Source of the DNA: Dissulfurirhabdus thermomarina
Lineage (GTDB): Bacteria > Desulfobacterota > Dissulfuribacteria > Dissulfuribacterales > Dissulfurirhabdaceae
DNA: 64,000 nucleotides
Reading direction: 5' to 3'
Assembly: GCF_012979235.1 (NCBI RefSeq)
Contig: NZ_JAATWC010000006.1
Location: 62,001 to 126,000, forward strand
Shown: positions 1-64,000 of the stretch, piece by piece
Numbering within the stretch: the first letter of the stretch is position 1
Layout: each line of letters begins with the position of its first letter
The notes under the pieces: model-generated
Told to the model about the DNA's origin: nothing
What the model saw: the letters and a program-made list of their open reading frames with translations, nothing else
Databases searched by the model: none
Made by a program: the position numbers and the translations under genes

Positions 1-683
1 TGCACCACGTTGCCGTGGGTGTCCGCCACCACCTGGACCTCGATATGCCGGCCCCGCTCGATGTACTTCTCGGCCAGCAGCGTGTCGTCGCCGAAGGACT
101 TCTTGGCCTCGGAGCGTGCCTGTTCCAGGGCGCCCGGGAGCTCCTCGTCGGAGGAGACCTTCAGCATGCCCTTTCCGCCGCCGCCCGAGGCGGCCTTGAT
201 CATCACGGGGAAGGCGACGTCCTCCTCCCGCATCCAGCGCCGGACGTCCTCCACGCCCTCCACCCGGTCGATGCCGGGGATGGTGGGCACGTTGGCCCGG
301 ATCGCCAGGCGCTTGGCCTCGATCTTGTCCCCCATGGCCCGGATGACCTCGGGGGACGGCCCGATCCAGGTGAGCCCGGCGTCCATGACCATCCGGGCGA
401 AGTCGGCGTTCTCCGCCAGAAAACCCCAGCCCGGGTGGATGGCGTCGGCCCCGCTCTCCTTGGCCGCCCGGATCATCCGCTCCATGTTGAGGTAGGATTC
501 GGCGGGAGGGGCCTCCCCGATGTGCACCGCCGAATCGGCCATGAAGACGTGGGCGGAGAGCCGGTCCGGGGTGCTGTAGACCGCGGTGACGGGGATCTTC
601 CGGTCCCGGCAGGTGTGCATGATACGCACCGCGGGGACGCTCCGGTTGGCGATGAGGATCTTTCGGATCTCTTTCTGCGTCAT
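1..683 (-). CDS. accC: Biotin carboxylase (acetyl-CoA/pyruvate carboxylase A subunit), 5' part only
   Basis: This is the first 227 codons of a gene that runs off the left edge. Biotin carboxylase uses ATP and bicarbonate to carboxylate biotin on its carrier protein, in the cytoplasm. Visible are the N-terminal Rossmann-type domain (KILIANR near residue 8), the segment DAIHPGWGFLAEN, and the ATP-grasp glycine loop AASGGGGKGM followed by EKYIERGRHIEVQV, all typical of the family. The start is the only ATG upstream of the conserved KILIANR strand. The normally conserved GEIA after ANR is SVPA here. The missing C-terminal half prevents a choice between acetyl-CoA, propionyl-CoA and pyruvate carboxylase; the family itself is secure. 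Confidence 0.93.
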   Translation of the reverse strand, partial: MTQKEIRKILIANRSVPAVRIMHTCRDRKIPVTAVYSTPDRLSAHVFMADSAVHIGEAPPAESYLNMERMIRAAKESGADAIHPGWGFLAENADFARMVMDAGLTWIGPSPEVIRAMGDKIEAKRLAIRANVPTIPGIDRVEGVEDVRRWMREEDVAFPVMIKAASGGGGKGMLKVSSDEELPGALEQARSEAKKSFGDDTLLAEKYIERGRHIEVQVVADTHGNVV

Positions 684-858
684 CTCTCTCTCCCGGCGCC
701 GCGAGGGCGCAGGTTCTCCCGGCCGGTCCGCCGGGCGCGGCGCCCGGGACCCCGCCCGGCGGAATCCGTGGGCGATGCCGTGGGAAAGAACGGGGGTCGC
801 GGTGGGGGGGAGCGCGACCCCGCCGAGGGTCGGGGCCGGTCCCTGAGCCTTCCCGTAA

Positions 859-864
859 ATCATA
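859..864 (-). promoter_or_regulatory. Candidate -10 element for the biotin carboxylase gene
   Basis: The minus strand reads TATGAT in a short A+T-rich island, about 175 nt before the biotin carboxylase start and just downstream of the terminator at 885-916. No convincing -35 is visible 16-18 bases upstream, so this rests on one hexamer. The rest of 684-957 shows no gene. Confidence 0.3.
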
Positions 865-884
865 GTTTTTAAAACGCGGAGACG

Positions 885-916
885 AAAAAGGCAAGCCCCG
901 CCCCCGGGGCCTTGCC
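885..916 (-). terminator. Intrinsic terminator of the response-regulator gene
   Basis: On the minus strand, 42 nt after the stop codon of the response-regulator gene, GGCAAGGCCCCG pairs with CGGGGCTTGCC across a four-base loop, with one bulged base. Five T residues (885-889) follow directly. A G+C-rich stem plus T-tract in the right place and orientation is a standard Rho-independent terminator. Confidence 0.8.
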
Positions 917-957
917 GGAGGCGGGGAGGACGGGAGCGGAGAAAGGCCGCCGCCGGT

Positions 958-1719
958 TCAGTCCGCCGGGGTGTAGGTCTCGAGGAAGCCCACCGGGGCC
1001 GAGGCCTCACAGGGGAGCGGCACCACGTTCCGGTGGACCGCTACAGGCCCCCGCGCCCCCTTGAGGTGCCAGGAGCAGCCCGCCCCGTCCTCCTCGCCCC
1101 CGGCCACCAGGAAGTCTTCCAGGGACCGGCCGAGGATCTCGGAGCGGTTCAGCCCCGTCAAGGCCTCGAAGGCCTTGTTGGCGAAGTAGATGACCCCGTC
1201 CCGGTCGGCCACCAGGATCCCCTCCCCCACGTGGTCGAGGATGCCCTGCACCTTCCGGAGCTCGGCGATGAGGGCGTACTGGGTCCGGGACAGGGCCTCC
1301 CGCTGCTCGAGGAGGCGGCGGAACAGGACCTTGTGCCGGAGGAGGAGATCGTACTTCGCCCTGGCCTCCCGGGCGATGGCGAGCATCTCGTCGTTGTCCC
1401 AGGGCTTCACGACGTACCGGTACACTTCGCCCTTGTTGATGGCCTCCCGGCAGACCGCCTCGTCGGAATACCCGGTGACGAGGACGCGGAGGGTGTCGGG
1501 GCTCGCGCGCCGGCACTCCTGGAGGAAATCGATCCCCGTCATCCCGGGCATCCGCTGGTCCGAGATCACGAGGAAGCATTCCCTCTCCCGGAGGCGCCGG
1601 AGGGCCGTCTCGCCGTCGGTGGCGGTCTCGGTCTCGAACCCACCGCGCCCGAAGAGCCGCTCGAGGGCCTCCAAAACGCCCGGTTCGTCGTCCACGATCA
1701 GGATGGCGGGTTCCGTCAT
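958..1719 (-). CDS. Response regulator with a C-terminal PAS domain
   Basis: A 253-residue two-component receiver protein. Residues 4-125 are a receiver domain with the acidic pair DDE at 10-12, phospho-acceptor Asp54 in VISDQRMPG, Thr82 in VTGYSD and Lys105 in VVKPW, so it should be phosphorylatable. The YRYVVKPW signature resembles receivers of the RpfG/hydrogenase-regulator type. A helical linker (115-155) leads to a PAS domain (about 157-250) starting ILDHVGEGILVADRDG. There is no DNA-binding, HD-GYP or kinase output, so the PAS domain is the only output and probably works by protein contact. It is followed by a terminator and is divergent from the zinc-ribbon gene, with a palindrome between them. 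Its cognate kinase is not obvious; orphan kinases lie at 7139 and 52417. Confidence 0.85.
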   Translation of the reverse strand: MTEPAILIVDDEPGVLEALERLFGRGGFETETATDGETALRRLRERECFLVISDQRMPGMTGIDFLQECRRASPDTLRVLVTGYSDEAVCREAINKGEVYRYVVKPWDNDEMLAIAREARAKYDLLLRHKVLFRRLLEQREALSRTQYALIAELRKVQGILDHVGEGILVADRDGVIYFANKAFEALTGLNRSEILGRSLEDFLVAGGEEDGAGCSWHLKGARGPVAVHRNVVPLPCEASAPVGFLETYTPAD

Positions 1720-1784
1720 GGGGACCTCCCTCCCTCAGGGATCGGCCCGGCCGGGGCCTAACCTGCTTTTCGTCACCGGGGGCG

Positions 1785-1801
1785 CCGGTGTTTAACACCG
1801 G
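1785..1801. promoter_or_regulatory. 17-bp palindrome between divergent genes (possible operator)
   Basis: CCGGTGTT-T-AACACCGG is a perfect 8-bp inverted repeat around one base, in the 172-bp gap between the divergent response-regulator (start 1719) and zinc-ribbon (start 1892) genes. The A+T-rich centre within G+C-rich surroundings fits a dimeric-regulator binding site. No second copy was noticed, and the binding protein is unknown. Confidence 0.4.
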
Positions 1802-1891
1802 GGGCGAAAATCACGGATCTCCGCCCCGATCCGATCAGGTTAAGAGAAACAGGAGCCCAGGTGCCGCCCCCCGGGGCGGCCCACGTCCGCC

Positions 1892-3397
1892 ATGCCCGAG
1901 AAACCGCCACGCCCCCCCGACACCGGCGCCGCCCCCGTCCTCCGGGAGGTGGACGAGGTGCTCGGCCGCCACCTCGATCGCGCCCTGGGCGGCCGGACCG
2001 CGCCGGGCGGATGCGTCCTGGACCTGGCGGCGCTGGCCGGCCTGATCCTCGCGGCCGGGCAAACGCGTCGGTACACGGCGGCGGAACTCGAGGCGGAACT
2101 CCTGGCGTGCGGCCTGCCGCCGGGGCCCCACATCGCCTCGGCCCTCCGGAGGATGCTCCGGGGCGGGCTCCTCGCCGAGGAACCGGACGGCGCCCTCCGC
2201 CTCCTCCCAGCGGCGGCCGAGACCGCCCGCCGCCTCGACGCCGTGTTCCAGGGCCTTCCCGGGCTCGCCCTGGTGGCCTACCTCGTGCAGACCGTGGACG
2301 AGGTCCTCACGGGCCGAAAGCCCCGGGCCGAGGCCCTGGCCCAGCTCGACCAGACCCTGGCCCGGTACGGGCCGGCACCCCCGCGCGGCGCCGGGCTGGA
2401 GGACAGGCTCTCCGCCCGCCTCCGGGAGCTGGCCGCCCGGCGGCAGAAAAAGGCCGGCGGGCCGCGGATCTTCGGGGCCGGGGCCGGAGCGGCGCCGCCG
2501 AAACCGGCCCCGGCCAAACGAAGGGCGGCGCCCGGCGCGGGCCAAGCCGGCGGCACCGGGGCACCCGGGCGACCCCCGGAGCCCGGCGCCGCGCCCACCG
2601 CCACCGGCGCCGTCCAGGCGCCCACGGAGAGCGCCCCCCCGCCCGGCGGCGCCGCCGCGGAAGCCCCTCCGGCGCCGAAGCCGAAACCGGCAGCGCCGCC
2701 GACCGCCCCCCGGGATGCGGCGGCGGCGGACCGACCCACCGAGGCGGGCCCGCCCGAAGCCACGGGGGAGACAACGGCCGCGTTCCGATCCGGCTCCCGG
2801 GAGGAAACGGCCGAAGCGGCCCGTCCCCCGGGACTCGAACCAGCGGAGGCGGAAGGGGCGGCCGCGGCGGCCGGGCTCGCCGGGAAGACGCCGTCCCCCG
2901 CGGGGAAGGAAACGCCGGAGGAGGCACCGGAAGCGGAACCGCCGCTGGAGGCGGCGCCCGGGCCGGAGACCGCCGCGACGGAACCGGAGCCGGCGGCCCC
3001 GCGTCCAGGAGCGCACGCCCCCGCCGCCGGGGCACCCGAATCGGCGGCGCAAGCGGTGCCGTCGAGCGCGGACGGATCGCCCGCCCCGGCCTGCCCGGCC
3101 TGCGGGTTCGAGGGCCTCGAGGCCCGGCCCTCCCCGGCCGGGAAGGTGCTCTACACGTGCCCGAGGCCGGGCTGCCACTTCGCCAGCTGGGGCCGGCCCG
3201 TCCCCCGCCCCTGCCCGGCCTGCGGCCACCCCTTCATGGTAGAGGCCGCGGGCGGGGTGCTCCGCTGCCCCCGGGCCGCCTGCGCCCGGTCGGTGCCGGC
3301 GGACGCCGGCGGCCCGGGGGATGGAGAAGGGCCGCCGGCGCCGAAACGGCGCCGGGTGGTCCGCCGGGTCCGGCGGGTCCGCCGGAAGCGGCGCTAG
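1892..3397 (+). CDS. Zinc-ribbon protein with Ala/Pro-rich linker, function unknown
   Basis: A 501-residue protein in three parts. Residues 1-190 look helical, and winged-helix-like stretches (RRYTAAELEAELLACGL, ALRRMLRGGLLAEE) could bind nucleic acid or protein. Residues 190-400 are a low-complexity linker rich in Ala, Pro, Glu and Gly. Residues 400-475 carry Cys pairs in the style of topoisomerase I C4 zinc ribbons (CPACG at 401-405, TCPRPGC near 423-428, CPACGHPF, then CPRAAC). The last 15 residues are almost all Arg, Lys and Val, a strongly basic tail. The family is not recognised. A nucleic-acid role is inferred from the C4 ribbons and basic tail. No export signal is present. Confidence 0.7.
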   Translation: MPEKPPRPPDTGAAPVLREVDEVLGRHLDRALGGRTAPGGCVLDLAALAGLILAAGQTRRYTAAELEAELLACGLPPGPHIASALRRMLRGGLLAEEPDGALRLLPAAAETARRLDAVFQGLPGLALVAYLVQTVDEVLTGRKPRAEALAQLDQTLARYGPAPPRGAGLEDRLSARLRELAARRQKKAGGPRIFGAGAGAAPPKPAPAKRRAAPGAGQAGGTGAPGRPPEPGAAPTATGAVQAPTESAPPPGGAAAEAPPAPKPKPAAPPTAPRDAAAADRPTEAGPPEATGETTAAFRSGSREETAEAARPPGLEPAEAEGAAAAAGLAGKTPSPAGKETPEEAPEAEPPLEAAPGPETAATEPEPAAPRPGAHAPAAGAPESAAQAVPSSADGSPAPACPACGFEGLEARPSPAGKVLYTCPRPGCHFASWGRPVPRPCPACGHPFMVEAAGGVLRCPRAACARSVPADAGGPGDGEGPPAPKRRRVVRRVRRVRRKRR

Positions 3398-3442
3398 GCC
3401 CGCGCCCTCCTTCCCGGGCGGGCGCCACGAACCGGAACGGTC

Positions 3443-5353
3443 CTAGAGGAGCACGCACCGGAACCCGAGGATATTCGAGGTGGTCCGGGCCTCCACCCGC
3501 CAGCGGGCCGTCAGCCGCACCCCGGCCGGGGAGATCCAGCACCCCCCGCGGGCGGCGTAGGCCGTGCCGGGCCCGTGGCTCCCCCCGGGGCGGAAGGGGG
3601 AGAGGGTCCACTCGAGGACGTTGCCGAGAAGGTCCACCAGGCCCAGGGGGTTGGCATGCGCCTCGTACCGGTCCACGGGGGTGGTGTCGCCCACGGCGGC
3701 GGCCTCGGTGTTGCAGGCCTCGGGCCGCCACGCCTCCCCCCAGGGGTAGTCGAGCGCCCGGAAGGCCCGGGCGGCGGCCTCCCATTCCAGCTCGTCCGGC
3801 AGGCGCCGGCCCGTCCAGGCGCAGAAGGCCAGGGCGTCCTCCAGGGCCACGTGGACCACCGGGTGATCCCGGCGGAGATGCAGGGAACTCTCCGGCCCGC
3901 CGGGCCGGTACCAGCAGGCCCCGGGGACCCTCCGGGCCGCCGGGAAGGGGTTGACCACGAACCGGGCGAGGCGGCCGTCGGCGTCCCGGGCCTTGCGGAA
4001 GCGTCCCTCGTAGACGGTGCTGTAGCCCACCCGCTCCGCCACCGTCCGGTACCCGGTCTGCTCCACGAAGGCCTCGAAGAGGGCGTTGGTGACGGGATAC
4101 ATCGCCATCTCGAAGGGCGCCACCCGGACCCGCCGGGGGGGCAGGGCCCCGTCCAGGCCGCCGGCCCGTCCCACCTCCGTCTCGCCGCCCGGGACGGCGA
4201 GGTAGCGGTTGAAGCGCATCTCCCGCCGGCCGAGGGCCTGGTCGAAGAAGGCGGCCAGGCGCCGGGCCTCGCCGGGCTCCGTCCCGCCGTCCGCGGCGCC
4301 GGCACCCGGCCCGGCGACCCCGAAGGCCGCCAGGGCCTCCCGGAAGGCGGCCCATCCTCCCGCGCTTCCGGCTGTCTCCGGGGCCGTCCCGGCAGGACCG
4401 CCCGCCTCTCCTCCCGCCGCCGCCGGGGCGGCGCCCTCCCCGGCCCCCGCAGGCGCGGCCGCCCCGTCCTCTCCGATTGCCGCGATCTCCTCGGCCCCGT
4501 CGTCCACCGCCTCGATCTCCTCCGCGAAGTCCTCCATCTCTTCGATCCCGCCGGGCGTCTCGTCCCCTTCGAGCACCTCTTCGAAGGCCTCGATCGCCGC
4601 ATCGAGGTCCTCGGCGGCCTCGGCGTCTTCCTCCTCCGGCTCGAGGTCCTCGATCTCCTCGACCTCCTCGAAGTCCTCGAGCTCCTCCACCGCGTCGGCC
4701 TCCCCGGAGGCATCCGCCGCGTCTCCGGCGTTCCCCCGCGCCGCCCCGCCCGCGCCCTCCTCTCCGGCGAGCCCGCGGATCTCCCCGAGCAGCCCGGCCA
4801 GGTCGGCGGACAGCCCTCCGGCGGCTCCCTCCGCCACGAGCCTGGAAAGGGACGGGTCGCGCAGCATGGACCGCAGCCGGCCGAGGAGGTCGAGGAATTC
4901 CTCCATGGCCAGGCCGGCGTCCCGGACCTGGCCGGCCACGGCCTCGATCACCCGGTCCTTGGCCTCGTCGCACATGGAGAAGACGTTGCGGGGGCCGACG
5001 ACCAGGCCCTCGGGATTGTGCCCCTCCCGGAAGAGCCGCTTGAGATCGGCGTTGACGGCGGACTTGAGGCCGCTGAGGTTCTTTCGTCGCCGGCGAAGCT
5101 CCGCCACGTCCGCCCACGGACCCCAGAGCTCCCGGACGAGCTCGGCGGCGTCCACCCGGCGGGCGCCCTCGGCGAAACGGCGGCGCACCGCCTCCAGGAA
5201 CCGGGCCTTCAGCGTCCCGGCCCGGTACCCCAGGTGTCCCAGGGCCTGGTCCACGGCGTCCATGGAGATCGGGGCAGGCATGCGCGGCATCCCCCCTCGT
5301 TTGGAGACCCGGCCGGGAACGGGGCGGATCCCGCCGCCGGCTTCCAGACTCAT
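3443..5353 (-). CDS. FGE/SUMF1-fold protein with acidic central region, probably non-catalytic
   Basis: A 636-residue protein. Residues 30-190 are helical. Residues about 205-290 are dominated by Glu and Asp in a repeating pattern (ELEDFEEVEEIEDLE). After an Ala/Gly/Pro linker, residues about 390-636 form a formylglycine-generating-enzyme fold, with FEMAMYPVTNALFEAFVEQTGY, HPVVHVALEDALAFCAWTGRRLP, LEWEAAARA, GNVLEWTLS, GGCW and the terminal GFRCVL. True FGE needs two cysteines in GGSW-x-C-x4-C; here Cys605 lies in GGCW but the partner position is not Cys, so sulfatase maturation is unlikely and the fold is probably a binding module. Start codon is uncertain: ATG at 5353 (used) or at about 5290, which follows a GAGGGGGG run. 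Convergent with the zinc-ribbon gene. Confidence 0.75.
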   Translation of the reverse strand: MSLEAGGGIRPVPGRVSKRGGMPRMPAPISMDAVDQALGHLGYRAGTLKARFLEAVRRRFAEGARRVDAAELVRELWGPWADVAELRRRRKNLSGLKSAVNADLKRLFREGHNPEGLVVGPRNVFSMCDEAKDRVIEAVAGQVRDAGLAMEEFLDLLGRLRSMLRDPSLSRLVAEGAAGGLSADLAGLLGEIRGLAGEEGAGGAARGNAGDAADASGEADAVEELEDFEEVEEIEDLEPEEEDAEAAEDLDAAIEAFEEVLEGDETPGGIEEMEDFAEEIEAVDDGAEEIAAIGEDGAAAPAGAGEGAAPAAAGGEAGGPAGTAPETAGSAGGWAAFREALAAFGVAGPGAGAADGGTEPGEARRLAAFFDQALGRREMRFNRYLAVPGGETEVGRAGGLDGALPPRRVRVAPFEMAMYPVTNALFEAFVEQTGYRTVAERVGYSTVYEGRFRKARDADGRLARFVVNPFPAARRVPGACWYRPGGPESSLHLRRDHPVVHVALEDALAFCAWTGRRLPDELEWEAAARAFRALDYPWGEAWRPEACNTEAAAVGDTTPVDRYEAHANPLGLVDLLGNVLEWTLSPFRPGGSHGPGTAYAARGGCWISPAGVRLTARWRVEARTTSNILGFRCVLL

Positions 5354-5458
5354 CGGTCCCTTCGGACGGGGCCTTGACCCGCTGGACAGGCGCCCGCGCG
5401 CCCTCTATCCTGGAAAGGGTTCCGCCCCGCGACCGGAGCGGGAGAAAGGAGGCATTCC

Positions 5459-6040
5459 ATGAAGGTGGTGGCGTTCAACGGCAGCGCCCGCAAGAAGGGC
5501 AACACGGACCGCCTGCTCCGGGCGGTCCTCGAGGTCCTCGAGGCGAAGGGCATCCGCACCGAGCTCGTCTCCCTGGCCGGCCTCAAGCTCCAGGGCTGCA
5601 TCGCCTGCTACCAGTGTTTCGAGCGCAAGGACCGAAGATGCGCCGTGGAGAACGACGACCTCAACGCCTGCATCGCCAAGATGCTCGAGGCCGACGGCAT
5701 CCTCCTGGGCTCCCCGACCTACTTCGCCGACGTCTCGGCCGGGATGAAGGCCCTCATCGAGCGAAGCGGCATGGTGGCCCGGGCCAACGGCGACATGCTG
5801 CAGCGGAAGGTGGGGGCGGGGGTGGTGGCCGTCCGGCGGGCCGGCGCGGCCCACGTCTTCAGCTCCCTGAACTACTTCTTCCTCATCGGACAGATGGTGG
5901 TCCCGGGATCCAGCTACTGGAACATCGGCATCGGGAAGGACCCCGGCGAAGTCGCCGACGACGCGGAGGGGCTCCGCACCATGCGGACCCTCGGCGAGAA
6001 CATGGCCTGGGTCCTCGAGCGCCTCCACGGGGCCCCGTAG
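5459..6040 (+). CDS. Iron-sulfur flavoprotein (NADPH-dependent FMN reductase fold)
   Basis: A 193-residue flavodoxin-fold protein. The N-terminus VVAFNGSARKKGNTDRLL is the FMN-phosphate loop of the NAD(P)H-FMN reductase superfamily. Cys47, Cys50, Cys53 and Cys61 (C-x2-C-x2-C-x7-C) form the compact motif that binds a 4Fe-4S cluster in the iron-sulfur flavoproteins of anaerobes. SPTYFADVSAGMKALIER is the second conserved block. Family members are homodimeric electron carriers linked to oxygen or peroxide reduction or to ferredoxin; the partner here is unknown. A good ribosome site (AAAGGAGG) sits 6 nt before the ATG. It is divergent from the FGE-like gene and ends 14 nt from the convergent KfrA-like gene. 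Confidence 0.88.
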   Translation: MKVVAFNGSARKKGNTDRLLRAVLEVLEAKGIRTELVSLAGLKLQGCIACYQCFERKDRRCAVENDDLNACIAKMLEADGILLGSPTYFADVSAGMKALIERSGMVARANGDMLQRKVGAGVVAVRRAGAAHVFSSLNYFFLIGQMVVPGSSYWNIGIGKDPGEVADDAEGLRTMRTLGENMAWVLERLHGAP

Positions 6041-6054
6041 GGGGCCGCCCCGGG

Positions 6055-6789
6055 TCAGGCCGAGGTCTTCTTGCGCCCCCCCCGGGGGGGCTGCTTCTTC
6101 GGGGCCGATCCTCGGCCGGCCAGCGCCTCGGTGAGCTCCCGGATCTTCCGCTCCGCCTCTTCCTTGTAGGCGGCGAACTCTTCCTTGGCCTTCTCGAGCT
6201 CCGCGGAAAGGCGCTGAACGATCATCTGGCGGGAATCGGAGCTCGCCATGGCGTTGGCGAGCCGGGTCCGGACCGCCGCGATCTCCTCCCTGAGGACGTC
6301 CCGCTCCCTGGCGAAGGCCTCGGCACGGCGGCGTTCCGCCTCGCAGAACCGGCACCCGGTGGAGCGGCGGACGGCGGATGCGCCCCCCCCGCGCCCGGCG
6401 GCCCGCCGGGCGGCCTCCCCCACCTTGGCCGCGCCCTCCACGGCCACGTTGGCGGCGGCGGTCACCACGAATTCGGCGGCCGATCGTGCAAAGCCGAAAA
6501 AGGCCCCGGGAAGCCCCCGGGGGGGCGGAGCGGGCCTGGGAGCCCGGGCGGCGGCACGGCCCCTGGCCCGCGGCCGCGCAGCCTCCGCCCCCGCGGGGGC
6601 GGAGCGTTCCTTTTCAGCCGGGGCACCGCCCCCCGCGACCTTCCACTCCCTCAGATACCGCGAGATGGTGTCCGTTCCGCCCCGCCCGAGTTCGTTCCGC
6701 ACCGCCCGGACGGACGGCCGCGCCCCCCGTCGGGCCAGGGCGTCGGCCGCCCGGAAGACGTCTTCCTTGGTGATCTTGGCTCGAACCAT
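6055..6789 (-). CDS. KfrA-like DNA-binding coiled-coil protein
   Basis: A 244-residue protein. Residues 5-50 (ITKEDVFRAADALARRG, SVRAVRNELGRGGTDTISRYLREWK) match the N-terminal DNA-binding domain of the plasmid KfrA family, a helix-turn-helix in which the GGT(D)TISRYL helix contacts DNA. A low-complexity Ala/Arg/Pro linker follows, then a short patch with CRFC near residue 146, then a charged coiled coil (about 150-225) with strong heptads. The C-terminus is Lys/Arg-rich. KfrA proteins form long homodimeric filaments and bind DNA and partition partners. A chromosomal copy with no par genes beside it suggests a regulator or nucleoid-associated role, which is inference. Confidence 0.75.
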   Translation of the reverse strand: MVRAKITKEDVFRAADALARRGARPSVRAVRNELGRGGTDTISRYLREWKVAGGGAPAEKERSAPAGAEAARPRARGRAAARAPRPAPPPRGLPGAFFGFARSAAEFVVTAAANVAVEGAAKVGEAARRAAGRGGGASAVRRSTGCRFCEAERRRAEAFARERDVLREEIAAVRTRLANAMASSDSRQMIVQRLSAELEKAKEEFAAYKEEAERKIRELTEALAGRGSAPKKQPPRGGRKKTSA

Positions 6790-6949
6790 GGCCTCGTGCT
6801 CCTGTCAGCGCTGTGGATGCCCCGGCCGCCCCGTCCGCCGGCCTCCCGGATCGGCCGGGCGGCGTTCAGTCCTCTTTCCAGCATAGCCGCTTTTGCCCCG
6901 CGCACAAGGCCCGACCGTCCACCAGCTCGCCCCCCCGGACCGGGGCTGG

Positions 6950-7138
6950 CCAAGGGGGATTAATCGGGTTAGATTGATATCTCCAGTCGGGTGCGGGCAC
7001 CGGGGCCTTCGTCGTTCGAAAAGGTCTCTTTTTCTTTGTATTTCCCGGGATACCGAAATCACGACAATATATTGAAATTCCGATAAATTAATTAGGAGTA
7101 CCGGCCGAGAAGCGTTCCACTCCGAGCCGGGGCAGGGC
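6950..7138 (+). promoter_or_regulatory. A+T-rich leader and likely promoter region of the hybrid kinase gene
   Basis: The 349-bp gap between the divergent KfrA-like and kinase genes holds a striking A+T-rich stretch (about 6955-7100) in otherwise G+C-rich DNA, with runs such as CTCTTTTTCTTTG and ACAATATATTG and ending in AATTAATTAGGAG. It probably holds the kinase promoter, but no -35/-10 pair with correct spacing is clear. No small gene is evident. Confidence 0.4.
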
Positions 7139-9544
<2,406 letters not shown>

Positions 9545-9563
9545 CCCCGCCGCCCCGCGCCCC

Positions 9564-11717
9564 ATGTCCGCGCCGCCCCCCGCCCTCGAACTCCACCGGG
9601 TGATCCTGCCGGGCGGCCGCCCGGGCCTCCGGTGCCGGTGGCACCTGGCCACGCCGCCCGGGGCGGCCCCGCACGTCCACCTGTACCGCCTCCGCGGCCG
9701 CGCCCCCGCCCGCCCGGTCCGGGTCCTGGAGGCGAGGACGCCCTCCGGCCGGACCGACCTCCTCTGCCCCGGCCCCGGCCGCTACGAGGCCCGGCTCCAC
9801 CCGGACGGGTACGGGGACGGGCCGCCCCTGGCCGTGTCAAACCGGGTCCGCGTTCCGGCTGGGCCCCGGTGGTGCCGGCTCTTGCCCGCGGACGCCCGGA
9901 CCCTGGTGGCCGCCTGGGGCCCGCTGCCGGCCGTCGGCCCCCTGGTGGTCCAGCTCTTCCGGGACATGGACGGCCGCCTGGAACCGGCCGGTGAGACTCC
10001 CGTCCCGGCCGGCGCCGGCCACGTCGTGCTCCCCGCGCTCCCGGGCGCCGCCTACCGGGTGCGGCTGGCGCGGGTGACCCGCGGGGGCCGCCGGCGCCCC
10101 CTCACCCCGTGCTCCCGGCCGGTCCAGGCCGGTCCCGCGGCCACGGGAACAAGCCCGGTGATCTTCCGCCGCCCGCCGGCCCTCCCGGGCGGGCCCCCGC
10201 CGGCGGAGACCGGGGCCCCGGGCCAGGTCCTCCTCCACCTCCACGCCCATCTTCCCTGGATGCCCCCCTTTCCGGAGGCGCAGGGAACCGGCTGGCGGCC
10301 GAGGGGCTACCCCGAGGAATGGCTCCCGGAGGCCCTCTGCGGGGTCTACCTCCCCCTGATCCGCTGCCTCGAGGCGCTCCGGGCAGCGGGGGTCCCGTTC
10401 CGGCTCTCCATGGACCTTTCGCCCCCGCTGCTCTGCATGCTCCGGGCACCCGGGCACCGGGCGGCGTTCCGGCGGTACATGGACCGGATGACCGCCCTGG
10501 CGGAATCGGAGGTCCGCCGCACCCGGCGGGAGGCCCCCGCCTTCCACGCCGCGGCCCGGATGCACCTGGCCCGCTGCCGGGAGGCCATGGACTGCTACGA
10601 GCGCCACGGGGGCGACGTCGCCGGGGCCCTCCGGGCCTTCGCCGAGGCGGGTGTCGTGGAGCTGGCCACCTGCCCGGCGGCCCACCCCGTCCTCCCCCTC
10701 TTCACGGACGCACCCGAGGCGGTGGAGGCCCAGGTGGCCCTGGCGGTCCGGGCCCACGAGGCGGCCTTCGGCCGCCCCCCCGCCGGGGCCTGGCTCCCGG
10801 AGTGCGCCTACGCGCCGGGCCTCGAGGCCGTGCTGGAGGCCCACGGCCTCCGCTACTGCTTCGTCGAGTCCCTCGCCGTCCTCCTGGGCAGCGCCCCGGC
10901 GGCCCGCGGGGTCTTCGCCCCGGTCCTCCTGGGTGAAAGCACGGTGGCGGCCTTTCCCCGCGACCCCGAGACCGGCCTCCGGGTCTGGTCCGCCGACGCC
11001 GGCTACCCCGGGCACCCGGCCTACCTGGACTTCCACCACCGCGGCGGTCCCCTCCGCTACCTCCGGGTGACCCGGCGGGACTCGGACCGGAAGGCCCCCT
11101 ACGACCCGGAGGCCGCCCGCCGGACCGCCCGGGCCCACGCCGCCCACTTCGCCGTGCTTCTCCAGCGGCGGCTGCAGCGGGCCGGGGCCGGGCTCGACCT
11201 CCCCCCGGTGGCCACGGCGGTCTACGACGCCGAGCTCTTCGGCCACCACTGGTACGAGGGGCCGGTCTTCCTCCAGGCCTTCTTCGAGGCCCTGGCCGGC
11301 ATGCCCGGCGCCCCCCGGCCCGTCACCGCCTCGGAGGTCCTCGCCGGGCGCCCGCCCCTCCAGGCCATGACACCCTGCGCCTCCACCTGGGGGGCCGGCG
11401 GCGGGCTGGCAAGGTGGCTCCACCCGGAGGCCGGCGCCTGGATGACCCGGTGCCTCCACGAGGCCCTCGCCGACTGGCGGGCCGCGGCCGACCCGCCCCC
11501 GCTGGCGGCCGCCGGAGCGCTCCTGGCCGCCATGGGGAGCGACGCCGCCTTCCTCATGGCCGCCGGCCACTTCTCGGACCGCATGGAGGCGGACTTCCGG
11601 GAACGGCTGAATCGGTTCTGGCGGTGGCGCGACGTCCGGACCGACGAGGTCCCCGGCGAAGGGGCCGCGGATCCCTGCGGGCCCTTCCGTCCCGCCGGCG
11701 GCTCGTCAATTTCCTGA
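9564..11717 (+). CDS. GH57 family 1,4-alpha-glucan branching-type enzyme with N-terminal beta domain
   Basis: A 717-residue cytoplasmic protein. Residues about 218-640 are a glycoside hydrolase family 57 catalytic barrel: LHLHAHLPWM with His227 and His229 (motif 1), WLPECAYAPG with the predicted nucleophile Glu413, and YDAELFGHHWYEGP with the predicted acid/base Asp555. The DAELFGHHWYEGP block points to the DUF1957/branching-enzyme branch, which cuts alpha-1,4 and forms alpha-1,6 glucan links, rather than to amylopullulanases. Residues 1-205 are two beta-rich modules, the second (LLPADARTLVAAWGP) resembling DUF4912, sometimes found with this family. No signal peptide. The RBS is weak. A role in glycogen storage is inferred; no other glycogen gene is nearby. 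Confidence 0.85.
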   Translation: MSAPPPALELHRVILPGGRPGLRCRWHLATPPGAAPHVHLYRLRGRAPARPVRVLEARTPSGRTDLLCPGPGRYEARLHPDGYGDGPPLAVSNRVRVPAGPRWCRLLPADARTLVAAWGPLPAVGPLVVQLFRDMDGRLEPAGETPVPAGAGHVVLPALPGAAYRVRLARVTRGGRRRPLTPCSRPVQAGPAATGTSPVIFRRPPALPGGPPPAETGAPGQVLLHLHAHLPWMPPFPEAQGTGWRPRGYPEEWLPEALCGVYLPLIRCLEALRAAGVPFRLSMDLSPPLLCMLRAPGHRAAFRRYMDRMTALAESEVRRTRREAPAFHAAARMHLARCREAMDCYERHGGDVAGALRAFAEAGVVELATCPAAHPVLPLFTDAPEAVEAQVALAVRAHEAAFGRPPAGAWLPECAYAPGLEAVLEAHGLRYCFVESLAVLLGSAPAARGVFAPVLLGESTVAAFPRDPETGLRVWSADAGYPGHPAYLDFHHRGGPLRYLRVTRRDSDRKAPYDPEAARRTARAHAAHFAVLLQRRLQRAGAGLDLPPVATAVYDAELFGHHWYEGPVFLQAFFEALAGMPGAPRPVTASEVLAGRPPLQAMTPCASTWGAGGGLARWLHPEAGAWMTRCLHEALADWRAAADPPPLAAAGALLAAMGSDAAFLMAAGHFSDRMEADFRERLNRFWRWRDVRTDEVPGEGAADPCGPFRPAGGSSIS

Positions 11718-11802
11718 CAAAGGACCCCGCCGCGGCGCCACGGCCGTGCCGCCCGCGCCCGCCGAGCCGGGCCGTCCCCACCCTCCCCGCCGGGCGCCGT
11801 CC

Positions 11803-11818
11803 TGGCACATCGCTTGCT
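11803..11818 (+). promoter_or_regulatory. Sigma-54 (RpoN) -24/-12 promoter of the flagellar operon
   Basis: TGGCACATCGCTTGCT matches the RpoN consensus TGGCACR-N4-TTGCW at every defined position. It lies 68 bp before the ATG of the TPR gene (11886), first of a chain of flagellar genes whose second member is a sigma-54 activator. Transcription would begin near 11830, which rules out a translation start at the TTG inside this element. Confidence 0.85.
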
Positions 11819-11885
11819 CTCCTTCGGGCGGACACGCCGCCCGGACCGGGACACCCCCCTCACCCGGGGCGGCGGACCGAGGACC

Positions 11886-14230
11886 ATGCACCCACCCAAG
11901 GCGCCGATCCCACAGCCCGGCCCTGGCCGCCCCTTCGCCGCTCGGGCGGCGGCCCTGGCCGCCCTGCTCGTCCTCCTCGCCCCGCTCCCGGGCCGGGCGG
12001 CGGACGGCGGCAAGTCCGCCCCCTATCCCATCCCCTACGAAGTCCAGGCCGCCATGGAACACGAGGCCTGGCACAAGGCCCTCCAGGACATCGAGGAATT
12101 CATGGGTCGGCCGGACTTCGACCCGTGGCGGGGAGAGCGCCTCTACTTCGCCCGCATCCGCTGCCTCCTCTCCCTGGCGGAGGTGGGCGCCGCCGAGTAC
12201 TGGGACGCCATCGACGCCCTCACCGAATTCGTCCACCGCTTCCCGGATTCCCCCCGCCGCATGGAGGCCTACTACGACCTCGGCCGAGCCTACGCGGCCG
12301 TGGGGTTCCACCCGGAGGCCTTGGCCTACTGGAAGATGGTGGCCCACGACGCCCCCGAGGACCCCGTGGCCGCCAAGGCCCTCCTGGACGCGGCGGAGCT
12401 CCTCCAGCGGCTGGGCCGCGAAGACGAGGCCCGCCACCTGCTCGAACGAACCGTCAGTCAATATCCCGACACCTACGAGGCCAACCGGGCCCGCCTGGCC
12501 CTGGGGATCCTCGCCCTGGAGGCCGGGGACACCGAGGCGGCCGAGGCCCGGCTCCGCGAGTTTCGCCGCCGGCACCCCAAGAGCGCCCGCGTGGAGCCCG
12601 AGGCTCTCTACCTGGAGGGCCGCCTCGCGGAGATCCGGGGGGACGGGGCCACCGCCCGCCGACTCTGGATCCACTACCTGAACCTCGTGGGCGGCGTCCG
12701 GCCCCGGGCGGAGATCCTCTTCCGGATCGCCGAGAGCTTCCGCCGGGAGGGACGCCCCCTGGACGCCCGCAAGTACTACCTCGTCCTCAAGCACGACTAC
12801 CCGGAGCAGCCGGAGGCCCTCTTCGGCCGTTTCCGCCTGGCCCAGATGGAGGGGCGGGGCCTGTCGCTGCTCCAGCCCGGCGCCGCCGCCCGCGACCGCA
12901 GGAGACGCACCACCCGGCTCCTCTCGGACATCCTCACCCGCTACCCCCGCCATCCCCTCACCCAGGAGGTGCGCCTCGAACTCATGCGGCTCCACCTGGC
13001 CGGCGGCCGGTACGTGGACGTCCTCTCCCTCGGCCGCGACTTCGTCCGCTTCACCCCCGCCAGCCGCCTCATGCCCGAGGCCGTGCGCCTCGTGGACGCG
13101 GCCTGCGGCGCCCTGGAGCGGACCCCCCAGCCCCTGGAATCCCTGAAGGAGGCCGTGGGCTTCGGGGCCGCCTTCCTGGAGCGCTTCGGCCCCACCCCCA
13201 TCACGGACCGGGTCCGCGCCGACCTGGAGACGCTCTGGCCGAGGCTCATCCGGGCCCTCTTCGCCCGGCAGGAGTTCCGGGCCGCCTTCGAGTCGGCCTG
13301 GGCCTGCCGGCTGGCCCTGCCGAGGAGCCGGCGCCTGCCGGAGATCAAGGCCCTCGGCGAACGATCGCTCCTGGCCTTCGACCGGCAGCTCCTGGCCCGC
13401 AAACGCCCCCTGGACCTGGCCAACTACCATTTCGCCCACGAGACGGTCATGGATGCCGTGGCCTCCCCCATGCACTCCTTCTACCTGGGGCGGGCCTGGC
13501 GGGAGCTGGGCTGCCCGGATGCGGCCCTCCGCGCCTTCTTCCATGCCTGGCGGCTCGAGCCGAAGGACCGCGACGACGGGGTGGAACTCCTTCTCACCTG
13601 GGCCGAGACCGCCATGGACGCGGGAGACCCGAAGGCGGCCGGCGACGTCCTCCGCCTGCTCGAGGTCCTGGCGCCCCGGGAGACCCGAAACCCCTGGGCC
13701 GCCCTCCTGCGGGCCCGGTGCGCGGCGGCGGGGGGGGACTGGCCGGGGGCCCTGGCCGCCTACGACCGGGCCCTGGCCGAGGCGAAGACCCCGGGCATCC
13801 GAGCCGACGCCCTGGCAGGCGCCGTGGAGGCCGCCGCCCGCGCCGGCCGGTGGCGGCGGCTCCGGGCCCTCCGGCCCGTTATGGACCGGGAGCTGCCGCC
13901 CGAGCGCCGGCGCCCGCTCTACGTGCTCTGGGGCGACGCCGCCCTTCGGGCCGGGCGCCCAGGCGAGGCCCGCTCGGCCTACGAAGGCGCGGCGGCCCTG
14001 GGAGAAGCCCCCGACGCCGCCCTGGCGGTCCGGCTGGCCCTGGCGCTCGAGCAGGAAGGCCGGCTCGCCCCCGCCCGGGAACGGCTGGAGGCCGGCGGCG
14101 GCGCGCCCGACTCCATCTGGACCCAGGCCCGGGCGGTGCTGGCCCAGAACCTGGCCTTCTGGGACGGCCCGGCCGGCCTCTTTCGTGCCGACCTCCACCG
14201 GGCCCCCGGGGCCGCCGGGAGGGCCGCCAA

Positions 14231-14234
<4 letters not shown>
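11886..14234 (+). CDS. Exported TPR-repeat protein, first gene of the flagellar operon
   Basis: About 782 residues. ATG 11886 gives a clean signal peptide (a hydrophobic core AALAALLVLLAPLPG then GRAA), whereas the longer frame would begin inside the sigma-54 promoter. The mature protein is an array of tetratricopeptide-like helix pairs (YYDLGRAYAAVGFHPEALAYWKMV, LLDAAELLQRLGREDEARHLLERTV, YLGRAWRELGCPDAALRAFFHAW and others). TPR arrays are protein-binding scaffolds, so a periplasmic role in flagellar or envelope assembly is inferred from the signal and operon position. It overlaps the next gene by 4 nt (GTGA), indicating translational coupling. No enzymatic motif was seen. Confidence 0.8.
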
Positions 14235-15637
<1,403 letters not shown>

Positions 15638-15662
15638 CGCGGCGGTCACCGGAGGACGAGGC

Positions 15663-16103
15663 ATGAAGACCCTCTTCGGCAGAACCTTCCAGGTCATGGA
15701 GAAGGCCCTGGACGTCTGCGCCCGGCGAAACGCCGTGATCACCGCCAACGTGGCCAACGTGGACACCCCCGGCTACCGGGCCCGCGACATCCCCTTCCGG
15801 GAGGTCATGGCCCGGTACCTTGCGAAGACGGACCCCACCGCCGGGGACGCACCGGGGCGGGCCGGCGCCCCCCCGGAGCTGGCCCGGACCCGGCCCGGGC
15901 ACCTGCCGGGCCTCGCGCCGGAGGCGGATCGCCCGGACCCGGCCCGGACGGGCCGGGAGCGGGGCGTCCCCAACGACGTGGATCTCGACCGGGAGATGGC
16001 CCGCCTGGCGGAGAACAACCTCCGCTACCAGGTCATCGTCCGGTCCATGGCGAAATCCTTCGAGGAACTCAACCTCGCCATCACGGAAGGAGGCAAGTCG
16101 TGA
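15663..16103 (+). CDS. flgB: Flagellar basal-body rod protein FlgB
   Basis: 146 residues, the usual size. FlgB is a proximal rod subunit exported by the flagellar type III apparatus. The N-terminal block LDVCARRNAVITANVANVDTPGYRARDIPF contains the rod-protein signature (NVANVDTPGYRA), and the C-terminal helix NDVDLDREMARLAENNLRYQVI is the second diagnostic block. The middle (60-105) is a Pro/Arg-rich variable insert. An RBS (GGAGG) sits upstream of ATG 15663. It overlaps flgC by 4 nt, as expected for coupled rod genes. Confidence 0.96.
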   Translation: MKTLFGRTFQVMEKALDVCARRNAVITANVANVDTPGYRARDIPFREVMARYLAKTDPTAGDAPGRAGAPPELARTRPGHLPGLAPEADRPDPARTGRERGVPNDVDLDREMARLAENNLRYQVIVRSMAKSFEELNLAITEGGKS

Positions 16104-16549
16104 ACCTCTTCGCCGCCATCGACCTTGCGGGCGCGGGGCTCTCCGCCCAGCGGACCCGGCTGAACGTGGCCACCATGAACCTCGCCAACGCGCAGGTGAC
16201 GCGAACGGTGGACGGGGGACCCTACCGGCCCCGGTCCGTGGTCTTCCGGGCCGTCCCCTACGCCCCGGACGCGGCCGCGGGCGCCTTCGGCCGGGCCCTG
16301 GCCGACGCGACGGACCGGCTTCAGAGCGTGGAGGTGGCCGGCATCGTGGAAGATCCGAACCCCTTCGTGGAGGTCTACGACCCGGATCACCCCGACGCCG
16401 ACGCCGACGGCATCGTCCGCATGCCCAACGTGGACGTCCTCGAGCAGATGGTGGACATCATGGCCGCCAGCCGCGCCTACGAGGCCAATGCCACCGCCGT
16501 GGAGACCGCCAAGGCCATGACGCTCAAGGCGCTGGAGATCGCGGCCTGA
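16100..16549 (+). CDS. flgC: Flagellar basal-body rod protein FlgC
   Basis: 149 residues from GTG 16100, overlapping the flgB stop (GTGA). FlgC is a proximal rod protein assembled with FlgB, FlgF and FliE. Diagnostic blocks are AGLSAQRTRLNVATMNLANAQ at the N-terminus and the C-terminal NVDVLEQMVDIMAASRAYEANATAVETAK, both typical of the rod/hook family. VEDPNPFVEVYDPDHPDADADG is the characteristic FlgC central region. The preceding GGAAGGAGG in the end of flgB serves as its ribosome site. Confidence 0.97.
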   Translation: MNLFAAIDLAGAGLSAQRTRLNVATMNLANAQVTRTVDGGPYRPRSVVFRAVPYAPDAAAGAFGRALADATDRLQSVEVAGIVEDPNPFVEVYDPDHPDADADGIVRMPNVDVLEQMVDIMAASRAYEANATAVETAKAMTLKALEIAA

Positions 16550-16587
16550 TCCCGCGGCCCCGCGAAGGCAGTCAAGGAGGCATGCCC

Positions 16588-16878
16588 ATGAAGATCGACC
16601 CCACCCTGCCGGCCGCGGCGGGGCCCGCCGGCGCCGAAGCGGGGGCCCGAAAGGCCGGCGGCGGCTTCGCCGACATGCTCGAGCACGCCGTCGAGAAGGT
16701 GAACCGCTCCCTCCTCGAGGCGGACGACCTCCGGCGGCGCCTGGCCGCGGGCGAGCCCGTGGACGTGGCCCGCACCATGATCGCCACCACCAAGGCGGGC
16801 CTCTCGCTCCGGCTCCTGCTCCAGGTCCGGAACAAGGTCGTGAGCGCCTATGAAGAGATCATGCGGATCCAGCCCTAG
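16588..16878 (+). CDS. fliE: Flagellar hook-basal body complex protein FliE
   Basis: 96 residues. FliE links the MS ring to the rod. FADMLEHAVEKVNRSLLEADDL and the C-terminal VARTMIATTKAGLSLRLLLQVRNKVVSAYEEIMRIQP are the family signatures. Two ATGs lie six bases apart; the AAGGAGG at 16574-16580 is 7 nt before the second but only 1 nt before the first, so 16588 is chosen. It follows flgC by 38 nt, giving the classic flgB-flgC-fliE order. Confidence 0.95.
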   Translation: MKIDPTLPAAAGPAGAEAGARKAGGGFADMLEHAVEKVNRSLLEADDLRRRLAAGEPVDVARTMIATTKAGLSLRLLLQVRNKVVSAYEEIMRIQP

Positions 16879-16888
16879 CCGGCGGGCG

Positions 16889-16975
16889 ACGGGTACGCCG
16901 CGATGACGACGGCATCCGAAGCACCGCGGCAGTCGGCGCATCTTGGCGACGCCTTCAGGCAGAGTTTGAAACGCC
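16889..16975 (+). repeat. Partial copy of the dispersed palindromic repeat (copy A)
   Basis: GGGTACGCCGCGATGACGAC followed by GGCATCCGAAG matches the core of the repeats at 37044-37239 and 49036-49194, where GGGTACGCCGCAATGA and a CATCCGAA follow in the same order. The flanks have decayed. It occupies the 178-bp gap between fliE and fliF, the only sizeable gap in the flagellar operon. Boundaries are approximate, and no terminal inverted repeat is recognisable here. Confidence 0.6.
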
Positions 16976-17056
16976 GCACCGGCGGACGGTCTGGAACACA
17001 CGAGAGCCGGTGATCGTTTCGAGACCACCGACTTCTGGAGAAAGCGACCCCAAACC

Positions 17057-18688
17057 ATGGCAACCGGCGACCCCCTGGCACAACTTCAAGGCATCTGGCG
17101 GCAACTCGACCTCCGGCAGCGCATCGTGAGCGGGCTGGTGATCCTCTTCACCTTCGCCGCCTTCGCCGGGCTCTACGTCTTCACGAGCCAGGCCACCTAC
17201 GGCGTTCTCTACAAGGACCTCGCCCCGGAAGACGCCGCGGACATCGTGGAATGGCTGAAGACGGAGGGGATCCCCTACCGACTCTCCGGCGGGGGCACCG
17301 CCGTGGAGGTCCCCCAGGACAAGGTCTATGAGGCCCGGCTCTCCCTGGCCAGCAAGGGGCTCCCGAAGGGACAATCCGTGGGGTTCGAGATCTTCGACCA
17401 GAACCGGCTCGGGGCCACGGAATTCGTCCAGAAGGTGAACTACCAGCGGGCCCTCCAGGGCGAGCTGGAACGGACCATCGCCCGGTTCCCCCAGGTGGAG
17501 TCGGTCCGGGTGCACCTGGCCCAGCCGGAGGAGGCGGTCTTCGTGGCGGAGCGCCGGGAGCCCACCGCCTCGGTGGTGCTGCGGCTCAAGTCCGGCATGG
17601 CCCTTTCCGACGCCCAGGTTCGGGGCGTGGCCTTCCTGGTGGCCAGCGCCGTGCCGCGGCTCCAGATGGACAAGGTGTCGGTGGTGGACACCTCGGGCAA
17701 CATCCTCTTCCCGGAGCGGCCGGCGGGCGGCACGGGGGACCACCCCACCACGGCCCAGCTCCAGTACCGCCGCAACCTCGAAAACTACTACAAGCAGAAG
17801 ATCCAGAGTATGCTCGAGGACGCCCTGGGCCCCAGCAAGGCGGTGGCCCGGGTCTCCGCCGAGATCGACTTCGACGAGGTCAGCCTCAACGAAGACCGCT
17901 ACGACCCCGACACCGTGGCCGTGCGAAGCGAACAGAAGGTGGTCGAGGGGGCGGCCGCCCCGGGGGCGCCCGGCGGCGTCCCGGGGGTCAAGGGCGCGCT
18001 GGCCGACAAGCTGCAGGGGAACCTCGGCGGGGGCGCCGCCGCGGCCGGGGCCGCCGGCACCCGGCGCGAGCAGAGCGTCACCAACTACGAGATCACCCGC
18101 CTCCAACGCCAGGTCCGGGGCGCCGTGGGCAAGATCAAGCGCCTGTCCGTGGGTGTCCTCGTGGACGGCACCTACAAGACCGACGAGAAGACGGGCCAGC
18201 GGGTCTACGTCCCTCGGACCCCGGAAGAGATGGCCAACCTCGAACGGATCGTGCGGGCCGCCATGGGCTTCAGCGACGACCGCGGCGACGAGCTGAGCGT
18301 CGTAAACGTCCCCTTCACCACCGAGGGCGGGGCCACGGGCGGCGGCATGGAGTGGCCGGAACTCGGCTCCCGGCTCCTCCGCCCCCTGGTCCACCTGGCC
18401 CTGGCGCTGGCCTTCATCGTCTTCGTCCTGAGGCCGCTCCTCAAGCGCTACGTCCTCCAGGCGCCGGGCGCCGGGCCGCGGGGACTCCCCGGCGGCGAGC
18501 CCCTCGAGGCCCTGGAAGAAGACCAAAAGGCACGGCTGGCCGCCCGGCGGCGGCGCGCGGCCCTCGGCCCCCTCCCCAGCGTGCACGAGGAACTCCGCGA
18601 GCTGGCGCAGGACTACCCCGAGCGGGCCGCGGCCCTCATCAAGGTCTGGCTGCGGGAGCCCTCCCCGGAAGAATCGGGGGGATCGTAG
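17057..18688 (+). CDS. fliF: Flagellar M-ring protein FliF
   Basis: 543 residues, the typical length. FliF forms the MS ring in the inner membrane. Transmembrane segments are at about 22-45 (IVSGLVILFTFAAFAGLYVF) and 437-457 (LVHLALALAFIVFVLRPLL). Between them lie the ring-building motifs: DIVEWLKTEGIPYRLSGGG, KGLPKGQSVGFEIFD, VNYQRALQGELERTIA, ESVRVHLAQPEE and the NYEITRLQRQV segment. The loop at about 295-340 is Gly/Ala-rich. The C-terminal 70 residues bind FliG. An RBS-like GGAG lies before ATG 17057. fliG starts 4 nt after the stop. Confidence 0.97.
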   Translation: MATGDPLAQLQGIWRQLDLRQRIVSGLVILFTFAAFAGLYVFTSQATYGVLYKDLAPEDAADIVEWLKTEGIPYRLSGGGTAVEVPQDKVYEARLSLASKGLPKGQSVGFEIFDQNRLGATEFVQKVNYQRALQGELERTIARFPQVESVRVHLAQPEEAVFVAERREPTASVVLRLKSGMALSDAQVRGVAFLVASAVPRLQMDKVSVVDTSGNILFPERPAGGTGDHPTTAQLQYRRNLENYYKQKIQSMLEDALGPSKAVARVSAEIDFDEVSLNEDRYDPDTVAVRSEQKVVEGAAAPGAPGGVPGVKGALADKLQGNLGGGAAAAGAAGTRREQSVTNYEITRLQRQVRGAVGKIKRLSVGVLVDGTYKTDEKTGQRVYVPRTPEEMANLERIVRAAMGFSDDRGDELSVVNVPFTTEGGATGGGMEWPELGSRLLRPLVHLALALAFIVFVLRPLLKRYVLQAPGAGPRGLPGGEPLEALEEDQKARLAARRRRAALGPLPSVHEELRELAQDYPERAAALIKVWLREPSPEESGGS

Positions 18689-18691
18689 GCC

Positions 18692-19702
18692 ATGGATCTC
18701 ACCGACCCCAAGGGCGTAGAGAAGGCGGCCGTCTTCCTCCTCACCATGGGGGAGCAGTACACCGCCGAGGTCTTCAAGCACCTCAGCGAGGACGAGGTGC
18801 GCCGGGTCTCCCGGGTGATGGCCCATGTGACCAACATCCCCGGCGAGGCCGTGGAGAAGATCACCGACGAGGTCCGCACCAAGATGGCCCTGGTCCAGGG
18901 CGACATGGCCGTCTCGGTGGAGGACTTCCTGAAGAAGGTCCTCTACAACTCCATGCCCGAGGACCAGGCCGAGCGGATCCTCACGGACATCCTGCACCAG
19001 CTCCACCCCTCCACCTTCCAGAAGCTCACCAGCCTCGAACCCAAGGTGATCGTGAACTTCCTGCGCAACGAGCACCCCCAGACCATCGCGGTGATCCTGG
19101 CGCACCTGTCCCCGGAGCTTTCCGCCGCCGTGCTCGGGGAGCTGCCGGAGAAGATGCAGCACGAGGTGATCAAGCGCATCGCCACCCTCGACAAGATCAA
19201 CCCGGACATCATCGCCGAGATCGACCGTGTTCTGGAGGAGGAACTCTTCACCGTGGAGATGAGCGACGCCACCAAGGTGGGTGGCACGGAGAAGGTGGCC
19301 GAGATCCTGAACAACGTGGACCGGACCCTGGAGGAGGGTATCCTCGAGAAGATCGAGTCGGAATCGGTGGAGATGGCCGAGGAGATCCGAAAGCTCATGT
19401 TCAAGTTCGAGGACCTCCTCGAGGTGGACGACACCGCCATCATCGCCATCCTCAAGGAGATCAGCACGGAAGAGCTCAAGATGGCCATCAAGGCGGCCAG
19501 CGAGGAACTCCGGGAAAAGTTCTACAGCAACATGTCCGAGCGGGCCTCCCAGATGCTCAAGGAAGACCTCGAGATCATGGGACCGGTCCGCCTGAAGGAC
19601 GTGGAGATGGCCCAGCAGATGATCATCAAGGTGGCCAAGCGCCTGGAGAGCGAGGGCAAGATCGTCCTCGGCGGAAAAGGAGGCGACGAGATCCTTGTCT
19701 AG
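18692..19702 (+). CDS. fliG: Flagellar motor switch protein FliG
   Basis: 336 residues. FliG couples the MS ring to torque generation by MotA. The N-terminal domain (GVEKAAVFLLTMGE) binds FliF. The middle domain has EHPQTIAVILAHLSPELSAAVLGELPEKMQ with the EHPQ signature, and the C-terminal torque helix has MFKFEDLLEVDDTAIIAILKEISTEELKMAIK with the charged residues that face the stator, followed by KFYSNMSERASQMLKEDLE. Full length and undamaged. The stop overlaps the fliH start by 8 nt. Confidence 0.98.
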   Translation: MDLTDPKGVEKAAVFLLTMGEQYTAEVFKHLSEDEVRRVSRVMAHVTNIPGEAVEKITDEVRTKMALVQGDMAVSVEDFLKKVLYNSMPEDQAERILTDILHQLHPSTFQKLTSLEPKVIVNFLRNEHPQTIAVILAHLSPELSAAVLGELPEKMQHEVIKRIATLDKINPDIIAEIDRVLEEELFTVEMSDATKVGGTEKVAEILNNVDRTLEEGILEKIESESVEMAEEIRKLMFKFEDLLEVDDTAIIAILKEISTEELKMAIKAASEELREKFYSNMSERASQMLKEDLEIMGPVRLKDVEMAQQMIIKVAKRLESEGKIVLGGKGGDEILV

Positions 19703-20549
19703 GATCTTCAAATCGCCCCGGTCCGGGGAAATCCCCGTGCGCCGCCTCCGGCTCCCCGAGGACCTCGAGGACGACGCCTCCTTCAACGCCCTCGCCCGGC
19801 TGGTCCCCGAGGACGAGGCGGCCTCGCCCCCTTCCCCGCCGGAGGAGACGGGCGTCGAAGAAGCGCCTTCCGCCCCCCCCGACCCCCGCCTCGAGGCCGA
19901 GCGTTTTCTCCAAGAGACCCGGCGCCGCGCGGAGGAGATCGAGAGCCAGGCCTACAACCAGGGGTTCGCCCAGGGCCGGAAGGACGGGGAAGAGCTGGGC
20001 CGGCGCCAGTACGAGGCCAGGGCCCAGCGCCTCCAGGAGATCATCCGGTCCCTGGAGGACCAGGTCCGGCGGATGCTCGCCAAGCACGAGGCCCAGGTGA
20101 TCCGCCTCGCCACCGCCGTGGCCCGCGCCCTGGTACGCACCGAGATCCGCACCAACCCCGACGTCCTCCGGGTGGCCGTCCAGGCCGCCATGGAGCGGGT
20201 GGTGGAAGGCAGCCGCGTCCGGCTCCACCTTCACCCGAGGGACGCCGAGATCGTGGCCGAGCACTATGCCAGCGGCGCCGCCGCGCCCGGCCGGTCGTCC
20301 GTGGAGATCATCCCCGACCCCCAGGTCCGGCGCTCGGGCTGCCTCATCGAGACGGACTTCGGCCTCGTGGACGCCACGGTGGAGACGCGGTGGCAGGCCC
20401 TCAGCGAGGCCGTGGAAGAGCTGCTCCGGGAACGGACCCGCCTGCCCGCCGCCGACCTCCCCCTGGGCCCCCCGGAGGACCCGGCGCCGGAACCCGGACC
20501 GGCCGGCACCGCCCCCCCGGGCCCGGACAACGGCGGCGACCCCGCCTGA
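19695..20549 (+). CDS. fliH: Flagellar assembly protein FliH
   Basis: 284 residues starting at TTG 19695 inside the fliG end. FliH is the peripheral stalk and regulator of the export ATPase FliI. It shows the expected layout: a variable acidic N-terminus (1-75), a long charged coiled coil with QGFAQGRKDGEELGRRQYEARAQRLQEI, and a C-terminal domain (VQAAMERVVEGSRVRLHLHPRDAEIV, RSGCLIETDFGLVDATVETRWQAL) homologous to the V/F-type ATPase stalk subunit. The 30-residue tail is Pro-rich. The rare start codon and the overlap suggest it is translated by coupling to fliG. Confidence 0.94.
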   Translation: MSRIFKSPRSGEIPVRRLRLPEDLEDDASFNALARLVPEDEAASPPSPPEETGVEEAPSAPPDPRLEAERFLQETRRRAEEIESQAYNQGFAQGRKDGEELGRRQYEARAQRLQEIIRSLEDQVRRMLAKHEAQVIRLATAVARALVRTEIRTNPDVLRVAVQAAMERVVEGSRVRLHLHPRDAEIVAEHYASGAAAPGRSSVEIIPDPQVRRSGCLIETDFGLVDATVETRWQALSEAVEELLRERTRLPAADLPLGPPEDPAPEPGPAGTAPPGPDNGGDPA

Positions 20550-20582
20550 GCCCCGGGGCCGCCGGGGCCGAAAGGACCGCGT

Positions 20583-21926
20583 ATGCCCGACCGACGCCCG
20601 CATATCGCCGCCCCCGCCGGCCTGGACCTCGCCCCCTACGTGGAGGCGGTCCGGCGGGCCAAGACCATCCAGTCGTGCGGCGTGGTCAACCAGGTGATCG
20701 GCATGGTGGTGGAGGGCCGGGGCCCGGGGGTCCCGGTGGGCGGCCTCTGCCGGATCGAGCTCCGGAGCGGCGAGCGCCTGCCGGCCGAGGTGGTGGGCTT
20801 CCGAGAGAACCGGGTCCTCCTCATGCCCCTGGGCGAGATGCGGGGGGTGGAGCCCGGGGCCAAGATCTGGGTCAGCGACACCCGGGCGGAGGCCGAGGTG
20901 GGCGAGGCCCTCCTCGGCCGCATCATCGGTGGGCTCGGCGCGCCCCTCGACGACAAGGGCCCCGTGGCGGCCGACCGGCGCTATCCCCTCTACGCCGCCC
21001 CCCTCAACCCCATGGACCGCCCCCGAATCGACGAGCCGGTGGACGTCGGGGTGGCCGCCATCAACGCCTGCCTCACCCTGGGCAAGGGCCAGCGGGTGGC
21101 CATCATGGCGGGCTCCGGCGTGGGAAAGAGCACGCTGCTCGGCATGATCGCCCGGCACACCTCGGCCGACGTGAGCGTCATCGGCCTCATCGGGGAACGG
21201 GGCCGGGAACTCCGGGACTTCATCGAGCGCGACCTCGGGCCCGAGGGCCTGGCACGATCGGTGGTGGTGGTGGCCACCTCGGACCAGCCTCCCCTCGTCC
21301 GGCTCCGCGGGGCCTACCTCGCCACCGCCGTGGCCGAGTACTTCCGCGACCAGGGCAAGGACGTCATCCTGATGATGGATTCCGTCACCCGCTTCGCCAT
21401 GGCCTACCGGGAGGTGGGGCTGGCCATCGGCGAGCCCCCCACCTCCCGGGGCTACACCCCCTCGGTCTTCGGCCAGCTGCCGCGGCTCCTGGAACGGGCG
21501 GGCCGGCGCCGCGGCGCCGGCAGCATCACCGGCATCTACACGGTGCTCGTGGAGGGCGACGACATGAACGAGCCCATCGCCGACGCCATACGGGCCATCG
21601 TGGACGGGCACATCGTGCTCAGCCGGGAGCTGGCCCACCGGGGCCATTACCCGGCCATCGACGTCTTGGCCAGCATCAGCCGGATCATGCGCGACATCGC
21701 CGCCCCGGGCCAGATCCCCGCCTACCACCAGCTCATCCGGGTGCTCTCCAACTACCGCCGCGCCGAGGACCTCATCAACATCGGCGCCTACGTCAAGGGA
21801 TCCAACCGGGAGGTGGACTTCGCCCTTCAGAAAATTGACGCGGTCCAGGCCTTCCTCCGCCAGGAGGTGGACCGGCGGGTCTCCTACGAGGAGAGCGTGG
21901 CGGCCCTCATCTCCCTCTTCCAGTAG
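20583..21926 (+). CDS. fliI: Flagellum-specific export ATPase FliI
   Basis: 447 residues. FliI is the hexameric ATPase of the flagellar type III export gate, related to F1-beta. Visible are Walker A GSGVGKST, the GLIGERGRELRDFIE block, Walker B VILMMDSVTRFAMAYRE, the GEPPTSRGYTPSVF motif and the C-terminal FLRQEVDRRVSYEESVAAL. An upstream AAAGGA precedes ATG 20583. Located between fliH and fliJ as in most proteobacterial operons. Confidence 0.97.
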   Translation: MPDRRPHIAAPAGLDLAPYVEAVRRAKTIQSCGVVNQVIGMVVEGRGPGVPVGGLCRIELRSGERLPAEVVGFRENRVLLMPLGEMRGVEPGAKIWVSDTRAEAEVGEALLGRIIGGLGAPLDDKGPVAADRRYPLYAAPLNPMDRPRIDEPVDVGVAAINACLTLGKGQRVAIMAGSGVGKSTLLGMIARHTSADVSVIGLIGERGRELRDFIERDLGPEGLARSVVVVATSDQPPLVRLRGAYLATAVAEYFRDQGKDVILMMDSVTRFAMAYREVGLAIGEPPTSRGYTPSVFGQLPRLLERAGRRRGAGSITGIYTVLVEGDDMNEPIADAIRAIVDGHIVLSRELAHRGHYPAIDVLASISRIMRDIAAPGQIPAYHQLIRVLSNYRRAEDLINIGAYVKGSNREVDFALQKIDAVQAFLRQEVDRRVSYEESVAALISLFQ

Positions 21927-21944
21927 CGCGAGGCCCCAAGGCCC

Positions 21945-22400
21945 ATGCCCTTCCGATTCCGGCTCGCCCCCCTGCGCATGCTCCGCCGCCGCCGCCGCGA
22001 GCTGGCCGAGGCGGCCCTGGCCGAGGCCCTGCGCCGCCGGGACGAGGTCCGCGGGGCCCTCGACGACCTGCGCCGGGACATCCGGCGCGCCGGCGACGAC
22101 CTCGACGCCCGGGCCCGGGAGGGCCTCCTCGCCTCCGAGTACCAGGCCCTGGCCGAACACATCGCCCGGCTCCGCGACGAGGCCGAGCACCTCGAGACCC
22201 GGCTGGCGGCGGTGGAGGCGGAGGTGCTGGCGGCCCGCCGTACCCTCGAACAGCGCCACCAGGACAGCGAAGTGGTGGAACGGCTCCGGCAGCGGGAGTA
22301 CCGCCGCTACATCGAAGAGGAGGCCCGGGCGGAGCAGAAGGCCGCCGACGACCTCGCCTCGGGCCGCTACGCCCGGAACAAGAACGGCGGCCGGCAGTGA
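21945..22400 (+). CDS. fliJ: Flagellar export protein FliJ
   Basis: 151 residues, almost entirely one antiparallel coiled coil rich in Arg, Glu and Ala (LRMLRRRRRELAEAALAEALRRRDEVRGAL at the start). FliJ resembles the gamma subunit of rotary ATPases, inserts into the FliI hexamer and links it to FlhA. Primary sequence is poorly conserved in this family, so the call relies on length, coiled-coil content, N-terminal FRLAPLRMLR and position directly after fliI. Confidence 0.88.
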   Translation: MPFRFRLAPLRMLRRRRRELAEAALAEALRRRDEVRGALDDLRRDIRRAGDDLDARAREGLLASEYQALAEHIARLRDEAEHLETRLAAVEAEVLAARRTLEQRHQDSEVVERLRQREYRRYIEEEARAEQKAADDLASGRYARNKNGGRQ

Positions 22401-22485
22401 CGCCTCCGCGCCGGTTGTGCCCGAAACTTGCAAGCATGACCGGGGTGAGACACGGACCGCCCGCGCCGCGGCCCCGGAATCGGAC

Positions 22486-23121
22486 ATGCACCGGAGACGC
22501 CCCACCGACATGGACAGCCTGAACCCCGCGCTCCTCCGAACCCTCTTCGGTGCGGGCCTCCTCAAGGCCCTGGCCGGAGCCGCCCTCCTGTGCACCCTGC
22601 TCACTTCGCCCAGGGCCGTGGCCACGGCCCAGGATCCCCCGGCGCCGCCCGCCCCAGCCCGGGCCACGGCCCCGGAGCACCGGGGCCAAGCCCAGGCCCG
22701 GGGCGAGATCCCCTGCCAGCCCGAGACCGCGGCCATCCTCGCCGCCCAGCTCCGTTCCCTCCGCGAACGGGAGGCCGAGATCCGGCGGCGGGCGGAGGAA
22801 CTCGACCTCCTCCAAAACGACCTCACCGGCCGGCTCCGGGAGCTGCAGCGGCTCCAGTCCGGGCTCGAGCGCCCGGTGAAGAAGGCCAAGAAGCAGGCCG
22901 AGGCCCGGTTCGAGCACCTGGTGGGCGTCTACAGCGCCATGGACCCCCAGCGGGCCGCCCTCCTCCTGGGAAAGCTGGACGAGGCCACCGTGGCCAGGAT
23001 CTTCGAGACCATGAAGAGCAAGAAGGTGGCCCGCATCATGACCTACCTCGACCCGGCCAAGGCCGCCCGGATCAGCCGCATGCTCTCCCACCACGGCATC
23101 CGCTTCGACAAGAAGTCCTGA
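22486..23121 (+). CDS. motE: MotE-like flagellar motor chaperone / MgtE-N-type protein
   Basis: About 211 residues. An N-terminal hydrophobic segment (LLKALAGAALLCTLLTS) is a membrane anchor or signal. A short Pro/Ala linker and a coiled coil (AAQLRSLREREAEIRRRAEELDLLQ) follow, then VYSAMDPQRAALLLGKLDEATVARIFETMKSKKVARIMTYLDPAKAARIS, the alpha-helical domain shared with MgtE magnesium channels and MotE, a periplasmic chaperone of the stator protein MotC. Location right after fliJ supports the flagellar assignment. ATG 22510 is an alternative start with a more distant GGAG. Last gene of the flagellar run; no terminator is visible after it. Confidence 0.85.
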   Translation: MHRRRPTDMDSLNPALLRTLFGAGLLKALAGAALLCTLLTSPRAVATAQDPPAPPAPARATAPEHRGQAQARGEIPCQPETAAILAAQLRSLREREAEIRRRAEELDLLQNDLTGRLRELQRLQSGLERPVKKAKKQAEARFEHLVGVYSAMDPQRAALLLGKLDEATVARIFETMKSKKVARIMTYLDPAKAARISRMLSHHGIRFDKKS

Positions 23122-23155
23122 GGCGCCGCGACCGCCGCCACGGCCCCCGGACGCC

Positions 23156-23184
23156 TTGACAAGCCGGCCGCCTCCCCTTAATAT
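23156..23184 (+). promoter_or_regulatory. Sigma-70-type promoter of tRNA-Gly
   Basis: TTGACA (23156-23161), exactly 17 bp of spacer, then TAATAT (23179-23184). The tRNA begins 17 nt after the -10, so the primary transcript has only a very short 5' leader. It lies in a clear A+T-rich dip and is the best sigma-70-type promoter seen in the window. Confidence 0.85.
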
Positions 23185-23200
23185 TCGCCTCGAAAACCGA

Positions 23201-23276
23201 GCGGGTGTAGCTCAGCTGGTAGAGTACAAGCTTCCCAAGCTTGGGGTCGCGGGTTCGAAGCCCGTCGCCCGCTCCA
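23201..23276 (+). tRNA. tRNA-Gly (anticodon CCC)
   Basis: A 76-nt cloverleaf with the CCA end encoded. The acceptor stem GCGGGTG pairs with CGCCCGC; the D-arm GCTC pairs with GAGT; the anticodon stem CAAGC/GCTTG encloses the loop TTCCCAA, giving anticodon CCC at 23234-23236, which reads GGG; the T-arm carries GGTTCGAAGCC. CCC decodes only GGG, useful in so G+C-rich a genome. No other tRNA was found nearby. Confidence 0.97.
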
Positions 23277-23410
23277 TCCCTTATTGAGGTTTGCCCCGCT
23301 CCCGGGGGTCCGATATATCCGGGAAACGGCTTACTTCGATTAGTGGAAATCGCATTGATATTTCGTCTGTAGCTTCACGCATTCAAATATCAAGGACTTT
23401 CTGCTAAGGA

Positions 23411-23438
23411 AGTGGGCCCGGGGCCCACTTTATTTGTT
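23411..23438 (+). promoter_or_regulatory. Hairpin plus T-rich tract directly before rimP (rimP-leader/terminator-like)
   Basis: AGTGGGCCC-G-GGGCCCACT is a perfect 9-bp stem followed by TTATTTGTTT, ending one base before the rimP ATG. This resembles the conserved hairpin and U-rich run (GGGCCCACTTTATTTG) in front of rimP in many proteobacteria, catalogued as the rimP leader motif. It could attenuate transcription into the nusA operon, or block ribosome access. The upstream 23277-23410 is A+T-rich without a visible gene. Confidence 0.7.
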
Positions 23439-23439
23439 T

Positions 23440-23922
23440 ATGGCACCGGACGAGCTGGAACGGGAGGCCCGGGAGATCAGCCAGGCGGTGCGCCACCTGG
23501 CCGAGCCCCTGGTGCGGCAGGAGGGCATGGAGCTGGTGGACGTGCAATACCACGGCGGCCGGGGGGGGCGGCTCCTCCGCCTCGTCATCGACAAGCCCGG
23601 GGGGGTCACCGTGGACGACTGCGCCGAGGTGAGCCGCTGGGTGGGAGACGCCCTGGACGTCCACGACCCCGTCCCCGGTCCCTACCGGCTCGAGGTCTCT
23701 TCCCCGGGGATCAACCGCCCACTGACCCGGGAGGCCGACTTCGAGCGTTTCGCCGGAGAAAAGGTCCTCGTCCAGCTCAAGGCTCCGCTGGAGGGCCGAA
23801 AGACCTTCCGGGGCGTCCTCGAGGGCCTCTCGGACGGCGCCATCCGCCTCCGCGCCGTGGAGGGCGGCGAGGTCCGGCTGCCGCTGGGCATGGTGCGCAA
23901 GGCGCGGCTGGACATCCTCTAG
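23440..23922 (+). CDS. rimP: Ribosome maturation factor RimP
   Basis: 160 residues from ATG 23440 (a TTG two codons upstream would lie in the leader's U-tract). RimP assists late assembly of the 30S subunit. Recognisable blocks are LAEPLVRQEGMELVDVQYH, RLLRLVIDKPGGVTVDDCAEVSRWVGDALD, and YRLEVSSPGINRPLTREADFERFAGEKV, the last highly conserved in the family. The C-terminal half is an Sm-like barrel. No ordinary ribosome site precedes the ATG; the leader hairpin ends 10 nt before it. First gene of the rimP-nusA-infB operon. Confidence 0.95.
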   Translation: MAPDELEREAREISQAVRHLAEPLVRQEGMELVDVQYHGGRGGRLLRLVIDKPGGVTVDDCAEVSRWVGDALDVHDPVPGPYRLEVSSPGINRPLTREADFERFAGEKVLVQLKAPLEGRKTFRGVLEGLSDGAIRLRAVEGGEVRLPLGMVRKARLDIL

Positions 23923-23936
23923 GAGCAGGGCCGGGC

Positions 23937-23954
23937 GGCCGTTCTCGAACGGCC
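23937..23954. promoter_or_regulatory. 18-bp palindrome between rimP and nusA
   Basis: GGCCGTTC-TC-GAACGGCC is a perfect 8-bp inverted repeat with two central bases, in the 61-bp rimP-nusA gap. It could be a binding site or an RNA hairpin affecting nusA expression; the tight centre would make a poor RNA loop, so a protein site may be likelier. No T-tract follows. Confidence 0.35.
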
Positions 23955-23983
23955 CCAACACTACAGAGCGGGGAACGACGCGA

Positions 23984-25342
23984 ATGGGACTGGAACTCAA
24001 GCGAATCATCGACCAGGTGAGCAAGGAGAAGGGACTCGACCGGGAAATCCTCGTCTCGGCCCTCGAGGAGGCCATCAAGTCGGCGGTCAAGAAGCGCTAC
24101 GGCGCCCGCCTCGAGCTGGAGGTCCACTACGACGAGGCCACGGGGGATCTGGAGGTCTTCCAGTTCCGCACGGTGGTGGAGGAGGTCGAGGACGACCAGA
24201 CCGAGATCTCCATGGAGGAGGCCCGCGAGCTGGACCCCGACAGCGAGCTGGGCGACAGCATCGGGACCGCCATGGACATCTCGTCCCTCGGCCGGATCGC
24301 CGCCCAGTCCGCCCGGCAGGTCATCATCCAGCGGATGAAGAGCGCCGAGCGCGACCTCATCTACGAGGAGTACAAGGGCCGGGAGGGCGAGATCGTCAAC
24401 GGCATCATCCAGCGCTACGAGCGGGGCAACGTCATCGTGAACCTCGGCCGCACCGAGGCCATTCTGCCCCACAGCGAGCAGATCTCCTCCGAGAGCTACC
24501 GCCGGGGCGACCGCCTCAAGGCCTACATCCTCGAGGTCCGAAAATCCACCACCGAGCCCCAGATCGTCCTCTCCCGCACCCACCCGAACTTCCTGGTCAA
24601 GCTCTTCGAACTGGAGGTCCCGGAGATGGCCGACGGCATCGTCCGGATCATGGGCGTCGCCCGCGACCCGGGCAGCCGGGCCAAGATCGCCGTGGCCTCC
24701 AGCGATTCCGACGTGGACCCGGTGGGGGCCTGCGTGGGGATGCGGGGCTCCCGGGTCCAGGCGGTGGTGCAGGAGCTTCGGGGGGAAAAGATCGACATCG
24801 TGCCGTGGAACCTCGACCCGGCCAAGTACGTCTACAATGCCCTGTCCCCGGCCGAGTGCTCGCGGGTCATCGTGGACGACGCCAACCAGGCCCTGGAGGT
24901 CATCGTCCCGGACGACCAGCTCTCGCTGGCCATCGGGCGCCAGGGGCAGAACGTGCGCCTGGCGGCGCGGCTCTTGGGCTGGCGGATCGACGTCAAGAGC
25001 GAGACCCGCTACATCCACCTCCAGGACCCGGACTACCGGGCCCTGCTGCGGATCCCGGGGATGACGGAGAACCTGGCCGACAAGCTCTACGACAACGACT
25101 TCACCTCGCCGGCCCGCCTGGCCGAGGCCGACCCCGAGGAACTGGCTGCCGCCCTGGAGCTGGAGCCGGAGCTGGCAGCCGAGCTGGTGGAAGGCGCCCG
25201 GAACCTCCCGCCGGAGAGCGAGACGGACGAGGAGACGGGCGGCGAAGAAGGCGAAGAAGACGAGGCCGCGGGGGCCGGAGCCGCCGCCCAGGCGGCGGAG
25301 GAGGCGGCGCCCGCCGAGGCCCCGGAGGAGGAGACGGCCTGA
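23984..25342 (+). CDS. nusA: Transcription termination/antitermination factor NusA
   Basis: 452 residues. NusA binds RNA polymerase and nascent RNA and modulates pausing, termination and antitermination. Order: N-terminal polymerase-binding domain (1-125, KGLDREILVSALEEAIKSAVKKRYG), S1 domain (about 130-200, GEIVNGIIQRYERGNVIVNLG), two KH domains (GACVGMRGSRVQAVVQELRGEKIDIVPW; VIVPDDQLSLAIGRQGQNVRLAARL), and one short C-terminal helix-hairpin-helix-like repeat (LRIPGMTENLADKLYDNDF). The tail is acidic and Ala-rich. It lacks the pair of full acidic repeats found in E. coli NusA. Confidence 0.98.
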   Translation: MGLELKRIIDQVSKEKGLDREILVSALEEAIKSAVKKRYGARLELEVHYDEATGDLEVFQFRTVVEEVEDDQTEISMEEARELDPDSELGDSIGTAMDISSLGRIAAQSARQVIIQRMKSAERDLIYEEYKGREGEIVNGIIQRYERGNVIVNLGRTEAILPHSEQISSESYRRGDRLKAYILEVRKSTTEPQIVLSRTHPNFLVKLFELEVPEMADGIVRIMGVARDPGSRAKIAVASSDSDVDPVGACVGMRGSRVQAVVQELRGEKIDIVPWNLDPAKYVYNALSPAECSRVIVDDANQALEVIVPDDQLSLAIGRQGQNVRLAARLLGWRIDVKSETRYIHLQDPDYRALLRIPGMTENLADKLYDNDFTSPARLAEADPEELAAALELEPELAAELVEGARNLPPESETDEETGGEEGEEDEAAGAGAAAQAAEEAAPAEAPEEETA

Positions 25343-25365
25343 ACCGGCCGGCCGTCACCGAGGCC

Positions 25366-25632
25366 ATGACAGCACCGACGCGGACGTGCATCGCCTGCGG
25401 CCGGAAGGCCGAAAAGAACCGGCTGATTCGCCTGGTCGCCCGGGACGGGCGCGTCTGCCTCGACACCCGCGGCACCCTGCCGGGACGGGGCGCCTACGTC
25501 TGCGCCGGCGGCGGCTGCCTCGAGCGGCTGGCACGAGACCGGCGGGGCCGGCTCCACCGGGCCTTCCGGGGCCCCGTGGAGCCGGGAGACCTGGTTGCGG
25601 CGGCGGAGGCGCAACCCGCACCGCGGCACTGA
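25366..25632 (+). CDS. YlxR/RnpM family RNA-binding protein (DUF448)
   Basis: 88 residues. RTCIACGRKAEKNRLIRLVARDG at the N-terminus and TLPGRGAYVC in the middle are the defining motifs of this family. In Bacillus the homologue (RnpM) binds and modulates RNase P RNA; in general it sits between nusA and infB, as here. ATG 25366 is the only ATG before the conserved block; the RBS is weak, so translation may rely on coupling to nusA, 23 nt upstream. Confidence 0.9.
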   Translation: MTAPTRTCIACGRKAEKNRLIRLVARDGRVCLDTRGTLPGRGAYVCAGGGCLERLARDRRGRLHRAFRGPVEPGDLVAAAEAQPAPRH

Positions 25633-25659
25633 AACCATTTTCGGGGGAAAGTAGACAGC

Positions 25660-28329
<2,670 letters not shown>

Positions 28330-28368
28330 GGCCGCGGCCGGTCCGTGGTCGCACCCCCTGCCGGGCAC

Positions 28369-28659
28369 ATGGTCGTGGGCATCGCGCACATCCGGGTCCG
28401 CCTCCCGGAAAACCATTCCCTCAAGGGAAAGCGGCGGGTCATGCAGAGTCTCATGGGACAGGTCCGAAACCGCTTCGGGGTGGCCGTCTCGGAGGTGGCC
28501 GACCACGACGACTGGCAGCGGGGGACCATCGGCATCTCCGCGGTGGGCAACAGCCGGCCCGTCATCAACGGCGCCCTGGACAAGGTCCTCGACTTCATCG
28601 AGGGGACCTGCCTGGTGGAGGTCGTGGAGACGGACATCGAGATCCTCAACTTCTCCTGA
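28369..28659 (+). CDS. DUF503 (YlxP-like) small protein
   Basis: 96 residues from ATG 28369; a GTG at 28345 would add eight residues, but the family begins MVVGI-type, so the ATG is preferred. The blocks VVGIAHIRVRLPENHSLKGKRRVMQSLMGQVRNRFGVAVSEVADHDDWQRGTIGISAV are diagnostic of DUF503. Its place between infB and rbfA is conserved in many bacteria and implies a ribosome-related role, but its biochemical function is not established. No catalytic motif is visible. Confidence 0.9.
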   Translation: MVVGIAHIRVRLPENHSLKGKRRVMQSLMGQVRNRFGVAVSEVADHDDWQRGTIGISAVGNSRPVINGALDKVLDFIEGTCLVEVVETDIEILNFS

Positions 28660-28687
28660 AGGACCGCGAAGGCGAGCGAACCGAGAA

Positions 28688-29041
28688 ATGATGCCGCACA
28701 AGTCACAGCGGGCGCGCCGGGTGGGCGACCTGATCCGCGACGAGATGGCCGATCTCCTCCAGCGCCGGATCAAGGACCCCAGGGTCCAGGGCCTCATCAC
28801 GGTCATGGCCGTGGAGGTCACCGCCGACCTCCGCCACGCCCGGGTCCAGGTCTCGGTCCTGGGCGGGCAGGACCGCCGCGACGCGGCCATGGCCGGCCTG
28901 GAGAGCGCCAAGGGCTTCGTCCGCCGGGCCCTCGGCCGCCGGCTGGATCTCCGGCGGACGCCCGAGATCACCTTCAGCCTGGACCGTTCCCTGGACGCCC
29001 AGGAACGGATCCAGCGCCTGCTGGCCGGCGAGGCCGAGTGA
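28688..29041 (+). CDS. rbfA: Ribosome-binding factor A
   Basis: 117 residues. RbfA is a single KH-type domain that binds the 30S subunit and helps 16S 5'-end maturation. Recognisable are RARRVGDLIRDEMADLLQRRIKDPRVQGLITVMAVEVTADLRHARVQVSVLG and the C-terminal LGRRLDLRRTPEITFSLDRSLDAQERI. It begins with two consecutive ATGs. The stop overlaps the GTG of the DHH gene (GTGA). Confidence 0.96.
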   Translation: MMPHKSQRARRVGDLIRDEMADLLQRRIKDPRVQGLITVMAVEVTADLRHARVQVSVLGGQDRRDAAMAGLESAKGFVRRALGRRLDLRRTPEITFSLDRSLDAQERIQRLLAGEAE

Positions 29042-30123
29042 CCCCAGACGAGCGAGGAAACACCGCCGTGACCGAACCGACCTCCCAGACCGCCGCGCCC
29101 GGCCGATGCCGCCGGACCCCGCCGCAGTCGCCCCGGCCCGAGGCCCTGCGGCGCGTGGCCGCGCTCCTGGACGGCGGGGAGCGATTCGTCCTCACCTGCC
29201 ACGCCCGGCCCGACGGGGACGCCGTGGGGTCCCTCCTCGGCCTCGGGCTCGCCCTGGAGGCGGCGGGGCGGGACGCCACGCTCTACATGGAGGCACCGGT
29301 TCCGCCGCACCTGGCGTTCCTGCCCGGGAGCGGGCGGGTGGTGACGGAACCGCCGGTGCCGCTCGCGCCCGGGACCGTGCTGGTGGTCTTGGACTGCGGG
29401 GAAGCCGGCCGGGTCGGCCGGGGGGGCGAGCGCCTCGCCCGAGAGGCCACCTCGGTGGTGGTCCTGGACCACCACCTCACCCAGGGGGAATTCGGCCGGG
29501 ACGTGGTCCGGTACGTGGACCCTGAGGTCTTCGCCACCGGGGCCATCGTGCTCTGGGTCCTGAACGAGCTCGGCTGGCCCGTCTCCGCGGAGATCGCCAC
29601 CAACCTCTACGCGGCCATCGTGAGCGACACCGGGGCCTTCCAACACAACAACACCACGGCCCTGGCCTTTGCCATGGCGGAGTACCTGGTCAGCCGGGGG
29701 GCCGATCCCTCCGGGGTCGCCCGCGCCCTCTACCAGAGCTGGCCGGAAAGGCGGCTCCGCCTCCTGGGCCTCGTCCTCCACACCCTCGAGGTCCGGGCCG
29801 GGGGGCGCATCGGCCTCCTCCAGGCCACGCCGGAGATGTTCCGGACCACGGGCGCCCGGGAGGCCGACACGGAAGACTTCGTCAACTACTGCCGCAGCAT
29901 CGACTCGGTGGAGGTGGCCGTCTTCATCCGGGAGGTCCACGCCGGCAACGTGGCCGTCAGCCTCCGCTCCAAGACCACCTACGACGTCGCCGCACTGGCC
30001 CAGGAATTCGGCGGCGGCGGCCACTTCCACGCGGCGGGCTTCCGCCGTTCCGGCAGCGCGGGCGAGATCCGGGCGCTCCTCCTGGAACGCCTCGCCCGGG
30101 ACTTCGACGACCTCCGGCCATGA
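29038..30123 (+). CDS. nrnA: DHH/DHHA1 phosphoesterase (NrnA-like oligoribonuclease/pAp phosphatase)
   Basis: 361 residues from GTG 29038; GTG 29068, 10 nt after a GAGG, is an alternative start with a better ribosome site. NrnA-type enzymes degrade very short RNAs and dephosphorylate 3',5'-pAp. The DHH domain has CHARPDGDAVGS, VLDCGE, VVLDHHLTQGEF and SDTGAFQHNN with the metal-binding Asp and His residues, and the DHHA1 domain ends in GGGGHFHAAGF. The N-terminal 35 residues are low complexity. It sits in the common rbfA-nrnA-truB order and overlaps truB by 4 nt (ATGA). Confidence 0.93.
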   Translation: MTPDERGNTAVTEPTSQTAAPGRCRRTPPQSPRPEALRRVAALLDGGERFVLTCHARPDGDAVGSLLGLGLALEAAGRDATLYMEAPVPPHLAFLPGSGRVVTEPPVPLAPGTVLVVLDCGEAGRVGRGGERLAREATSVVVLDHHLTQGEFGRDVVRYVDPEVFATGAIVLWVLNELGWPVSAEIATNLYAAIVSDTGAFQHNNTTALAFAMAEYLVSRGADPSGVARALYQSWPERRLRLLGLVLHTLEVRAGGRIGLLQATPEMFRTTGAREADTEDFVNYCRSIDSVEVAVFIREVHAGNVAVSLRSKTTYDVAALAQEFGGGGHFHAAGFRRSGSAGEIRALLLERLARDFDDLRP

Positions 30124-31124
30124 ACGGCGTCCTGGTCCTCGACAAGCCCGTGGGCGTCACCTCCTTCCGGATGGTCCGGGAGGTGCGCCGGATCGCCGGC
30201 ATCCGGCAGGTGGGCCACACCGGGACCCTCGACCCCATCGCCTCCGGGGTCCTCCCCCTCTGCCTCGGCCGGGCCACCAAGATCTCCCGCTTCATCATGG
30301 CCGGGCACAAGGTCTACGAGGGCACCCTGCACCTGGGGGTCAGCACCGACACCTACGATGCGGCCGGGCGGGAGACCGGGCGCCGCCCGGTGCCCGCGCT
30401 CTCCATGGACGACCTCCGGCGGGCCGCCGCCGCCCTCACGGGGCGCCTCCTTCAGGCACCCCCGCCGTTCTCGGCGGTGAAACACCAGGGACGTCCCCTT
30501 TACAAGCTGGCCCGCAAGGGCATCCACGTGGAGAAACCCCCCCGGCGCATCGAGGTCTTCGCCTTCGACATCCTCGGGGCGGACCTCCCCCGGGTCCACT
30601 TCCGGGTCCACTGCACCAAGGGAACCTACGTCCGCTCCCTGGCCCACGAGTTCGGAACGGCCCTGGGCTGCGGCGCCCACCTGGCGGCCCTGCGCCGGAC
30701 GCGAAGCGGCCCCTTCGCCGAGGACGCGGCGCTCCCCCTGGAGGAGGCCCGACGGGCCGCCGAGGCCGGCCGGCTCGAAGAACTCCTGGTGCCCACCACC
30801 GCGGCCCTGGACCACATCCCGGCGGTGGAGATCGACGGCGGCATGGCCCTGGAACTGAGAGAAGGACGGCCGGTCCCACTGGGCCGGCTCCGGAGGGCCT
30901 TGGAGGCCCAAGACATCCAGCCGGCCCCGGGCGTCCCCTACGTGCGGCTCCTGGCCGAGCCGCCGGCCGGCGCCCCACCGGAACTCGTGGCCGTGGCGGC
31001 CTGGCCCGAGCCCGGCGAGTCCCCCGGGGCCCGGGTCCGGACCCTGAAGGTGTGGCCCCGGTCCGACGACGGCGCACCGGAGGCCCTGGACCGACCTCCA
31101 AGGGCCCTGCGGAAAAAACCATGA
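30120..31124 (+). CDS. truB: tRNA pseudouridine(55) synthase TruB
   Basis: 334 residues. TruB makes the pseudouridine in the T-loop of tRNAs. LDKPVGVTSFRMVREVRRI at the N-terminus and VGHTGTLDPIASGVLPLCLG with the catalytic Asp (in GTLDP) are diagnostic, as are PPFSAVKHQGRPLYKLARKG and TYVRSLAHEFG. The C-terminal 60-70 residues are a PUA-like domain. It starts inside the stop of the DHH gene. Confidence 0.97.
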   Translation: MNGVLVLDKPVGVTSFRMVREVRRIAGIRQVGHTGTLDPIASGVLPLCLGRATKISRFIMAGHKVYEGTLHLGVSTDTYDAAGRETGRRPVPALSMDDLRRAAAALTGRLLQAPPPFSAVKHQGRPLYKLARKGIHVEKPPRRIEVFAFDILGADLPRVHFRVHCTKGTYVRSLAHEFGTALGCGAHLAALRRTRSGPFAEDAALPLEEARRAAEAGRLEELLVPTTAALDHIPAVEIDGGMALELREGRPVPLGRLRRALEAQDIQPAPGVPYVRLLAEPPAGAPPELVAVAAWPEPGESPGARVRTLKVWPRSDDGAPEALDRPPRALRKKP

Positions 31125-31220
31125 AACCGATCCCGACCGGCACGGACCCGCTGCCCCGGCGGGCCGGCCCCGGGACGCCAGGCACACCAGACATCACTGA
31201 GAGACAAGGAGGAACAGGCT

Positions 31221-31490
31221 GTGGTTCTCGACCCCGAACGGAAGAAGGAAATCATCGAGAAATATAAGGTTCACGGGAAGGATACCGGGTCGCCGGAGGT
31301 CCAGATCGCCCTCCTGAGCGCCCGGATCCAGTACCTCACGGAGCACTTCAAGCTGCACAAGAAGGACCACGGCTCCCGGCGGGGCCTCCTGAAACTCGTC
31401 GGGCAGCGCCGGCGGCTCCTCGACTACCTCAAGGCACGGGACGTCGAGCGCTACCGGAAGATCATCAGCGAACTGGGCATCCGCAAGTAA
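31221..31490 (+). CDS. rpsO: 30S ribosomal protein S15
   Basis: 89 residues from GTG 31221, 7 nt after a strong AAGGAGG. The sequence covers the four-helix S15 fold: [59 protein letters not shown] and [13 protein letters not shown] are nearly invariant in bacteria. S15 binds the central domain of 16S rRNA and often represses its own mRNA. The truB-rpsO-pnp order is standard. Confidence 0.98.
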
Positions 31491-31579
31491 CCCCGACCGC
31501 CGAGAACGGCCGGAAGGCACGGCCTGGCGCCGCGCCGACCGCGGGGGGTACTCCGGCCTCGAACGACAGGACAGCGACC

Positions 31580-33676
31580 ATGATCAAGCAAGAGACCCGC
31601 ATCAACGACATCCCCTTCCGGCTGGAGACGGGCCGGGTGGCCAAGCAGGCCAACGGATCCGTCCTGGCCAGCTACGGCGACACCGTGGTCCTGGTGACCG
31701 CCGTCACGTCCGGGCAGGTTCGGGAGGGCATCGACTTCCTCCCCCTGCTGGTGGAATACAAAGAGATGTACTACGCGGCGGGCCGGATCCCCGGCAGCTA
31801 CTTCCGCCGCGAGATCGGCCGGCCCACCGAGAAGGAGACCACCACCTCCCGGTTCATCGACCGTCCCCTCCGGCCGCGCTTCCCGGCCGGCTACCGCTTC
31901 GACACCCAGATCATCGCCACGGTCCTCTCCGTGGACCCCGAGCTCGACCCGGACGTGGTGGCCATCACCGCCGCCTCCGCGGCCCTCACGGTCTCGGACA
32001 TCCCCTTCGACGGCCCCATCGCCGGCATCCGGGTGGGACGCGTCGACGGCCGTTTCGTGGCCAACCCCTCCGCGAGCCAGCTGGCCCGCTCCGACATGAA
32101 CATCATCGTGGCGGGCAGCCGGGACGCCATCGTCATGGTGGAAGGCGGGGCCGCGGTGCTGCCCGAGCGGGACGTCCAGGCGGCCATCACCTTCGGCCAC
32201 CAGGCCCTCCAGCCCCTGCTGGACATGCAGGACGCCCTCCGGGAGCAAGCCGGCCGGCCCAAGCTCTCCGTCCCGGAACCCGTGGTGGACGAGGAACTGG
32301 CGGCGAAGGTCCGGGAACTGGCCGAGGCCGAGCTCCGTTCCCTCGTCCAGGTCGCCGACAAGATGGCCCGGGGCGAGGCCAAGCAACGCCTCAAGGCCGA
32401 CGTCCTGGAACGGCTCCAGGAGGCCTACCCCGACCGGGAACGGGAGATCTCCGGTCTCTTCAAGGACCTCGAAAAGGAGATCATGCGGGATCTCATCGTC
32501 CGGGAGAAGCGGCGCATCGACGGCCGCTCCTTCACCGAGGTCCGGCCCATCACCTGCTCCGTCGGAGAACTGCCCCGCACCCACGGTTCCGCCCTCTTCA
32601 CCCGCGGGGAGACGCAGGCCATGGTGGTGGCCACCCTGGGAAGCGCCGAGGACGAGCAGCGGATCGAGACCCTGAGCGGCCAGGCCTTCAAGCACTTCAT
32701 GCTCCACTACAACTTTCCCCCCTACTGCGTGGGGGAGGTGCGGCCCATGCGGGGGCCCTCCCGGCGGGACATCGGGCACGGCGCCCTGGCCGAGCGGGCG
32801 CTGTCGGCGGTGGTGCCGCCGGCGGATGAGTTCCAGTACACCATCCGGATCGTCTCGGAGGTCCTGGAATCCAACGGCTCCTCCTCCATGGCCACTGTCT
32901 GCGGCGGCACCCTGGCCATGATGGACGCGGGCATCCCCATCCGCGACATGGTGGCCGGCGTGGCCATGGGGCTCATCAAGGAGGGGGACGATTTCATCAT
33001 CCTCACCGACATCCTGGGCGACGAGGACCACCTCGGCGACATGGACTTCAAGGTGGCCGGCACCCGGGAAGGCATCACGGCCCTCCAGATGGACATCAAG
33101 GTCTCGGGGATCGACGAGGCCGTGCTCGAGAAGGCGCTGGCCCAGGCGCGGGAGGCCCGCCTCCACATCCTCGACAAGATGGCCGCCGTCATCGACAAGC
33201 CCCGGGCCCAGCTGTCCGAGTACGCCCCGAAGATCACCACCATCCAGATCAACCCCGACCGCATCCGGGACCTCATCGGCCCGGGCGGGAAGACCATCCG
33301 CGCCCTCACGGCGGAGTGCGGGGTCAAGATCGACGTGGAGGACTCCGGCCAGGTCAACATCTTCGCCCCCAACGGGGAGGTCGCCCGCCGGGCCGTGGAA
33401 CGCGTCAAGGAGCTCACCGCCGAGGCGGAGGTGGGACGCGTCTACACCGGAACGGTGAAGAAGATTATGGACTTCGGCGCCTTCGTGGAGATCCTGCCCG
33501 GCACCGACGGGCTGGTCCACATCTCCCAGCTCGCCCGGGAACGGGTCAACGCCGTCTCCGACGTCCTCAAGGAGGGCGACACCGTGGAGGTCAAGGTGCT
33601 GGAGATCGACAAACAGGGCCGCATCCGGCTCAGCCGGAAGGCGGTGCTGGAGGAGAAGGGCAAGGGCCGGCGGTGA
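31580..33676 (+). CDS. pnp: Polyribonucleotide nucleotidyltransferase (PNPase)
   Basis: 698 residues. PNPase phosphorolytically degrades RNA from the 3' end. Two RNase PH-like domains are visible: the first ([48 protein letters not shown]) and the catalytic second ([55 protein letters not shown]). A KH domain ([14 protein letters not shown]) and an S1 domain ([30 protein letters not shown]) follow. An 89-nt gap after rpsO may hold hairpins involved in autoregulation, none clear enough to call. Overlaps the M16 gene by 4 nt. Confidence 0.98.
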
Positions 33677-34941
33677 GCGAATTCCGAAAGGCCATCCTTC
33701 CCAACGGCATCCGGGTGCTCACCGAGCACGTGCCCGGCCTCCGGTCGGTCTCGGTGGGCGTCTGGGTCACCATGGGCGCACGGGACGAAGACCCCGCCCA
33801 CCACGGGATCTCCCACTTCATCGAGCACATGATCTTCAAGGGGACCCAGTCCCGGAGCGCCCTGGAAATCGCCAAGGCATTCGACAGCGTGGGCGGCCAC
33901 ACCAACGCCTTCACCTCCCGGGAGACCACCTGTTTCCACGTCCGGGTCCTCGACGAGCACCTCGCCTTCGTCCTGGAGCTCCTGACCGACATCTTCCTCA
34001 ATTCCCGTTTCGACCCCCTGGAGGTGGAGCGGGAGCGGGGGGTCATCCTCCAGGAGATCCACATGGTGGAGGACACCCCGGACGACCTGGTCTTCGATCT
34101 CTTCGGCCGGCACTTCTGGGGCGACAACGGCCTTGGCCGTTCCATCCTGGGGAGCCCGGAATCGGTGACCCGCTTCGACTCCGAGCGGCTCCGCGCCTAC
34201 ACCCGGGAGGCCTACACGGCCCCCAGGGTGCTGGTGACCGCCGCCGGCAGCGTCCGGCACGAGGCGCTGGTCGAGGCCATCGCCCCCGCCTTCACCGCCG
34301 TCCCGGTCCAGGGCCGGCCCTCGGCCCGGCAACCGGCCCTCCCGGGAACCGGGGCGGCCCTCCACGAGAAGGACCTCGAGCAGGTCCACCTGGTCCTGGG
34401 GTGCCGGGGACCGGCCGCCGCCGACCCCCGCCGCCACGCGGCGCTCCTCCTCAACGTCATGCTGGGGGGGTCCATGAGCTCGCGGCTCTTCCAGGAGATC
34501 CGGGAGAAGCGGGGCCTGGCCTACTCCGTCTACTCCTTCCTCTCTCCCTACGAAGACGCCGGGCTGCTGGGCATGTACGCCGGGGTGGCCCCGGGGAAGG
34601 CCGCCGAGGTCGCCGCCCTGGCGGCCGGGGAACTGGAACGGCTCGCCTCCGGGGGGGTGACGGACCGCGAGCTGGACGAGGCCAAGAGCCACCTGCGCGG
34701 CAACCTCTTTCTCGCCATGGAAAACACCGATACCCGGATGACCCGCCTGGCACGAAACGAGATCCACTTCGGAAGGTTCATCCCCCCGGAAGAGGCCCTT
34801 GGCACCCTGGAGGCGGTGGAACCCGCCGAGGTCCAGGAGCTGGCGGCCTGGTGCCGGGAAGGGGGCCTGGCCGTGGCGGCGCTGGGGCCCATCGGGGAAC
34901 CGGACGCCCGGGCCCTGGAGGCCCTGGCGGTGGGCGCCTGA
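33673..34941 (+). CDS. M16-family zinc peptidase (processing-peptidase-like)
   Basis: 422 residues from GTG 33673, overlapping the pnp stop (GTGA). The inverted zinc motif HxxEH is present in [14 protein letters not shown], with the downstream Glu in [14 protein letters not shown], so it should be catalytically active. [22 protein letters not shown] at the N-terminus and [24 protein letters not shown] in the second half are the other family blocks (B-subunit-like). One M16 unit plus its inactive partner domain matches the length. The pnp-M16-dut order is common. Substrates of bacterial homologues are poorly known; no signal peptide is present. Confidence 0.93.
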
Positions 34942-34946
34942 GGACC

Positions 34947-35405
34947 ATGCCGGCGGCTCCCGTCTCCGTTCGGGTCACCCGGCTGCCCCATGCCCGGGAT
35001 CTCCCGCTGCCGAGGTACATGACGGCCCAGGCGGCCGGCATGGACCTCGCCGCCGCCGTGGAGGCCCCCGTCCGGATCGAGCCCGGCGGGCTCGCCCTCG
35101 TCCCCACCGGGATCGCCGTGGCGCTGCCGCCGGGCTACGAGTTCCAGATCCGCCCCCGGAGCGGCCTCGCCATCCGCCGAGGCGTCACCGTGGTGAACGC
35201 CCCCGGCACCATCGACGCCGACTACCGGGGCGAGATCAAGGTGGGCCTCGTCAACCTGGGTCCGGCGCCCGTGGAGATCCGCCGGGGGGACCGGATCGCC
35301 CAGATGGTGCTGGCGCCCGCCCCCAGAGCGGCCTGGCGGGAGGTGGCGGAGCTGCCCCCCACCGAACGCGGCGACGGGGGCTTCGGGCATACCGGGACGT
35401 CCTGA
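34947..35405 (+). CDS. dut: dUTP diphosphatase
   Basis: 152 residues. Hydrolyses dUTP to dUMP, keeping uracil out of DNA and feeding thymidylate synthesis. All five motifs of the trimeric family are visible: [32 protein letters not shown] with the catalytic Asp, [10 protein letters not shown], and the C-terminal [11 protein letters not shown] that closes over the substrate. ATG 34947 is 5 nt after the M16 stop and gives the normal length. Confidence 0.97.
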
Positions 35406-35427
35406 TCGCCCCGGGAGGAACACCGCG

Positions 35428-36240
35428 GTGGCCACCACCGTCCTCGACATCGTCCGCCTCACACCGAAGACCAACTGCGGCCAATGCGGGTATCCCACCT
35501 GCATGGCCTTCGCGGCGGCCGTGGTGACGGGCCGGGCCGGGCGCGGCGCCTGCCCGCACCTCCCGGAAGACCCCTCCGCCCCGGAAGCGGCCGGCGCCGA
35601 CGACCCCGACACCGCCCTGGCCCGGGATCTGCGCCGCCGGACCGCCGGCCTGGACCTCGCGGCCCTGGCCCCGGTGGTGGGGGCCCGGTACGACGAGGAG
35701 GCCGGGACCCCCTGGCTGGTCCTCCCCTACCTCGGCCGCCGGATCCGGGTGGGCCCCGCCGGGGCCGCCGCCGACGACGGCCGCGAGCTCGACCCGCGGG
35801 ACCAGATCCTGCTCCACAACTACCTCTTCTTCTGCCGCACCGGAGAGGTCGAGGGCCGCTGGATCGGCCTGGAATCCCTTCCCAATTCCATCTCCAAGGT
35901 GACCACCCTCCGCCGGGCCGCGGAGGAGCGGCTGGCCGGCGCCTTCGCCGGGCGCCCGGGCGACCTCGCCGAGGCGGCGTCACGGCTGGGCGGAACGGTC
36001 CCCCCGGCCTGCGAGGCGGACCTCTGCATCGAGATCCCGGTCCTGCCGCGGGTCCCCCTCCGGCTCCAGTTCTGGGACGCGGACCCGGAGGACGGCTTTC
36101 CGGCCCGGGTCAAGGTCCTCTTCGACGGCGCCGTGGACCGGGTCCTGGACCTGGAATCCACGGTCTTCGCCGCGGAACGCACCGCAGAGGCCCTGCTCGA
36201 CCTCGACCCCGCGGAAAGCGCCGGCCGGCGGACCTCATGA
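35428..36240 (+). CDS. DUF3786 protein with N-terminal 4Fe-4S motif
   Basis: 270 residues from GTG 35428. Cys17, Cys20, Cys25 and Cys42 (C-x2-C-x4-C-x16-C in KTNCGQCGYPTCMAFA) form a 4Fe-4S motif like those at the start of the corrinoid iron-sulfur protein and RnfB. The remainder (about 65-265) matches the DUF3786 pattern (DQILLHNYLFFC, WIGLESLPNSISK, CIEIPVLPRVPLRLQFWDADPEDGFPARVKVLFD, ERTAEALL). The family is found mainly in anaerobes that use corrinoid or acetyl-CoA chemistry; its function is not established. No export signal. It precedes a small membrane protein by 103 nt. Confidence 0.85.
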   Translation: MATTVLDIVRLTPKTNCGQCGYPTCMAFAAAVVTGRAGRGACPHLPEDPSAPEAAGADDPDTALARDLRRRTAGLDLAALAPVVGARYDEEAGTPWLVLPYLGRRIRVGPAGAAADDGRELDPRDQILLHNYLFFCRTGEVEGRWIGLESLPNSISKVTTLRRAAEERLAGAFAGRPGDLAEAASRLGGTVPPACEADLCIEIPVLPRVPLRLQFWDADPEDGFPARVKVLFDGAVDRVLDLESTVFAAERTAEALLDLDPAESAGRRTS

Positions 36241-36343
36241 ACCGACCGCCATGCGCCGATAAAGGCGGAAGGAGGCGAGATGCCGGCGCCGCGCCCCCGC
36301 CGGACCCCGGGGCCGCCGGCGCCGCGCCCCAAGGAGGCCCGGT

Positions 36344-36667
36344 ATGAACATCGCATGGGACCAGATCCTCGAAAATCTCACCACCGACGCCATCCTCCAG
36401 CGCGTGGGCGAGGTGGACCCGCTCTCTCTCCTCAACAATCCCTACATGGTGGTGGGGGCCCTGGTGCTCCTGGGGGCGCTGGCCTTCCTCCAGATGTTCC
36501 GGACCCTGGCGGTCATCGTCGGGGGCTACGTCCTCTGGTACGCCGTGGTCTACACCCTGCCCCACGGAGAGCTGGAGGGCCAGCTGGGGAACCTCGCCTC
36601 CTTCATAGGTATCTGCGCCGCCGTGATGGCCGTCTGGGTCTACGTCTTCTTCATCCGGGAAGGATGA
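36344..36667 (+). CDS. Small inner-membrane protein, function unknown
   Basis: 107 residues after a good AAGGAGG (6 nt before ATG). An amphipathic N-terminal helix (1-30) is followed by three hydrophobic segments at about 34-52 (YMVVGALVLLGALAFLQMF), 54-70 and 82-103, with a short loop at 71-81. No charged catalytic residues or known motif. It lies downstream of the DUF3786 gene, possibly in the same transcript. The 103-nt gap before it contains a second RBS-plus-ATG at 36280 whose frame looks non-coding. Confidence 0.7.
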   Translation: MNIAWDQILENLTTDAILQRVGEVDPLSLLNNPYMVVGALVLLGALAFLQMFRTLAVIVGGYVLWYAVVYTLPHGELEGQLGNLASFIGICAAVMAVWVYVFFIREG

Positions 36668-36759
36668 TCGGCGTCGCAAAAACGGTTTTGGCTCCCCATA
36701 ATCCGAATTCGTACGGAGTAGGGTGAGAATTTGATGCCTCAGTGGGGGCCTGGGGCCGC

Positions 36760-36930
36760 CGTCGCCTGCGGCGGGCGTTACTTTCCTTTGCGTGCCCGAA
36801 GAAAAGTAACCAAAAGAAAGGGCAGTCCACTGTGGCGCCCCGCCCCGTCCCGCCAACGTTGTTGGCGGGACGGGGCGGGGTTCCCTCGGCACCACAGAGG
36901 GCGGGAGGCAGAGCTGGGCCGGGAGTCAAT
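36760..36930. repeat. Composite palindromic intergenic repeat with a 43-nt perfect hairpin
   Basis: Two nested palindromes. GTTACTTT (36778-36785) pairs with AAAGTAAC (36803-36810) and is followed by CAAAAGAAAGGGC, the pattern of a short intergenic element scattered through many proteobacterial genomes. Next, 36838-36857 and 36861-36880 are perfect 20-bp inverted arms around the loop GTT, flanked further out by CTGTGG and CCACAG. The stem could stop RNA polymerase or protect an mRNA 3' end, but no T-tract follows. No protein in this region looks real. Confidence 0.75.
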
Positions 36931-36982
36931 CCATTTTTCCGGGGGCATGGAGCGGTGAGTCTGGTCCCCCGGTGGGGATGTC

Positions 36983-37011
36983 CCCGTAAAAGGCCCTCTG
37001 CACGGATGGCC
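36983..37011 (+). repeat. Partial duplicate of the left end of the adjacent repeat
   Basis: CCCGTAAAAGGCCCTCTG followed by CACGGATGGCC closely resembles CTCGTAAAAAGTCCTCTG followed by AATGGATGGCC at 37051-37080, so the end of the repeat element is present twice within 70 bp. It is probably a remnant of an earlier element or a partial duplication. Confidence 0.55.
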
Positions 37012-37043
37012 CGGCGTCAATTAAAGTTCCGGCATCGGCACGG

Positions 37044-37239
37044 ATGACGGCCTCGTAAAAAGTCCTCTGAATGGATGGCCAACAAAAATCGCCAAATGCA
37101 AGGCGCGAGGATGTCGAGGAATGAGGCGTACTTGGGTACGCCGCAATGATGAGAACATCCGAAGGAACGAGGCGTCGCCGGAGGCTGCGAGGAGCCGAGG
37201 GGCTTGAATTCCGCTTGGCGACTCTCGCGACGCCATCAT
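37044..37239 (+). repeat. Dispersed element with terminal inverted repeats (copy B, 196 bp)
   Basis: The left end ATGACGGCCTCGTAAAAAGTC and the right end, read on the other strand as ATGATGGCGTCGCGAGAGTC, are imperfect inverted repeats. The interior (AAAAATCGCC, GGCGCGAGGATGTCGAGGAATGAGG, GGGTACGCCGCAATGA, CATCCGAAG) is clearly homologous to the reverse strand of 49036-49194. This architecture is that of a small non-autonomous mobile or REP-like element. The two spurious reading frames across it give similar peptides in both copies because the DNA is repeated. Confidence 0.75.
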
Positions 37240-37251
37240 ACGAGTGCAGAA

Positions 37252-37938
37252 ATGAGACCCGTGTCCGCACAATCAGAGGATGCCCCACCGGGCCCCGGCC
37301 TCGCCGCCCGGCTCGATCGATTCTACCACCAGCTCTACCGGCACTTCGGCCCCCAGGGCTGGTGGCCCGGCCAGACCCCCCTGGAGATCTGCGTGGGCGC
37401 CATCCTCACCCAGAACACCAACTGGCGGAACGTGGAACGGGCCATCGCCGCCCTCGCGGCCCGGGGGCTCATCACCTCCGTCGAGGCCCTGGAACGGGTG
37501 CCGGAGCCGGAACTGGCCGAGCTCATCCGTCCCGCCGGGTACTTCAACGTGAAGGCCCGCCGTCTCAAGGACTTCCTGCGCTTCGTGCGGGAGGGCTTCG
37601 GCGGCGACCTCGGGGCCATGCTGGCCGAGGCCCTGGAAACGATTCGCCCGAGGCTCTTGGCGGTCCGGGGCATCGGACCGGAGACCGCGGACAGCATCCT
37701 GCTCTACGCCGGGAGCCATGCCACCTTCGTGGTGGACGCCTACACCCGGCGCATCCTCGGGCGCCACGGCATCGCCCCCGGGGCGGGCTACGAGACGGTC
37801 CGGGAACTCTTCATGTCGCACCTGCCGCGGGACGCCGCCCTCTACAACGAGTACCACGCCCTGCTGGTGGCCCTGGGCAAGCATCGCTGCCGCCCGCGGC
37901 AGCCCCGGTGCGGCGGATGTCCCCTGGAGGGGCTCTAG
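37252..37938 (+). CDS. MagIII-like HhH-GPD DNA glycosylase (endonuclease III superfamily)
   Basis: 228 residues from ATG 37252; an earlier in-frame start would lie in the repeat. Excises damaged bases, by homology 3-methyladenine. WWPGQTPLEICVGAILTQNTNWRNVERAI and VRGIGPETADSILLYAGSHATFVVDAYTRRILGRHG carry the helix-hairpin-helix and the catalytic Asp (VVDAYTRR). The Lys of bifunctional endonuclease III is Glu (GPETAD), pointing to a monofunctional glycosylase as in the HP0602/MagIII group. The C-terminus has C-x6-C-x2-C (CRPRQPRCGGC) but ends before the fourth Cys of an endonuclease III iron-sulfur cluster, so cluster binding is doubtful. Confidence 0.87.
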   Translation: MRPVSAQSEDAPPGPGLAARLDRFYHQLYRHFGPQGWWPGQTPLEICVGAILTQNTNWRNVERAIAALAARGLITSVEALERVPEPELAELIRPAGYFNVKARRLKDFLRFVREGFGGDLGAMLAEALETIRPRLLAVRGIGPETADSILLYAGSHATFVVDAYTRRILGRHGIAPGAGYETVRELFMSHLPRDAALYNEYHALLVALGKHRCRPRQPRCGGCPLEGL

Positions 37939-38004
37939 GCGCTCCGTCGGCCCTTTGCCGCGGAGGCCGCATGAGGTATAGAGGATGAAAGAGGTGGCCA
38001 GCCG

Positions 38005-39672
38005 ATGAGCATCGAAAACGAACGCCCCCGAAAGACCCCCCACCTCCAGGCGGTCCGTCCCCTTCGCCCCGAGGGGGAGCGCCCCCGGGCCGACCCTGTC
38101 CGGGCACGGGTCCTCGCCGTCACCAGTGGCAAGGGCGGGGTCGGCAAGACCAACGTCTGCGCCAACCTGGCCATCTCCCTGGCCCGGTCCGGGGCGAAGG
38201 TCTGCCTTTTGGACGCCGATACCGGCCTGGCCAACGTCAACATCCTCTTCGGGCTGGAACCCGCCCGCACCCTCGAAGACTTCTTCAAGGGGGAAGAGCA
38301 GCTGGAGGCCCTCCTCCTGGAGGGACCGGAAGGGGTCCGCATCCTGCCCGCGGCCTCCGGCATCGAGGCACTGGCGGATCTCTCCCCCGAGATGACCGCC
38401 CGCCTCCTCCAGGGCCTCCAGGAGCTCGAGGAACGCTTCGACTACCTCCTGGTGGACACCGCCGCCGGGATCGCCGAATCCGTCCTCTCCTTCATCCTCT
38501 CCGCGCCGGAGACCCTACTGGTGGTCACCCCGGAGCCCACGTCCCTCACCGATGCCTACTCCCTGGTGAAGGTCCTCAAGAGACACGGCTACGCGGGCCG
38601 CCTCTACGTCCTGGTGAACCAGGTCCTCACCCGGGAGGACGGGCTCAAGATCTTCTCCCGGTTCAACGACGCCACCAAGAGCTACCTCCACCTCGAGATG
38701 CACTACCTCGGCCACGTCCTGAAGGACAGCGCCCTCGCCTCGGCGGTCCTCGGCCAGCGCCCGCTCCTGCTCCACGACCCGAAGGCCGCCGCCAGCCGGT
38801 GCATCGAGGCCCTGGCCGAGAAGCTCCGGAATCACCCGCCCCGGGAGGTCAAGGGATTCGCCGAGTTCTGGAAGCGGCGGAGCCGGCCGGAGACCCGGCC
38901 GGCCGCGGCGCCCTCGCCGTCGCCGCCCGCCACGGAGGCACGCCCCCCGAAAGGGCCGGCCGTGGTGCTGAAGACGCCCGCCGAGATCCGGGAGAGGGAG
39001 GCCGCCGGGCCGGACCTGGCGGAACTGGGCCGGGGGCTCCGGCGCTGCCTCGCATCGGGCCGGGCCCACCCGGACGCCGCCCGGGACCTCCTCCTGGATC
39101 TCCAATCCACCTACGAGGCCCGCTTCCAGCGCCGCCTCCACGACCCTCGGGCCATCCTCCTCGAACTGCTCGAGGACGCGGAGCTGGCGGCCGATACCCT
39201 GAAGGACCTCCACCGGGCCGTGGAAACGGCCCACCGGAAACGCTTCGAGCGGCCCATCCAGGAACCCCGAGAGGCCCTCTTCCGGCTCCTCAACGAGGAA
39301 GAAATCTCGGAGTCCGAGATGCTCTTTCTCTTTCGGACCCTCCAGCAGAGCTACCAGCGGCGGTTCGGCCACTCTCCGCTGGACCTTCGCGGGGCCCTGG
39401 ATACAGGTCTTCGGGCGCCCGGCGTGGAAGCGGAAGACTTCCAGGAGGCCCTGGCCCTCCTCCAGGAGATCCACGCGGAACGGTTCGGGCGTCCCCTCCT
39501 CCCCGGCCGGTTCCTCCCGGAGGAGGAACTGGCGGAGCTGGCCGGCGAGCTCGAGGCCCAGCAGGACATCCTCGACCGCCTGGCCGGCCGCCTCTCCGAC
39601 GCCGGGAGCGTGCTGCGGCGCCGGGCCGACGCCCTCCGCCGCCTGGCCGACGCCACCGGGGACGAAGACTAG
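38005..39672 (+). CDS. FlhG/MinD-like ATPase with four C-terminal 40-residue repeats
   Basis: 555 residues. Residues 35-280 are a deviant-Walker ATPase of the MinD/FlhG group: SGKGGVGKTN (41-50), CLLDADTGLANVNILFG, DYLLVDTAAGI, VTPEPTSLTDAYSLVK. FlhG proteins control flagellar number and place. After a Pro/Ala linker, residues about 345-500 form four helical repeats whose (Y/H)xxRF motif recurs exactly every 40 residues (Phe374, 414, 454 and 494: YEARF, HRKRF, YQRRF, HAERF), each followed by a basic residue and Pro/Leu. A coiled coil ends the protein. The usual FlhG membrane-targeting helix is not evident. RBS AGAGG lies 10 nt before ATG. The tail is not recognised and could be a docking domain. 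Confidence 0.85.
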   Translation: MSIENERPRKTPHLQAVRPLRPEGERPRADPVRARVLAVTSGKGGVGKTNVCANLAISLARSGAKVCLLDADTGLANVNILFGLEPARTLEDFFKGEEQLEALLLEGPEGVRILPAASGIEALADLSPEMTARLLQGLQELEERFDYLLVDTAAGIAESVLSFILSAPETLLVVTPEPTSLTDAYSLVKVLKRHGYAGRLYVLVNQVLTREDGLKIFSRFNDATKSYLHLEMHYLGHVLKDSALASAVLGQRPLLLHDPKAAASRCIEALAEKLRNHPPREVKGFAEFWKRRSRPETRPAAAPSPSPPATEARPPKGPAVVLKTPAEIREREAAGPDLAELGRGLRRCLASGRAHPDAARDLLLDLQSTYEARFQRRLHDPRAILLELLEDAELAADTLKDLHRAVETAHRKRFERPIQEPREALFRLLNEEEISESEMLFLFRTLQQSYQRRFGHSPLDLRGALDTGLRAPGVEAEDFQEALALLQEIHAERFGRPLLPGRFLPEEELAELAGELEAQQDILDRLAGRLSDAGSVLRRRADALRRLADATGDED

Positions 39673-39711
39673 CCCCCGGCCGGGCCGGGCCGCCCACCGG
39701 GAGAGCACCCG

Positions 39712-41715
39712 ATGCCCAGACGGGAGCCGCCCTTCGACGCGCCGGAACCCCGGCACCGGAAGGGGCGGCGGACGTCCCTCCTCCTGGGGGCGGCCATCAC
39801 CCTGGCCACCGCGCTCCTGATGTGCGCCCGGCCGGCCGTCTTCGAGCTCTTCGAGCGCAAGTCCCTGGATCTCCGGGCCCAGTTCCGGGGCGAGGCGGCG
39901 CCGCCCGGCAACGTCACCATCATCGCCATCGACGACGCGAGCCTCCGCCGGCTCGGCCGCTTTCCGTGGCCGCGGCGCCGGTTCGCCCGGCTCCTGGACG
40001 TCCTCGCCCCTCTCAAGCCGCGCCTCGTGGTCCTCGACCTCATCTTCTCGGAGCCGGAGGCCGACGACCCCCTCCTGGCCGAGGCCATGGCCCGGTCGGG
40101 CAACGTCCTGCTCGCCGCCTACTTCACCTTCGGGGGCCCGAAGGGCCCCGATCCGCCTCCCCGCTCCTCCCTCCGGACCGCCGCCGTCCCGGTGGCAGGC
40201 GGAGTGGCGCCGCCGGAGGCCGATTCCGTCACCCTCCCGGTCCCCCTCCTGGGACGCAACGCCCTGGCCGTCGGGCACATCAACCTCTTCCCGGACCCGG
40301 ACGGCGTGGTCCGGTGGGAGCCGCTCCTGGTGGGCTACCGGGGCCGGGCCTACGCGAGCCTGAGTCTTGCGGCGGCGGCCCGGGCGCTCGAACTCCGCGG
40401 CACCGACGTCACCGCGTCGGGCGGCCGCCTCCACCTCGGCCCGGACCGCCGGATCCCGCTGGATCCCTTCGGCCGCACCCTCCTCCACTACTACGGGGGC
40501 GCCGGGTGCTTCCCCACCCTGAGTTTCGCCGACGTGCTCGATGGGCGCTTCGACCCCGGCCTCGTCCGCGGCCGCATCGTCCTGGTGGGGGCCACCGCCG
40601 TCGGGGTCTACGACCTCCGGGTCACGCCCTTTTCCCCCAACATGCCGGGGGTGGAGAAACACGCCCACGTCATCTCGTCCCTCCTGGAGGGACGGGTCCT
40701 GCGCCGGGCCTCCTTCGCGGTCAACCTGTGGATCCTCCTGGCCACGGGCCTCTTCTTTTCGTGGGCGGCGGCGCGTTCCCGGGCGGCGGGCGCCACGGCC
40801 GTGGCCCTCGGGGGGCTGGCGGCCCTCCTCGTCTCGGCGGCGGTCCTCTATTCCCGGCTCGGGCTCTGGGTCAACGTGATCTACCCCGGCTCCAACGTGG
40901 TGGCCGTCCTCATCGCCGTGCTCGCCTACAAGTTCGCGGTGGAGGACCGATTCGCGCGCCGGATCCGCCGGATCTTCTCCGCCTACGTCACGGAACGGGT
41001 GGTCAACGAGCTCATCCGGTCGCCGGAGATGGTGAAGCTGGGCGGCCTCCGGCGCGAGATCACCATCCTCTTCTGCGATCTCCGCGACTTCACGCCCTTT
41101 TCCGAGGCCCACTCGCCAGAGGAGGTGGTGCGGCGGCTCAACGAGTTCCTCACCGCCATGTCGGAGATCGTCCTGGCCTGGGACGGCACCCTGGACAAGT
41201 TCGTGGGGGACCAGATCGTGGCCTTCTGGAACGCGCCGCTGCCCCAGCCGGACCATGCCGTCCGGGCCGTGGCCTGCGCCCTCGAGATGGAACGGCGCCT
41301 GGAAGACCTCCAGGCCGGGTGGCGGGCGGCTGGAAAAGAGCCCCTCCGCATGGGCATCGGCCTCAACACCGGGGAGGCCCTGGTGGGCAACATCGGCGCC
41401 GAGGGAAAGAAGATGGAGTACACGGCCATCGGGGACACGGTGAACCTCGGGGCCCGGGTGGAGGGACTGACGCGGTGGTTCGACGTGCCCGTCCTGGTGA
41501 CACGGTCCACCGCCGAGGCCGTGGCGCCCCGCCTGGGCCGCCCCCCCTTGGAAGGGGTGCGGTTCGAGTCACTGGGCGAGGCCACCGTGAAGGGGCGCCG
41601 CCGCCCCGTGGAGGTCTTCCGTCCGATCCGGGATCAGGAACCGGCCCCGCCCTCCGGGGCCGGCAACGCGGCCAAGAGCTCCTCCGCCTCCCCGGAGAGG
41701 GCCGAGGAGGGATAG
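39712..41715 (+). CDS. CHASE2-domain class III adenylate/guanylate cyclase
   Basis: 667 residues. A transmembrane segment at about 22-40 leads into an extracytoplasmic CHASE2 sensor (about 50-335: DLRAQFRGEAAP, IAIDDASLRRLGRFPWPR, GRIVLVGATAVGVYD, VEKHAHVISSLLEG), then three transmembrane helices (about 343-415) and a cytoplasmic class III cyclase domain: FCDLRDFT with metal Asp456, KFVGDQIVAFWNAP, and GIGLNTGEALVGNIGAEGKKMEYTAIGDTVNLGARVEG. Product (cAMP or cGMP) cannot be told from sequence by eye. The last 27 codons overlap the convergent small exported protein gene by 82 bp. A cyclic-nucleotide-binding protein at 47673 is a plausible receptor. Confidence 0.93.
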   Translation: MPRREPPFDAPEPRHRKGRRTSLLLGAAITLATALLMCARPAVFELFERKSLDLRAQFRGEAAPPGNVTIIAIDDASLRRLGRFPWPRRRFARLLDVLAPLKPRLVVLDLIFSEPEADDPLLAEAMARSGNVLLAAYFTFGGPKGPDPPPRSSLRTAAVPVAGGVAPPEADSVTLPVPLLGRNALAVGHINLFPDPDGVVRWEPLLVGYRGRAYASLSLAAAARALELRGTDVTASGGRLHLGPDRRIPLDPFGRTLLHYYGGAGCFPTLSFADVLDGRFDPGLVRGRIVLVGATAVGVYDLRVTPFSPNMPGVEKHAHVISSLLEGRVLRRASFAVNLWILLATGLFFSWAAARSRAAGATAVALGGLAALLVSAAVLYSRLGLWVNVIYPGSNVVAVLIAVLAYKFAVEDRFARRIRRIFSAYVTERVVNELIRSPEMVKLGGLRREITILFCDLRDFTPFSEAHSPEEVVRRLNEFLTAMSEIVLAWDGTLDKFVGDQIVAFWNAPLPQPDHAVRAVACALEMERRLEDLQAGWRAAGKEPLRMGIGLNTGEALVGNIGAEGKKMEYTAIGDTVNLGARVEGLTRWFDVPVLVTRSTAEAVAPRLGRPPLEGVRFESLGEATVKGRRRPVEVFRPIRDQEPAPPSGAGNAAKSSSASPERAEEG

Positions 41716-42041
41716 GCCTCGAGAAAGGCCTGGAGGGCCTTTCGGGCCTCGGCGGTCTGCCCCTTCTCGGCCAAAGACACGGCCTTTTCGAAGGCCGCCA
41801 GCTCCGCCTTCGTCACTTCGCGCTTGCCGGCCCAGTAGAGGTCGGCCGTCTCCCTGTCCTCGTCGCCCCGGACCCCTCCCACCGCAGTGGTCTTGTGAAC
41901 GGGGTCCTGGACCTTGAGCTCCGTCACCTTCTTCTTGATGCGGGCCAGGACCTCGGCGAGATCCGCCGCCGGGGCCGGAAAGGCCCACCCGAGGAACAAC
42001 CCCACCGCCAGGAACCAGGCCAGTCCACGCATCTTCATCAT
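41634..42041 (-). CDS. Small exported protein (TPR-like), last of the lipoprotein/transglutaminase set
   Basis: 135 residues with a signal peptide (GLAWFLAVGLFLGWAFPAPAA, cleavage after AA near 26). The mature part has a Lys-rich helix and a TPR-like hairpin (FEKAVSLAEKGQTAEARKALQAFLEAYPSSALSGEAEELLAAL). A strong GGAGGG lies before the ATG, one base downstream of the transglutaminase-like gene's stop, so the two are co-transcribed. The 3' end overlaps the cyclase gene on the opposite strand by 82 bp. No known family recognised. Confidence 0.75.
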   Translation of the reverse strand: MMKMRGLAWFLAVGLFLGWAFPAPAADLAEVLARIKKKVTELKVQDPVHKTTAVGGVRGDEDRETADLYWAGKREVTKAELAAFEKAVSLAEKGQTAEARKALQAFLEAYPSSALSGEAEELLAALPAPEGGAGS

Positions 42042-42042
42042 C

Positions 42043-44526
42043 CTATCCCTCCTTCTCCGCGGCGGCCCCGGGCCGCTGCCGTTCCAGCCGCCGCCGGGCC
42101 TTCTCGGCGTTCTTCCGGTAGAAGGGGACCCCGGGCCGGGCGGTCACCGCCGCCTGGTAACACCGGAGGGCCTCCCCGTAGCGCCCCTTGAGGAAGTAGA
42201 CGTTGCCGAGGTCGTTCAGGAATTCCGGGGTCCGGACGCCCGCGGCCCGGAAGGCGTCCGCCAGGGCCAGGGCGTCGTCCAGGAGGCCGTCTCGGGCCAG
42301 GACGTAGAGGGCCTCCTCGGGGGCGACCATGCCGCCCCGCATCCCCTGGAGCAAGCGCGCATTCCGATCCTTCCCCAGGCGGTCGAAGACGGCGGCCAGT
42401 TTCGCCGGAAAGCCGGCCGGAAGCGCCGTCGCGACGCGGCACGGCGGCAGCGTCGGCGGCTTGTAGGCACGCCAGGCCCGGGCCACGTCCACCACCCGGA
42501 GGCGGCGGCCCGCCCGCCGGCGGCGTCCGGCGGCGGCCGCCCAGGACCCTGTGAAGTCCTCCCCGAGGCGGGTCAGCTCCACCGGCACCCAGGCCGTCCC
42601 CCCCCGGGCCAGGACGGCGCCGGGATCGATACCGTACCGGGCCAACTCCGCCATGGCGATGCCGGTGTCGAAGGCGGCCATCACGTGGTCACCGAGATCC
42701 AGCACCGCGGTCCGGATGCCGAGGCTCTCGAGCAGCGAGGCGTAGAGGACCACGAGGTCGTCGCAGTCCCCCGCCTTCCGGGCCAGGGTGTCCCGGGCGT
42801 ACTGGACGTAATCCACGCCGCCCCGGGCCCCGGCCTTCGCGTAGGGGTTGTTGGGATCCGCCTGGTAGGTGACACCGAGGGCGCGAAGGGCCTCGAAGGC
42901 GGCGGCGGCGAGGGTGACCCGGCGGCTCACCACGGGGGCCTTCACCGCGTGGAGCACGGCCCGGGAAAAGTCCATGACGGGCGGATCCTTGGGGGTGACG
43001 AAGATGGCGATCTTCCGGCGGTCGTCCCAGGTGAGGGCATGGCGCTCGTAGACCCGGAGCGGCACCGTGACCTCGGCGCTCCGTGGTGCGCCCCCCAGGC
43101 GGTAGCGGGCCTCCACCCGGGCCTGGAGCGGGGTGTTCTCGGTGAGTTCCAGCAGCCGTCCGTTGAAGACCGCCCGCAGGGCCACCGAGGCGTTGGCGGA
43201 GGCCGGAAGGCGGTCGACCCGGGTCTCGGACGGGAAGTCCATGAACGCCTTGACCCGGAGGGAGACGTCGAGGTCCTCGATATCGCCCCCGGTGTGGTTC
43301 ACCAGGCGGAGAAAGACGAAGGGGGCCTCGGCGTAGTGCTTGGCGTTGTTGGCGAAGACCGGGAGCACCCGTTCCACCCGGACCTCCACGGGCCCCCGGG
43401 TGGCGCGGGCGTGGGCCTCGGCCTTGAGGCGCCGGCGGACGGGATCGGCGGCAAGGCGGACGCCCGCCCGGGTGACGGCGGCCTCGAGGTCGGCCCCCAG
43501 GTTCTCCAGGGCGGCCCCCAGCGCCAGCTCCGCGCCGGACCGCTCGCCGGAATCGTAGACTGTTTTGGCCCGGCGGAGTTCGAAGACGTCCTGCCCGGTG
43601 TAGACGTCCGCCCCCCGGATCTCCAGCACGCCCTCCACCACCTTGAGGTCGTCGCTCAGCCGGCTGGGCTCGGCGTCCACCCGCTCGGTGACGAAGAGGA
43701 GCATGTCGAGCCCCTTCTGGGCGGCCTCCCGGCCGTAGCGGCCGTCCTCGCAGGAACCCTCCCCGAGGAGTTCCACCTTGTGCCCGGCCGCCTCGAGCCG
43801 CTTCACCACGGGACCCACGGTCAGGGCATCCCGGCTGCAGCCCACCACCCCCACGGCGAAACGGGTGGCGGCGTTCCCGGTGACGCCGAAGACCCGGGCC
43901 CGCGAGACGATCTCCGGGGTATCGAGCACCACGGCCACCACGGCCTCGCGCCACCGGCCCACGTCGCGGGCGGCCGCCACCGTCGAGAAGGAGATCAGGA
44001 CGTCCCGGCGGTCCCGGAGGTACTCGCGGAAGAGCGAGGCCGCCTCTCCCCCCGCCTCCGAACCGGAGAGGATGGAATCCACGTAGCGGTTGAGGGCGAG
44101 AATCTCGGCGCGGACCTTGAGGTCCGCCTCGGCCACGGGGCGGTCCGGCGCCGCCGGGACGCGCACCGCCACGAACCGGATGAGCCGCCCGGAGAGGACG
44201 GGCAGGAGCCGCCGGAGCCCTTCGGAGATCCGACCCGCGTCGTCGCCGGCCGGATGTGCCGCCCCGGCCGCCGCGCGGAGCAGGACCCGGAAGTCGGCGG
44301 TCTCCCGGAGGCGGACCGGGTCCGCCAGCTCGTCCAGGGCGGCAAGGGCCCCTTCCAGGTCGCCCTTGGCCGCCAAGGCCGCCGCCCGGTAGCCCGGGTC
44401 GGGGTCACCGCCCGGCCCAGGCGGGCACGGCCCGGACGGCCCGGGCCCGGCCCAGGCCGCCGCCGCGCACAGCACGAAGACCAGGGCCCAGCGGAGGAGC
44501 GCCTTTCTAGAAACCAGCCAGGACAT
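42043..44526 (-). CDS. Exported transglutaminase-like protein with TPR tail
   Basis: 827 residues. Signal peptide at 1-27 (ALVFVLCAAAAWAGPG). Residues 30-560 are a large unknown region containing beta-rich segments (GPVEVRVERVLPVFANN, FVFLRLVNHTGGDIEDLDVSLRVKAF). A transglutaminase/protease-like core carries the triad Cys588 (AGDCDDL), His614 (LGDHVMAAFD) and Asp620. The C-terminal 100 residues are TPR-like (LNDLGNVYFLKGRYGEALRCYQAAV). With an intact triad it may be a cysteine protease or cross-linking enzyme in the periplasm. The start overlaps the CsgG-like gene by 20 nt with GGGAG 7-8 nt upstream of ATG. Confidence 0.82.
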   Translation of the reverse strand: MSWLVSRKALLRWALVFVLCAAAAWAGPGPSGPCPPGPGGDPDPGYRAAALAAKGDLEGALAALDELADPVRLRETADFRVLLRAAAGAAHPAGDDAGRISEGLRRLLPVLSGRLIRFVAVRVPAAPDRPVAEADLKVRAEILALNRYVDSILSGSEAGGEAASLFREYLRDRRDVLISFSTVAAARDVGRWREAVVAVVLDTPEIVSRARVFGVTGNAATRFAVGVVGCSRDALTVGPVVKRLEAAGHKVELLGEGSCEDGRYGREAAQKGLDMLLFVTERVDAEPSRLSDDLKVVEGVLEIRGADVYTGQDVFELRRAKTVYDSGERSGAELALGAALENLGADLEAAVTRAGVRLAADPVRRRLKAEAHARATRGPVEVRVERVLPVFANNAKHYAEAPFVFLRLVNHTGGDIEDLDVSLRVKAFMDFPSETRVDRLPASANASVALRAVFNGRLLELTENTPLQARVEARYRLGGAPRSAEVTVPLRVYERHALTWDDRRKIAIFVTPKDPPVMDFSRAVLHAVKAPVVSRRVTLAAAAFEALRALGVTYQADPNNPYAKAGARGGVDYVQYARDTLARKAGDCDDLVVLYASLLESLGIRTAVLDLGDHVMAAFDTGIAMAELARYGIDPGAVLARGGTAWVPVELTRLGEDFTGSWAAAAGRRRRAGRRLRVVDVARAWRAYKPPTLPPCRVATALPAGFPAKLAAVFDRLGKDRNARLLQGMRGGMVAPEEALYVLARDGLLDDALALADAFRAAGVRTPEFLNDLGNVYFLKGRYGEALRCYQAAVTARPGVPFYRKNAEKARRRLERQRPGAAAEKEG

Positions 44527-46552
44527 CCAGGTGCTCCCGGATCTTCGCCGTCACGGCGGCCGGATCCCGCCCCTTCCGCGCCATGATGGCCCGGGCGTCG
44601 GCATAGCGTTCCAGGGCGGCCCGGCGGTCGCCCGCCTCGTCCCGAGCCGCCGCCTCGGCGAGGTAGCGTGCGTCGGCGCCGCGGAAGCCGCCCGCCACCT
44701 GCCGGGCCAGCTTCTCCACCACCTCCTCCTGGGCCTCCCGCAGCAGTTCCATGTCCGGGGGCAGGTCCGCGAGCTTGACCGGGAGCTTGAACGCCCCGAT
44801 CTCCACGCCCTCGTGGGCGTCGTCCTCGGCGGTCCGGCTCGCCTCCAGCACCTCGGACCGCAGGACGTCCCCGGAACGGGCATCTACCACGCGGTAACTC
44901 ACGCTGGCGGTCCCGACCTTCCGGTAGTGGGTCTGCCGGTACCGGACGTCTTCGTAGGTGGGGCGCCGGATCACCGGCGGCACCTTCGGATCCCGCGTCT
45001 TCCCGGGGACGTAGGCGGGGTTGGGGACCGATTCCGTCCCGGTCTGGACCCGGATGGTCCGGGCGGTCTCCTGGCGGGAGGTCTCCACCCGGTAGTCCAC
45101 CACCTCACCCAAGAGGAGGTAGTCCGCGCTGGTGAATCGGAAGCCGGCGGAGGGATCCTGCCGCCGGGTGTCCCGGCCGGCGGTCCGGGCCAGCTCGTAT
45201 TCCTTGAGGAGGAGGTCCAGGGAGGCCCGTTCCACCACCCGGAGGTCCGCGTCCAGGTCGCGGTGGAGGCGGCGGAGGAGCTCGGCGGTGAATATCCCCC
45301 CCACCTCGGGGGCGGCGGCCGGCCCCTTGAAGGCCGTGACCGCGAGGCACTTGCGCGCCCTGGCCGCCACCGCGGCCTCGGCCGCGCGCCGAAGCTGCGC
45401 CGCCTGGGGGTAGCCCGGCTCGAGCTCGAGCACCAGGTCATAGCCCAGGAGGGCCGCCCCCGGGAAGCCCTTTCGAGCCGCGGCCTGCGCCTTCGAGAAG
45501 AGCCGGTCGGCCAGGGCCCGGACGGCCTTCTTCGGCACCGCCACCTGGCCCCGCCGGGCATCCGGGAGCGCCGCCAGGAACCCGGAGCCTTGCTCGAAGG
45601 CCTCCACGGCCTCCACCAGGTGCTCCTGCTCCAGGAACGAGGCCCCGTTCCGGAAGTGGAAGGCCGCCGCCTCGGCCAGCAGAGCCGAGAGGCGTTCGGC
45701 GACGTCCGCCGGGGCATCCGGGTAGGCGGCCGCGCGGCGCAGGGCGGCCACGGCCTCGTCGTAGGCGTAGGCGGCCCGGGCGGCGGCGGCCCGCTCGAGG
45801 TAGGCCTCGGCATTGTCCCCGGCCTCGATCTTGCGCCGGAGGCCCTCGGCCCCCGGGTCCCCCGGCCGGATCGCCAGCCAGCGGTCGAGGCAGCGGCGGG
45901 CGGTCTTCCAGTCTTCCCGGCCGGCGGCCGCATCCGCCTCGGCCGCCAGCGCCGCCACGGCCCGGTCCGCCAATTCCCGCGACCTGGGCCCCACGGTGCC
46001 CGGGTCGAGCGCCTTGGCCCCCTCCAACGCCTTCAGGGCGCCCTCCCAGTCACCGCCGGCGGACAGGTCTTCCGCCTTGGCCAGGGTGGCGTTCACGGCG
46101 GACGAGGTGGCACCCCGAGCCGCCTCGATGGCTCCCTTCACCTCGCCGAGCCCCGGGGCGTCGGGATCGACGGCCTCGAGCCCCGCCACCCGGGCGGCGA
46201 GCTCGTCCAACACGGAGAGGGGCACCGGCCGGCCGGCCTCGCGGAACTCGGCCAGCCTTGTCCGGACGGGACCGAGCCGGGCCTGGGCGAGCCGCCCGCG
46301 CACCCGGGCGAGATCCGTGCAGCTCCGGCCGCGGCCGCGGCTTCGGCGGCAGAGGTCCTTCAGGATCTGGAGGGCCTCGGCGTCGCGTCCCGCGGCCGAG
46401 AGGGCCGCCGCCCGGCGGGCCTGCTCCCGGACGCCGGCGGGGGCGCAGGCGACGGCGACGAGCAGCAGGAGAAGGCACCACGCCCATGGGCACCGCCGGC
46501 CGCCGGAACCCGGGCGGATGGGACGGCCGGGAGGTAACGGAGACTGCATCAT
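44507..46552 (-). CDS. CsgG-like TPR lipoprotein
   Basis: 681 residues. The signal peptide ends in a lipobox (LLLLVAVAC), so it is lipid-anchored. Residues 35-430 are a series of TPR-like helices. Residues about 438-660 resemble the CsgG/FlgO-like fold (KCLAVTAFKGPAAAPEVGGIFTAELLRRL, DLRVVERASLDLLLKEYEL, SADYLLLGEVVDYRVE, ASVSYRVVDARSGDVLRSEVLEAS). CsgG forms an outer-membrane pore for curli; more distant relatives are periplasmic regulators of envelope structures. Start at the first of two ATGs, with AGAGAGGA about 9 nt upstream. Overlaps the transglutaminase gene; a promoter element precedes it. Role unproved. Confidence 0.8.
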   Translation of the reverse strand: MMQSPLPPGRPIRPGSGGRRCPWAWCLLLLLVAVACAPAGVREQARRAAALSAAGRDAEALQILKDLCRRSRGRGRSCTDLARVRGRLAQARLGPVRTRLAEFREAGRPVPLSVLDELAARVAGLEAVDPDAPGLGEVKGAIEAARGATSSAVNATLAKAEDLSAGGDWEGALKALEGAKALDPGTVGPRSRELADRAVAALAAEADAAAGREDWKTARRCLDRWLAIRPGDPGAEGLRRKIEAGDNAEAYLERAAAARAAYAYDEAVAALRRAAAYPDAPADVAERLSALLAEAAAFHFRNGASFLEQEHLVEAVEAFEQGSGFLAALPDARRGQVAVPKKAVRALADRLFSKAQAAARKGFPGAALLGYDLVLELEPGYPQAAQLRRAAEAAVAARARKCLAVTAFKGPAAAPEVGGIFTAELLRRLHRDLDADLRVVERASLDLLLKEYELARTAGRDTRRQDPSAGFRFTSADYLLLGEVVDYRVETSRQETARTIRVQTGTESVPNPAYVPGKTRDPKVPPVIRRPTYEDVRYRQTHYRKVGTASVSYRVVDARSGDVLRSEVLEASRTAEDDAHEGVEIGAFKLPVKLADLPPDMELLREAQEEVVEKLARQVAGGFRGADARYLAEAAARDEAGDRRAALERYADARAIMARKGRDPAAVTAKIREHLDVLAGF

Positions 46553-46598
46553 GTCAGCGGGTCCTCTCTCTGGATGGGCTGCCTCGCTCCACCGGGGG

Positions 46599-46607
46599 AT
46601 TATACCA
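46599..46607 (-). promoter_or_regulatory. Extended -10 promoter before the CsgG-like lipoprotein gene
   Basis: The minus strand reads TGGTATAAT, a perfect TATAAT with the TGn extension, and includes the TAA stop of the PerM-like gene. It lies 47 nt before the lipoprotein ATG (46552). No -35 hexamer is visible 17 bp upstream, as allowed for extended -10 promoters. It would let the three exported-protein genes be expressed without the upstream genes. Confidence 0.55.
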
Positions 46608-47673
46608 CATGCCGCCCCGCCGGGGCGGGGGCGGGACCACCGCCGAATCCCTCGAGGAGCCCCTCGAACAGGATCTTGGCGGTGAACAACAGGGGCACGG
46701 CCACCACCATGCCGGCGAGGCCGAAGAAAGACCCCACGAGCACGATGCCCACCACCACCGTCACCGGGTGGAGGTCCGCCACGCCGGCGATGAAGGCCGG
46801 GATCACCACGGCGCTGTCCAGGGCCTGGGCCCCGAGCACGACCCCGACGATGCCCGCCAGGAGGGGGTAGTCCGGGTGGGGCGCCGACAGCACGAACACC
46901 GCGGGGAACGCGGCCGCCAGTAGCGGCCCCAGGTACGGGACCACGTTCAGGATCCCGGCCAGGGTCCCGAAGAACACCGCCATGTCCAGCCCCACCAGCA
47001 GGAAGCCCGCGCTGGCCACCAGGGCCATGACCGTGCACTGGACGAGGACCCCGCGGACGTAGCGCTGGAGCCGGCGGGCCACCCGGGCGTAGATGTGCCA
47101 GCCGAGCTCGAAGGCCCGGTTGGGCAAGAGACCCAGGAGACGGCTGCGGAGGCGGCGCAGGTCGCGGAGCAGAAAGAACAGGAGAAGGGGGGCGAGGAGG
47201 AGGGTCCGGACCAGCTGGAGGGCCGCGGCCCGGGCCAGGCCGGCGACGCGTTCCCAGGAGGCGTCGAGGGAGGCGGCGCCGTGGCCGAGGACTCCCGGCG
47301 GAAGATCCACGCCCGCCACGGCCCGGAGCCACCCCCGGAGCCCCGCCACGGCGGCGGCCACGGACCGCCAGACCTCCGGCAGCCGTTCCTCGAGCCGGAC
47401 CATCTGGCCCGCCAGGTGCGGCAGGGCCAGCACCAGCACCCCCGCGGCCCCGGCCAGGGCCAGGACCAGGACCAGCCCGATGGCGGCCTCGCGGGACAGC
47501 CCCGTCCGGGTGAAAGAATCCACCACGGGATCCAGGACGGCGAAGCCCAGCAGGGCGATGAAGATCGGGAGCAGGACGGGCCGGAACACCACCACCAGGG
47601 CCGCGGCGGCCGCCGCCAGCCCCGCGAAGGCGACCGCCGCCCGGGTCCACGCAGGCAACCGTCCGCCGGACAT
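46600..47673 (-). CDS. AI-2E/PerM-family membrane transporter
   Basis: 357 residues with about eight transmembrane helices: a pair near the N-terminus (AAVAFAGLAAAAAALVVVFRPVLLPIFIALLGFAVLDPVVD), a long amphipathic region (about 85-160), then a hydrophobic cluster including LNVVPYLGPLLAAAFPAVFVL and VADLHPVTVVVGIVLVGSFFGLAGMVVAVPLLFTAKILFE, the signature of the AI-2E transporter (UPF0118) family. Members include autoinducer exporters and sodium/proton antiporters; substrate unknown here. The start ATG shares one base with the stop of the cyclic-nucleotide-binding gene (TGATG), showing tight coupling. Confidence 0.88.
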   Translation of the reverse strand: MSGGRLPAWTRAAVAFAGLAAAAAALVVVFRPVLLPIFIALLGFAVLDPVVDSFTRTGLSREAAIGLVLVLALAGAAGVLVLALPHLAGQMVRLEERLPEVWRSVAAAVAGLRGWLRAVAGVDLPPGVLGHGAASLDASWERVAGLARAAALQLVRTLLLAPLLLFFLLRDLRRLRSRLLGLLPNRAFELGWHIYARVARRLQRYVRGVLVQCTVMALVASAGFLLVGLDMAVFFGTLAGILNVVPYLGPLLAAAFPAVFVLSAPHPDYPLLAGIVGVVLGAQALDSAVVIPAFIAGVADLHPVTVVVGIVLVGSFFGLAGMVVAVPLLFTAKILFEGLLEGFGGGPAPAPAGRHVV

Positions 47674-48164
47674 CAGGCCCCCAGCCGGGCGTTGGCCACG
47701 CGCAGGCGTTCCGCCAGCACGGCGGCGAGGTTGGTGACGAAGCGCGCCCCGAGCCGGGGGGCCCGGTCGATCCATTCCTCGAGGTCCACCCGGAGGAAGA
47801 AGGCCGCCCGGGTCGGCGCCGTGGAGACCGCGTCGGCGGTGCGGCGCTCCTCCCGGACCAAGGCGACCTCGCCGAAGAAGTCGCCCCCCCGGAGCTCGGC
47901 CACCCGCGCCGCCCCCACGCGGATCTCCACCCGCCCCTCCAGGACGAGGACCGCACCGGCGCCGACGTCCCCGGCCCGAAAGACCACCTCGTCCTCCTCG
48001 AAGGACCTCGGGTGCATGTCCCGAGCGAGACGAAGGACCTCCCGCCGGGGAATCCCCTCGAACAGGGGCGTGGCCGCCCACAGGCCCGCCACCTCCTCGG
48101 CCCACGGGGGTCGGCGGCGGAAGAGGTTGTGCCAGACGGGTGAAGGCGCGGCGGGCGGCGTCAT
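47673..48164 (-). CDS. Stand-alone cyclic-nucleotide-binding domain protein
   Basis: 163 residues from ATG 48164, chosen because GGAAGGAG lies 7 nt upstream; a longer frame would overlap the ArsR-rhodanese gene. Residues about 28-150 are one cNMP-binding domain: LFEGIPRREVLRLARDM, FRAGDVGAGAVLVLEGRVEIRVG, and the phosphate-binding cassette FFGEVALVREERRTADAV, with the Glu and Arg that bind the ribose and phosphate. No helix-turn-helix or kinase output follows, so it must act on another protein, most simply the coupled membrane protein. The class III cyclase gene is 6 kb away. Confidence 0.85.
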   Translation of the reverse strand: MTPPAAPSPVWHNLFRRRPPWAEEVAGLWAATPLFEGIPRREVLRLARDMHPRSFEEDEVVFRAGDVGAGAVLVLEGRVEIRVGAARVAELRGGDFFGEVALVREERRTADAVSTAPTRAAFFLRVDLEEWIDRAPRLGARFVTNLAAVLAERLRVANARLGA

Positions 48165-48210
48165 GGGGGCGCTCCTTCCGAGCGCCGCGGCCCGGGAAGA
48201 CCCGCGGCGC

Positions 48211-48969
48211 TCACTCTCCTTCTTTTCGGCCGGCCGCCGCCGTTTCTCCACTTCCGGCATCCGCCGCCCGGCCGGACTCCCCGCGGTCACCGCCCCGGGC
48301 CACGGGAAGCCCGGCCAGGCGCCACTCCGGGAATCCCTCGGCGAAGCGGCGCGCCGCCACGCCGCCCCGCCGGAGCCGGTCCACCGCCTCGTAGGAGAGG
48401 ACGCAGTAGGGACCGCGGCAGTAGGCCACCACCTCGCGCCCGGGCGGAAGCCGGTGGAGAAGGCCGTCGATCTCCCGAAGGGGCACGTTGAGGGCCCCGG
48501 GGATGTGGCCGGCCTCGAACTCCTCCCGGGGCCGGACGTCGATCAGGGTCACCTCGCCCTCCCGCAGCCGGTGGAGAAGCTCGGCCGCGGACACCGGCTC
48601 GAGGCCGTCCAGGGCCGACAAGTACCGGTCCACCAGTTCCTGGACCTCGTCGAGTCGGCGCCGCGCCAGCCGGCGCACGACGTCCACCAGCTCGATGACG
48701 GCCTCGTCGGCCACCCGGTAGAAGACCTGGGAGCCCTCCCGCCGGCACGCCGCCAGGCCGGCGCGGCGGAGCACCTGGAGGTGGCGCGAGGTGTTGGCCA
48801 CGGAGAGGCCGGCCAGCCGCGCCAGGGCCTCCACGGGGCGCTCCCCCTGGGCGAGAAAGTCGAGCAGCTCGAGGCGGCTGGCGTGGCCGAGGGCCTTCCC
48901 CACCCGGGCGAACTGCTCGAAGAGGAGACGGCGGACATCGGCGCTTGACATGGAATCTCTGGATGCCAT
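48211..48969 (-). CDS. ArsR-family repressor fused to a rhodanese domain
   Basis: 252 residues. Residues 12-100 are an ArsR-type winged helix (GKALGHASRLELLDFLAQGERPVEALARLAGLSVANTSRHLQVLRRAGLAACRREGSQVFYRV). Residues about 125-225 are a rhodanese domain (LIDVRPREEFEAGHIPGALNVPL, active-site Cys184 in VAYCRGPYC). Such fusions are proposed to sense sulfane sulfur or thiol state via the rhodanese Cys and release DNA. Last 30 residues are low complexity. A palindromic operator lies 13 nt before the start, consistent with autoregulation. The cNMP gene follows after 46 nt. Confidence 0.9.
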   Translation of the reverse strand: MASRDSMSSADVRRLLFEQFARVGKALGHASRLELLDFLAQGERPVEALARLAGLSVANTSRHLQVLRRAGLAACRREGSQVFYRVADEAVIELVDVVRRLARRRLDEVQELVDRYLSALDGLEPVSAAELLHRLREGEVTLIDVRPREEFEAGHIPGALNVPLREIDGLLHRLPPGREVVAYCRGPYCVLSYEAVDRLRRGGVAARRFAEGFPEWRLAGLPVARGGDRGESGRAADAGSGETAAAGRKEGE

Positions 48970-48981
48970 AGAATCTGATTA

Positions 48982-48999
48982 TTCAACAAAAACGTTGAA
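48982..48999. promoter_or_regulatory. Candidate ArsR operator
   Basis: TTCAAC-AAAAAC-GTTGAA is a perfect 6-bp inverted repeat with a 6-bp A-rich spacer, 12 bp before the ArsR-rhodanese ATG. ArsR-family operators typically are such 12-2-12-like or shorter A+T-rich palindromes overlapping their own promoter. Local base composition is sharply more A+T-rich than the surroundings. Confidence 0.7.
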
Positions 49000-49035
49000 C
49001 ATCTTGCCGGGAGAGGAGCGCCGGCCCACAAAAAA

Positions 49036-49194
49036 ATGATGGCATCGCAGCAAAAAGTCGCAGGCTGCTGCATTGTTTCGGATGCGCGTCATTGCGGCGT
49101 ACCCGGCCACACCTCATTCCTCGACATTCTCGCGCCCTGTATGTGGCGATTTTTGCCGAGCCTCCACCCAGAAGACTTTTTACGAGGCCATCAG
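49036..49194 (-). repeat. Dispersed element with terminal inverted repeats (copy C, 159 bp)
   Basis: Plus-strand left end ATGATGGCATCGCAGCAAAAAGTC and right end GACTTTTTACGAGGCCATCAG are inverted repeats with a 3-nt indel. Read on the minus strand the interior matches 37044-37170 closely: TCGTAAAAAGTC, AAAAATCGCC, GGCGCGAGAATGTCGAGGAATGAGG, GGGTACGCCGCAATGA, CATCCGAA. It occupies the gap between the divergent ArsR-rhodanese and thioredoxin-like genes. Confidence 0.75.
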
Positions 49195-49325
49195 AAAGGC
49201 CGCCGATCGGATGGCTCAGCGAGCATCGCCAAGGACGAGGCGTCGACGGGGTACGCCGCAGCGGCTGCGATGGGAAGCACCGCCGCCAAGCGTCCCGCTT
49301 GGTGATTGCCGCGGCGCCATCATAC
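49195..49325 (+). repeat. Second repeat segment adjoining copy C
   Basis: Contains GGACGAGGCGTCGACGG, GGGTACGCCGCAGCGG and the terminal GCGGCGCCATCATAC, matching in order the right half of the copy at 37044-37239 (GAACGAGGCGTCGCCGG, GCGACGCCATCATAC). It looks like the remaining right half of a further copy, head-to-head with the 159-bp unit. It ends one base before the ATG of the thioredoxin-like gene, so the element supplies that gene's 5' region. Confidence 0.6.
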
Positions 49326-49326
49326 C

Positions 49327-49605
49327 ATGAAGCTCCGCCTCTACCTCAACCACCCCCCGGGCCGCCGCTGACGGGACATCCGGGCCGCGGCCGCGGCCCT
49401 CGAGGCACGCTACCCCCTGGAGATCGAGATCGTCCGCCGGCCCGACGTGGACCCGGACCGGCTGCCGGAGCTTCCCGCCTTCCCCGCCGTGGAGATCGAC
49501 GGCGAGGTGGTCTTCGAACGCCAGGCCGTGACCGAGGCGGCCCTGGAGGCCGCCGTCCGAAAACGCCTGCCGCATCCTTCCAACCCGCCTGGAGGCCGCC
49601 CATGA
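49327..49605 (+). CDS. Thioredoxin-fold small protein with in-frame UGA at codon 15 (possible selenoprotein)
   Basis: If UGA (49369-49371) is read through, the product has 92 residues: strand KLRLYL, then NHPPGRR-(UGA)-RDIRAAAAALEARYP helix, strand LEIEIV, and LPAFPAVEIDGEVVFERQ with the cis-Pro before the strand, ending in a helix. This is the beta-alpha-beta-beta-alpha plan of thioredoxin/glutaredoxin proteins, and UGA falls at the redox-active position at the start of helix 1. The true stop overlaps the TauE-like ATG by 4 nt (ATGA), which supports the frame. A hairpin with GG in its apical loop starts 10 nt after UGA. No Cys partner is present. A disrupted Cys codon (pseudogene) is the alternative. 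Confidence 0.55.
49382..49399 (+). promoter_or_regulatory. SECIS-like hairpin just downstream of the in-frame UGA
   Basis: GGGCCGC-GGCC-GCGGCCC forms a 7-bp stem with a four-base loop beginning GG, the loop starting 17 nt after the UGA. Bacterial SECIS elements are hairpins directly downstream of UGA with a G early in the apical loop at about this distance. In DNA this G+C-rich, such a stem can arise from Ala codons alone, so it is supportive only. Confidence 0.35.
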
Positions 49606-50813
49606 TCCATCCCGACGAGGCGAGGTTCTGGACCGCCGTCTTCGCCGTGCTGCTCATCCTCACGGCCGCGGACATGGCCCCCTTCCCGGCCGGCGCCGCG
49701 GGGCCGGACCGGCCCGCGACCGCCGCCGGCGCCTACGGCCTTTCCGGAAAGATCGGCGCGGCCCTGGCACAGACCCCCACCGGGACGGGCCCCGGCCGCA
49801 TCGACCCCCGGGCGCCCCGGGGCTTCGCGGGCATCCCCGGGGCCCCCCGCATCGACTACGCCGCCGCCTTCCTCTGGGCGGTCTGGGTGGGCTGGATCTT
49901 CTCCACCGTGGGAGCCTTCGGCGGGATCATGGCCGGGGTCGGCCACCTCACCATATTCGGCCTGGGAGCCTACGCAGCCGCCTTCAAGGGCACCAACCCC
50001 ACGCTGAACGCCCTCCTCACCGACAGCATCCGGGCCTCGAACCAGGTCCTCGTGGCCGCCGCGGCCCTGATCTCCACCTGGAACTTCCTCCGGATGCGGC
50101 GCATCGTGGTCCCCCTGGGCCTCGCCCTGGGCCTCGGCAGCGTGACGGGGGCGGTCCTCATCCCGTGGCTCACCGCGGGGCGCGTGCACCTCCGGGAGTA
50201 CGTCGGCTACTTCGGCCTGGCCGTCCTGGTGATCGGCGGGTTCCTCTTCTACGGGACCACGGCCCGTGGACGGCGCCGGTCGGCCAAGGCACGGGAGGCC
50301 GCCGAGGCCTTCCGCCGGTCCGCCCGGGCGGGGACGGAGGCCGAGGCCGCCTCCGGGGTGCGCCTGGAACGGTTCTCTCCCACCCGGGTGGAGTTCCGGT
50401 TCTCGGGGGTCCCCTTCGGCTTCAACCCTCTCCTCGCCGCGGCGGGCGGGCTGGTCATCGCCGGCCTGTCGGCCTTTCTCGGGATCGGGGGCGGTTTTCT
50501 CTACGTCCCCTTCATGACCGGGGTGGTGGGGCTCCCCATGTTCATCGTGGCGGGGACCTCGGCCCTGGCGGTGCTGCTCAGCATGGTGGTCAGCCTCTTC
50601 ACCTACGTGGTGGTGAAGGGGACCTTCCTGAGCTGGAGCCTCGTCGGGGCGGAGACCGCAGGCGTCATCGCCGGGGCCATGATCGGGCCGCGGACGCAGA
50701 AATACATCCCCGACCTCTGGCTGAAGCGGATCTTCGTGGTGCTCGCCCTCTACGTGGGACTCCGGTACTTCAGCAAGGGCTTCTTCGGGCAGAGCTGGCT
50801 GCCGCCCTACTGA
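49602..50813 (+). CDS. TauE/SafE-family sulfite/anion exporter
   Basis: 403 residues with about eight membrane helices. AAFLWAVWVGWIFSTVGAFGGIMAGVGHL and the second repeat AAAGGLVIAGLSAFLGIGGGFLYVPFMTGVVGLPMFIVAGTSALAVLLSMVVS are the paired signatures of the TauE/SafE family, which exports organosulfonates, sulfite or related sulfur anions. An N-terminal periplasmic segment (about 35-80) is longer than usual, and a charged cytoplasmic loop (230-270) separates the halves. The ATG overlaps the stop of the thioredoxin-like gene, so they are probably translated together, pointing to sulfur or redox chemistry. Convergent with the superoxide reductase gene, 7 nt apart. Confidence 0.9.
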   Translation: MIHPDEARFWTAVFAVLLILTAADMAPFPAGAAGPDRPATAAGAYGLSGKIGAALAQTPTGTGPGRIDPRAPRGFAGIPGAPRIDYAAAFLWAVWVGWIFSTVGAFGGIMAGVGHLTIFGLGAYAAAFKGTNPTLNALLTDSIRASNQVLVAAAALISTWNFLRMRRIVVPLGLALGLGSVTGAVLIPWLTAGRVHLREYVGYFGLAVLVIGGFLFYGTTARGRRRSAKAREAAEAFRRSARAGTEAEAASGVRLERFSPTRVEFRFSGVPFGFNPLLAAAGGLVIAGLSAFLGIGGGFLYVPFMTGVVGLPMFIVAGTSALAVLLSMVVSLFTYVVVKGTFLSWSLVGAETAGVIAGAMIGPRTQKYIPDLWLKRIFVVLALYVGLRYFSKGFFGQSWLPPY

Positions 50814-50820
50814 GCCGGCC

Positions 50821-51267
50821 TCAGGCCGCCGCCACCTCCACCGGCTCGCCGATCCAGGTACCGTGGAGGTTGCAGTGCTCCACCGCTTCGAGCCGGGCAG
50901 GGCGATCGATCCGGATCCGGAAGCGGGCCTCGGGGGCGGCCACGCCGCCCACCGGGTAGGTCACCCGTCCCACCTCGGCCCCGTCCACCCGGAGGGCGAT
51001 CCAGGTGATCCAGTGCTTGGCGGCCGAGGGATGGGTCACCCGGTATCCCACCCGCACCTTCACGTCGAACCAGTCCCCCGCCTTGACACGGGCGGGGGCC
51101 TCAATGCCCGGGACGTGCTTCTGTTCGAGGACCGACGGACTGTGGGGGTCCGAGAGACGGCGGAGGCCTTCCACGGCCTCCGGCGGCGCCCCCGCACCGG
51201 CCCGCCCGGCACCGGCGGCCGCCAAGACGGCCGCGGCGGTTCCCACGAGAAATTCCCTGCGCTTCAT
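50821..51267 (-). CDS. Exported superoxide reductase (neelaredoxin/desulfoferrodoxin family)
   Basis: 148 residues from ATG 51267. The start MKRREFLVGTAAAVLAAAGAG is a Tat-type signal, so the enzyme should be folded before export to the periplasm. The SOR iron site is complete: His51 (EQKHVPGIEAP), His79 (THP), His85 (KHWITWI), Cys132 and His135 (EHCNLHGTW). Lys50 next to His51 matches the catalytic Lys, while the Glu is displaced by one residue. No N-terminal rubredoxin-like FeCys4 centre, so it is the one-iron class. Reduces superoxide to peroxide without producing oxygen. Last gene of the ankyrin-lipoprotein operon. Residues 1-21 of the longer frame have no RBS. Confidence 0.88.
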   Translation of the reverse strand: MKRREFLVGTAAAVLAAAGAGRAGAGAPPEAVEGLRRLSDPHSPSVLEQKHVPGIEAPARVKAGDWFDVKVRVGYRVTHPSAAKHWITWIALRVDGAEVGRVTYPVGGVAAPEARFRIRIDRPARLEAVEHCNLHGTWIGEPVEVAAA

Positions 51268-51326
51268 GATCGGACCCGTCCTTTCCGCGGCCCCCTTCGC
51301 GGGGCACCGCGATCCCGGCCGGGGGT

Positions 51327-51551
51327 TCAACGCCCCGGCGCCGGGTTGGTCAATTCCCTGCCCTTCTCCCGCAAGACCTCGCCCCCCTTCTCGAGGATCG
51401 CGCCGCCGGTCTGCTTGAGCCGTTTCTCCAGCGGCTGGCGGGCGAAGGGATTGCGGAAGAGGGGCTCGTCCCGGCCGAGGTTGACCCCCATCCAGAGACC
51501 GAACAAAAGGCCGACGACCAGGCCGGCCAGGAAGATCTTGAGCCGCTTCAT
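51327..51551 (-). CDS. Small single-pass membrane protein, function unknown
   Basis: 74 residues. One transmembrane helix at about 5-25 (IFLAGLVVGLLFGLWMGVNLG, with GxxxG-type spacing) preceded by KRLK, then a basic amphipathic segment (LEKRLKQTGGAILEKGGEVLREKGREL). No motif. It sits between the ankyrin lipoprotein and the superoxide reductase genes (25- and 59-nt gaps), so it is likely to be co-expressed with them. Confidence 0.7.
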   Translation of the reverse strand: MKRLKIFLAGLVVGLLFGLWMGVNLGRDEPLFRNPFARQPLEKRLKQTGGAILEKGGEVLREKGRELTNPAPGR

Positions 51552-51576
51552 GCCGTTGCCTCCGGCAGCCCGGGTC

Positions 51577-52236
51577 CTACCGGACCTCGATCTTCACGCC
51601 GCAGACGTCCCCGTCCGGCGAGGGGGTGAAGCCCACCTCGAACATCCGGGGCGTTCCGCACATCTTGACCAGCCAGACCTCGCGCCAGGCGTCCCCCTCG
51701 GACGCCGGGCCGACGGGTTTCGCCTGTACTGGCGTCACCTCCGCGCACCCCCCCGCCCGGCGGAGGAGCGCCACCACCCGGTACCGGAGGAAAAGGTTCG
51801 CCCGGCTCCCGGGAAAGCGGAGAAGCGCCACCTCTGCCGCGTCGTCGCCGCCCTCCCCTGCGATGGCCGGGACGGTCGGCGCGGCGACGCCCCCCGCCGC
51901 CGGCGGGGTCGGGTCGGCCGCCTCGGCGGGCGACGAAGCCGGCGCCGCCTCCTTCGGGGCCGCCGCGGATGGGGCCGGGCGCACGTCCCGGGCCCCGGCC
52001 TCGCGCAGGAGTCGCGCGATGTCGTGGTAGCCCTCCCGCTCGGCGATCATGAGGGCCGACCAACCGGACCGGTACCGGGCGTTGGGATCGGCCCCCTCGG
52101 AAAGCAGCCGGGCCACCGTGGGGGTGTCCCCCGTCTCCACGGCGGCGAGGAGCTGGCGGCGGGGGGTCTGGGCGGCGCAGGCGGCGAGGAGCAGGAAGAC
52201 CCCCAGGGCCGCGGCGAAGCCGATACGATGCACCAT
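51577..52236 (-). CDS. Lipoprotein with ankyrin repeats
   Basis: 219 residues. The signal peptide ends in the lipobox LLAAC near residue 20. Residues about 25-85 carry two ankyrin-type repeats (QLLAAVETGDTPTVARLLSEGADPNARYRSGWSALMIAEREGYHDIARLLREAGA). A Pro/Ala linker leads to a C-terminal domain (about 130-219) with four Cys (GGCAEV, KMCGTP, GDVCGV), perhaps disulfide-bonded. Bacterial ankyrin lipoproteins such as AnkB-type proteins are linked to oxidative-stress defence, which fits the superoxide reductase downstream; this link is inference. A much longer open frame upstream is antisense to the kinase gene and is not used. Confidence 0.78.
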   Translation of the reverse strand: MVHRIGFAAALGVFLLLAACAAQTPRRQLLAAVETGDTPTVARLLSEGADPNARYRSGWSALMIAEREGYHDIARLLREAGARDVRPAPSAAAPKEAAPASSPAEAADPTPPAAGGVAAPTVPAIAGEGGDDAAEVALLRFPGSRANLFLRYRVVALLRRAGGCAEVTPVQAKPVGPASEGDAWREVWLVKMCGTPRMFEVGFTPSPDGDVCGVKIEVR

Positions 52237-52416
52237 CTGTGAGACCTCCGCTTCGGGCCGGGCGGCGGAAACACCGCGCGGGCCCGGTGTTGGCCCCATG
52301 ATGCCCCGGATGGAACGCAATGGCAAGGTCCGCCGGAGCTGGCCCGGGAACCGGGGACAGAAAATGGCCGGTAAAGCGGCCTTTCCGCTTGCCAGTGCGG
52401 GAGATTCCGCATAATA

Positions 52417-55400
52417 ATGGCTCCAGCGTATCAGCTCCCGCACACCCGTCCCATGCTGAATCCCACCGGCCACCACCTCCGCCGCTTCGTCCTCTTCATG
52501 CTGGCGGGCGCCCTGGCCGTACTCGCCGCCGCCTGGGTCACCAGCCTGGTCCGTCTCCAGCGGGCCCACCTGCTGGCATCCGCCCGGCGGGCCCTGGGGA
52601 ACGTGGTGGAATTCTGGCCCCACGAGTACCGGGACCAGGCCCGGCTCCTCGAGGCCTACCTGGGCGAGATCCAAAGCGACCCGGCCCTGGCCGCGGCCTT
52701 CCGCTCCGGCGACCGGGCCCGCCTCCTCGCCGCCGCCCGCCCCCGCTTCCGGCAGATGCGGCGCCGTTCCGGGGTCACCCACTTCTACTTCATCCGCCCG
52801 GACGGGACCTGCTTCCTCCGGGTCCACAAGCCCGACCGGAACGGGGACCGGATCGACCGCTTCACCCTCCGCCAGGCCATGGAGACCGGCGCCGTGGCCG
52901 CCGGGGTGGAACTCGGCCCCCTGGGCACCCTGACCCTCCGGGTGGTGGCCCCCTGGCGCACGGGCACGCGTCTCATCGGCTTCGTGGAGCTCGGGACGGA
53001 GGCCCAGTACCTCGCCGAGGCCCTCCACCGGGCCCTGGGCGTGGACCTCATCTTCACCGTGGACAAGTCGCTGCTCCGGAAGGCGGACTGGGCGGCCGGC
53101 ATGCGCATGCTGGGCCACCCGGCGGACTGGGACCGTTTCCGGGAGGCGGCGATGGTGGGCGGGACCCTGGCCGCCCTCCCGGCCGCGCTCCCGGACATCG
53201 AGTCCCTCCCGTTTCTGGACGGGCAGGCGGAACCCGCCATAGTGGAGGCCGGCGGCCGCACCGTGGCCGCGGGCCTCCTCCCCCTCCAGGACGCCCGCCA
53301 CCGGGAGATCGGGACCCTCTTGGTCCTCAAGGACGTCTCCTTCGAGGTGGCCCAGATCCGCCGCCACCTCGTGGTCTTCGGCGCCATCACCGCCGGGGTG
53401 GGGACGCTGCTCCTCGCCGTGTTCTTCGTCCTCGGCGGCCGGATCGAGCAGCGCCTGCGGAACGCCTGGCTCGCCCTCCAGGAGGAAAACGAGGCCCGCC
53501 GCCGGGCCGAGGCGGAGCTCCGCCGCCACCGGGACCGCCTGGAGGAGATGGTCGCCCGGCGGACCCGGGACCTCGAGGCGGCCAACGGGCAGCTGCGGCG
53601 GGCGGAGGCCGACGCCCGAGACGCCCACGCCGAGCTGGCGCAGGTCTTCGAGGCCACCGGGAACGGGATCCGGGTGATCGGCCGGGACTGCCGCGTCGTC
53701 CGGGTGAACCGGGCCTTTCTCCGGATCGCCGGGGGGGCGGCCGGGGACTGGGTGGGCCGCCCCTGCCGGGAGCACCTCCCGTGCCCGGACTGCGGCGCGC
53801 GGCGCTGCTGCCTCCAGGAGGGACCGGCGGCGGTGCGGACCGGGGACTTCGAGATGGAGGTCCCCCGGGCGGGGGGTGAGCGCGCCTACTGCGTGGTGGC
53901 CACCACCCCCCTCCACGACGCCGAGGGGCGGCTTGTGGGCGTGGTCCAGTCCTTCCACGACATCACCCACCGCCGCCGGGCCGAGGAGGAGATCCGGCGG
54001 GCCAAGGAGGAATGGGACCGGACCTTCGACGCCATCGGGGACGTGGTGACCCTGCACGACCCCGAGATGCGCCTCCTCCGCGTCAACCGCGCGGCCTGCG
54101 ACCTCTTCGGCGCCACCCCGGAGGACCTCGTCGGCCGCCACTGTCACGAGATCTTCCGGGGCGCCCCCGAACCCTGCCCGGGCTGCCCCGTGGCGGCGGC
54201 CCTGGCAAACCACTCGCCCCACGCCGTGGAGATCACCCACCCCAACCTCGGCAAGGTCTTCCTCGTCACGGCCTCCCCGGTCATGGACCCGGAGGGCCGG
54301 CTCTCCCAGGTGGTGCACATCGCCCGGGACGTGACCCGGATCAAGAAGATGGAGGCCGAACTCCGCCAGGCCCAGAAGATGGAGGCGGTGGGCATCCTCT
54401 CCGGGGGCGTGGCCCACGACTTCAACAACATCCTCACCGGGATCGGGGGCTACACCGACCTCTGCCTCGCCGCCCAGGCCGCGGACTCGCCCCTGCGCCA
54501 CCACCTGGAACAGATCCTCGCCCTGGTCCGGCGGGGGGCGGACCTCACCCGCCAGCTCCTGGCCTTCAGCCGGAAGCAGCCCCTGGACCGCCGCCCCCTC
54601 GACCTCAACCGGGTCGTCTCGGACGTGGCCCGGATGCTCGCCCGCGTCCTCGGGGACGACGTCCGCCTGGAGGTGACGACGGCCCCCGGCCTTTCCCCCG
54701 TGATGGGGGACCGGGCCCAGCTGGAGCAGGTCCTGGTGAACATGGCGGTGAACGCCCGGGACGCCATGCCCGAGGGCGGCACCCTCACCATCGCCACCGG
54801 CGCCCGCCGGATCGCGCCCGGGGACGACGTCCCCCGGAAACTCCCCCCGGGCGACTACGTGGAGCTCGTGGTCCGGGACACCGGCGTCGGCATGGACGAG
54901 GCGGTGCTGGAGCAGATCTTCGAACCCTTCTTCACCACGAAGGACGTGGGCAAGGGAACGGGCCTCGGCCTGGCCACGGCTTACGGGATCGTCGAACAGC
55001 ACGGGGGCACCATCACGGTGGAGAGCGCCCCCGGCCGGGGGACCACCTTCCGCGTCTACCTCCCGGCCGGGGGGGACGTCCCCGGCGCCGAGGAGGCGGC
55101 GGCCGGGCCCGGCGCGGAGCCCCCCCGGGGGTCGGGCACCATCCTCCTCGTGGAGGACGAGCCGGCGATCCGGCAGATGTTCGTCTCGGCCCTCCAGGGC
55201 TTCGGCTACACCGTGCTCCCGGCGGCCGACCCGGACGAGGCGGAGGACCTCCTCCGGCGGCACCGCGATGCGGTGGACCTCCTCGTGACGGACATCAAGA
55301 TGCCGGGGCGGAACGGGATCGAACTTCACCGGGCCCTCGGCCGGGAGCGGCCCGGGCTCAAGGTGATCTTCATGTCGGGCTACGCCGACGCCGCGCTCCT

Positions 55401-55503
55401 CGACGAGGCCTTTCCGGCGGACGCCCGCCCGCCCTTCCTCCCCAAGCCCTTCCCGCCCTCGGAGCTGGCCCGGGTCATCCGGGAGGTCCTCGCCGGCGGC
55501 TAG
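52417..55503 (+). CDS. Membrane hybrid histidine kinase with Cache-type sensor and Cys-rich PAS domains
   Basis: 1028 residues. Transmembrane helices at about 24-45 and 320-345 bracket a periplasmic sensor (about 50-315; [29 protein letters not shown] is typical of Cache-like domains). A coiled coil is followed by two PAS domains (about 405-520, 530-645), HisKA with His667 (GGVAHDFNN), HATPase ([24 protein letters not shown]) and a receiver with Asp959 ([10 protein letters not shown]) and Lys in PKPFPP. Both PAS domains are Cys-rich (Cys450, 456, 459, 464, 465; Cys576, 587, 590). ATG 52453 is an alternative start. Divergent from the ankyrin lipoprotein gene; no cognate regulator adjacent. Confidence 0.92.
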
Positions 55504-55513
55504 GCGGCCGCCT

Positions 55514-56260
55514 TCAGGGCAGGGTCTCCACCGACGCGAAGGCGGGCTCGTGGAGCGGCACGAGGATGTCCGCCATGTCCCTCACCCGCCGGACGATGTC
55601 GTAGGCCTCGTAGACGTTGACGTGGGTCCCCGGCGGGATCACCTCCATCTCCATGGCCGTCACGCGCTTGGGCGGGAAGAAGTTTTCGCGGATCACGCAG
55701 AAGCCGGTGATGGCCGCCGTTCCGGAGGGGGTCTCCACGAAGACGGTCATCCCGCCCTCCGTGTGGGCCGGCGTGTGGACCATCCGGATGCCCGGGAGCA
55801 CCTCCGTGTCCTCGGCCAGCGGCCGGATCTGCCCGTTGGCCTCCACGTCGAGGATGTAGTCCTCGAGGTAGCGGAAGTCCAGGGGGTGCGGGTCGTGGGC
55901 CCGGGCCAGCTCCCGCTCGTGGACGTAGAAGACGGCGTTTTCGCACTTGAAGTCGTTTTCGCAGTGGTCGTTGTGGAGGTGGGTGTGGATGACCACGTCG
56001 ATGTCCCCGGGCGCCAGGCCGAACCGGGCCAGCCCCTCCTCGAAGGTGTGGATCCTGCCCCCGATGGCCCGCTCGCGGTCCTCGGAGACGATGGGGCTCA
56101 GTTCCCCCGTGTCCACCAGGATCCGCCGGTCGCCGCCCTCGAGGTACCAGGCGTAGATGGGGATGGTGTAGGGGGTGCCGTAGTCGTGCTGGTAGGTCAT
56201 CATGCCCTTGTCGAAGATCTTCGTACCCAGGACGATGGGATGGATGCGGTAGGTGGCCAT
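55514..56260 (-). CDS. Metallo-beta-lactamase-fold hydrolase (lactonase-like)
   Basis: 248 residues. The metal motif THLHNDH supplies His94, His96, Asp98 and His99; His166 (HTPAHTEGG) and His237 (VPLHEP) are further ligands. YLEGGDRRILVDTG and the overall spacing resemble the AHL-lactonase/AttM group. The Asp that normally bridges both metals, expected near 187 after ITG, is missing (ITGFCVIRENF), so metal content or chemistry may differ. No signal peptide. It may cleave lactones or thioesters; the substrate cannot be told. Convergent with the hybrid kinase gene (10-nt gap). Confidence 0.82.
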   Translation of the reverse strand: MATYRIHPIVLGTKIFDKGMMTYQHDYGTPYTIPIYAWYLEGGDRRILVDTGELSPIVSEDRERAIGGRIHTFEEGLARFGLAPGDIDVVIHTHLHNDHCENDFKCENAVFYVHERELARAHDPHPLDFRYLEDYILDVEANGQIRPLAEDTEVLPGIRMVHTPAHTEGGMTVFVETPSGTAAITGFCVIRENFFPPKRVTAMEMEVIPPGTHVNVYEAYDIVRRVRDMADILVPLHEPAFASVETLP

Positions 56261-56335
56261 GGGAATGACGCTCCCCCGTGTTCGAGCCGGAAGGATCCCG
56301 CGGGCGCCGGGCGCGCCGGCGACGCGCCCGGTCCC

Positions 56336-56917
56336 CTAGCCTTGGCCAAGCCGAAAGAGCGCCAGGTAGGTCCAGGGACCGGCGTCCGTCACGGCCCGGC
56401 GGCGGAACCCGTGGACCGCCGCCCGGGAGGCAACCTCGTCCGGACCGAGCCGGAGCGCAAGGGGAGGCCCCGGGGGGCCCTCCACCGTGCGGAACTCCAC
56501 CACGGCCAGCCGCCCCCCGGGCCGGAGGACCCGGGCCGCTTCGGCCAGGGCCGCGCGGCCCCGGCCGTCGGCGGCGAGATCGTGCAGGACCGTGGCCATC
56601 AAGACGGCGTCCACGCCGGCGTCGACAAGCGGCAGGCGGCCCGCGTCGGCCACGTGGGCCGTCACGTTTCGAAGCCCCGCCGCCTCGGCCCGGCGGGAGA
56701 GCTCCGCCACCCCGTCGGCCCAGAGATCCACGGCCACCACCGCGGCCTCCGGGTGCCGACGGGCGGCCGCGAGGGCGTAGTTACCCACCCCGCAGCCGAG
56801 ATCGAGCAGGGTCTCCCCGGGACGAAGCGCGAGGGCGGCGAAGACCGCCTCCGTGTCCACCAGGTCGAAGCTGCTCTTCCCGGCGGCGGTGGGCAGGGTG
56901 CCGTGCGAGTGCGGCAT
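56336..56917 (-). CDS. Class I SAM-dependent methyltransferase (UbiE-like)
   Basis: 193 residues from ATG 56917, 5 nt after AGGAGG. LRPGETLLDLGCGVGNYALAAARR is motif I binding S-adenosylmethionine; VVAVDLWADGVAEL (motif II) and ADAGRLPLVDAGVDAVLMATVLHDL, VLRPGGRLAVVEF complete the fold. The N-terminal MPHSHGTLPTAAGKSSFDLVD is characteristic of small methyltransferases in anaerobes. The acceptor substrate is unknown. No catalytic domain beyond the methyltransferase core. Confidence 0.87.
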   Translation of the reverse strand: MPHSHGTLPTAAGKSSFDLVDTEAVFAALALRPGETLLDLGCGVGNYALAAARRHPEAAVVAVDLWADGVAELSRRAEAAGLRNVTAHVADAGRLPLVDAGVDAVLMATVLHDLAADGRGRAALAEAARVLRPGGRLAVVEFRTVEGPPGPPLALRLGPDEVASRAAVHGFRRRAVTDAGPWTYLALFRLGQG

Positions 56918-57046
56918 GGGGACCTCCTGGCGCCGCGGCCGCCCGCCCGGGGCGACCGCCTGGCGGCTCCAGTCTAGCGCCCCCGGCGACGCACCGCAAA
57001 GGCCGCGGGATCGGCTCGCCCCCAAGATGCGGCGGTGCGGGAAGTC

Positions 57047-57610
57047 TCAGGGACCGGCGCCCCCGGCGCAGCGGAAGCGGAGGGCCGAGCGGATGCCGAT
57101 CCGGTCCGGGAAGGGCCGACCCGGGCGGCACCGGGCCGCAAAGCGCAGGTTGACCGCCGCCAGGGCCGTGTTCAGGCGGCGAAGCGAGATCACCGCGTCC
57201 CCGGCGAGGTCCGTCACCCCGCGAAAGTTCCGCGGGCAGAAGGCCACGGCGGGCGCGGCGCCCGCCTCGCTCGGGGCGTCGTCGAGGAGGAGGGGCAGAC
57301 CCTGGGTCCGGCAGATGACGGGCCGCGCCTCGTAGAGGGCGCAAGCGCCGTCCACCAGGAGCGGGCAGCCGCCCGGGCCGGCGGCCGCCACGGCCTCGCG
57401 GGCCGGCCCCGGGGGCATGCGGGCGAAGGCATCGGCCAGGGCCGCCGCCTCCACCGGGAAGACGGACAGCTCCGTGCAACAGTCGTGGCAGCCCCGGCGG
57501 CAGGCGATGAACCGGCCGTAGCGCTCCCGGATGCGGCGACAGAGGGCGTCGACGCGCCCGCGGAGGGCGAGGTAGTCGGCGAGCAGCGGCCGGTGCCCGG
57601 GGGCCGTCAC
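57047..57610 (-). CDS. YkgJ-family cysteine-cluster protein
   Basis: 187 residues from GTG 57610. It carries the YkgJ pattern of clustered cysteines: CRRGCHDCC near 37-45, GGCPLLVDGACALYEARPVICR in the middle and CP (AFCPRNF). These probably bind zinc or an iron-sulfur cluster. Family members are widespread, have no agreed function and have been linked to flagellin methylation (FliB) in one lineage. No membrane segment. It ends 36 nt before the methyltransferase-side gap, starting 15 nt after purA, so it may share purA's transcript. Confidence 0.8.
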   Translation of the reverse strand: MTAPGHRPLLADYLALRGRVDALCRRIRERYGRFIACRRGCHDCCTELSVFPVEAAALADAFARMPPGPAREAVAAAGPGGCPLLVDGACALYEARPVICRTQGLPLLLDDAPSEAGAAPAVAFCPRNFRGVTDLAGDAVISLRRLNTALAAVNLRFAARCRPGRPFPDRIGIRSALRFRCAGGAGP

Positions 57611-57625
57611 GGGCGGGGCCGCCCC

Positions 57626-58985
<1,360 letters not shown>

Positions 58986-59024
58986 ACGATCCCCGCAGCC
59001 AGACACCCCGAAGACGCCCATTCC

Positions 59025-61739
59025 ATGGACAAAAACGACCACCGCGACGCCGTCCGCCGGGAGGCGTTCGCGGCGCCGGTCTTCCTCATCGACGGAAGCT
59101 CCTACCTCTACCGGGCCTACTTCGCCATCCGCCAGGATCTCACCACCCGGTCCGGTTTCCCCACCAAGGCCGTCCTCGGGGTGACCAACATGCTCTGGAA
59201 GGTCCTCCGAGAGAAGGACCCGGCCTACGTGGCCGTGGCCTGGGACGCCAAGGGCCCCACCTTCCGCCACGGGATCTACCCCGACTACAAGGTCAACCGC
59301 CCCGCCATGCCCGACGACCTCCAGCTCCAGGTCCCCCGGGTCCGCGAGGTGGTGGAGGCCCTGGGGCTCCCCCAGCTCGAGGTCCCGGGCTACGAGGCCG
59401 ACGACATCATCGCCACCCTGGTGGAGCGGCTCCGGGACCACCCCGTGCTCGTCGTCTCGGGGGACAAGGACCTCCAGCAGCTCCTCGGCCCCCGGGTCAC
59501 CCTCTGGGACCCGATGAAGGACGAGGTCCTGGACCTCGAGGCCCTTCGCCGCCGGACCGGCCTCGACCCGGAACGCCTCCGGGACGTCATGGCCCTTTCC
59601 GGCGACACCAGCGACAACATCCCCGGCGTCCCCGGGGTGGGCCCGAAGACCGCCCTCCGCCTGATCCGGGAATTCGGCTCCCTGGACCGCCTGCTGGAGA
59701 GGGTGGACGAGATCCCGCAGAAGGGCCTGCGCGAGAAGATCCGGGCCGCCGCCGGCGACCTCCCCCTCTGGCGGCGGCTCGTGACCCTGGCCACCGACGT
59801 CCCCGTCCCCGGCGAGGTCGAGGCCTACCGGCGCCGGCCGCCCGACACGGAGCGGCTCCGCGCCCTCTTCCAGGAGCTGGGCTTCACCCGGCTCCTGCGC
59901 GAGATGGTCCCCGACCAGCGGATCGACGAGGCGGCCTACGAGGTGGTGCGGGACGAGGCGGCCCTCCGCGACTGGGCCGAGCGGGCCCGGCGGGCCGAGC
60001 TCCTCACCCTGGACACCGAGACCACCAGCGAGATCCCCATGCAGGCCCGGCTGGTGGGCATCTCCCTCTGCATCACCCCGCCGGCGGCGGCCTACATCCC
60101 CGTGGCCCACGACGGGGCCGGCCCCCAGCTCTCCCTGGAACGGGTGATCGAGGCCCTCGGCCCGGTCCTCGCCGACCCCGATGTCCCCAAGCTCGGGCAG
60201 AACATCAAGTACGACCGGATCGTCCTGGCCCGCCACGGCGTGGAGCTGCGGGGCATCGCCGGCGACACCATGGTGGCCTCGTACCTCCTGGACCCCTCGC
60301 GCCGGCGCCACAACCTGAACGACCTCGCCCAGGAGTTCCTCGGCCACACCATGACCACCTTCAAGGAGGTCACCGCCGGGCAGACGGGACGCCCCGACTT
60401 CCGGAAGGTCCCCGTGGAGAAGGCCGCGGCCTATGCCTGCGAAGACGCCCATGCCACGGCCCTCGTCCACGAGCGCCTGGTCCCCCGGCTCAAAGAACAC
60501 GGCCTCTGGGAACTCTACCGGGAGATCGAGGTCCCCCTCATCGAGGTCCTGGCCCGGATGGAGATGGCCGGAATCCTCGTGGACGCGGAGGGGCTCGACC
60601 GGCTGGCCGACGAGTTCGCCGAGCGCCTCGCGGCCCTGGAGCAGGACATCCACCGGGCCGCCGGGACCCCCTTCAACGTGAACTCGCCCCGCCAGCTCTC
60701 CGAGATCCTCTTCGACCGCCTGAAGCTCCCGAAGGGGAAGAAGACCCGGAAGCGGACCGCAGCCTCCACCGACGTGGAGGTGCTCACGGAACTGGCCGAG
60801 CGCCACGAGCTCCCCGCCCTGGTCCTCGCCTACCGGAACCTGGCCAAGCTCCGCTCCACCTACGTGGAGGGCCTCCGGCGCATGATCCACCCGGAGACCG
60901 GCCGGGTTCACACCTCCTTCAACCAGACCGTGACCGCCACCGGGCGCCTGTCCTCCAGCGAGCCGAACCTCCAGAACATCCCCGTGCGCACCGAGGAAGG
61001 CCGGCGCATCCGGGCCCTCTTCCGGGCCGCCCCCGGCCACGTGCTCCTCTCCGCCGACTACTCCCAGATCGACCTCCGGGTCCTGGCCCACTACTCCGGC
61101 GACGCGGCCCTGCTCGCCGCCTTCCGCGCCGGGGCCGACATCCACCGGCGGACCGCCGCCGAGATCTTCGACGTCCACCCCGACCTCGTGACCCCGGAGA
61201 TGCGCCGGGTGGCCAAGACCGTGAACTTCGGTATCATCTATGGGATGAGCGCCTACGGGCTCGCCAAGGAACTCCGGGTCCCGCAGAAGGAGGCCCAGGG
61301 CTTCATCGACCGCTACTTCGCCCGCTACCCGGGGGTCCGGCGCTACATGGAAGAGACCGTGGCCGCGGCCCGGGAAAAGGGCTACGTCACCACGCTTCTC
61401 GGGCGCCGCCGCTACATCCCCGATATCGGCGCCCGGGTCCGGAGCGTGCGGGAATTCGCGGAGCGGACGGCCATCAACGCGCCCATCCAGGGGACCGCCG
61501 CCGACATCATCAAGCTGGCCATGCTCCGCGTGGACGAGGCGCTCCGGGCCTCCGCCTCCCGCGCCGCCATGCTGCTCCAGGTCCACGACGAGCTGGTCCT
61601 GGAGGTGCCGGCGGCGGAGGCGGCGGCGGTGGCCCGGGTGGTCAAGGAACGGATGGAATCGGTGATGGAGCTGGCCGTCCCCCTGGTGGTGGGGATCGGG
61701 ACCGGGCCCGACTGGGCCGCCATCGAGAAGAACGGGTAA
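59025..61739 (+). CDS. polA: DNA polymerase I
   Basis: 904 residues with all three activities. 5'-3' exonuclease (1-290: LIDGSSYLYRAYFAI, VAWDAKGPTFRH, EADDIIATL, VSGDKDLQQLL, SGDTSDNIPGVPGVG). 3'-5' proofreading domain intact (about 320-490: LDTETTS, LGQNIKYDRIVL, YACEDAHAT). Polymerase domain (500-904): motif A SADYSQIDLRVLAH, motif B RRVAKTVNFGIIYGMSAYGLAKEL, motif C VHDELVLEV. No selenocysteine or inteins. RBS weak. The PilZ gene follows after 9 nt with its own strong AAGGAGG. Confidence 0.98.
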   Translation: MDKNDHRDAVRREAFAAPVFLIDGSSYLYRAYFAIRQDLTTRSGFPTKAVLGVTNMLWKVLREKDPAYVAVAWDAKGPTFRHGIYPDYKVNRPAMPDDLQLQVPRVREVVEALGLPQLEVPGYEADDIIATLVERLRDHPVLVVSGDKDLQQLLGPRVTLWDPMKDEVLDLEALRRRTGLDPERLRDVMALSGDTSDNIPGVPGVGPKTALRLIREFGSLDRLLERVDEIPQKGLREKIRAAAGDLPLWRRLVTLATDVPVPGEVEAYRRRPPDTERLRALFQELGFTRLLREMVPDQRIDEAAYEVVRDEAALRDWAERARRAELLTLDTETTSEIPMQARLVGISLCITPPAAAYIPVAHDGAGPQLSLERVIEALGPVLADPDVPKLGQNIKYDRIVLARHGVELRGIAGDTMVASYLLDPSRRRHNLNDLAQEFLGHTMTTFKEVTAGQTGRPDFRKVPVEKAAAYACEDAHATALVHERLVPRLKEHGLWELYREIEVPLIEVLARMEMAGILVDAEGLDRLADEFAERLAALEQDIHRAAGTPFNVNSPRQLSEILFDRLKLPKGKKTRKRTAASTDVEVLTELAERHELPALVLAYRNLAKLRSTYVEGLRRMIHPETGRVHTSFNQTVTATGRLSSSEPNLQNIPVRTEEGRRIRALFRAAPGHVLLSADYSQIDLRVLAHYSGDAALLAAFRAGADIHRRTAAEIFDVHPDLVTPEMRRVAKTVNFGIIYGMSAYGLAKELRVPQKEAQGFIDRYFARYPGVRRYMEETVAAAREKGYVTTLLGRRRYIPDIGARVRSVREFAERTAINAPIQGTAADIIKLAMLRVDEALRASASRAAMLLQVHDELVLEVPAAEAAAVARVVKERMESVMELAVPLVVGIGTGPDWAAIEKNG

Positions 61740-61748
61740 GGAGGCCGC

Positions 61749-62516
61749 GTGAAGGCGGAAAAGGGCTGGGTCTACCTGGAGGGCGAGTGCCGCTACACCC
61801 GGAACCCGGACATCATCCGGCACGAGGTCCGGCGCCTCCACCAGGAACGGACCTGGGTGGATCTCCGCCACCCGGGCTACCGGTCCGTCCCCACGGTGAT
61901 CACCGGCACCGACGGGAAAATCGTGGAGATCGACCGCCCGCGCGACTGGGAGCCCGTCCCGGAAGTCCTCCTCACCTACCAGCGGCCGCGGGAGCCCTGG
62001 CACTTCATGAAGGCCGACGTCAAGGAGGTCACGGCCCGGTCCGTCCGGATCCACCTCCCCCACACCCTGACCGTATTCGAACGCCGCGAATTCTTCCGAG
62101 TGGAGGTCCCCGCCGGTTCCTCGGTGGTGATCCAGTACGTGAGCGGCGGCACCGCCGCCCGGCTCTCCGGGGACCTCGCCGATCTCAGCGGCCAGGGCTA
62201 CGTTCTGGACGGCGAGGTGGTGGACGTGAGCCTCGGGGGGGTCGCCTTCGAAACCACCCCCCTCCCCGACATCCCGCTCCCCTCGGTGGGGACCCGGATC
62301 CATCCCGTCACGTTGCACCTCGCCGCCGGGCCCGGGGGCGCCCCGGACCTCATCCGGATCTCGGAGGCCACGGTGGTCAAGCTCCGAAAGCGGGGCGACC
62401 AGCCCCGGGCCCGGATCGCCCTCCGGTTCTCCGCCACGGAGGAGGAGACGGAGGCCCTGGCGGCCTACATCCGGCGGCGGGAGCTGGCCATCCTCAAGGC
62501 GGCCCAGGAGGCATGA
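61749..62516 (+). CDS. PilZ-domain protein (YcgR-like c-di-GMP receptor)
   Basis: 255 residues from GTG 61749, 5 nt after TAAGGAGG. Residues 1-105 are an N-terminal beta barrel-like domain. PilZ motifs are both complete: RxxxR with Arg113 and Arg117 (ERREFFRVEV) and D-x-S-x2-G with Asp159, Ser161 and Gly164 (VVDVSLGGVAF), so binding of cyclic di-GMP is expected. In YcgR the same two-domain layout acts as a flagellar brake. The flagellar cluster is 40 kb away, so this is an inference. The stop overlaps the next gene (ATGA). Confidence 0.87.
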   Translation: MKAEKGWVYLEGECRYTRNPDIIRHEVRRLHQERTWVDLRHPGYRSVPTVITGTDGKIVEIDRPRDWEPVPEVLLTYQRPREPWHFMKADVKEVTARSVRIHLPHTLTVFERREFFRVEVPAGSSVVIQYVSGGTAARLSGDLADLSGQGYVLDGEVVDVSLGGVAFETTPLPDIPLPSVGTRIHPVTLHLAAGPGGAPDLIRISEATVVKLRKRGDQPRARIALRFSATEEETEALAAYIRRRELAILKAAQEA

Positions 62517-62878
62517 CCCCGGGAGTCGACGCCGCCGGGGGGCTGGTGCTCGCCATCCTCGCCCCCGTGCCCGGGGCCGTGGTCGCCCCGGGCCGCCCTG
62601 TCCCGGTCCGGGTCCAGGTCTGCCTGGCGTGCGGCCGGCCGAGTGGAACGGCGGGCGGCCTTCTGGACGTCACGGCGCGGCTGGTGCCCGCCGGGGCCGG
62701 GGCCGAGCACCGGACCTCCCTCGAGCCGGCCGGGGAACCCGGGGCCTTCTCGGGCGCCCTCCGCCCGCCGGGCGCGGGCGGGATGCGGCTCACCGTGGAG
62801 GCCGTGGACCGCGAGACCGGGGCGGCGGGCCGGGCGGCCGTGGCCATCGAGGTGCGGGAGGATTCCCCTAGCCCTTGA
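62513..62878 (+). CDS. Small beta-rich (Ig-like) protein, function unknown
   Basis: 121 residues. ATG overlaps the PilZ stop by 4 nt, so the two are likely to be translated together. The sequence (ILAPVPGAVVAPGRPVPVRVQV, then alternating strand-like segments ending RLTVEAVDRETGAAGRAAVAIEVRE) has the spacing of one immunoglobulin-like beta sandwich. No signal peptide, membrane segment or known motif. It ends 11 bp inside the convergent acyl-CoA synthetase gene. May be a binding module for the PilZ protein; no direct support. Confidence 0.6.
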   Translation: MTPGVDAAGGLVLAILAPVPGAVVAPGRPVPVRVQVCLACGRPSGTAGGLLDVTARLVPAGAGAEHRTSLEPAGEPGAFSGALRPPGAGGMRLTVEAVDRETGAAGRAAVAIEVREDSPSP

Positions 62879-64000
62879 AGAGGTAGCGCTTGATCTTCCG
62901 GGTGGAGGTCTTCGGCAGTTCCTCGTCCCGCACCAGGAACCGCTTGGCCCGCTTGTAGGCGGCCACCGCCCGCATCTGCCGCTGGGCCTCCCGCACCACC
63001 AGGGCCTCGACCTCCTCCTCGGAGAGGACCTTCCCCTTGAAACGGGCCCCGATGGCCTCGTAGTCGGGGATGAGGACGGCCCGGACCTCCTCGCCTCCGC
63101 CGGGAAGCTCGTGCCCGTAGACCATGGACTCAAGGATGAAGGGGCTGCGGTTGATCTCGGCCTCCACCTCCTCCGGGTAGACGTTCTTGCCCGCCGGGGT
63201 GACGATGAGGTTCTTGGCCCGCCCGGCCACATAGAGGTAGCCCCTGGCGTCCTGGTAGCCGAGGTCCCCGGTCCGGAGCCACCCCTCCCCGTCGAGCACC
63301 TGGGCCGTGGCCTCCGGGTTGCGGTAATACCCCTTCATGACCATGGGGCCCCGAAAGGCCAGCTCGCCCACGCCGGCGGCGTTCGGATCGAGGATGCGCA
63401 CCTCCACCCCCGGCAGCGGCGGGCCGATGCTCTCGTCCACCGGCGCCTCCTCCGGGTTCACCGCCAGCACCGGGCTCGCCTCGGTGAGCCCGTAGCCCTG
63501 GATGAGGGTGATCCCGAGCCGGCGGAACTCCCGGGGGATCCGGGGCATGAGCGGGGCGCCGCCCGCCACCAGCAGCCGAAGGGAGCCGAGGCCGGCCCGC
63601 TCCCGCAGGCGGCGGAAGAGGCGCCTGCCGAGGTTGCGCCGCCCCACGAGTTCCCCGGCCCGGACCACCCCCTTGAGCCCCCGGAAGGCCCCCCGCACCG
63701 GCGCGGGCCTGCGGCCGATGCCCCGGTAGATCCCCTCGAGCATCTTCTGGAAGAGCAGCGGGACCCCCAGCATCACGGTGGCGCGGCTGGCCTGGAGGTC
63801 TTCCAGGATGTCGCGGGACTTGAGGCTCCGGGCATAGGTGATGCTGGAACCCGTGTAGAGCGGCAGGAGGAACCCCGCCGTGCACTCGAAGGTGTGGTGG
63901 AGCGGGAGGACGGACAGGAACCGTTCACCCTCGCAGTGGATGGCCTGGCTGCAGGCCGCGGCGTCGGCCACCACGTTCCGGTGGGTGAGCATCACCCCCT
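62868..64000 (-). CDS. AMP-forming acyl-CoA synthetase, 3' part only
   Basis: The gene continues past the right edge; 377 C-terminal codons are visible. Activates a carboxylic acid, probably a fatty acid, to its CoA thioester. VMLTHRN is the end of the phosphate-binding loop (the preceding Gly and Lys are at the edge), followed by VLPLHHTFECTAGFLLPLY, LIQGYGLTEASPVLAVN, GWLRTGDLGYQDARGYLYVAGRAKNLIV and, in the C-terminal domain, TSTRKIKRYLFKG with the catalytic Lys region. Features match long-chain fatty acid CoA ligases; the exact acyl length cannot be told. The 5' end and start codon are outside the window. Confidence 0.9.
   Translation of the reverse strand, partial: GVMLTHRNVVADAAACSQAIHCEGERFLSVLPLHHTFECTAGFLLPLYTGSSITYARSLKSRDILEDLQASRATVMLGVPLLFQKMLEGIYRGIGRRPAPVRGAFRGLKGVVRAGELVGRRNLGRRLFRRLRERAGLGSLRLLVAGGAPLMPRIPREFRRLGITLIQGYGLTEASPVLAVNPEEAPVDESIGPPLPGVEVRILDPNAAGVGELAFRGPMVMKGYYRNPEATAQVLDGEGWLRTGDLGYQDARGYLYVAGRAKNLIVTPAGKNVYPEEVEAEINRSPFILESMVYGHELPGGGEEVRAVLIPDYEAIGARFKGKVLSEEEVEALVVREAQRQMRAVAAYKRAKRFLVRDEELPKTSTRKIKRYLFKG

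Follow-up and report, generated by a model that had tools for sequence, protein, structure and literature searches.

The question raised by this locus is whether a short reading frame of Dissulfurirhabdus thermomarina that is interrupted by a TGA codon encodes a selenoprotein and, if so, to which family the protein belongs and what it does beside the transporter gene that follows it. The window, meaning the whole stretch of 64,000 nucleotides that was analyzed (contig NZ_JAATWC010000006.1, positions 62,001 to 126,000, forward strand), carried an initial annotation that proposed a thioredoxin-fold selenoprotein paired with a sulfur-anion exporter. Judged by sequence comparison, the gene very probably (about 0.85) does encode a selenoprotein, a transporter-linked variant of the TsoC (NxPxGxxU) family.

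The frame claimed by the initial annotation was found in the sequence, with its ATG at 49327, TGA as codon 15 (49369–49371) and a terminal TGA at 49603–49605, and the claimed ATGA overlap was found as well, the terminal TGA of tsoC sharing bases with the TauE start codon at 49602 (Table 1). The GC content by codon position was 0.71/0.43/1.00 before the UGA and 0.86/0.51/0.87 after it, values of 0.66–0.82/0.50–0.54/0.89–0.95 being found for the neighboring genes of the window and 0.89/0.84/0.51, which is not coding-like, for the TauE frame extended upstream across tsoC. By this measure the tsoC frame is coding before as well as after the UGA, and an upstream extension of the TauE gene is unlikely. 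No clear Shine-Dalgarno sequence was seen before the ATG, and neither a signal peptide nor a second active-site Cys was evident in the protein. Translation of tsoC is probably coupled to the transporter gene through the overlapping stop and start codons. The promoter-like site and the palindrome located between the regulator and tsoC suggest, by consensus matching, control of the ArsR type; a shared TTCAA-N-TTGAA operator was sought in the loci of relatives and no common element was found. The 357-nt spacer between the regulator and tsoC (48970–49326) presented a GC content of 59%, below that of the flanking genes, and no gene or RNA was recognized there; it may be a long leader, or a boundary of acquired DNA. 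A desulfoferrodoxin-domain gene (PF01880; 50821–51267, minus strand) converges with the TauE gene of the window.

Table 1. Features of the tsoC-like locus, in coordinates of the window.
Feature	Position	Strand	Support or remark
tsoC-like selenoprotein gene	49327–49605	+	92 aa, Sec15; NF045708 60.4 bits, alignments, AF2 fold
In-frame UGA as selenocysteine (predicted)	49369–49371	+	UGA or Cys codon in the same column of relatives
SECIS-like hairpin GGGCCGC-GGCC-GCGGCCC	49382–49399	+	Conserved in UGA members of the clade; absent in Cys members
TauE/SafE (TSUP, PF01925) transporter, 403 aa	49602–50813	+	PF01925 74 bits
GGAGG, Shine-Dalgarno-like, at tsoC 3' end ahead of TauE start	49591–49595	+	Read from the sequence
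ArsR/SmtB-rhodanese fusion regulator, divergent	48211–48969	−	NF033788 75.3 bits, PF00581 57.6 bits
Sigma-70-like promoter TTGACA-18-TAGAAT toward tsoC	48945–48974	+	1 found, 0.1 expected; consensus match only
Palindrome TTCAAC-N6-GTTGAA directly past the −10 box	48982–48999	.	Candidate ArsR operator

The family of the read-through protein was determined with the NCBIfam model NF045708 ("NEPxGxxU motif selenoprotein TsoC"), for which a score of 60.4 bits (E = 1.2e-16) was obtained against a curated cut-off of 45 bits, the match covering both sides of the UGA. The motif reads N8-H-P10-P-G12-R-R-U15; the N, P, G and U of NEPxGxxU are kept, the E is replaced by H and the UGA is present. A 2026 review (PMC13188914) lists TsoC together with TsoA, TsoB, TsoX and TsoY, attributing them to Haft and Tolstoy 2025. 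The protein shares with canonical TsoC its length, the N-x-P-x-G-x-x-U motif, the single Sec and the conserved Pro, and differs from it by a four-residue deletion, by the motif itself (NHPPGRRU, against NEPNGKPU) and by having a TSUP partner without TsoA or TsoB. In the genome search it scored 52.7 bits, compared with 104–149 for canonical members. The machinery for selenocysteine is present in the genome, with selA (603 bits), selB (378 bits), tRNA-SeC (selC, anticodon TCA) and two copies of selD. One selD copy (L066, G000:C10:60502-61425) bears a UGA inside its active-site motif, CGUAAKIGP, and is an independent selenoprotein of this genome. Sequence data could hardly place the product more securely among the TsoC-family selenoproteins: the model match, the machinery, the Sec and Cys relatives and the hairpin of its clade all agree with the selenoprotein proposed by the initial annotation, in a family that already bears a name.

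Relatives whose position 15 is Cys or UGA, as would be expected of a selenoprotein, were found in several searches. Within the phylum, 29 of 395 genomes matched NF045708 over the cut-off, and each such match has exactly one in-frame TGA; the only match scoring below the threshold (G004) is free of stops and presents NNPMGVRC, with Cys at the UGA column. This Cys domain is fused to DUF5714 (L033:1480-1728, minus strand; L059:1712-2716). Among relatives of the D. thermomarina TauE protein, that of a Nitrospirae MAG (L074) has its tauE gene directly preceded by a TsoC-like gene with UGA, and that of BMS3Bbin08 (L087) by the Cys form. A profile search of one Nitrospirota class gave matches in 48 of 230 genomes, most with one TGA and some without. 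In the best tree, D. thermomarina was grouped with support of 92/84 in a Nitrospirota clade of six Sec and six Cys sequences, its closest relatives, the highest identity (47%) being to a Cys member. Cys homologues number eight in the tree (L188, L191–L195, L087/L220 and L033), six of them in the nearest clade, and at least three Sec/Cys changes are required; these Cys relatives at the Sec position appear not to have been described before. A related-locus search queried with the D. thermomarina protein alone found none, because the protein is divergent and the search patterns treat Sec as Cys. In the organism's own order only chance-level weak matches and no convincing copy were obtained, for which reason purifying selection is not shown by any near relative. 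The relatives of the TauE protein at 48–66% identity are mostly from sulfate reducers and Nitrospirota, those at 60–66% were found in groups outside the order, and the TSUP proteins of order relatives are at most 25–29% identical to it over long stretches. From this identity pattern and the lack of a copy in the order, the tsoC-tauE cassette was probably acquired horizontally.

The hairpin with GG in its loop that the initial annotation had placed 17 nt after the UGA is present, with its loop starting at that distance, and the G in the apical loop is the one looked for in a SECIS element. Taken alone, this hairpin is weak and not far beyond chance in a GC-rich gene, with fold z-scores of −0.1 to −0.7 and 8% of synonymous resamples matching its energy. 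It becomes significant because relatives share the spacing and show compensatory changes. In all six other Sec members of the clade the GG-loop of the hairpin likewise begins at a distance of exactly 17 nt from the UGA, 91.8% of the cells are paired in the seven aligned Sec members, 5 of 7 pairs have changed on both sides, and the covariation is 0.612, compared with 0.274 for shuffled and at most 0.197 for slid alignments. The six Cys members have no such helix (31% paired, the same as shuffled). The loop is GGCC in D. thermomarina and GGUN in the other clade members, and the hairpin of canonical TsoC lies 25 nt after the UGA. Rfam, searched at gathering thresholds, reported no SECIS family and only a tRNA. 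The possibility that this is a decayed gene or a chance read-through, with the UGA a true stop and the TauE gene starting downstream, would suit the ATG without a clear Shine-Dalgarno sequence, the absence of the gene from order relatives and a hairpin that by itself is near chance, but it is highly improbable in view of the model match across both sides of the UGA (E = 1.2e-16), the UGA or Cys in the same column of relatives, the hairpin covarying at fixed spacing, the coding-like GC on either side and the complete machinery.

The protein is modeled with a thioredoxin fold, which bears out the thioredoxin-like pattern of secondary structure read by the initial annotation. The AF2 model, built with 48 sequences, reached a mean pLDDT of 83.8 and presents the order beta-alpha-beta-alpha-beta-beta-alpha (E2-7, H13-28, E32-37, H43-48, E54-57, E60-64 and H70-80), helix 1 beginning at residue 13 with the active site at its start. 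A Foldseek search of the PDB gave almost exclusively thioredoxins among its best hits (TM about 0.6–0.68, probability 1.0), with modest E-values (best 0.0027). When the protein was aligned by profile with 1ILO and a designed thioredoxin, Sec15 fell on the second Cys of CxxC, in the same column as Cys14 of 1ILO, and Gly12 on the first CxxC Cys of the designed thioredoxin; P53 fell on the conserved Pro of 1ILO, a candidate cis-Pro position, and the cis-Pro that had been claimed thus has a conserved Pro in its place. The small thioredoxins of the MTH895/ArsE family (TIGR00412; PDB 1ILO) share the small fold and the Pro position and have CxxC, whereas the active site here is GxxU, with Gly for the first Cys and Sec for the second. 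As aligned, the UGA occupies the second, resolving position of the active site. The statement that it falls where these proteins keep their active Cys thus holds for the column, but the residue replaced is the second Cys and the first is Gly. The missing second Cys, which had been called unusual, was found to be the normal state of the TsoC family, with Gly at the first position.

The locus could also be that of a canonical TsoC whose operon partners in the Tso system (TsoA, TsoB, TsoR, TsoX and TsoY) were simply lost. Canonical loci carry TsoR-TsoA-TsoB or TsoA-TsoX-TsoY, and this neighborhood is context that lies outside the definition of NF045708, of which the protein is a formal member. 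The adjoining ArsR and rhodanese domains are reminiscent of TsoR and of the rhodanese portion of TsoB, the ArsR-rhodanese regulator reaching 48 of 115 bits against the TsoR model, and an AU test does not reject the placement of D. thermomarina with canonical TsoC (p = 0.479). However, TsoA was not found in the genome and no TsoB match exceeded the cut-off, the best tree sets the protein in the Nitrospirota clade, and the 17-nt spacing of the hairpin is that of this clade and not the canonical 25 nt. A same-strand TSUP gene within 2 kb occurs in 22 of 40 Nitrospirota loci and in 0 of 22 canonical loci, counts that were made with one TSUP profile in related genomes and are not of independent events. 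Loss from a canonical system is accordingly improbable, and the transporter-linked variant is preferred.

The TSUP gene of the Nitrospirota loci is almost always directly downstream of the TsoC-like gene, and the partner in D. thermomarina belongs to the same TauE/SafE (TSUP, PF01925) family of sulfur-anion transporters. Within the clade of D. thermomarina it is mainly the Cys members that show this link; of the other Sec members, only L196 has a nearby TSUP gene, located upstream and shared with a paralogue. To our knowledge, selenoproteins are not known to have TauE/SafE as a regular partner in their operons, and a literature search for TauE with selenoproteins gave nothing relevant. The initial annotation had taken the pairing with an exporter to be new, which stands inasmuch as no earlier description seems to exist, but the pairing recurs in Nitrospirota; a recurring partnership of TsoC-family proteins and TSUP transporters appears not to have been described before. 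When the neighbors of the 40 Nitrospirota genes were clustered, ArsR was present in 25 loci. The TSUP transporter was of a 263-aa type in 18 loci and of the long TauE form in 3. Further neighbors were an SQR-like FAD/NAD oxidoreductase (10 loci), DsrH-like proteins (7), DsrE-type proteins (7 and 4), SelD (3) and, in some loci, methyltransferases. A selD gene lies within 2 kb of TsoC-like/TSUP genes in L198, L201 and L202, which perhaps links the module to selenium supply. Other arrangements were also observed. L196 and L197 have two different TsoC-like selenoprotein genes per operon, with the TSUP gene between them in L196. In L074, a rhodanese gene upstream of the TsoC-like gene (2686-3155, plus strand) has an in-frame UGA exactly at its catalytic Cys (IVLYU-IFDKRS), so that two selenoproteins may be encoded before TauE in this operon. 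In L189 (7641-8297) and L217 (6515-7399) a class I methyltransferase adjoins the TsoC-like selenoprotein gene or shares its frame.

On the sequence evidence, the UGA is very probably decoded as Sec by the organism's own SelA, SelB, SelC and SelD, guided by the hairpin, and the Sec protein is made directly before, and probably coupled to, the TauE/SafE-type transporter. A mechanism can be proposed in which the selenolate of GxxU, at the second-Cys position, would take up or release a sulfur atom (sulfane sulfur or persulfide), and the sulfur anion so formed, be it sulfite, thiosulfate or sulfide, would be carried through the membrane by the transporter; the chances of this division of labor, drawn from neighboring genes only, are put at about even. 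The pair would be turned on, via the promoter and palindrome (48945–48999), when the ArsR-rhodanese protein senses reactive sulfur. A sulfur role for the Sec is suggested because DsrE/DsrH, rhodanese and SQR-like genes neighbor the relatives, and the handling of sulfane sulfur or sulfur oxyanions is, from these neighbors, the likely function of the pair and our best guess.

The main rival to a sulfur role is that the pair handles metal, metalloid or selenium species in an ArsR-controlled detoxification, the Sec binding the ion and the TSUP protein exporting it. The ArsR neighbors in 25 loci, the adjacent selD in 3 and the weak similarity of clade members to the MTH895/ArsE family are compatible with such a role, as is the remark in PMC13188914 that links the majority of predicted transport-associated selenoproteins to resistance against metals or metalloids. 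The DsrE, DsrH, SQR-like, YeeE and rhodanese neighbors, however, belong to sulfur-handling families, and the regulator in the window carries a fused rhodanese; detoxification is thus rather unlikely, and sulfur handling is preferred. A broader and more tentative proposal, given slightly less than an even chance, is that of a selenium-dependent module for sulfur export (or import), in which a one-Sec thioredoxin-fold carrier would load a TSUP transporter under the control of a reactive-sulfur sensor, the module having come together on more than one occasion, with two different TSUP subfamilies (of 263 aa and of about 400 aa), and being convertible between Sec and Cys.

For the function of the TsoC selenoprotein family, the recurrent transporter partner, the Cys homologues and the sulfur-relay neighbors provide a first handle, within the evidence seen. 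Because one clade naturally contains Sec forms with the hairpin and Cys forms without it, the contribution of Sec could be compared directly.
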